From Sulfuricella sp. (GTDB taxonomy: Bacteria; Pseudomonadota; Gammaproteobacteria; Burkholderiales; Sulfuricellaceae): a DNA stretch of 26,910 bases. A program made the position numbers and the translations under genes. The DNA lies in assembly GCA_019911785.1 (NCBI GenBank), contig JAIOJM010000240.1, positions 1-26,910 on the forward strand, written 5' to 3'. Shown here one piece after another: positions 1-26,910 of this stretch. Below the pieces are notes generated by a model, which was not told the origin of the DNA, ran no database searches, and worked only from the letters and a program-made list of their open reading frames with translations. How positions within the stretch are numbered: the stretch's first letter is position 1; each line of letters begins with the position of its first letter.

Positions 1-12
1 ACCACAGAGCGT

Positions 13-133
13 CGACTGATCACGCACAGTCGTAAGCGTTTTCTCTCATGAGATAAACCGGTGCTTTGCTCAGTGGACTGGGTGCAGTCCCATGAGAAAA
101 ACACCCTCCCAAAATTCAGGAGGGTAAAGGGTT
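13..133 (-). ncRNA. Multi-hairpin structured element, copy A
   Basis: Downstream of the HD gene on the minus strand, this stretch folds into four hairpins: ACCCTCC/GGAGGGT (103-125), a long stem GTGCTTTGCTC/GAGAAAAACAC (61-104) capped by GGACTG/CAGTCC, a TCTCATGAGA palindrome (about 40-57), and CGACTG/CAGTCG (13-32). The same order and the linker TAAGCGTTT recur at 941-1055 with different stem sequences. The non-Watson-Crick position in the long stem is G-U on the minus strand but C-A on the plus strand, which favours a minus-strand RNA. The first hairpin followed by GTTTTTC could also act as a terminator for the HD gene. I do not recognise a named RNA family. Confidence 0.5.
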
Positions 134-149
134 GGCAGGGCGTAACGCA

Positions 150-833
150 TCACGCCGCCAGCCTGGGTTGCAACACAGTCTTCAATACCGAGATGTACTG
201 ATCGTTAGGCATGGGTTGGGCCAAGGACTCCAGTACAGACAGGAATCGTTCAGCTGCGACTTCTGCCGGCCAAGGTTCCCAGGGCATGCCGCCATAGATT
301 TCGACCAGGGGATCGTCTTCCAATCCCAATGGCTCCATCGTGATACCCAGAACAGAACGCAATTCTGAGTATTTCCAGCCGGCGACATGGATGGCCTCGC
401 TTGCTGCTGCGAGGATGTCCGCTTCCTTGTGGATTTTTTTCTCTTCCGGGGTCCAGTCAGGAATGCCGTAGCGAGTGAAAACCGTACTTAGAAGACGGTC
501 AGACAACTGCTTGAAAGCCGCGCCCAGCACGGATTTAAGGGGATTTATAATTTCTACTCCCAATAAACCTTCATCGGCATCATGCAGAACTTCACGCATT
601 TCCTGCTCTCGGCTTAGGGGTGCAATAGATGCTTTGCGGCGCAGCTCGAGTACCATCAGTGAGTGCTGCGCGACTGACATCGGTAGAGGCCAGATGCTAT
701 GACTACCCCAGCGATACGTTCTGGACAGGCCAATGGCTAGATCCTGGTTATCCCAGTCAAATGGCGTGGGGTTCACCAGATCTAGATGTTTGCCGGACGG
801 CATGCGTACCCAGGCTCGTTGATTTTCAAACAT
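150..833 (-). CDS. HD-domain metal-dependent phosphohydrolase
   Basis: A 227-aa protein with the HD-superfamily metal signature: His57 (SVAQHS), His84-Asp85 (LHDADEG) and a later Asp139 (HKEADIL). The stretch HDADEGLLGVEIINPLK resembles the HDAxEAYLGDIPRPLK motif of YfbR-like nucleotidases and phage or plasmid HD proteins. These enzymes hydrolyse phosphate esters, often nucleotides, in the cytoplasm; the substrate here is unknown. The start was placed at an internal ATG because AGAGGAG lies just upstream; a longer frame reaches 875 without a good ribosome site. It is the last visible gene of the minus-strand accessory operon, separated from the 75-aa gene by structured element copy B. Family assignment is fairly sure; role is not. 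Confidence 0.8.
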   Translation of the reverse strand: MFENQRAWVRMPSGKHLDLVNPTPFDWDNQDLAIGLSRTYRWGSHSIWPLPMSVAQHSLMVLELRRKASIAPLSREQEMREVLHDADEGLLGVEIINPLKSVLGAAFKQLSDRLLSTVFTRYGIPDWTPEEKKIHKEADILAAASEAIHVAGWKYSELRSVLGITMEPLGLEDDPLVEIYGGMPWEPWPAEVAAERFLSVLESLAQPMPNDQYISVLKTVLQPRLAA

Positions 834-940
834 GGCACTTCTCCTCTTAAAAGCATAAGGGGGGGAATGAGCCATCTATCCCGGTGGGATCAAGAAGGCC
901 CCTCCGGCGTTAACTGCAACCGGATGGCTACAGTTTCATG

Positions 941-1055
941 CAAGTCGTGACGCAGACTTGTAAGCGTTTCCGAACACTCGGGAAATCTGTGCTTTCCGCA
1001 ATGGACTGGCTCAATCCACTGGGAAAAGCACCCCCAGTGTTCCGGGGGTAAAGGG
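941..1055 (-). ncRNA. Multi-hairpin structured element, copy B
   Basis: Second copy of the element at 13-133, lying between the 75-aa gene and the HD gene, so it would be a 5' leader of the HD mRNA. Hairpins: ACCCCC/GGGGGT (1030-1049), GTGCTTTCC/GGAAAAGCAC (989-1031) capped by TGGACTG/CAATCCA, TTTCCGA/TCGGGAAA (967-985) and CAAGTC/GACTTG (941-960). Compared with copy A, the last stem differs at most positions yet pairs perfectly in both, with an eight-base loop ending ACGCA. Minus-strand U-G pairs replace C-A mismatches seen on the plus strand. Both copies start with AACCCTTTACC at the upstream gene's end. Function unknown: regulatory leader, processing site or small RNA. Confidence 0.5.
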
Positions 1056-1283
1056 TTACGCAAGAGACGCGAGTCTCACTGTGGATTTTTCGTACTTCGC
1101 GATGTCGTCCAGTACAGACGGTGCATATTCCTGAAGAAGTCGCAGATGGGCTTCGCTCAGTTCAGGCACCGGATCGCCTGCTTCGACATTCTGAAAGTCG
1201 ATTACCACGACGTTCGTCTCATCGTCCGATACATACTCGACCATGCCGCCTCGAGTCAGCCATACCACCGCGACGCCGCTCAT
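1056..1283 (-). CDS. Small conserved-looking protein of unknown function
   Basis: A 75-aa soluble protein beginning MSGVAVVWLTRGGMV with an acidic centre (SDDETNVVVIDF) and a helical C-terminus (LSEAHLRLLQEYAPSVLDDI). No signal peptide or membrane segment. The ATG at 1283 is preceded by GGGAGG at good spacing, which argues against the in-frame start fifteen bases upstream. Its start overlaps the stop of the 46-aa gene as ATGA, so the two are translationally coupled. Its stop codon lies at the beginning of structured element copy B. I do not recognise the family; small ORFs of this size are common in the accessory parts of ICEs and conjugative plasmids. Confidence 0.65.
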   Translation of the reverse strand: MSGVAVVWLTRGGMVEYVSDDETNVVVIDFQNVEAGDPVPELSEAHLRLLQEYAPSVLDDIAKYEKSTVRLASLA

Positions 1284-1420
1284 ACCGAACCTCCCCATGG
1301 GAGGAACAGGCTGATAACGCCGCAGGCAAGGGTAAAGATGAAGACCAGACGATCCAGCTTGTCCGGGTTATTTCGGAAGCTGTCTTGCGTAAAGATGTTG
1401 CGGTGGGTTTGGTTTTGCAT
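1280..1420 (-). CDS. 46-aa single-span membrane peptide
   Basis: A short frame encoding 46 residues: a charged N-terminus (MQNQTHRNIFTQDSF, then NNPDKLDR) followed by a hydrophobic segment, LVFIFTLACGVISLFL, ending PWGGSV. This predicts one inner-membrane span with N-terminus probably cytoplasmic. GAGG lies just upstream of the ATG, and the stop is ATGA-coupled to the 75-aa gene downstream. The coupling, ribosome site and coherent hydrophobic segment support a real gene despite its size. A longer overlapping minus-strand frame (1219-1590) has no such signals and is considered spurious. Function unknown. Confidence 0.55.
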   Translation of the reverse strand: MQNQTHRNIFTQDSFRNNPDKLDRLVFIFTLACGVISLFLPWGGSV

Positions 1421-1488
1421 GGTTGCACCTCATAAAAATGGGGCGCAATGCACCCTGTCGGGAGCGTTGAGCCCCGATCAGGGATAAC

Positions 1489-1594
1489 CACGGTGCCGGT
1501 TGGCGTCCGTGATGGAGAACCTGTAGCAACCTGCACTACAGGGGGGTTCCGGTAGAACACCGGAATTGGTCGGGATGATTCTGGGCGCATCCCG
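1489..1594 (-). other. String of four hairpins in the leader of the 46-aa gene
   Basis: Between the 89-aa gene and the 46-aa gene lie four consecutive inverted repeats: CGGGATG/CATCCCG (1571-1594), TTCCGGT/ACCGGAA (1547-1565), CCTGTAG/CTACAGG (1520-1542) and CACGG/CCGTG (1489-1511). The stems are 5-7 bp and perfect. The sequence is not related to the two-copy element at 13-133 and 941-1055, but the position, an intergenic leader in the same operon, is similar. It could be an attenuator or a structured leader. Only the pairing is seen; function is inference. Confidence 0.35.
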
Positions 1595-1627
1595 TAACAC
1601 CACTGAAAAAACTGTTGTGCCTACCTG

Positions 1628-1897
1628 TTACTGTGCGGTCAGTGCGGCTCTTTGAATTTCGGCACCTTCGTAGGTGCCAACCAGGTGAATGATGGTCTTC
1701 AGGTCATCGGCCTCCTCTTTCCGACGGTCCGCACAGACGCGATCTATTTCGGCCAAGGCGGCGTGTATTCCACGGTACTCTTTAGTGCGATAAAAGCGCT
1801 TCGCATATTCCACCGCTTCGCAGTAGCGCTTCCACTCGGGACTGTCCTTGCTCACCGAAGCCTTCCACTCCGGGTTATATGGGTAGTGGACGTCCAT
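1628..1897 (-). CDS. Small hypothetical protein (89 aa)
   Basis: An 89-aa, strongly charged, predicted helical protein (MDVHYPYNPEWKASVS at the start; DRVCADRRKEEADDLKTI in the middle). There is no signal peptide or membrane span. GGGGGAG lies seven bases ahead of the ATG, and the gap to the upstream 124-aa gene is three bases, so co-translation is likely. No motif or family recognised. The region is compact and all genes point the same way, which supports it being a real gene of the accessory operon. Confidence 0.65.
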   Translation of the reverse strand: MDVHYPYNPEWKASVSKDSPEWKRYCEAVEYAKRFYRTKEYRGIHAALAEIDRVCADRRKEEADDLKTIIHLVGTYEGAEIQRAALTAQ

Positions 1898-1900
1898 GGC

Positions 1901-2275
1901 TTACTCCCCCGCAAAGACTTGGTAAAGGGCCTTGGCATAGATAGCCCTTGGCGAGTCCTTGACTGAACACGTGGATACCTGGCTTTGACCCATGGCAGCA
2001 GCCCGTCCCTTGCGGTAGAAGCAGTGAAACATGGCGGAAGGGACGCCGTGCAAAAACGCCAGATGGAACGGATTGACCCGCCCCTCTTCCCGTCCCTCAA
2101 GAACGTCGTCGTAGCCAAGTTCCCAGGCTTCGTGCATGGAGAACACGTGGATCGCTGCAATTTCGTCCTGGCTCAAGTCGGAACTCTTCTTGCCGCTCCA
2201 GCTGGGGGCAAAGCCATGCGTTGACAAATACACCGGGGCAACATTGTGCCCTCCAAACATTACTAATGTTTTCAT
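1901..2275 (-). CDS. Hypothetical protein (124 aa)
   Basis: A 124-aa protein starting MKTLVMFGGHNVAPVYLS, with AGGAAAG upstream. It is rich in His, Trp and Phe (IHVFSMHEAWELGYDDVLEG; NPFHLAFLHGVPSAMFHCFYRKGR). No signal peptide, no clear transmembrane span and no catalytic motif that I recognise. It follows the recombinase gene by about 30 bases and precedes the 89-aa gene by three, so it belongs to the same minus-strand operon. It is likely an accessory protein of the mobile element; function not assigned. Confidence 0.7.
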   Translation of the reverse strand: MKTLVMFGGHNVAPVYLSTHGFAPSWSGKKSSDLSQDEIAAIHVFSMHEAWELGYDDVLEGREEGRVNPFHLAFLHGVPSAMFHCFYRKGRAAAMGQSQVSTCSVKDSPRAIYAKALYQVFAGE

Positions 2276-2304
2276 GATGTCTTTCCTTTCTTGTGGCTGC
2301 CTTA

Positions 2305-3330
2305 TCAGGCGGGCAGACTTGTCTTCATTGTCATCTTCACAGGCGTACCTCGCAGGCCGTGTCCATACGAACCGTAATAGGTCGATGTCACGTCGACCCG
2401 GCCATGGCCCAGCGCACGGGATACTGTGATGCAGGCCATACGGTGCGTCTCGCGGTCGATCTGCCCCAGGGCACCTCCTTTGATCGGTGCAGGGAATCCG
2501 GACTGGACTTCATAATCCTCGTGCGCCCATCCGTGCCGCGCGCCATGGGCCGTGACTCCCTTCAGGGCGCGGGTAATTCCCAGACGAGTCCGGATAAGGT
2601 AATAAAACCGGTTCTGTGCTTTGCGCCAGGAACAGTCCGGCCAGCGCAGTCGTCCCGTCGCGCCTTTTGCTGCAACCCGTCGCACCAGAGCAATCGCTTG
2701 CCGATGTTCCTCTGTTTTAATAGGCACGCGGCGTAAGCGGCCGCCCTTGGTGCCTTCGTAGATTTCCAGCATCGTGCCGTTCTCAACCACCGAGTTGGCC
2801 GGGTGGATTTCGATGCTTTCTTTCACCCGCAGCGCGAAATTGTGCTGAAGGGTCAGCATGGCACCCAGCCGTTCATCAAAGGACATGGCCAGTTCGATGA
2901 TCTGCGCCGGATCAACACCATTGGCTTTCCATGACCGATCCTTTGTCGCTACCGTCGGACGGGCAACGCGTTCATCAGGCAAGTAGTCATGGATGTGCTT
3001 GACTACGCCGCGTTTTCCCAACCAGTCACAGAAGGTTTTCAGCGTAGACAGCCGGGTATGTAAGAGGGAGGCGGACAAGCCTTGCGCATCCCAGTAGGAC
3101 ATCAAAGCCTTGACGTGCTTCTCGGACAGGGACGCTGGCTTCTGAATCCGGTATCCGATGGTCCACAGTTGAGCGAACGCCAGGTTAATTATCGACACCC
3201 GTTCTTTTCGGGTGCTGGCGGAACAAACTCCCTTTCCGTTGGCGCGCGTCGACAAAAAAGGACCGGTCGTCCGGTCGAGTTGGTTCCGCACCGCATTGGG
3301 CAGAACACGATCTGCGAGTGATCTAGTCAT
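2305..3330 (-). CDS. Tyrosine recombinase / integrase
   Basis: A 341-aa site-specific recombinase. An N-terminal SAM-like core-binding region (about 40-130) precedes a C-terminal catalytic domain with all expected residues: Arg168 (FALRVKE), Lys195 (GTKGG), His262-x-x-Arg265 (AHGARH), His309 (ALGHG) and the nucleophile Tyr318 (TSTYYG), nine residues after His309. It resembles the integrase group found on plasmids and ICEs with a long linker between HxxR and the final His. It would cut and rejoin DNA through a 3'-phosphotyrosine, for integration/excision or dimer resolution. Its start overlaps the stop of the 64-aa ORF. No attachment site or tRNA target is recognisable nearby, so which job it does is open. 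Confidence 0.9.
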   Translation of the reverse strand: MTRSLADRVLPNAVRNQLDRTTGPFLSTRANGKGVCSASTRKERVSIINLAFAQLWTIGYRIQKPASLSEKHVKALMSYWDAQGLSASLLHTRLSTLKTFCDWLGKRGVVKHIHDYLPDERVARPTVATKDRSWKANGVDPAQIIELAMSFDERLGAMLTLQHNFALRVKESIEIHPANSVVENGTMLEIYEGTKGGRLRRVPIKTEEHRQAIALVRRVAAKGATGRLRWPDCSWRKAQNRFYYLIRTRLGITRALKGVTAHGARHGWAHEDYEVQSGFPAPIKGGALGQIDRETHRMACITVSRALGHGRVDVTSTYYGSYGHGLRGTPVKMTMKTSLPA

Positions 3331-3517
3331 AGCAGACCTCCGGGTGGCAATTTGCGGAAAAGCTGTCAGTCAAGCGAGTAACGGACTTCGGCACCGGGAG
3401 GATTTCTACGACCTCTGCCATACGCAGGTCTTTCAGGGTGAGCCCGTGACGTTCCATGCCGGCGATGAAGTCCAGTGGCAAGCTCGAAGGAAGGTTCTGT
3501 TGTGAATTGGTTCTCAT
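3323..3517 (-). CDS. Small ORF coupled to the integrase (64 aa)
   Basis: A 64-aa protein with a helical core (FIAGMERHGLTLKDLRMAEVVEIL) and CGGAGA upstream of its ATG. Its stop overlaps the integrase start by eight bases (ATGACTAG), so translation is probably coupled. Size and position would suit a recombination directionality factor or small regulator, but I see no definite helix-turn-helix, so this is only a positional guess. It is the first gene of the leftward operon; its promoter should lie in 3518-3690. Confidence 0.6.
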   Translation of the reverse strand: MRTNSQQNLPSSLPLDFIAGMERHGLTLKDLRMAEVVEILPVPKSVTRLTDSFSANCHPEVCYD

Positions 3518-3689
3518 GTCTATCTCCGAAATTGAATTGGGAAATCGACGGCGGTTACATCGTTGCGCAAATGCGCGGGCAGCACGCGAGCCGACATGCT
3601 GCAGAAAGGAAGAATAGATTGGCGGAAGTTACGGCAAGGGTGTTAAGAAAGGTGAAACGAATGGCGCTCGACTTCTGCATTTCTGGAGA

Positions 3690-4126
3690 ATGTCGGCAGC
3701 AGCACGCTCACAGCGCGTTGCCCGGTATCGGTGGAATCTGCTCACAGCAGTTTCCGGCGTCTGAAAAGACGAGGAGCACCCTCAAAGAAGGCTCCACGGG
3801 AGATATTCCCCCTCCGATCCGTCCGTCTGTGGCCACAATCCCTCACAGGGGCTGCGCCTCAGTCCGATCTGTTCACAGCATCACATGCTGTGGGGTCCTA
3901 ATTCATTCAGGTACCCAGATCGCTTGTCCATTGGAATTGCGCCGGCCCGCCAGGGAGTTTGACTCCTGCCACCAGAGTCCTCGGTTGCGATTAAGGGATG
4001 GGTTACCAGGTATTCCTGGGCCATTTCCTTGGCTGCCCTTGTCGGCCAGCACGCGGCAATTCCGTGTTGATTTGTGAGCTACAGGGAGATGGATACGTTT
4101 CCAGAAACCGCTCTGGATCGTTTTAC
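3690..4126. ncRNA. Hairpin-dense non-coding region, candidate structured RNA or origin
   Basis: No credible gene. Inverted repeats follow one another: CGCTCACAGCG (3705-3715), GGAA/TTCC with CTGCT/AGCAG (3733-3755), CGTCT-GAAA-AGACG (3758-3771), GGAGC/GCTCC (3773-3795), CCCTCACAGGG (3840-3850), a junction closed by CGATCTG/CAGATCG (3865-3922) enclosing CACAGCAT/ATGCTGTG, GGAGT/ACTCC (3954-3966), CCAGG/CCTGG (4006-4019), and TCCAGA/TCTGGA then TCGTTTTAC (4100-4126). Four hairpins carry the same TCACA at the loop. This could be a structured RNA (the last hairpin is a weak plus-strand terminator), or an oriT, oriV or regulator-binding region. Strand and function are undecided. Confidence 0.4.
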
Positions 4127-4680
4127 ATCAGACCAATAGCCTAGAAGGTCTATCCACTAGGGACAGAGATAGGGCGTATATGCCCAACAGTTGCTCTATG
4201 GAGCTGGCTACGCAAGTGGTAACCAATAGACGACAGCTTTCGCCATCGGGTTCCGCCGCGGCTCGCAGCGAATTTGGCAGTGGCTTTGCCTGGGAGACGC
4301 TTACTACACCGTCTAAACCAGACCTGGAGGACACCGTGATCCAGGCGCGTCCGGAAGGGACACTAACAACGGTTCCAATCAAATCATAATTCTGTGTGGC
4401 GTGTCAACTATGGATTCGGTAAAACTTTCAGTTATGCCCCTATTTTGTTTTAAAAAACCCCTGGGAAACTAATGCTGGCCGCAAAATCGATCCCCGTCTC
4501 GTTTTAACCTTTTTTGTTTGCTTGTTCCAAAAAGCCTCTCTCAACCCTTCAATTAGCATGCGAAATTGATGTCAAATATGTCGGCAAATGAATCGGCTCA
4601 ACGCGATTTTTACCATCTCGAAACATTGGCCTATTTCTGTCGATGCATTCGCCTGTTGCCCAAGGCGTTTCTGGCGCTGG
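4127..4680. other. Intergenic region without a supported gene
   Basis: I see no convincing coding frame. Overlapping frames on both strands at about 4128-4389 lack ribosome sites and family resemblance. A short hairpin GGGC/GCCC lies at 4172-4185 and an AT-rich one TCAATT/AATTGA at 4549-4569. From about 4384 the sequence becomes AT-rich with T and A tracts (4440-4530), unlike the flanks, consistent with a promoter, a bent segment or an origin-like region next to the repeat array. Confidence 0.3.
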
Positions 4681-4856
4681 CACCGTTTCGGCGTCAATTC
4701 GGTGTCGTTTTGACGCCTGTGGCAAACCCACATCTCGCCCAACACCTGCGGTGCCAATGCGGCGTCAATTCGGTGTCATTCCGACGTCTTCACACAAATT
4801 CAGTTCTCAACGATCACGCCCGACACCGAATCGGCACCGTTTTGGCGACAATTTAA
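4681..4856 (+). repeat. Candidate parC centromere/operator: three triads of 11-bp direct repeats
   Basis: Contiguous 11-bp units follow the pattern YRYCRWTTCGG. Triad 1 (4681-4713): CACCGTTTCGG, CGTCAATTCGG, TGTCGTTTTGA. Triad 2 (4752-4784): TGCCAATGCGG, CGTCAATTCGG, TGTCATTCCGA. Triad 3 (4824-4856): CACCGAATCGG, CACCGTTTTGG, CGACAATTTAA. Triads start 71 and 72 bp apart. In type II partition systems such as R1 parMRC, the centromere lies just upstream of parM and is built from 11-bp direct repeats bound by the ribbon-helix-helix ParR, which also autorepresses the operon. The spacing, period and position match that arrangement. The flanking regulator is the 105-aa protein at 6027. Confidence 0.75.
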
Positions 4857-4966
4857 CTACCGCTACCCAAAACTGCTGTTATTGCCACGTTTCGAGCGAC
4901 ATTTCCGCCTTCCTGTTCCATCGTCCAGCCGGGAAAATCGAAGCCTCTTACTCACGCGAGGTTTCT

Positions 4967-6034
4967 ATGCAAGATCAATACACAGTACGGGCCGTGGATG
5001 TTGGCTACGGCCATGTGAAATGGACGGATGGTCGTGACGGAGACGATATCCGCGCCGACAGCTTCCCCTCCCAGTCGCCAATCGCCCACGAAGGGGATTT
5101 CCGCTCCGAGATACTGCAGCGACGGGACACGGTGATCGTTCCCGTGAACGGACGGAGGTACGAAGTTGGTCGCCACGTTCGACTCGCATTGAGCGGGAAC
5201 CACGAAACGGAAGTGCTGGATGAAAACTTTCCTCTCTCTGATGCCTATGCCGCCCGGCTTTATGGCGCACTCAACTACATGCTGCCTACCCTGCCCTCCA
5301 GGAAGATCGACTTCCTGGTGCTGGGGCTCCCGCTGACCACCTTTCATCAGCACTCGACCAATCTTTCCAAGCGTTATGTCGGTCGGCATGTGATCAACGC
5401 ACGTGGCGATGCGGTTGAGATCGAGCGTTGCACTGTATATCCCCAACCGCTCGGCAGTTATGCCGCCTATCTCCAATCTCCACTGCCACATCACACATCG
5501 GCACCGATGGCGCTGGTTGTTGACCCCGGATACAACACCGTTGACTGGTTTGTCTGCGAAGGCATGGTAGCGAACGCCAATCAGTCCAAAGCGGTCGAGC
5601 GTGGAATGTCCGGGGTGCTTCGGGCGATTGCCAAGGCAATCATCAAAGAAACCAAGACCACGGCTAACGAAAGCGAGGTGGTGCGCCTTGTGGATCAAGC
5701 CATGACGCAAGGAACGCCGTTCCGCCTTCACGGCAAGCCGGTGGATATAACGTCATTCCTGCAGGCCGGTGACTCGATACTGGAGCAAGCGGCGCAGTCT
5801 GTCCGTAACAGCGTCGGTTCCGGCGCTTCAATCGACATCATTCTGGTCAGCGGGGGCGGTGCTGCACTGTACGCGCCTTGGCTGAAGCGCAAGTTCCCTG
5901 ACCATGAGGTCGTGGTGCTGCCAGAATCCGCGCTGGCTAATGTCCGCGGCTTTCACCTAATTGGTGACCGCCTGGCTGAATCTGTCGTCCGATCCACGCC
6001 GCGCAAAACCACGAATGAGGCGGCCCATGTCTAA
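4967..6034 (+). CDS. parM: ParM/StbA-type actin-like segregation ATPase
   Basis: A 355-aa actin-fold ATPase. Visible nucleotide-binding motifs: phosphate-1 AVDVGYGHVK (9-18), phosphate-2 DPGYNTVDW (186-194) and the adenosine motif VSGGGAALY (294-302). Proteins of this group polymerise into filaments that push sister plasmids apart when capped by ParR bound to parC. The start was taken at the ATG following GAGG at 4956-4959; the open frame extends further upstream through the parC repeats, but that part is not protein-like. Immediately preceded by the 11-bp repeat array and overlapping the downstream ParR-like gene by eight bases. A PRTRC-type actin homologue is an alternative label, but no other PRTRC genes are present. 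Confidence 0.88.
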   Translation: MQDQYTVRAVDVGYGHVKWTDGRDGDDIRADSFPSQSPIAHEGDFRSEILQRRDTVIVPVNGRRYEVGRHVRLALSGNHETEVLDENFPLSDAYAARLYGALNYMLPTLPSRKIDFLVLGLPLTTFHQHSTNLSKRYVGRHVINARGDAVEIERCTVYPQPLGSYAAYLQSPLPHHTSAPMALVVDPGYNTVDWFVCEGMVANANQSKAVERGMSGVLRAIAKAIIKETKTTANESEVVRLVDQAMTQGTPFRLHGKPVDITSFLQAGDSILEQAAQSVRNSVGSGASIDIILVSGGGAALYAPWLKRKFPDHEVVVLPESALANVRGFHLIGDRLAESVVRSTPRKTTNEAAHV

Positions 6035-6344
6035 ACCGATGCGAATCTCGGTTCGGTTGCACGAGATCGAGGACCCCGCTTTGTATCAAGAGTTGGAGGT
6101 TCTATCCCCTATTGCCCGGGGGCACAGGATTAGAGCGCTGCTACGGGCCGGCAAGAACGCTGACGGAGGCTACGGCGTTCCTCATGCCGTCGCTCCCACT
6201 ACTCAGGTTCGGTCGCCCGCCAAGCCGGCAAACACTGAACAGGGTGTGGCCGCTCCAGCACCGTCCCGTGGCGCCCCGATCGCCATGGACTTTTCAATGT
6301 TTCCGTCCTCCACGATGGAGGCCGGCAATGTCGCCAGCAACTAA
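6027..6344 (+). CDS. ParR/StbB-like ribbon-helix-helix DNA-binding protein
   Basis: A 105-aa protein whose first ~45 residues fit a ribbon-helix-helix fold: a basic beta strand (MRISVRL, 5-11), then helices (ALYQELEVL; RGHRIRALLRAG). The Pro/Ala-rich tail (60-95) and the C-terminal segment MDFSMFPSS may bind the ParM filament, as ParR tails do. GAGG lies six bases before the ATG, which overlaps the parM stop (ATGTCTAA). Expected roles are parC binding as the adaptor for ParM and autorepression of the operon; both follow from the family and the gene order. A longer frame starting at 5961 lies within parM and is unlikely. It overlaps the glycosyltransferase start by 17 bases. Confidence 0.75.
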   Translation: MSKPMRISVRLHEIEDPALYQELEVLSPIARGHRIRALLRAGKNADGGYGVPHAVAPTTQVRSPAKPANTEQGVAAPAPSRGAPIAMDFSMFPSSTMEAGNVASN

Positions 6345-7332
6345 AAAGATCTCCCTGGTTATCCCCGCTTTTAACGAAGCCGATGCCATCCCGGTATTCC
6401 TGGAGCACGTCATCCCGGTCGTGTCCGGCACAGGGTATGACTTCGAGATTGTCTTCGTCGATGACGGATCCAGTGATGCGACGGTAGAGACTCTGACGTG
6501 CTACTCCCGTCAGTACCCACAAATACGCATCGTGGAGCTTTCCCGAAATTTCGGCAAGGAAGCTGCGCTGACCGCTGGACTGATGTACTCCAGCGGCGAC
6601 GTTGTAATCCCTATGGACTGCGACCTGCAGGACCCCCCTGAGTTGATTCCCAGCATGCTGTCCAAGTGGCATGAGGGATTCAAGGTGGTCCATGCCGTTC
6701 GCACCTCGCGCGCCAGTGACTCCTGGGCCAAGCGTTCAACAGCAAACGCCTTTTATCAACTGATGGAGAGCATCACCGACGTCCACATCCCACCGAATTG
6801 CGGCGACTTCCGGCTAATGGACCGGGCCGTGGTAAATGCGATCCTGTCCTTCCCAGAGCGTAACCGCTTCATGAAAGGGATCATGGCAGCGGCCGGGTTT
6901 AAGTCCACTGCGGTCGAATATGAACGGCCAGAGCGATCCGCCGGCAAAACCAAGTTCAACTTCTGGAAACTCTGGAATTTTGCATTGGATGGCATTACTG
7001 GCTTCTCGACGATTCCCTTGCGGGTTTGGTCCTATCTCGGCGCACTGGTGGCTCTCTTTTCCTTTGTCTATGCAGGTTGGATTGTCCTGAAGACCGTCCT
7101 ATGGGGCGTCGTTACACCTGGCTTTGCCACCCTGATGAGCGTCGTTCTCTTCCTGGGTGGCGTCCAGCTGATAGGCATTGGCGTGCTTGGTGAATACCTT
7201 GGCCGGGTGGTGTACGAAACCAAGCGTCGGCCACTGTTTCTGGTGGGGGCCTTGCATGGCTTCGATCATCAAAGCCTGCCCTCCACCGTCGTTCCTATTG
7301 AAACCGCCGCCGCTGCACGAGGACTCCGCTAA
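6328..7332 (+). CDS. gtrB: GtrB-like polyprenyl-phosphate glycosyltransferase (GT2)
   Basis: A 334-aa family 2 glycosyltransferase: nucleotide-sugar motif SLVIPAFNE (9-17), VDDGSSD (44-50), the D-x-D-type segment MDCDLQDPPE (96-105), and two C-terminal transmembrane helices (about 232-256 and 264-288) with the LGEYLGRVVYETKRRP tail typical of bactoprenol glucosyltransferases and of DPM1/ArnC relatives. It should transfer a sugar from a nucleotide donor to undecaprenyl phosphate at the cytoplasmic face. The start (ATG after GGAG) overlaps the ParR-like gene by 17 bases; its stop overlaps the methyltransferase start (TAATG). It forms a gtr-type module with the GtrA-like gene two genes downstream. 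The sugar transferred cannot be read from sequence. Confidence 0.88.
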   Translation: MSPATKKISLVIPAFNEADAIPVFLEHVIPVVSGTGYDFEIVFVDDGSSDATVETLTCYSRQYPQIRIVELSRNFGKEAALTAGLMYSSGDVVIPMDCDLQDPPELIPSMLSKWHEGFKVVHAVRTSRASDSWAKRSTANAFYQLMESITDVHIPPNCGDFRLMDRAVVNAILSFPERNRFMKGIMAAAGFKSTAVEYERPERSAGKTKFNFWKLWNFALDGITGFSTIPLRVWSYLGALVALFSFVYAGWIVLKTVLWGVVTPGFATLMSVVLFLGGVQLIGIGVLGEYLGRVVYETKRRPLFLVGALHGFDHQSLPSTVVPIETAAAARGLR

Positions 7333-8087
7333 TGTCGACTACTGCCGAACTACGCCAAGAAAATATTGCCTTCCAGGCCAATTTATATGAATCGCAGAAT
7401 CCGGTTCGTCGCTGGCTTCACAATACCCGCAGGGAATGGGTAATGCATATGTTTGAAAAAATCGCGCCTCCGCAAGCGAACTTCCTAGAGATCGGGATCG
7501 GGTGTGGCATCTACACCGTGGCCATGGCCAGGCATGGCAATGTCACCGCTGTCGACATCAACCAGGATTTCGTTGACGCAGCCAGCTCCATTCCAAGGGT
7601 GTCGGCAACCAGAGCCGACATCATGACGCATAAGTTTTTCCCGACCCACGATATTGCCGTATGCTCCGAGGTGATCGAGCACATCCCGGATTCCCTGACC
7701 GCACTCCGCAACATCCGCACCGGCATCAAACCGAACGGCTACCTCATCCTGACTACGCCGAATTCCTATTCCACTATGGAGCTATTTGCCCGGTTATTGA
7801 GCATTAAGTGGGTAGTTCGCTTAGCCAGGGCCATTTATGGTGAATCGGTGGACGATCTCGGACATATCAACCGGATGACCCGAAGTCAGTTGCAAGCCCA
7901 GATTAAGGAGGCGGGATTTATCGTGATTAACCGGACTGATCGCGGGCTTTACATCCCGATCCTTGCCGAATTCGGCGGGGTAACAGGAGCACAGATTTCC
8001 CATTGGTTGGCACGCCACTTCAGGAGATCCCCTATCCTGTCGAATCTCTTGTGGACTCAGTGCTGGCTGCTGCAGCGCCCGCGATGA
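7332..8087 (+). CDS. SAM-dependent class I methyltransferase
   Basis: A 251-aa Rossmann-fold methyltransferase: motif I FLEIGIGCGIY (51-61), acidic residue after beta 2 (VDIN, 74-77), a motif II region DIAVCSEVIEHIPD (107-120) and a downstream beta strand KPNGYLILTTPNS. The pattern is of the UbiE/Methyltransf_11 or _23 type, which methylates small molecules or sugars rather than DNA. Context, between gtrB- and gtrA-like genes with overlapping codons on both sides, suggests methylation of a glycan or lipid-linked sugar, but the substrate is not shown. The C-terminal ~60 residues (LARHFRRSPILSNLLW) may associate with the membrane. Confidence 0.82.
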   Translation: MSTTAELRQENIAFQANLYESQNPVRRWLHNTRREWVMHMFEKIAPPQANFLEIGIGCGIYTVAMARHGNVTAVDINQDFVDAASSIPRVSATRADIMTHKFFPTHDIAVCSEVIEHIPDSLTALRNIRTGIKPNGYLILTTPNSYSTMELFARLLSIKWVVRLARAIYGESVDDLGHINRMTRSQLQAQIKEAGFIVINRTDRGLYIPILAEFGGVTGAQISHWLARHFRRSPILSNLLWTQCWLLQRPR

Positions 8088-8482
8088 ACCTGACCATGAT
8101 TGACCGGGTATGCGCCCGTTTCCTGCTGGTAGGGGTTGGCAATACCGCGCTCGGGTTGGGTGTCATCTTTATGGCCCGCCAATTCACCGGCGACGTCATG
8201 GCCAATCTGATCGGCTACCTCGTTGTGGTTCCGATATCTTTCCTGACCCACAGGGACTTATCCTTCCGGGACGGGGGGCATCGGTGGGCTGCTTTTGCCC
8301 GTTACCTTCCAACGATCCTTGCCGGCTACGCGGCCAACTATGCCGTCCTGACTACCGGATTGGCTTTGGCCTTCAACCCTTACTTCGTACAGACCGTGGC
8401 TATCGGCTGCCATGTGGTAGTCACCTATCTCCTCTCCCGGTTGTTCGTCTTTCATCATATTGAGCAAAAAATTCATGACTAA
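8084..8482 (+). CDS. gtrA: GtrA-like membrane protein (putative lipid-linked sugar flippase)
   Basis: A 132-aa protein with four predicted membrane helices (about 12-32, 38-56, 72-93, 103-123) and the family's conserved features: F-L-x-V-G near the N-terminus, a basic THRDLSFR segment after helix 2 and SRLFVF near the end. GtrA proteins are thought to flip undecaprenyl-phosphate-linked sugars to the periplasm for O-antigen or teichoic-acid decoration. The ATG at 8084 overlaps the methyltransferase stop as ATGA, which favours it over the upstream in-frame start at 8003. Its partner would be the GtrB-like enzyme two genes upstream, and a dedicated polytopic transferase would finish the pathway. 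Confidence 0.82.
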   Translation: MNLTMIDRVCARFLLVGVGNTALGLGVIFMARQFTGDVMANLIGYLVVVPISFLTHRDLSFRDGGHRWAAFARYLPTILAGYAANYAVLTTGLALAFNPYFVQTVAIGCHVVVTYLLSRLFVFHHIEQKIHD

Positions 8483-8666
8483 TCGCCAACTCCCCTCCAT
8501 CGAAGAAGTCATGGCCGACCCTGCCTGTTCCTACTGGCTAAAAACGACGCTCCAAGGAGCATTGAATCGTGATCCGGTTGATGCGCTGGCTGACGCTATG
8601 CTTTTAACCAACCTGCTCCAGTCTCGTCTGGACGATCTGTTGCCAGCAACAGCCATCAAGGGGTAA
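8475..8666 (+). CDS. Small hypothetical protein in the gtr operon (63 aa)
   Basis: A 63-aa soluble, helical protein (LPSIEEVMADPACSYWL; then DPVDALADAMLLTNLLQSRL). The ATG at 8475 overlaps the gtrA stop by eight bases (ATGACTAA); a TTG five codons earlier is possible. The gap to the following membrane-protein gene is four bases. No family recognised. The conserved-looking overlap at both ends argues that it is translated with the operon. It might be a small partner of the neighbouring membrane enzymes or of the segregation proteins; nothing in the sequence decides this. Confidence 0.55.
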   Translation: MTNRQLPSIEEVMADPACSYWLKTTLQGALNRDPVDALADAMLLTNLLQSRLDDLLPATAIKG

Positions 8667-8670
8667 TGAA

Positions 8671-10194
8671 GTGGGCTACGCCATCTCCATTCCATTCGTG
8701 GTCCTGCTTGCGATTTTCGCTTACCGCGCACCATCTCCGTCCGCTTCCGGGATCATTGATCCCGACTATTACTGGCACCTGAGTTACGGTGACTGGATCA
8801 TCCAGAACGGACGCCTGCCAACCGAGGATTTCTGGTCATGGACTTTCGATGGCCACGCTTACCGCCTGACTCAGTGGCTGGGCGAGGTGGCAATGGCTTT
8901 CGCCAACCAGATGGGCGGAACGCTCGGCACCTCCACACTTTCAGCCCTCTTGTTGACGCTCACGCTGGCGGCATCCTACAAGGCGGCCCGGTGTTTTCTC
9001 GATAACAGGCTGGCAGCCCTAGCGGTGTCCATCGGCTGTAACGCGATCCTCGTTTCCCTTGCCTGCCGTCCGCACCAATTTACTCATCTGGGCCTGGCTA
9101 TCCTGACCTGGATGGTGGCCAGCTTTCAGACCACCGGCAAACACAGGCCCCTGTATTTCGTGCCCGTGCTTATGGCAATATGGGTCAACTTGCACGGGGG
9201 CTATGCGGTGGGCCTAGCCTACCTCTGGATGATGACCGGCCTGGTCGTTGTGGATGCCTTCGTCAGCAAGCGCCCCGACGAGATCCGTACCGTGGCCATT
9301 CCTCTGGCAATAGCCGCGGCGATCGGCACGCTCAGTACCCTCCTCAACCCTTATGGCTGGGAGGCATGGGTGTACGCCTTCGAGATCGCCAGTCTCAAGT
9401 CTTCTGCCGCCGGCATCGTGGATGAATGGGCCGCCACCAGCATCAAGACGGAAGTTGGGCTCAACTTCTTCCTGATTACCTCGGCCATGTTCGTAGCCAT
9501 GGCAGCCGCCCGGCAGCGCCCGAGAATTGCTCAACTCCTGGCCGCCGTCGCCCTCTGTGCCATTGGCTGGTCTGCCGTGCGAATCTCCCTGATGTCCACA
9601 ATCCTCATTGTCCCGATCCTGGCCAGCGCCCTGCGGTCTACTTCGTTCTACGACCTGGCCTTCAATGGGGATGGCAGACGCTATGACCGACTCATTCCTC
9701 TCCCTGTCGCGGTCGGTGTACTGGCAGCCCTCGCCACCTTGACCGTGTGGCTTGGGCAGATTGACCAGACGGCTGCGCGCCATGTAACGGCGAACATGCC
9801 GGAGCAAGAAGTGCGGTTCATGCAGGCGCACCATATCGAGGGGCGCATCCTCAATGCCCCCGAGGCAGGCGGTTACCTCATCCGTAAACTGGGCCAGAAG
9901 GTATCCCTTGATACCAGGCTGGACCTCTACGGTGACCGCGCCCTGTTCGAGTACCTGTTTGCCCGGCGCGGCGAAGTTGGATGGCGCGAATACATCGAGC
10001 GGATGAACCCTGATGTCGTGCTGATAAACAACCAGGCCGCCCTGCGCCAGTTGCTTTCTGGCGAAGGCAAATATCGTCTGGTATTCGAAGGTGCTGCTTA
10101 CTCGATCCTGCTCAAGGCCTCCATGCGCCTGGATATACCCACCGTGTTCACGGATTTGCACAACAATCCCTTTCTTTCCCAATTGAAGTCCTGA
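8671..10194 (+). CDS. Polytopic membrane protein, GT-C-like, copy 1
   Basis: A 507-aa integral membrane protein with about ten hydrophobic helices and a hydrophilic C-terminal domain from about residue 365. A first periplasmic loop carries acidic and aromatic residues (DPDYYWHLSYGDWI), as in GT-C polyprenyl-sugar-dependent glycosyltransferases whose catalytic Asp sits there. Other markers: RLTQWLGE, a WVNLHGGYAVG segment and LLNPYGW. The start is GTG after AAGGGG. It is paralogous along its whole length to the next gene. In gtr clusters the third component is a polytopic transferase acting on the periplasmic face, which is the most economical role here. Family membership is inferred from topology and loop motif. 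Confidence 0.72.
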   Translation: MGYAISIPFVVLLAIFAYRAPSPSASGIIDPDYYWHLSYGDWIIQNGRLPTEDFWSWTFDGHAYRLTQWLGEVAMAFANQMGGTLGTSTLSALLLTLTLAASYKAARCFLDNRLAALAVSIGCNAILVSLACRPHQFTHLGLAILTWMVASFQTTGKHRPLYFVPVLMAIWVNLHGGYAVGLAYLWMMTGLVVVDAFVSKRPDEIRTVAIPLAIAAAIGTLSTLLNPYGWEAWVYAFEIASLKSSAAGIVDEWAATSIKTEVGLNFFLITSAMFVAMAAARQRPRIAQLLAAVALCAIGWSAVRISLMSTILIVPILASALRSTSFYDLAFNGDGRRYDRLIPLPVAVGVLAALATLTVWLGQIDQTAARHVTANMPEQEVRFMQAHHIEGRILNAPEAGGYLIRKLGQKVSLDTRLDLYGDRALFEYLFARRGEVGWREYIERMNPDVVLINNQAALRQLLSGEGKYRLVFEGAAYSILLKASMRLDIPTVFTDLHNNPFLSQLKS

Positions 10195-10196
10195 CC

Positions 10197-11711
10197 ATGC
10201 GCCTTTTATTTCCTGCCACTCTGCTCACTTTTCTTGCCGCTCTCTGGGTAAAGGCCATCTATCCAGCGTCATCCGGTATCGCCGATACCGATTTCTACTG
10301 GCACATCACATATGGGCAGTGGATGATTGAACATAGGATGTTGCCGCCCGGCGACTCCTTCTCATGGACATTCCAGAACGCACCCTATCAACTGACCCAA
10401 TGGCTTGGCGAACTATTGATGGGCGTGGCATACAATTCTGGCGGCCTGACCGGCACCAAGATGATGTCTGTCCTGCTTGCAGCCATCACCATTGGCTTTG
10501 CATGGCGTGGCGCTGCCCGCTATGTTCACACATCGCTGGCACTCGGGCTGGCCTTCGTGGCCAACCTGGTGCAATTGGTCACCCCCATGCGCCCGCAACT
10601 CTTCTCTTTTGCCCTGCTGGCCGTTTTTACCTACCTGATTGTCAGTTGGCTGGAAACAGGCCGCCGCCGTTATCTTCTGGCTTTCCCGCCGCTCATGGCG
10701 CTTTGGGTCAATCTTCACGGGGGGTTTGTGGTCGGGCTGGCGCTCATCGGACTACTGGCTGTTGGCTTGACCGGCGAGGCAATCCTTAAAAACTGCGTGC
10801 GCTCGGAGCTACATCGACTGGCCCTGGCCTGGCTCACGGTAGTTGCGTCGACCGCGGCCACATTGTTGAACCCTTACGGCATCAAGGCGTTGACCACCGT
10901 GCTGATGATTGGCGGACTTCGCAGTTCCTCGGTCATTTCCGAATGGATGCCGGTGAACCTCACCACCGAACTCGGATGGTTCTATCTGCTCAACCTTGTG
11001 CCGTTCGTGGCCATCATGGCTGTTTCCGGTATTCGCCCGAGGCTCACGCATGGACTGATCGCCGGCTTCTTCCTGGTGTTCGGGATTCTGGCCAACCGTC
11101 AGGTCGCCATGTGCGCGGCCGTCATGGCACCACTGCTCGCCGCCCTCCTCTCCCGTACACCAAACTACGAAAAGATGGCCTCCTCGCTATCAAATCCGAG
11201 TCGCCCATTGGCTCACGGACTCATCGCTGCTGCCCTGATAGCATCCTTCCCGGCCATCGCTGCCAAAGGTGACGGGACGTGGGCGGCAACCATGAACTTG
11301 CAGTATCCCGTCAAAGCAACCGACTTCCTCATCGAGCATGGACTGGACAAGCGCGTGCTGTCCGACACCCTTGAAGCGAGCTATCTCATTCATCGCCGTG
11401 TGCCCGTATTCATCGACGGACGAATGGATCTGTACCGGGATTCTTTTTTCTTCACCTGGTATCTGGCTTCGCGCGGCGCGCCAGGCTGGGAAAATATTCT
11501 TGAGCAGCACCAGCCTGAAAGCCTGCTACTCCGACAAGACATGGCACTGCGCCAGCTTGCCCTAGCATCCGGTCGATGGAAACAGGTCTATGAGGATGCA
11601 AGGTATTCGATCCTCGTGCCCATGAGTACCCCAGGGCTTCCTGCCATCCCGCCATCTTCTGTGAGATATCTGGATGCAAACGGTGGCATGGTGCGTCTAT
11701 ACATGCCCTAA
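10197..11711 (+). CDS. Polytopic membrane protein, GT-C-like, copy 2 (tandem paralogue)
   Basis: A 504-aa paralogue of the preceding gene, two bases downstream. The same landmarks occur in order: DTDFYWHITYGQWM in the first loop, QLTQWLGEL, WVNLHGGFVVG, LLNPYGI, and a C-terminal soluble domain with DGRMDLYRDSFFF and GWENILEQ matching DTRLDLYGDRALF and GWREYIER of copy 1. Identity by eye is moderate, so the duplication is old or the two came together. They may add different sugars or act as a heterodimer. The C-terminal domain conserves D-x-R-x-D-L-Y in both, which may be a binding or catalytic element. Confidence 0.72.
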   Translation: MRLLFPATLLTFLAALWVKAIYPASSGIADTDFYWHITYGQWMIEHRMLPPGDSFSWTFQNAPYQLTQWLGELLMGVAYNSGGLTGTKMMSVLLAAITIGFAWRGAARYVHTSLALGLAFVANLVQLVTPMRPQLFSFALLAVFTYLIVSWLETGRRRYLLAFPPLMALWVNLHGGFVVGLALIGLLAVGLTGEAILKNCVRSELHRLALAWLTVVASTAATLLNPYGIKALTTVLMIGGLRSSSVISEWMPVNLTTELGWFYLLNLVPFVAIMAVSGIRPRLTHGLIAGFFLVFGILANRQVAMCAAVMAPLLAALLSRTPNYEKMASSLSNPSRPLAHGLIAAALIASFPAIAAKGDGTWAATMNLQYPVKATDFLIEHGLDKRVLSDTLEASYLIHRRVPVFIDGRMDLYRDSFFFTWYLASRGAPGWENILEQHQPESLLLRQDMALRQLALASGRWKQVYEDARYSILVPMSTPGLPAIPPSSVRYLDANGGMVRLYMP

Positions 11712-11729
11712 CCCAACCAAGGAAAGAAC

Positions 11730-12044
11730 ATGACGACACGGATTCGGACACCGAAGGTGCGGCCTCCTCAAGCCAGTCCAAAAGAGGTAGAGGCATGGAA
11801 AGCATTCACTGAAATGGCGGAGGCGATGCACGCTGAGAATGGGGTGATGCCGACTATGGTTCGCCAGGAACTGGACCGCCTCTGTCGGCGCGGCAACCCT
11901 CTAGCCATTCGCTTTCTGGACTCGCTGTCGTTGGCGGAATCCCATCTGCGCAGGCCTGACGAACAAGGCCAGGAACGGCCAGGAATTCGCCGAATCTCGC
12001 GTCTCCGCTGGATTCATGCGCCAACGGCACGCAAAGCGCGATAG
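11730..12044 (+). CDS. Small basic hypothetical protein (104 aa)
   Basis: A 104-aa basic protein with AAGGAAAG upstream of its ATG, 18 bases after the second membrane-protein gene. A Pro/Arg-rich N-terminus (RTPKVRPPQASPKEVEAWK) is followed by a helical segment (FTEMAEAMHAENGVMPTMVRQELDRL) and an Arg-rich tail. No known domain is recognised. The charge and helices could suit nucleic-acid binding, but there is no definite motif. It looks like the last gene of the overlapping operon that begins at parM. Confidence 0.55.
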   Translation: MTTRIRTPKVRPPQASPKEVEAWKAFTEMAEAMHAENGVMPTMVRQELDRLCRRGNPLAIRFLDSLSLAESHLRRPDEQGQERPGIRRISRLRWIHAPTARKAR

Positions 12045-12127
12045 CAATCTGTGCCGCTGCATGGCGGCGCAACCAAGTCAGAAACGGTAATGATGGTGTG
12101 CTATCCTGAAAACACTAGGAGCGCACC

Positions 12128-12430
12128 ATGAACACATTAATCAATTTTCTGAAGCAAGCATTTTCCACCTTGGTACTCAAGCCATTTGACTGGCTTCTGT
12201 TTGGTGGCGCTGGCGTATTGACGCGCTCGAGGGAGGAATGGCGAGAGGATTTTGAATCCATGCGAGCTGTCCGTGGTTCGACGGTATCAGTCGAGGCGGA
12301 TTTCCCCGAGATCGAGCATACCCCAATGGTTTGTGTGAATGGTTGGGGTGAGCCTCAGTGGATGCTGAATGGTCCTGAGCTACCGCAAGAGGTTACTACA
12401 GACGACTTTCATTCCCGAGAAGGGCGATAA
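12128..12430 (+). CDS. Hypothetical protein with short hydrophobic N-terminus (100 aa)
   Basis: A 100-aa protein with AGGAG six bases ahead of its ATG. The N-terminal ~35 residues are amphipathic or hydrophobic (FLKQAFSTLVLKPFDWLLFGGAGVL), followed by an acidic, Trp-containing soluble part. Possibly membrane-associated. It is set apart from the preceding operon by about 80 bases and ends in a strong hairpin, so it may have its own promoter. No family recognised. It lies just outside the left inverted repeat of the cassette insertion. Confidence 0.5.
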   Translation: MNTLINFLKQAFSTLVLKPFDWLLFGGAGVLTRSREEWREDFESMRAVRGSTVSVEADFPEIEHTPMVCVNGWGEPQWMLNGPELPQEVTTDDFHSREGR

Positions 12431-12453
12431 GCCGAATGCTCAATCGCCCTTCT
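12418..12453 (+). terminator. Intrinsic terminator-like hairpin after the 100-aa gene
   Basis: An 11-bp perfect stem, AGAAGGGCGAT/ATCGCCCTTCT, with a 14-base loop containing the stop codon's end, followed by TGCCGCCTTTT. The T-tract is short, so termination may be moderate. It marks the right boundary of the rightward operon. Confidence 0.6.
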
Positions 12454-12520
12454 TGCCGCCTTTTGGTCAGATAAACCGGACGTTCTGGATTTTTTGGGAT
12501 TCCGGATTTTACTGTGGGTG

Positions 12521-12721
12521 GATCTTAAATCGACCAACGGTCAATATCGTCCAATAATGTGGGTTGGCCGGTATCCGTCCAATCCTGCCACTGGCGGCAG
12601 GCCGAAACCATGGAGTTGATAGGCAACATCGTGCCATAAGGGGGTCGGTGGCCACACCTGGTTCGACCGGCAGCAACATAGTGAACAGCCGTCATTCAGT
12701 GGTGCGATGGATAGGGTACAG
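12521..12721. other. Non-coding stretch between left inverted repeat and the last attC-like site
   Basis: About 200 bases with no gene-like frame, ribosome site or attC fold. It contains a weak inverted repeat GTTG/CAAC near 12615. It is likely the remnant of the DNA that flanked the cassette array before mobilisation. Confidence 0.3.
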
Positions 12722-12788
12722 ACTCAACGTTTGAATTCACCGGCCTGCGCATTTTTTTACGCAGGCCCGGTGGAGAGATGGGTTGGGC
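12722..12788 (-). other. attC-like recombination site D
   Basis: Read on the minus strand it begins GCCCAAC and ends GTTGAGT, with a near-perfect palindrome inside (ACCGGGCCTGCGT / ATGCGCAGGCCGGT) around a short A-rich loop, and the segment TGAATTCAAACG shared in form with sites A and C. These are the features of a 59-base element: R'' and R' core sites enclosing an imperfect inverted repeat that folds as a single-strand substrate for an integron integrase. It follows the zinc-finger cassette gene. Confidence 0.8.
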
Positions 12789-12798
12789 GTCATGCGCT

Positions 12799-13302
12799 TC
12801 AACGTCGTTTTCCCGACCCAAATGATCCAGGGAAAATTGGCGACCATGTGTGTTTTGGCGTCGGCGGCTTATTTATCGCAATTTCCAGTTCTACAATGGC
12901 CTTCCTTAGTTCAAGACTAATTGAGTCGGCGGGCTGGTTACGTCGCTTCTCTTTTAGTTCCTTCAGTGTTGCCTTGAGAGCCGCCAATCTTTTCTTTTCC
13001 AATGCCTCGTGGGTAAACGAGTTCTTGATGTAGTGACGTTTGCATGTTGCGCACAAATGCACCGGGCCTCTTGAAGTGTTTTGAAATAGCCATGTTTCAA
13101 CATTCTGCCCACTACATCCAGTGCATGCTCGGAGGGTTGGAGATTTAGTTGCAGATTTTGTGTTCAGTATGATCGGAGCACCAACGTGATGAACGATACG
13201 CTTATGTTTCGTCAGATGCTTCCGCTTGAGTTCTAGTTTGCATATCTCGCAAGAAACAATTTCGTTGCGATATTTAGGTTTCTCTGTGGTCTTGACGATC
13301 AA
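12799..13302 (-). CDS. Cassette gene: C2H2 zinc finger plus zinc-ribbon protein
   Basis: A 167-aa protein. Residues 18-38 form a C2H2 finger: Cys18-x2-Cys21-x11-His33-x4-His38 (CEIC...HLTKHKRIVH). Residues 60-87 contain two CxxC pairs (CTGC and CATC), a zinc-ribbon-like arrangement. A charged coiled-coil-like helix follows (about 100-145: ALEKKRLAALKATLKEL). The start was placed at TTG 13302 because AGAGGAG is five bases upstream; the frame is open further and runs into attC site C, which is normal for a cassette. Probable nucleic-acid binding; target unknown. Function of this cassette is not one I recognise. Confidence 0.65.
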   Translation of the reverse strand: MIVKTTEKPKYRNEIVSCEICKLELKRKHLTKHKRIVHHVGAPIILNTKSATKSPTLRACTGCSGQNVETWLFQNTSRGPVHLCATCKRHYIKNSFTHEALEKKRLAALKATLKELKEKRRNQPADSISLELRKAIVELEIAINKPPTPKHTWSPIFPGSFGSGKRR

Positions 13303-13353
13303 GATTGCTCCTCTTTCAAACACTGTCCAGGATTGGATTGCCGCGTGGATGAC

Positions 13354-13420
13354 GCCCAACGTCTGAATTCAGGGGCGCGACGCGGCTTTCTCGCGGCGCG
13401 TCCCTTGGAATGGGTTAGGC
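13354..13420 (-). other. attC-like recombination site C
   Basis: Minus-strand core sites GCCTAAC (13420-13414) and GTTGGGC (13360-13354) enclose the palindrome GGGACGCGCCGCG / CGCGTCGCGCCCC and the segment TGAATTCAGACG. The stop codon of the upstream 90-aa cassette gene lies inside the first core site, as is common in tight cassettes. Length and layout match a standard 59-base element. Confidence 0.85.
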
Positions 13421-13687
13421 CTGCTCATTGCACGAAAGCTTGCGAGATAGCTCAAGGATTGTATTTGACGCACTTTGAAAGCCGCTGAATCCACTGGCTT
13501 GCACCTCGTAAAAGTAGGCGCCGCGCGAATTCTCTTGCTTATATACCGTTTCGATTCCGAGAGATGCAGAAAGGTTAATGATGATCTCTTCAAGCGTAAC
13601 GCGTTGGGAAATATCTGTGTTCTTTGTTGAAGAGGTAAAGAATCCGCGGTTTGTTTTAGGGGCTTTAACGATTTTAGTTTGAGTCAC
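13415..13687 (-). CDS. Cassette gene: hypothetical protein (90 aa)
   Basis: A 90-aa protein beginning from GTG (MTQTKIVKAPKTNRGFF), with AAGGAAGAA upstream. The C-terminal part looks like a small alpha/beta fold: LEEIIINLSASLGIETVY, AYFYEVQASGFSGFQSASN, ILELSRKL. No catalytic motif or family recognised. It occupies one complete cassette between attC-like sites B and C, with its stop inside site C. Confidence 0.6.
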   Translation of the reverse strand: MTQTKIVKAPKTNRGFFTSSTKNTDISQRVTLEEIIINLSASLGIETVYKQENSRGAYFYEVQASGFSGFQSASNTILELSRKLSCNEQA

Positions 13688-13702
13688 TATTCTTCCTTGA
13701 AG

Positions 13703-13742
13703 GCATAACGGCTGGGTTTGGTCCCTTATTTACGGGCTAGGC
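13703..13742 (-). other. Short, degenerate attC-like site B
   Basis: Minus strand runs from GCCTAGC (13742-13736) to GTTATGC (13709-13703). Only about 40 bp separate the outer edges, the internal palindrome is poor, and the TGAATTCA segment of sites A, C and D is absent. It lies exactly where an attC is expected between two cassette genes. It may be an eroded or unusually small site, or a deletion scar. Confidence 0.45.
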
Positions 13743-13753
13743 GATTCATTCAT

Positions 13754-14164
13754 TTATTGGTCGCGAAATACTATCTCGACCAAATCGCTTTGATTTGGGC
13801 ATTGAGTAAAGCCAAGCTTGCCATACCAAGCCCTTAGCTCTTCTTCCGACCAACCGGCTTCGATAGGCCTCGGTATCAGGCATATCTTTTTGAAACCTCC
13901 TTGAGCAGCCAAAAGCTGACACTTACGTATGATCGCTGCACCGAAACCACAGCTGCGATGCTGTGGATCGACGAACAATTCGTAGACGCAGAAATAGTCT
14001 CTGTGCTCTGGAATGTCGAGCGCAACAAAGGCTATGTCTTGCCCATCTGACACCGCTACGTAGTGCCTCGTAATATTGCTCTTTGAGCTTACGGAAGCAC
14101 GGTTACGCAATGGCACAGATCTGAATTCGGAATGATCACCAACTTTGTTTAGCTGGATTTCCAT
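13754..14164 (-). CDS. Cassette gene: GNAT-family N-acetyltransferase
   Basis: A 136-aa GNAT protein. Central strands YVAVSDGQDIAFVAL and YFCVYELFVDPQHR lead into the acetyl-CoA loop HRSCGFGAAIIRKC, which matches the motif A pattern Q/R-x-x-G-x-G/A. The C-terminal part (EEELRAWYGKLGFTQC) is the usual motif B with its Tyr and G-F. GNAT enzymes acetylate amines with acetyl-CoA; those in cassettes include aminoglycoside acetyltransferases, but there is nothing here that points to that class. The start codon follows directly after attC site A. The substrate is unknown. Confidence 0.8.
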   Translation of the reverse strand: MEIQLNKVGDHSEFRSVPLRNRASVSSKSNITRHYVAVSDGQDIAFVALDIPEHRDYFCVYELFVDPQHRSCGFGAAIIRKCQLLAAQGGFKKICLIPRPIEAGWSEEELRAWYGKLGFTQCPNQSDLVEIVFRDQ

Positions 14165-14170
14165 GGGATC

Positions 14171-14240
14171 GCCTAACGTCAGAATTCAGCGGACGTCAAA
14201 AGCATAGCTTTTGGCGGTCCGCTGGAATGATCTGTTAGGC
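14171..14240 (-). other. attC-like recombination site A
   Basis: The clearest site: minus strand GCCTAAC (14177-14171 is the complement of the terminal GTTAGGC; the opposite end at 14240-14234 reads GCCTAAC) encloses CAGCGGACCGCCAAAAGC / GCTTTTGACGTCCGCTG and TGAATTCTGACG. Both core sites are perfect inverted 7-mers. About 70 bp, standard for a 59-base element. It follows the lipoprotein cassette gene. Confidence 0.9.
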
Positions 14241-14257
14241 TAAGATTAGTTATGCCG

Positions 14258-14563
14258 TTAGGAATGGTTTGGCTTTTCTTCGGCGATGCAGCGGAATTCC
14301 AAAGTAGCTGACCCCGGCCGCCCCAACGCTGGATGTGTGATTGTCGTGTTGACTATTTCCGCTTTTTTGTTTTGCTTGGCACAAAAATCATTTGCCTCTT
14401 GAGAAATTTCACCATGTACTGCCGTAGGTGCGCCAAAACCAACCTGAAGGCTTGTCTTTGAAACCATGTACCGGTCGCTGCCGCTTTGTATTATCCCGGT
14501 TGAGGCGCAGCCTGTAAGGGCGAAAACCGTTACTGCGATAAATAAGGCCCTATTTGCAGACAT
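14258..14563 (-). CDS. Cassette gene: small lipoprotein
   Basis: A 101-aa secreted lipoprotein: signal peptide MSANRALFIAVTVFALTGC with lipobox LTGC and Cys19 as the lipidated residue, followed by a compact ~80-residue domain with two further cysteines (FCAKQ; FRCIAEE). No charge at +2, so outer-membrane sorting is likely. It is the first cassette of the array in reading direction. Exported and lipoprotein cassettes are common in environmental integrons; function unknown. Confidence 0.75.
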   Translation of the reverse strand: MSANRALFIAVTVFALTGCASTGIIQSGSDRYMVSKTSLQVGFGAPTAVHGEISQEANDFCAKQNKKAEIVNTTITHPALGRPGSATLEFRCIAEEKPNHS

Positions 14564-14610
14564 TGAATATCTCCGATCTAAAATTTGTTTGGCGAAAAGT
14601 TTTTATTGCG

Positions 14611-14617
14611 GCCTAAC
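14611..14617 (-). other. Recombination core site GTTAGGC at the head of the cassette array
   Basis: Upstream of the first cassette gene the minus strand reads AAGTTAGGCCGCAAT, a perfect GTTRRRY core. Cassette junctions insert between G and T of this heptamer, so it marks where the first cassette joined an attI or a preceding cassette. Everything to its right is outside the cassettes. Confidence 0.6.
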
Positions 14618-14909
14618 TTAATAATATACGGACCCACCGGTCAGTACTATTGGTAATAATGAAGCGTGTCATTTTTTATTACCCAGTTGATTCTTTAGTG
14701 TTGTGATTAGATGCAGTATCCGCATATGTCATATTACTGCAAATCAATAGCATCAGGGTATATAGCAACCAACAGGATGGCTGTTGTTGAAAGTATTGCG
14801 GACCTTAATTGAGGGGATTATGGCAGACTGCTTGGGGTCGGGAACCGCCTGACACGCATCGCTGAATGATACGGCAGCTTTGCGCTGCAAAGCTGCCACT
14901 AAAAGCGCC
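14618..14909. other. AT-rich stretch beyond the head of the array; no integrase
   Basis: About 290 bases without a credible gene on either strand. It is where attI, the cassette promoter and intI would be in a complete integron, but no intI-like frame exists. A 10-bp hairpin, GGCAGCTTTG/CAAAGCTGCC, lies at 14873-14897 beside the first terminal repeat. A short inverted repeat AACAG/CTGTT is near 14771. A minus-strand promoter for the cassettes may be here, but none is clear enough to call. Confidence 0.3.
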
Positions 14910-15065
14910 CACCCACAGTAGAATCCGGAGATGAAAATGTTGGGCGGTGGCTCAAAACGCTATTCACCCACAGTAAAATCCGGAATCCCGATTTTTTATA
15001 GTCGACCAGCCGTTCGGCTTTTGCTTTGTTGCCCATGCATGCTTGGGCATTTCTGGAAATCAAGC

Positions 15066-18000
15066 TTATTGGCTCTTGCCGTTCTCCATGACCTTGGCTC
15101 GCTCGTTCAGGAACTTGATGTCATCTTCGGTCGCACGACCGGCATTCCCCATCTGCATAAGCCGCTGCGCTGCCGGTTGGTCATTCTGCGCAAGCGTACG
15201 GAATGCTGCCTTGGTGTCTTCCGGCACTTCTGAACGACTGGTCATCCCACCGAGAAAAGAGGAATCCATGAGCCTCAACATCCCAGTTCTGTCTGCAAAG
15301 ACAGCTTCCGTTGCCCGATTGATTCCGGCGCCGACAAGCGCTCGCTGCTGCTGATTGGCAAACCCTGCTTCCGTTCCTTTCTTATTCTCGGAGAAGGTAT
15401 CTGCTGCCGGTGTAATCGATGGCATGGCGGTCGTCCCTGGTGCCCCAATAGCCTCGCGCTGGTGGGCGGCTTTTGCCATAGCGGCGCTGCCCGCAGAGGT
15501 TGCCTTTTGCTCGTTACCGGCGCGATCTGACTTAACAGCCGCGTCTCCCTCCGTCTTCTGACCTTCGACCGACTTCGGCGCATCGAGTGGGGCGCCTCTC
15601 ATCCCGGTTGCCGGGCCATGCTCTGGAACTGCCGAATTGGCGATCCCAGGTGCCGCCCCATTGGCGACACTCTGCTGGAATCCTGGGTTTGTCACAGCAG
15701 ACCGTAACGCAGTTTCGGAATTTCCTCCCGACTGGCGTAGCGCCTCCTGTCCGTAAGTATTGTTGTCATTCATGCTGACGGATGCGGTCGCTCCATCGTT
15801 GCGAGAATCGCTGGAGCTCGCGGTGCTTGTCAGGGTAGAAGATGTCTTGGTGCCATACATGGCATCCGTTGACTTGGACATCTGGCCCAGGAAGTCGTCC
15901 ATAGCCGCCCGCTCTCCAGAATTGCTTGTGCGTCCCTGCAGCGCCCGGACGGCCTTGGTCGCCTTGTCGAAATTCTGTTCTGCCTGGTGGCGCTGTTCGT
16001 CTGTATTGCCCCGCTCACCGCTGAAGGACTTGCCCTCGACCGTATTATTATTAAAGCCTATAGCGCCGGTGACGCCGTATCTGGAGGAGGATGGCGCCTG
16101 CCCCAGCCGCTTGGCTGCTTCGGAGGCCTTGTTGGATGTGGCTTGATGTGGATCCGGAGATGTCACAGGAACGGCTGGCGCGCCTGGTTTACCAGGTGCG
16201 GATGCCGGTGCAGTAGCGGCTGTTTGCCCAGGATTTTGCACGGCCGCCGGTGCTCCCTGCGTTGCAGGCTGTCCCTGTGTATTTGGCACGCTGGGTGCTG
16301 GAGCCGCCCCTGTCTTAGCTTCGGTGGCTGGCGTTCCCGCTAAGGCTTCACGTGCAGCCGTTGTTTGCTGCTGGCGATTTGCAGCGTCTACAGGATTTGC
16401 GAATTGCGCATCGGCTCCTACCCCAACCCCAAGATTACTCTTAATTCCGATATCTTCCCTATGTTGATTGCCCGTGGTCACTTTAGCTGAATCCGAAGTG
16501 GACAGGGATCCTCCCGCACCGCTCTTGGACAGGAACGACCAGTCGCCCCCAATGGAACGCTCGAGGGCTTGACCAACTTTGGCCATTGCCGTGGCCCCTT
16601 GTGACTGTGTATAGGTGCCTCGCGTCCCTTGGGTAAGACCTGTTTCCGTTCCTTTGGTCAGACCAGCCTGTGTCCCACTTGCAGCCACATGACCCGCCCC
16701 AACACTGGAACCGTGGCTCCCTGTAACGCCCATGTCGCCATACTCAGCCTTGAGGTTGCCGATCTCATTGCCTGTGCCCACCTGGGAACCACGCGCTGTC
16801 CATGACCCGAACTCCCCTTGAACATCGCCACGATTCGGCGTTACATAGCCGAAGGCTGTATTGGAGTGGTTGGCAGAGGAATTATTGGCATTATGGTTGC
16901 CCCAGCTTGTGTTCCCCATAGCGACGTTGCCTTGCCCTACCTGTTCGCCAACTTTGTTGGCCGCCCGATCTGCCGGACCGGTCAGTCCCTGTGTCACGCC
17001 CGACATAGCCACCTCGCCACCCTTCACCAGCGCCAGGGCAATCATGGGCACGCTGATCGTAAGCATGCCGGCGATGGCTTCCGCAGAAATCGTGGTGTTC
17101 ATCAGTTGGGCCGCATTGACTACGGAGACGCCATCCACTCCAGCTAGCGCAGCTTTCATGGACTTGGCCCCGGCCAAGGTGCCGACGTAGTTTACGATGG
17201 CGTAAAGCGGTGCCCACAGTTGCACCCAAAGCATCGTCATCACGTAAGAACGCAACACCGTTCCGCCCTTGGAGCCGGCGATAATGATGAGTAGCAGCAC
17301 AATGGGGAAAACACCTAAAACCACTAGCTCAATCGCGTTCCGGACAAGTGGCAGGGTTTCTTGGGCCAGTTTTGCCATGACAGCGTATGCCGAGTTAGCG
17401 TTGGAAGCCGCCATCGCCGAGCCAAGGGCGTTTTGCGCTGCCGCCGGGTCATTCAATATCTGCGCCATGCTGGCCGACGTGTCGTTCAGCATGTTGATCA
17501 TCATCCGCTGCCGGATCGCATCTGTAGTGGATGCACTTGCGGTCATAATCAGGCTTTCCGATGCTGGCAACATGGAAGTCAGAATCACGTTGGCATTGGC
17601 CGGGGTGGCGCTGGGACTCAACATCCTGGCGATCCGTGCAAATTCGGATGTTGCAGCCGGCGCAATACGGCTTCCGAGTGTTGTGGCATACGCCGTATCG
17701 CATTGCTCCGCGCCGGCGGACCCGGCGAGTGTCACCATCCGGCCCGGATTGATCAGGCCCAGGGCGCTGAAATCTGCCCAAATATTGGTCGACGTCAACA
17801 ACGCTGTGACCGTGGCAGGGGAAACGACCAGCTCCGGATTGATGCAGTCTCGCATGAAGTTGATCATATCCTGTGCCAGAACTGGGTCCGGTAGTGCAGC
17901 GCCTTGGGTCTCGCGTAGCGCACGTGCGCCGCCCATGAGTCCGTGGTGACTCAACCGTAACTCCGTGTCCGGGAGAGAAAAGAAGGTTTCTGTTTTCTCG

Positions 18001-18368
18001 GTCAGCCAGTAACCAATGTGACTTGTTGTGCTCGCGAAGAAGGCCAGTCCCAATGGGACGTTATCGACGACGACAGGCGCACCCCCACCAGCCCCACCAT
18101 GTTCCTCGATGGTGACCGTGACCCTGGGGATGAACAACGTCGTATAGAAGATCGCCATCATGATCAGATACATGGCGGCATCTTCGCCACGGGCACGCAG
18201 AAAGCCATAGCCCACCGCTATGAAAAGACCGAGGATGGCGGCGACTCGCACAATAGCGAGGTAATCCCCGTCCACACCACCTGACCCCATCAGCATCACG
18301 ATTGCATTGAGGATGCCCTGGATCTGTTCAGAATTGAAGTACGCGTAGATCGTATAAACGCCACTCAT
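15066..18368 (-). CDS. traG: Conjugative transfer protein TraG (F-type mating pair stabilisation)
   Basis: An 1100-aa inner-membrane protein, longer than F TraG (938 aa). The N-terminal ~460 residues hold the membrane domain: helices about 40-57, 64-82, 345-365, 375-396 and 432-452. A large polar region follows, first Asn/Ser/Gly-rich (about 480-600, GNTSWGNHNANNSSANHSN), then an Ala/Pro/Thr-rich linker (about 690-760), then a charged C-terminal domain ending VMENGKSQ. TraG takes part in F-pilus assembly and, with TraN, in stabilising mating pairs; its periplasmic part is also linked to entry exclusion. AGAGAG precedes the ATG, 11 bases after traH. It is the last transfer gene before the cassette insertion. 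Confidence 0.92.
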   Translation of the reverse strand: MSGVYTIYAYFNSEQIQGILNAIVMLMGSGGVDGDYLAIVRVAAILGLFIAVGYGFLRARGEDAAMYLIMMAIFYTTLFIPRVTVTIEEHGGAGGGAPVVVDNVPLGLAFFASTTSHIGYWLTEKTETFFSLPDTELRLSHHGLMGGARALRETQGAALPDPVLAQDMINFMRDCINPELVVSPATVTALLTSTNIWADFSALGLINPGRMVTLAGSAGAEQCDTAYATTLGSRIAPAATSEFARIARMLSPSATPANANVILTSMLPASESLIMTASASTTDAIRQRMMINMLNDTSASMAQILNDPAAAQNALGSAMAASNANSAYAVMAKLAQETLPLVRNAIELVVLGVFPIVLLLIIIAGSKGGTVLRSYVMTMLWVQLWAPLYAIVNYVGTLAGAKSMKAALAGVDGVSVVNAAQLMNTTISAEAIAGMLTISVPMIALALVKGGEVAMSGVTQGLTGPADRAANKVGEQVGQGNVAMGNTSWGNHNANNSSANHSNTAFGYVTPNRGDVQGEFGSWTARGSQVGTGNEIGNLKAEYGDMGVTGSHGSSVGAGHVAASGTQAGLTKGTETGLTQGTRGTYTQSQGATAMAKVGQALERSIGGDWSFLSKSGAGGSLSTSDSAKVTTGNQHREDIGIKSNLGVGVGADAQFANPVDAANRQQQTTAAREALAGTPATEAKTGAAPAPSVPNTQGQPATQGAPAAVQNPGQTAATAPASAPGKPGAPAVPVTSPDPHQATSNKASEAAKRLGQAPSSSRYGVTGAIGFNNNTVEGKSFSGERGNTDEQRHQAEQNFDKATKAVRALQGRTSNSGERAAMDDFLGQMSKSTDAMYGTKTSSTLTSTASSSDSRNDGATASVSMNDNNTYGQEALRQSGGNSETALRSAVTNPGFQQSVANGAAPGIANSAVPEHGPATGMRGAPLDAPKSVEGQKTEGDAAVKSDRAGNEQKATSAGSAAMAKAAHQREAIGAPGTTAMPSITPAADTFSENKKGTEAGFANQQQRALVGAGINRATEAVFADRTGMLRLMDSSFLGGMTSRSEVPEDTKAAFRTLAQNDQPAAQRLMQMGNAGRATEDDIKFLNERAKVMENGKSQ

Positions 18369-18379
18369 GATCTGCTCTC

Positions 18380-19840
18380 TTAGTGACGTTTGCCGAAGCG
18401 CGCGTTTGCGGCCAGCATCTGGTTGAGGTTCGCGTACATGTAGCGCTCCGCTTTATCGAGCTGGTCGATCTTTACGAATGGGTCGCCCTTTTGTTTGTAG
18501 AAGTGATTCACCTGCTGGTGCATGTCGTCGCGGATATTTTTAATCCGGCTCCGTATGCCTTCGAGTTCGGGCGCAAAATTGGAAGGAAGCTTGTTTCCGG
18601 TGCCGGCAAGCGCCCTATCCAACGCACTCAGGTAGAAATTCACAAACTTTACCGAGGCGTCGATGGCGCCATAGTCGGCCAGGTCGGAGAGCATCGCATC
18701 CGCCACCACGGCGGCAACCCCGGTGCTTTCTGCCATGGCGGCCGCCCGATACAAAGGCACGGAGGATAACTTGAGAACGGTTTGGTGCTCGGGCGCCAAA
18801 GCGGAAGCTGCTGAGCGGCTGGAAATGTTGGTACGGATGGCGTTAATCGCTTCCATGGCGCGGGTGGCAAACGGCTTGAAAGCCTTTGCTGAAGGGGTTG
18901 GATTAAGGCACTCAGGCTCGCTATCGCAAACGAGCACATTGAGAGGCGCGGGTGGGCCCGTTAGAGTTCCAACCAGATCTTTGAAATCCAGTGTTTTCGG
19001 CTTTCCATTGTTATGCTGAACCGTATCTGAGCCGTCGTCTGACGGTCCTGAGCGGATAATCAAGGTTGGACCGACCAGAGACATGATCAGGTCTTTCTCG
19101 TCAGTTGAAAGATCCAAGGAGTTGGCGTTGTCCAAGACCCACCGGACCACGTTCACGTCCACTGGAATCTTGGATCCTGCATCGGCACTGGTAAGCGATC
19201 CTTTAGCCTTCCCATAGTTCTGCTTATATTTCTCTTCGAGCGCCTTGGAATAGCCGCCACTCTGAATGCCCATCATCGCATCGGCTTCATCCACATATTC
19301 CCCGATAGAACGCGCATACCCAGACGCATCCCGTGCGTTGGCCTTCATAAAGTCTCCGGCAATGCTATCCACCCCTTTTTTCGCAGCCGCGCAGGAATTC
19401 ATGGAGAACTGGTTCACTCGCTGAGCAAGATCGTTGATGACTTCGAGAGTCACCGCGATTTCTGGCGCCATGCTTCGCAACGCCAATTCAAAGAAGTATC
19501 CGACAGAGGCTTGCCCAAAATTACGCAGTGCCTGGACAAATGCCTCCTTGTTCGGGAAGCTATATGCTCCGAGATACATGTCAATACCGCCGCACCCTGC
19601 CTTGAGCGACGGAGGTGAAATCGAAATGGGCTGAAAGTTCTTGTTTGGCACGCGCCACGTCAATCCACCGCCGGAATAACCGACCACGGATTGTGAGGCT
19701 ATGGCTTGTGGCGACGTCACGTTGGATGCCGCGCCAGCCGAGTTGTAAAAATCCTGCATCCAGTCAGCCGATGCGTGAATCGGAGCAAAGGCGAACCATA
19801 CGGCGAGCGTGCCGGCAGTTAGTCGAGTACGAAGCTTCAT
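18380..19840 (-). CDS. traH: Conjugative transfer protein TraH
   Basis: A 486-aa periplasmic protein with a signal peptide (MKLRTRLTAGTLAVWFAFAPIHASA) and the TraH family's conserved N-terminal block (LTWRVPNKNFQPISISPPSLKAGCGGID; YLGAYSFPNKEAFVQALR), including the C-G-G-I-D motif. The C-terminal third is helical and rich in charged residues, as in F TraH, where coiled coils contact TraF and TraW. It is needed for pilus assembly and extension in the outer-membrane-spanning part of the F-type secretion channel. It lies two bases after the traF stop and just before traG, the order conserved in F, SXT and IncA/C systems. Confidence 0.92.
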   Translation of the reverse strand: MKLRTRLTAGTLAVWFAFAPIHASADWMQDFYNSAGAASNVTSPQAIASQSVVGYSGGGLTWRVPNKNFQPISISPPSLKAGCGGIDMYLGAYSFPNKEAFVQALRNFGQASVGYFFELALRSMAPEIAVTLEVINDLAQRVNQFSMNSCAAAKKGVDSIAGDFMKANARDASGYARSIGEYVDEADAMMGIQSGGYSKALEEKYKQNYGKAKGSLTSADAGSKIPVDVNVVRWVLDNANSLDLSTDEKDLIMSLVGPTLIIRSGPSDDGSDTVQHNNGKPKTLDFKDLVGTLTGPPAPLNVLVCDSEPECLNPTPSAKAFKPFATRAMEAINAIRTNISSRSAASALAPEHQTVLKLSSVPLYRAAAMAESTGVAAVVADAMLSDLADYGAIDASVKFVNFYLSALDRALAGTGNKLPSNFAPELEGIRSRIKNIRDDMHQQVNHFYKQKGDPFVKIDQLDKAERYMYANLNQMLAANARFGKRH

Positions 19841-19842
19841 GA

Positions 19843-20667
19843 TCAGAATTCCTGGCCTGGGGCGGTTTTAGTTAATACGCGAATGCGTTCAGAAATATCT
19901 TCTGCTGCAATGACTCCCGTTCCTAGCGGGATCATCTGCTGGGTTCTGCGGTCGATCAGGAACATCGCGGGAACGGTCTGGATCCCATTGCCGCCGGAGG
20001 CCATCATGGAGATACCGTTATCTGCCTTGGCGTCTGGGAACATGTGGATAGGCTTGCCATCGAGCGACACGGTGAGAATAGGCATCCCCGTCTTGGAAGA
20101 TAGCGCCTTGAGTACCGGTGCCTGGTCATGACAGAAGTCGCAGTCGGAACGGGCGAAAAATAGAATGCCGTGGGTCTGGGCGAGTTCTGCCATCGTTCCA
20201 TCCCGTTCTTTGTCACGTCGTTCGCGAACTTTCATGCTTGCGAAGTTGGCTGTCGGGCTCCGGGCTGAATAATTTACGTCTGGCTTTGACCAGACCACCC
20301 TTCGCGAAACGTCCGCAAACATCGAAGCCTTATTCATCACGTAGTTTTGCGCCTTTAGAAACTCGTGGACGTTTTTCTCGGTAGGGTTGATTACGGCAAC
20401 ACCCTTAATATGTTCCAATTCCTTTTTGACCTCTTCGAGGGTGGTCATTTCGTAGATCGTCTTGGGCTTCTTTTCCGCTTTCTTTTCCTCCGGTTGGCGC
20501 ATCTCTTCGCGTGGATCTGGATACCAATTGAAGCCTCGATCCGGATCTCCCCACGGACTTTGATCCCACCATAAGCCAGTTGCGGCCTGTGACGGCACGC
20601 TTGCCGCCTGGCTCTGCGCGACCATCAGTGAACCAATTGCCATAAATAGAAATTGTTTAATTCGCAT
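19843..20667 (-). CDS. traF: Conjugative transfer protein TraF (thioredoxin-fold, with CxxC)
   Basis: A 274-aa periplasmic protein: signal peptide (MRIKQFLFMAIGSLMVAQSQA), a charged Lys/Glu stretch (about 58-88), and a C-terminal thioredoxin-like domain with Cys176-Asp-Phe-Cys179 (RSDCDFCH) and the cis-Pro loop TVPAMF (231-236). TraF supports pilus assembly and envelope disulphide formation. F plasmid TraF has the fold but lacks CxxC, whereas this one has an intact redox pair. The ATG at 20667 follows CGGAG and overlaps the upstream lipoprotein gene by 11 bases; an upstream in-frame start would remove the signal peptide from the N-terminus. Confidence 0.9.
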   Translation of the reverse strand: MRIKQFLFMAIGSLMVAQSQAASVPSQAATGLWWDQSPWGDPDRGFNWYPDPREEMRQPEEKKAEKKPKTIYEMTTLEEVKKELEHIKGVAVINPTEKNVHEFLKAQNYVMNKASMFADVSRRVVWSKPDVNYSARSPTANFASMKVRERRDKERDGTMAELAQTHGILFFARSDCDFCHDQAPVLKALSSKTGMPILTVSLDGKPIHMFPDAKADNGISMMASGGNGIQTVPAMFLIDRRTQQMIPLGTGVIAAEDISERIRVLTKTAPGQEF

Positions 20668-21847
20668 TCTGGAAACTCCGATAGGGGCACTGGTAAGGAA
20701 TGGGGTCACGACTTAACGTAGCCTGCATTTTCCTTGTCAGATCACCTGTTTTTCCTTGATTGATGAGCTGTTGCAACGCCTTGGCATCAAGTACCGCTAG
20801 CGCCTTCCCTGCTGCGGCCTTGTGTTGAGAGATAACGGAATCGGTCACTACGCGAACCAGGCGCTTAACGGTTTTCTTGTCGCCCTGACATACGAGGACA
20901 TTGGCGGCGATGTAAGGCGCCCGCCCGACACTCAAGCCCGGGACTGTAAATGCCGTGTCGGCACCCTGCCAGGTGGCAATACCCGCTTCCAGAATTGTCC
21001 ACCATACTTCCGTGGGTGTTTCATCGGCGGCAATTGCTGCCAGTGTCTGCAGGGCTGCGTGTTCTACTTCATGCCAATCATTGAGCGCATCGAACTTCGA
21101 TCCGATTGGCAGTAGTGCCCTAACCTCATCCGCATACTCGGTGGCATGGTGTTGCTCGATCCAGTAAAGTGCGGCCCTCATCTGGAGTCTGTCAGCCGCC
21201 GTGGTCGGCTTGGCTGCCAAACGGGTATGAAGCTCATCCGGAGTCGGCTCGGCAAATAGAATCGCCCATCCATCCATGTGGAGCTTTTTATGGCCGATAG
21301 TGAAAGCGTCCACCTCCAAGAATCGTGCCGATGCCGGGTCAAAGATGGCACCGTCACTCCCCTTTAGTCGCTCATCGGATTGGGCATGGTAGCGCTCGTG
21401 GAACAGACCGAGGCATTTCCATGGTGCTTCCCCACCTCTGAAGTCACCATTGGTGTAATACTGCGAATTGCTGCGGGCCATCTTTGGGTTCATTAACTGG
21501 AGATATACCCAGTCATCACAGTCAGCCCTACCAAGAAGATGGAAATATCGTGTAACGGGCACTTCACCAACGAACGCGATGTAGGCGCCGCTCTTGAGAT
21601 TGGAGGTCAAAACCTCCTTGTTGCGCTCTCCCGCAAGCACAGCCATGCCCGGAGACGGATTGAGCTTGATTCTGGGTTGTAGGGCGCCCGGGGTTTCCTC
21701 AACCGCCGTTGGATCGTGTCCCATAATGGTAGCGGCCGCGGCACGGAATTCCGGTGGGGATTTCTGACGATAATCGACCGATCCGCCCGTCGTTGAGCAA
21801 GCAGCTATGGTGATGGCCAGTGCGATAGAAAAGAGGATGCGGAGCAT
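20657..21847 (-). CDS. Lipoprotein of the transfer operon with an HExxH motif
   Basis: A 396-aa lipoprotein: signal peptide MLRILFSIALAITIAAC with Cys17 as the lipid anchor. The mature part is soluble, with C110, C145 and later C residues. Residues 150-154 read HERYH, a HExxH zinc-protease pattern, followed 23 residues later by Glu (RFLEVDAF), the spacing possible for a gluzincin third ligand. The C-terminal half is helical with repeated Ala-rich helices. I do not recognise the family. The position directly before traF, with overlap, implies an envelope role in conjugation; a peptidoglycan or protein hydrolase that helps seat the channel is one possibility, not shown. Confidence 0.75.
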   Translation of the reverse strand: MLRILFSIALAITIAACSTTGGSVDYRQKSPPEFRAAAATIMGHDPTAVEETPGALQPRIKLNPSPGMAVLAGERNKEVLTSNLKSGAYIAFVGEVPVTRYFHLLGRADCDDWVYLQLMNPKMARSNSQYYTNGDFRGGEAPWKCLGLFHERYHAQSDERLKGSDGAIFDPASARFLEVDAFTIGHKKLHMDGWAILFAEPTPDELHTRLAAKPTTAADRLQMRAALYWIEQHHATEYADEVRALLPIGSKFDALNDWHEVEHAALQTLAAIAADETPTEVWWTILEAGIATWQGADTAFTVPGLSVGRAPYIAANVLVCQGDKKTVKRLVRVVTDSVISQHKAAAGKALAVLDAKALQQLINQGKTGDLTRKMQATLSRDPIPYQCPYRSFQNAN

Positions 21848-22054
21848 CCTGTGAAGATACTGTCCGCAAAGTTTTGGTACAACACAGAAATACCGCTATA
21901 ACCGTGCTTTTAACAGCAGTTTTGGGCGGTTATTGCATAATTCCTGCACCAATGCTATCGGGATTAAAGACGTAATTGCAAAGGCACCTTGTTAGGGCGC
22001 CTTTATTTATTTCCGGAGCCAATGAATTTACTTCCATCGGACATTTAATCTTTC
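21848..22054. promoter_or_regulatory. Gap splitting the transfer operon, with hairpin at 21980-22004
   Basis: The only sizeable gap in the transfer operon (about 200 bases). It contains a 9-bp stem that on the minus strand reads AAAGGCGCC/GGTGCCTTT (with one G-U), flanked by TTTATTTATTT on the plus-strand side. It could be a terminator or attenuator between the upstream block (trbC to the small lipoprotein) and the block lipoprotein-traF-traH-traG. A minus-strand promoter for the second block may lie here: TTGTAC, 17 bases, TATCTT just upstream of the 396-aa gene is one weak candidate. Confidence 0.35.
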
Positions 22055-22522
22055 CTACACCTTCGGGATCTTCACTGCACGGGTAGCGAAAGACCCCTCC
22101 ATGATGCGGATTCGATCACCCACCTGTATTGGATTTTCGTCCTGCTCTTGGACGACGGCCATCATGTCGGCGCTACCGTCAATTTGGTAGAGAATTTCGA
22201 CGCCTTTCTTCGCATTAACAGCCTTCTCCGCAACGGTTCCGGCAACACCACCGACGACAGCCCCTGCGATGCCCGCAACAATACCGCCCCTACTATTGAT
22301 CGATGTCCCAAGCACCGCGCCAGTTGCCGACCCAGCTGCTGCACCGCTTCCGGATGCCGGCGTAGCGATATCAACTTCGCGTACTTCAATAACAGTGGCC
22401 AACTTGACTTTCATGGCCTGCTGAACTTGCCCCGATTGATAAACACCCGGTTTGTAGCTGGTCGCGCAACCCGTTAGTGTCAGAACAGCCCCAGCAAACA
22501 ACAGTGTAATAAATGCTCTCAT
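22055..22522 (-). CDS. SlyB/Pcp-like glycine-zipper outer-membrane lipoprotein
   Basis: A 155-aa lipoprotein: signal peptide with lipobox LTGC (Cys19), then a strand region (VKLATVIEVREVDI), a Gly/Ala-rich glycine-zipper hairpin (about 57-100: GAAAGSATGAVLGTSI, GGIVAGIAGAVVGGVAG), and a C-terminal SH3-like part ending VGDRIRIMEGSFATRAVKIP. This is the layout of SlyB/PcpY-type lipoproteins, which insert in the outer membrane. RBS AGGAGA lies before the ATG. Homologues occur on conjugative plasmids, where the role is probably envelope support for the channel. Confidence 0.8.
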   Translation of the reverse strand: MRAFITLLFAGAVLTLTGCATSYKPGVYQSGQVQQAMKVKLATVIEVREVDIATPASGSGAAAGSATGAVLGTSINSRGGIVAGIAGAVVGGVAGTVAEKAVNAKKGVEILYQIDGSADMMAVVQEQDENPIQVGDRIRIMEGSFATRAVKIPKV

Positions 22523-22549
22523 GCCCTATCTCCTATTGGTTAATTTATC

Positions 22550-23113
22550 TCAGTCTTCTCTGTATCCGACAACACGCAAAACACCGTCCTCATATGCGAT
22601 CTGACGCAGAGCGTCGTCCGAAACCTGGTCATCAAAGGCGATTGCAGCAACCTCTTTTGCCGGTTTGTTTCGGGTTGTGGCCACACTCAGATGTAGCACG
22701 CGCGTCGCACCAGGGGGTATGGATGCCAGAGTCGGAACGCCGATCCGGTTTTCGTTTGCAACCGGGGATGGGCTGAAGTCTTTTGCGGCACCAAGAAAAA
22801 TCTCGGATATGGCAATTGCGGGGCTATCCGGGCCGGAGCATTTCTCCCCCATGGCACTATTCACCAGATCGCATAGCTGCTTTCGTTGGTTTTCCACCTG
22901 GCTCCTATCCTGCGCTGTCCACGAGACGTTGTAACGCCAAACAAACAGAGGGACGTTCGCGCCAATCGAACCGGAAACAACGGTCGTCACGTTGGGTCGT
23001 TCGCCAGACCAGTTTCTATATTGAATCAATTCAGGCTTGATTCCGTTGCCTGCGTTGGCTAGTCCACACGACAGCGCAGACAGGACTGCAATTACATTCA
23101 AAACTCTTTTCAT
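22550..23113 (-). CDS. Exported protein of the transfer operon (187 aa)
   Basis: A 187-aa protein with a clear signal peptide (MKRVLNVIAVLSALSCGLANA) and AGGAGGCAAG ahead of its ATG. The mature part contains a two-Cys pair (QLCDLVNSAMGEKC) and Trp-rich strands (LIQYRNWSGERPNVTTVV, FVWRYNVSWTAQ). No family recognised. It is likely a periplasmic disulphide-bearing component of the transfer machine or an accessory exported factor. It lies 27 bases ahead of the SlyB-like gene and about 90 bases after the 125-aa gene. Confidence 0.65.
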   Translation of the reverse strand: MKRVLNVIAVLSALSCGLANAGNGIKPELIQYRNWSGERPNVTTVVSGSIGANVPLFVWRYNVSWTAQDRSQVENQRKQLCDLVNSAMGEKCSGPDSPAIAISEIFLGAAKDFSPSPVANENRIGVPTLASIPPGATRVLHLSVATTRNKPAKEVAAIAFDDQVSDDALRQIAYEDGVLRVVGYRED

Positions 23114-23204
23114 CTTGCCTCCTGTTCCCGAACGGCTTCATTGCCTACGGAATACTTCAATGATTCCGTAAATCAATGACTATTTCTGGAAATTTTATGC
23201 CCAA

Positions 23205-23582
23205 TCACTGAGACTGCATCGGTGGACGACCGTCGCGACACATATTCAATTGGAATCCCACTCCTTTAAGTGGCGCAACGCCGCCATCTTTAGTCGGCAA
23301 CCGCGATTCCGGTGCGGAAAACAATACCTGAAGACGCTTGCACCCTGGTTGTTTCAATGTGCCTATTGTTTTGACATCCACAAATATCCTGGCATTCGTC
23401 TTAATCTCACTCTGCATCTTCTCAAGGAGTGCTCCACGCACCTCGGTTCGTGCATTCCCATTTGGCGAGTCTATTGCTTCAGCGAACAATGCGCGGAAAT
23501 TGGTCGTTTCGATCGTTTCAGCAATGGCTGGCTGTAGCAGTCCGCTGGCACACAGTAAAAATATGGCGGCAAGATATCTCAT
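23205..23582 (-). CDS. Small periplasmic protein coupled to traN (125 aa)
   Basis: A 125-aa exported protein: signal peptide MRYLAAIFLLCASGLLQPAIA, then a mature part with two Cys (PGCKRLQVLF; LNMCRDG) probably joined by a disulphide. The start overlaps the traN stop as ATGA. No family recognised. By position it takes the slot that in F holds trbE or other small traN-traF genes, but there is no sequence basis to equate it with TrbE, which is an inner-membrane protein. Confidence 0.7.
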   Translation of the reverse strand: MRYLAAIFLLCASGLLQPAIAETIETTNFRALFAEAIDSPNGNARTEVRGALLEKMQSEIKTNARIFVDVKTIGTLKQPGCKRLQVLFSAPESRLPTKDGGVAPLKGVGFQLNMCRDGRPPMQSQ

Positions 23583-25162
23583 GGTCCGTAGTAACTCTGA
23601 ATTTTGTTTTGGGCACGCTGCATCGCTGGCGTGGCGCTCTTCACCGACGGCGCGATTTCCGCGATGAACTCGGACATGTCGATCTTGCTGAAGTCGATCG
23701 ATTGAAGTTGCTCTGGCGTAAAGCCCTTGCAGTCTGGGTTCTCGCCGCTACCGAACGACATGCCGAGCTGCGCCCTGCCGCCTTGAGCAATAATTTTGGC
23801 CAGGCGACTGTTATAGCAGCAATAACCCTCGGTTCTAGTCACGCAAGCATTCAAAATCTTCGAGCTGCAGTAGTCCCCTACATAAACGCAAAGATTCTGG
23901 CCTCGTTTCATGCCCAGCAGCTTCTCATCCTCGCTGCATTCCAGCATTGACATGACAATTTGAATGGCGACCGCAATCGCAAACGAATACGGATCGAACC
24001 CGGTGAACGCAATTCCGTCCACTCCAACCTCGAAGGTAAATCCATACAGGCTAACGTCTCCAGTGTATGACCAGGCGTTGGATGACCAGGCATCGACGGA
24101 GCGATCCACCAGCCATGGCATGCTGGAGTTGAACATCATGTCGTAGGCGTATGGTGTGCCGATTGCGCGCACGTATTCGTAACCGAAATCTACTGCCTTG
24201 GCACCGACGGCCATCGACGAATTATTCATCGACCCGCCACCGCCGCTTGTCTTACAGCAGTTCGCCAAACCGAATAACTTTTTGTCGCACTTGCCACTGG
24301 ATCCATTGAAAAATGTTGAAGTATAAGGATCCAGGTAGAACCCTGCCTGGCGGGCAATCTCCATCCCGCTGACGGCCTTTCCAAAGTCCTTGTCCGCCAG
24401 ATAGCCTGTGTTGAAGCAGTTTCCCTGGATACAGAATTGCTGTGTATCACATTCAGCAACCGTTGTTGGGCCGCTTCCGCCTGTAGTGCATTTGTACGTG
24501 TGCTCAACGACCTGGCAGACAGGACCTTTTCCTTGATCCATCGTTTCGACGCATTTGCTCCCGGTTTCGGTACACTTCGGATTCGAGCTGAACTCCTGGC
24601 AATCCGAAATCATGTTGGAAGAACTGCAGTTGTATGTTCGTTCCCAGGCCCAGCATGACCGCGTAACATCAAGGCCGTTGATGTTCTTGGTGGGAGTGGC
24701 GTCTATACAAACGTCCGCGCCTTGCTTCGCGCACGTGCCGCTTGCCGCCATTGCTGCGCATGCCGAATCGTCGATATCATCCTTTGTGATTCGATAGGTT
24801 GTTGCCATAAGCCACACGTTGGTTGGCAGGGGTGTGGCAACCGCTTTGCCGTCGGTGCAAAGGTAGGTGTTCTTGTAATTCAGGCATGTGCCGTTAAACG
24901 CAACCTGGTTACAGCCCGAATTAGTCACGCCACAGCCCAGGTCTTTCACTGGCTGACAGTAGTCCACAGCATTCGGGTCGACACAATTGTATGTGGCCAT
25001 GTAATTCCAGCAATCACGATAGATGTTGGCGCCGGAGATGTATTTTGTACTTGGCCCGTCGACACAGACTTCTCCCGTTTTTTGGCATGTGGGCACAGCC
25101 GCACTCATGCTTGACATCAGCAGAAGGAGAAGCGAGACGCAATACGAGAATAGCGATTTCAC
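23579..25162 (-). CDS. traN: TraN, C-terminal portion as a separate exported protein
   Basis: A 527-aa, very Cys-rich outer-membrane protein with its own signal peptide (GTG start: MKSLFSYCVSLLLLLMSSMSAA). Residues 31-69 and 150-188 are two copies of a ~39-residue Cys module (C-V/I-D-x-x-x-T-K ... R-x-CW ... TYNC). A Cys-rich core CDTQQFCIQGNCF (238-250) and a helical C-terminus (DFSKIDMSEFIAEI) are TraN hallmarks. TraN on the donor surface binds the recipient to stabilise mating pairs. The GTG overlaps the upstream stop as GTGA. Other TraN proteins carry the upstream gene's region in the same chain, so this appears to be the second half of a split TraN. Confidence 0.82.
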   Translation of the reverse strand: MKSLFSYCVSLLLLLMSSMSAAVPTCQKTGEVCVDGPSTKYISGANIYRDCWNYMATYNCVDPNAVDYCQPVKDLGCGVTNSGCNQVAFNGTCLNYKNTYLCTDGKAVATPLPTNVWLMATTYRITKDDIDDSACAAMAASGTCAKQGADVCIDATPTKNINGLDVTRSCWAWERTYNCSSSNMISDCQEFSSNPKCTETGSKCVETMDQGKGPVCQVVEHTYKCTTGGSGPTTVAECDTQQFCIQGNCFNTGYLADKDFGKAVSGMEIARQAGFYLDPYTSTFFNGSSGKCDKKLFGLANCCKTSGGGGSMNNSSMAVGAKAVDFGYEYVRAIGTPYAYDMMFNSSMPWLVDRSVDAWSSNAWSYTGDVSLYGFTFEVGVDGIAFTGFDPYSFAIAVAIQIVMSMLECSEDEKLLGMKRGQNLCVYVGDYCSSKILNACVTRTEGYCCYNSRLAKIIAQGGRAQLGMSFGSGENPDCKGFTPEQLQSIDFSKIDMSEFIAEIAPSVKSATPAMQRAQNKIQSYYGP

Positions 25163-26319
25163 AGAGTTCTCGCATTGAGCTGTGAACAATTATCCGTCCA
25201 GGAATCCGTATCAACGTGGTATGAGTGTGGGCGGACAAAGCTAAAGGTGCCGCGAGCGCGAATGATGTATGTCGAATTGCATACCCATCCGGAGTAATCG
25301 TCCCAGTAACATGAACTGTCTACATAAGCAGTCGAAAACGTGAAATTACAGTTTGTTGCGTTACAGCTACCACCTTCATAGTTCACTCGATTAAAGTAAT
25401 CCGTGCCGTACCACGAACGCCCCACAAAATTAGTAAAGGCCTGCGGTGATGTTGCACCATTAGCGGCATTTACGGCGAACACAGCCGAGCCAGAACATGG
25501 GCTTTCTGTGCATGTGGCGTTCATGGAGAATTGCATGGTGGTGGCATCAGGCGCACAGTAAGCATTGATAATGATGCCCGCCCATCGACGTCCAACCTCT
25601 CCATTGCCCCACGTGTTTACCCAGAAATTGCCGAAATAACTCCCTGGCGTACAGCTATTGAACCATGCTACCGAAACGGCAAGCTGTTTGTTGCACGTCT
25701 GGGTGGAGATAACGGATTTGGTATCTATACATTGGTAAGTGCGGTCTATTGCAACTTTCACCACGCGGTTCACCTGACACGTCGATTGCGACACTGACAA
25801 GGCTTCATGACACACCTCAAATGTCGTAGAGCCTGAATCTATCGTCGTGGACGCCTTGCAGGCTTCATAATTCTTTCCTAAATTCTCTGCGATCGCTCCG
25901 GGATCGTTGCGGATTTCCTTGCCCTTCATGAGCAGCGGATCGTTCTTTGTCAGCCCAATCGCTGGCTTGTAGGTACCAATGTTGTTGAGGTAGTTGATTG
26001 CGTTGCATTCCATGGCGCCTGCGGCATCGGAAGGCGGCGTTGTGCCACAACCGCTAATCTTGGTCTGCCCTGGCAACATCGTATTCCCTGTCCCACCACC
26101 AAAATAACTTGCTTCTGGTGCCGTGGTTCCATAAGAAGGGAGATTGGCGGTTGCGTTTGACGTGCTGACGCTGCCAAACACCTCGCTTTTAGACGAAGAA
26201 CCAGTTGAACTACCCAGGGCGAACGCGTCCGAGGCTGTCATTGGGGTGTCGGCTTTGGCGGTGAGTGCCAAAAAGCCGACTATGCTAACCATCACCATTC
26301 GGACAAAATTTCTTGTCAT
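25159..26319 (-). CDS. TraN N-terminal-like Cys-rich exported protein (first half of split TraN)
   Basis: A 386-aa exported protein: signal peptide MTRNFVRMVMVSIVGFLALTAKA. The middle holds several Cys-pair segments (YEACKAS, FEVCHEAL, STCQVNR, TYQCID, TQTCNKQ) and the C-terminal ~180 residues a beta-rich Cys domain ending DSWTDNCSQLNARTL. This layout fits the N-terminal part of large TraN proteins (~900 aa in SXT/IncA/C-type systems). The start overlaps the trbC stop as ATGA, and the stop overlaps the second half as GTGA. It is exported independently of that half; together they total about 913 residues. A separate adhesin-like accessory protein is the alternative. Confidence 0.65.
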   Translation of the reverse strand: MTRNFVRMVMVSIVGFLALTAKADTPMTASDAFALGSSTGSSSKSEVFGSVSTSNATANLPSYGTTAPEASYFGGGTGNTMLPGQTKISGCGTTPPSDAAGAMECNAINYLNNIGTYKPAIGLTKNDPLLMKGKEIRNDPGAIAENLGKNYEACKASTTIDSGSTTFEVCHEALSVSQSTCQVNRVVKVAIDRTYQCIDTKSVISTQTCNKQLAVSVAWFNSCTPGSYFGNFWVNTWGNGEVGRRWAGIIINAYCAPDATTMQFSMNATCTESPCSGSAVFAVNAANGATSPQAFTNFVGRSWYGTDYFNRVNYEGGSCNATNCNFTFSTAYVDSSCYWDDYSGWVCNSTYIIRARGTFSFVRPHSYHVDTDSWTDNCSQLNARTL

Positions 26320-26910
26320 CGCGCGGTTTCCATCTTTCTAAGCCTCTCCTCTGCAACTCGTGCCATTGCCCCTCCGTGTTGTGAGAAGTATTCAAGCGCG
26401 TAATCCAACGATACGTCCCCCTGAACGGAAATGCTGGCCGCCATGCAGCTATTCCCTTCGCATCCTTGCGATGCCCGCCCTGGTTCAGTAAGGACGAAGG
26501 TGGGTACCGTCTTCACCGAGAATTGCTTAAAGAGGTTCGGGTTAATCTGTATTGAGGCCCCTGTTTCTACCACCGGCTTGAGGATGCGCAGTGTTTCCTC
26601 GTAGTTGTTTTTGCTGAGCCCCCCCTTGATGCCGCGCAAAACAAGGATCGCGCGGGCCCGGCGCGCCTGGTTACCCAGTTTGCGAAGGGCTTCGATTGGC
26701 ATCGATGTGGAAATAAATACGAGCAGATCTTCCGTTGGGGCATCGGGGCGTTGATCAAGATTCTTGTAACGGCTTGCGATTTCCATTGGATCGGCGATCG
26801 GGGCCGCTCTCGCCGCCTTCAGCTTCTCTGCCGGGATGGTCATCGTTGGTTGTTGTGGAACCCTTGTCGGCGCATACCCCATCTCACGGTTAGCTCGCTC
26901 CGTCCTGGCC
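26316..26910 (-). CDS. trbC: TrbC, F-type conjugation protein (5' end outside window)
   Basis: The visible part (about 198 codons) holds the TrbC F-type domain: DLLVFISTSMPIEALRKL, ARAILVLRGIKGGL, and the thioredoxin-like TVPTFVL strand with cis-Pro, plus a Cys pair (GCEGNSCM) and a helical C-terminus. The family is periplasmic and needed for pilus assembly, acting with TraW. The frame stays open to the window edge and lacks the signal peptide expected for a periplasmic protein, so the true start is probably beyond 26910; ATG 26882 is the only start seen and has no good ribosome site. Its stop overlaps the following gene (ATGA). Confidence 0.85.
   Translation of the reverse strand, partial: ARTERANREMGYAPTRVPQQPTMTIPAEKLKAARAAPIADPMEIASRYKNLDQRPDAPTEDLLVFISTSMPIEALRKLGNQARRARAILVLRGIKGGLSKNNYEETLRILKPVVETGASIQINPNLFKQFSVKTVPTFVLTEPGRASQGCEGNSCMAASISVQGDVSLDYALEYFSQHGGAMARVAEERLRKMETAR

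Follow-up and report, generated by a model that had tools for sequence, protein, structure and literature searches.

Why would a plasmid partition locus run on into a set of genes for modifying the cell surface? The question is raised by eight genes on the + strand (positions 4967–11711) of the window, by which we mean the whole 26,910-nucleotide stretch of Sulfuricella sp. DNA analysed. Neighbouring genes overlap or lie 2–4 bp apart: from parM to the last glycosyltransferase gene, the junctions measure −8, −17, −1 (TAATG), −4 (ATGA), −8, +4 and +2 bp. These values equal those claimed in the initial annotation, and the gene calls agree with its naming of parM- and parR-like genes, gtrB, a methyltransferase gene, gtrA, a small ORF and two polytopic membrane protein genes. 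The G+C content of 53–60% across this run bears no trace of a recent foreign insertion. The initial annotation had extended the unit to position 12044. The last ORF (11730–12044, 104 aa) has no homology to the next gene in either of two related plasmids, pSTJ1 and pAZI09, and we therefore reject it as a member and place the end of the conserved unit at 11711.

The first part of the string resembles a type II (parMRC) partition system. ParM (4967–6034, +) is an actin-like segregation ATPase (PF17989, 3e-22), whose best solved relative in a profile search is the ParM 3js6 (1.5e-19), which we take to be that of pSK41. Upstream of parM lie 11 iterons of 11 bp (4679–4854), arranged on the + strand in three parC-like clusters of four (4679–4722), four (4750–4793) and three repeats (4822–4854). 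In the 450 bp before parM, lag 11 gave the top self-match among lags 4–30 (24/33). This score was reached by 0/500 dinucleotide shuffles at any of these lags, so the repeats exceed chance. With a matrix derived from the 11 iterons, full triplets score 30–37 on the + strand of the array, and the + strand outside it at most 10.6; on the − strand, the matrix reaches up to 24.8 in the array and at most 9.2 elsewhere. Both analyses bear out the parC-like repeats proposed earlier, and the matrix revealed no second ParR-type iteron array in the window. Arrays of 11-bp repeats precede parM in all three plasmids (window, pSTJ1 and pAZI09).

The putative ParR adaptor (6027–6344, +) is recognised by its place behind parM, by alignment and by a low-confidence model (mean pLDDT 58.4) with predicted N-terminal helices at residues 17–25 and 28–40. 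Its place and size fit ParR, a ribbon-helix-helix protein in type II systems; the tail is disordered and the C-terminal end partly conserved. The protein has no family assignment in Pfam or NCBIfam. Its conservation is weak (31 of 98 residues in comparison with the relatives), and a search with it yielded two proteins, 95% and 70% identical. The type II loci of R1 and pSK41 likewise combine an actin-like ParM, a small protein encoded behind it and upstream iterons. The R1 repeats are also 11 bp long and R1 ParR requires two of them (PMC9426499), and the R1 iterons form two groups (PMC5016525) as against three clusters here. Unlike these loci, the operon described here runs on into six further genes.

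ParM also scores 259.3 bits against TIGR03739, PRTRC system protein D (cut-off 214.8), and is the sole match to this family on each relative. ParMR could then serve a PRTRC system or another role instead of segregation, the operon being a PRTRC accessory locus. In line with this, PRTRC A, B, C, E and ThiF are annotated on pSTJ1, ThiF scores above its cut-off on both relatives, and both encode ParA-type ATPases. However, the upstream 11-bp iterons and the ParR-like partner form a parMRC-like set. We regard a PRTRC accessory locus as unlikely. On pSTJ1, protein D, at the head of the glycan operon, is separated by ~55 kb from the rest of the PRTRC genes. The ParA-type ATPases do indicate that ParMR may not be the sole partition system of these plasmids and that plasmid state need not be read out mainly through ParR occupancy.

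Behind this parMRC-like locus, gtrB (6328–7332, +) encodes a polyprenyl-phosphate glycosyltransferase (GT2; PF00535, 6.6e-34) that matches PDB 5ekp (sll0501) with an E value of 4.9e-111. Its 51–52% identity to gtrB of phages SfI, SfII and SfV makes it, by homology, the bactoprenol glycosyltransferase of gtr O-antigen clusters. It is followed on the same strand by genes for a class I SAM methyltransferase (7332–8087; PF13489, 5.5e-18) and GtrA (8084–8482; PF04138, 1.4e-18; 67.6 bits, cut-off 26.1), a GtrA/DPMS membrane protein and the probable flippase known from gtr clusters. A small ORF (8475–8666, +), present in both relatives, is related to proteins of many plasmids (matches in 125 of 72,556 plasmid records at E ≤ 0.01). 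The string closes with two predicted GT-C glycosyltransferase genes, also on the + strand: GT-C1 (8671–10194, GTG start) and its paralogue GT-C2 (10197–11711), which is 34% identical to GT-C1 and has counterparts in both relatives. The gtr clusters of SfI, SfII and SfV share with the window GtrB, the GtrA family and a polytopic further component, whereas the window's genes are plasmid-borne behind a partition locus and add the methyltransferase, the small ORF and two GT-C genes. These results support the earlier description of a parMRC-like anatomy joined to gtr-type GtrB and GtrA in one coupled string. GT-C1 had no sequence match in 50,697 phage records, and viral contigs yielded no GT-C relative and a single ParM relative (24%).

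The AF2 model of GT-C1 (mean pLDDT 91.3) resembles the STT3, DPY19 and ArnT folds. Matches to STT3/PglB, DPY19, PMT and ArnT span ~310–440 residues at 8–15% identity, and those to STT3, DPY19 and ArnT reach into the C-terminal part of GT-C1. In contrast to these enzymes, the GT-C protein occurs here as two tandem copies together with GtrB and GtrA. The encoded enzymes probably build a sugar and attach it at the cell envelope. The model lies no farther from protein glycosyltransferases than from ArnT, and the pathway could glycosylate a protein (the plasmid's conjugative pilus, mating-pair proteins or a host pilin) instead of LPS. The differences in Z are modest, however, and the fold does not reveal the acceptor. 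WWDYG is the motif of oligosaccharyltransferases (STT3/PglB), and it is missing from the 36-sequence consensus. GtrB, moreover, matches genes of O-antigen converting phages. We consider a protein acceptor a serious possibility, short of an even chance.

Is the junction of partition and glycan genes an accident of this one plasmid? The initial annotation would have given way had parMR and gtr-type genes never been adjacent in homologous elements. We found them adjacent in pSTJ1 and pAZI09 (the latter named in a table of PMC9537497), both of which carry the same eight genes in identical order and strand. Identity to the window is 54–55% for ParM and 61–63% for GT-C1. The parM/parR and parR/gtrB overlaps are present in all three plasmids, and the gtrB/methyltransferase (−1), methyltransferase/gtrA (−4) and small ORF/GT-C1 (+4) junctions are identical. 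Both plasmid records with a GT-C1 more than 60% identical have it in the same operon behind parMR; four further records hold GT-C relatives of 23–28% identity. A natural GtrA–GT-C1 fusion occurs in P0059. A literature search, thin on subscription journals, found no report of the parMR–gtr arrangement.

Metagenomic relatives of ParM and GT-C1 have 14 contig sizes above 5 kb in common, against 0.17 expected, in a comparison of 83 distinct ParM and 61 distinct GT-C1 contig sizes that shows co-location, not gene order. Contigs below 5 kb were excluded; one of these, a chance agreement at 2269 bp, could not have held both genes. The 17 gtr-linked ParMs are scattered over a ParM clade of 125 rows (sequences of 300–440 aa; P0140 was left out for its length). 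ParM and GT-C1 distances are correlated (Mantel r 0.65, n = 17), as they are when the three pairs with the GT-C1 least like the window's are omitted (r 0.83, n = 14) and when pAZI09 is omitted as well (r 0.73, n = 13); 0/5000 permutations reached the observed value in each case. The shared contig sizes, the spread over the clade and the parallel divergence make the arrangement an old co-inherited unit. A one-off juxtaposition is rejected by the two plasmids, the 14 shared sizes and the parallel divergence.

The unit is not universal. No gtr genes lie behind parR in the Shewanella and Methylophaga plasmids, nor in 12 further parM genome loci (0.8 to 8 kb of downstream DNA) drawn from 24 genomes with a ParM match, G022 aside. 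The gtr-bearing ParM clade includes three of these 12 loci. In one of the three, ParM shares 54% identity with the window's protein, the same closeness as the ParM of pSTJ1; the glycan module is thus dispensable. One genome of the Nitrospirota sample retains a truncated gtrB remnant directly behind parR. At E ≤ 1e-60, GT-C1 matched 5/399 genomes, with the tandem pair only in G022, which was also the single match (1/369) at E ≤ 1e-100. ParM matched 8/399 and 18/297 genomes at E ≤ 1e-60 (25 different ones) and 1/395 at E ≤ 1e-90. Seven genomes with parM and no module had no GT-C1 match at E ≤ 1e-20. In genome contigs, a single ParM query gave 18 pattern matches, none a relative, and a GT-C1 alignment query gave 45 loci, 43 at 21–29% identity and two at 44% and 33%; 15 of the 45 contain a match to the GtrB query and none a parM match. 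Environmental plasmids of this kind are rare among the complete genomes searched.

Co-inheritance could also arise from position. In that case the gtr cassette would occupy a tolerated slot behind parR, be expressed mainly from its own promoter and owe its inheritance to the plasmid backbone, not to shared control. Consistent with this, parMR loci without the cassette exist, and the GT-C2 genes of the two relatives appear to have been exchanged independently of the rest. The integrase, parMR and the traG/H/F block are likewise conserved in both relatives, so that parallel divergence would be expected of any genes in between. However, the parR/gtrB overlap in all three plasmids means that a separate gtr promoter would need to lie within parR or parM, and the nearest + strand promoter-like site lies ~1.0 kb before gtrB, in parM and in pSTJ1 only. 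The initial annotation had named a strong internal promoter and terminator between parR and gtrB as evidence against a shared operon. We found no conserved one in the window, pSTJ1 or pAZI09, with the qualification that the scan is crude (its sigma-70 search recognised no promoter at parC, and thus also misses the par promoter) and that a weak terminator-like stem, not found in the relatives, lies inside the window's parR (6266–6288). We judge a purely positional origin doubtful.

We favour, with some reserve, the reading that a type II (parMRC-like) partition locus has gained, in extension of its operon, a pathway for lipid-linked glycosylation with expression set by ParR. Transcription would begin within the parC iterons or immediately downstream of them and continue through all eight genes. 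GtrB would load a sugar onto undecaprenyl phosphate, the methyltransferase would modify the sugar or its product, the carrier would be flipped by GtrA, and the pair of GT-C enzymes would pass the sugar on to one or two acceptors in the periplasm, either LPS/O-antigen or a protein of the envelope or of a pilus. Repression of the par promoter by parC-bound ParR is described in PMC5016525 and PMC4911067. Here, such repression would govern expression of the entire string, with the glycan enzymes low in an established carrier and highest when ParR is scarce. Glycan expression might then follow plasmid copy state, as the initial annotation proposed. The exclusion of phages or plasmids is a possible benefit.

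A bolder version, which we think rather improbable, makes the centromere complex a switch for host surface glycosylation. A plasmid entering without ParR would find parC open, and a burst of GtrB, GtrA and GT-C enzymes would remodel the envelope, for example as a defence against phages or rival plasmids; the burst would end once ParR shut the promoter of its own operon. Plasmids would exchange the last transferase gene in the way that phage gtr clusters exchange their specificity gene. If this were true, partition and exclusion would form a single trait under common regulation, preserved together across a large clade of plasmids.

Partition operons are usually viewed as self-contained units. 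Here, the fusion with envelope glycosylation is deep and co-inherited, which suggests that some plasmids may control the host surface with the very protein by which they are held and segregated. Such a plasmid may couple the control of its own inheritance to altering the surface of its host. The proposed tie of plasmid establishment to surface traits, phage sensitivity and mating among them, can be tested directly.

The eight genes form a tightly packed string on the + strand of the window, placed between an integrase gene (2305-3330) and matches to TraG_N, TraH, TraF, TraN and TrbC_Ftype on the - strand; integrase and Tra matches mark part of an F-type conjugative element. The string consists of parM (starting at 4967), a parR-like gene (6027), gtrB (6328), a methyltransferase gene (7332), gtrA (8084), a small ORF of 63 aa (8475-8666) and the genes of two polytopic paralogues resembling GT-C glycosyltransferases, GT-C1 (8671) and GT-C2 (10197), which are 34% identical. 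From parM to GT-C2 the junctions measure -8, -17, -1, -4, -8, +4 and +2, matching the overlaps and tiny gaps reported in the initial annotation, which had proposed a fusion of a parMRC system with surface-glycan (gtr) genes. Its extension to 12044 stands only in part: parM to GT-C2 are conserved, whereas the ORF at 11730 has no homology to the next gene in either of two plasmid relatives, pSTJ1 and pAZI09. A 100-aa ORF at 12128-12430 is related to the gene behind pSTJ1 GT-C2 (24/40 residues). The stretch just before it (12030-12130) shows strong RNA folding (z -3.2, with 1/200 shuffles equally good), and one stem takes in the start region of this ORF.

These two relatives were the best of 32 matches in a DNA search over 72,556 plasmid records, covering 65% (pSTJ1) and 51% (pAZI09) of the query; the next best covered 9%. 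Both carry the integrase, parM, parR, gtrB, methyltransferase, gtrA, small ORF, GT-C1 and GT-C2 in this order. A traG/H/F block on the opposite strand comes next, separated from GT-C2 by one gene in pSTJ1 and by four in pAZI09. The proposed adjacency of parMR and gtr genes is therefore found elsewhere. Identities to the window in pSTJ1 and pAZI09, respectively, are 193/351 and 191/351 for ParM, 31/98 and 29/103 for ParR, 236/326 and 244/329 for GtrB, 153/249 and 156/249 for the methyltransferase, 83/126 and 92/125 for GtrA, 24/47 and 32/56 for the small ORF, 308/504 and 314/502 for GT-C1, and 354/503 and 288/475 for GT-C2.

To gauge the breadth of the linkage, we took 120 of 168 GT-C1 matches and 120 of 201 ParM matches as relatives. 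The longest contigs above 5 kb of the two lists have 83 and 61 distinct lengths, 14 of them in common; when one list was offset by 1-200 bases in both directions (400 shifts), a mean of 0.17 lengths and a maximum of 3 were shared. Two of the 14 contigs measure 8,428 and 9,454 bases, so the genes there must be close; the longer ones show co-location of ParM and GT-C1 relatives only. P0059, a natural GtrA-GT-C1 fusion, lies on a contig equal in length to that of a ParM relative. In a quick, long-branched ParM tree of 136 rows, 105 of them of unknown linkage state, 4 changes suffice for the 17 linked rows, compared with 10.6 in shuffles (0/500 as low). These rows are dispersed within a clade of 125 rows (SH-aLRT 100), into which three module-free loci fall as well. 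Distances of ParM and GT-C1 correlate with r values of 0.65 (17 pairs), 0.83 (14) and 0.73 (13), with 0/5000 permutations in each case.

ParM matches at E<=1e-60 occur in 24 genomes besides Sulfuricystis. The 12 of these loci that we fetched encode ParM 34-54% identical to that of the window, with an integrase match beside parM in 10. Unlike in pSTJ1 and pAZI09, gtr genes follow parR in none of these 12 within the available 0.8 to 8 kb of downstream DNA, except for single weak matches (E~0.01) in two. No GT-C1 match was found in seven genomes with fetched ParM loci. The closest of the 12 (L087, ParM 54% identical) is no more distant than pSTJ1, and loss or lack of the module thus occurs inside the clade. 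Locus L121, from a genome of a Nitrospirota sample, carries an integrase, parM and a parR-like gene overlapping parM by 8 bp; directly behind parR, at 3816-3965, a gtrB-like stretch matches residues 8-58 (49%) and then breaks into other DNA. It has the appearance of a module remnant, although this 4.3-kb contig may be mis-binned. In a Sphingobium plasmid (L102:4776-6493), hypothetical proteins of ~500 aa without a match to the GT-C1 profile flank a methyltransferase gene and one resembling gtrB (50% identity).

In the 450 bp before parM, a lag of 11 gives the strongest self-match in the window, pSTJ1 and pAZI09 (24, 24 and 23 of 33 positions), a level reached by 0/500 dinucleotide-preserving shuffles at any lag of 4-30 in each plasmid. 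Three clusters make up the window's iterons: 4 repeats from 4679, 4 from 4750 and 3 from 4822. On the + strand of the window, a matrix of these 11 repeats scores full triplets at 30-37 inside the array and at <=10.6 elsewhere; being built from the same repeats, it tests only for further sites. Among 14 more ParM-family loci, lag 11 is top or joint-top in 7, and in 3 it rises above the 95% level set by simple shuffles, so the 11-bp property is not uniform across the family. According to passages of published work, R1 ParR requires two 11-bp repeats (PMC9426499), and the promoter at parC is repressed by ParR bound there (PMC5016525, PMC4911067). The ParR-like protein had no family match; its single-sequence model (mean pLDDT 58.4) predicts a pair of N-terminal helices plus a disordered tail.

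In the pSTJ1 annotation, a ParB and an AAA ATPase stand close to the rep gene; other parts of the plasmid carry PRTRC E, C, B, A and ThiF. The AAA_31 model is not partition-specific, since it matches all 14 control genomes; it hits two sites on pSTJ1 and, on pAZI09, three stretches in two reading frames. PRTRC_ThiF matches both relatives, and the sole PRTRC_D match on each is the module parM. ParMR may therefore be a second partition system or part of PRTRC.

A scan for promoters on the + strand detected none inside the operon of the window or of pAZI09; in pSTJ1 it picked up a single site, at 10782, within parM. The terminator-like stem of the window at 6266-6288 was found in neither relative. 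Folded as RNA, the parR ends show no clear advantage over shuffles (z -0.89, 0.47 and -1.43). These results favour one transcript, but weakly, since the scan also misses the par promoter. Positions 4300-12500 of the window have 14 terminator-like sites on both strands (shuffles 6.4, sd 2.3); the two relatives have 3 each, below their shuffles.

Compared between pSTJ1 and pAZI09, all module proteins but GT-C2 share 69-91% identity (ParM 319/354, ParR 78/113, GtrB 296/326, methyltransferase 213/250, GtrA 96/125, small ORF 33/47, GT-C1 430/502). GT-C2 reaches only 63% (301/475), below the 70% between pSTJ1 and the window. The pAZI09 GT-C2 gene (L002:15727-17238; its annotated start is probably late, and 15727 was used for its junction) has 49% G+C, compared with 57-61% in the rest of its module. 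Judging from the sequences of these two plasmids, the last transferase of pAZI09 appears to have been replaced by exchange. This resembles phage gtr clusters, whose specificity gene is variable, and may point to selection for another surface product. A third GT-C-like gene of pAZI09 (L103:7294-8760; plasmid 183293-184759) lies outside the module, two genes before a group of N-6 DNA methylase, nuclease and helicase.

At E<=0.01, relatives of the small ORF occur in 125/72,556 plasmid records, and in 53 they cover >=80% of it. Of four contexts viewed, two place it one gene beyond kleA, an annotated stable inheritance gene; the other two hold mostly hypothetical genes. A protein of many other plasmids thus sits between gtrA and the GT-C genes, which speaks for the glycan genes being integrated into the plasmid backbone and not tacked on. 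The regulatory and ecological story of the string is inferred. The partition-glycosylation string itself is real, supported more strongly than sequence alone could show, and confirmed as conserved and co-inherited in a group of plasmids that is known chiefly through metagenomes.
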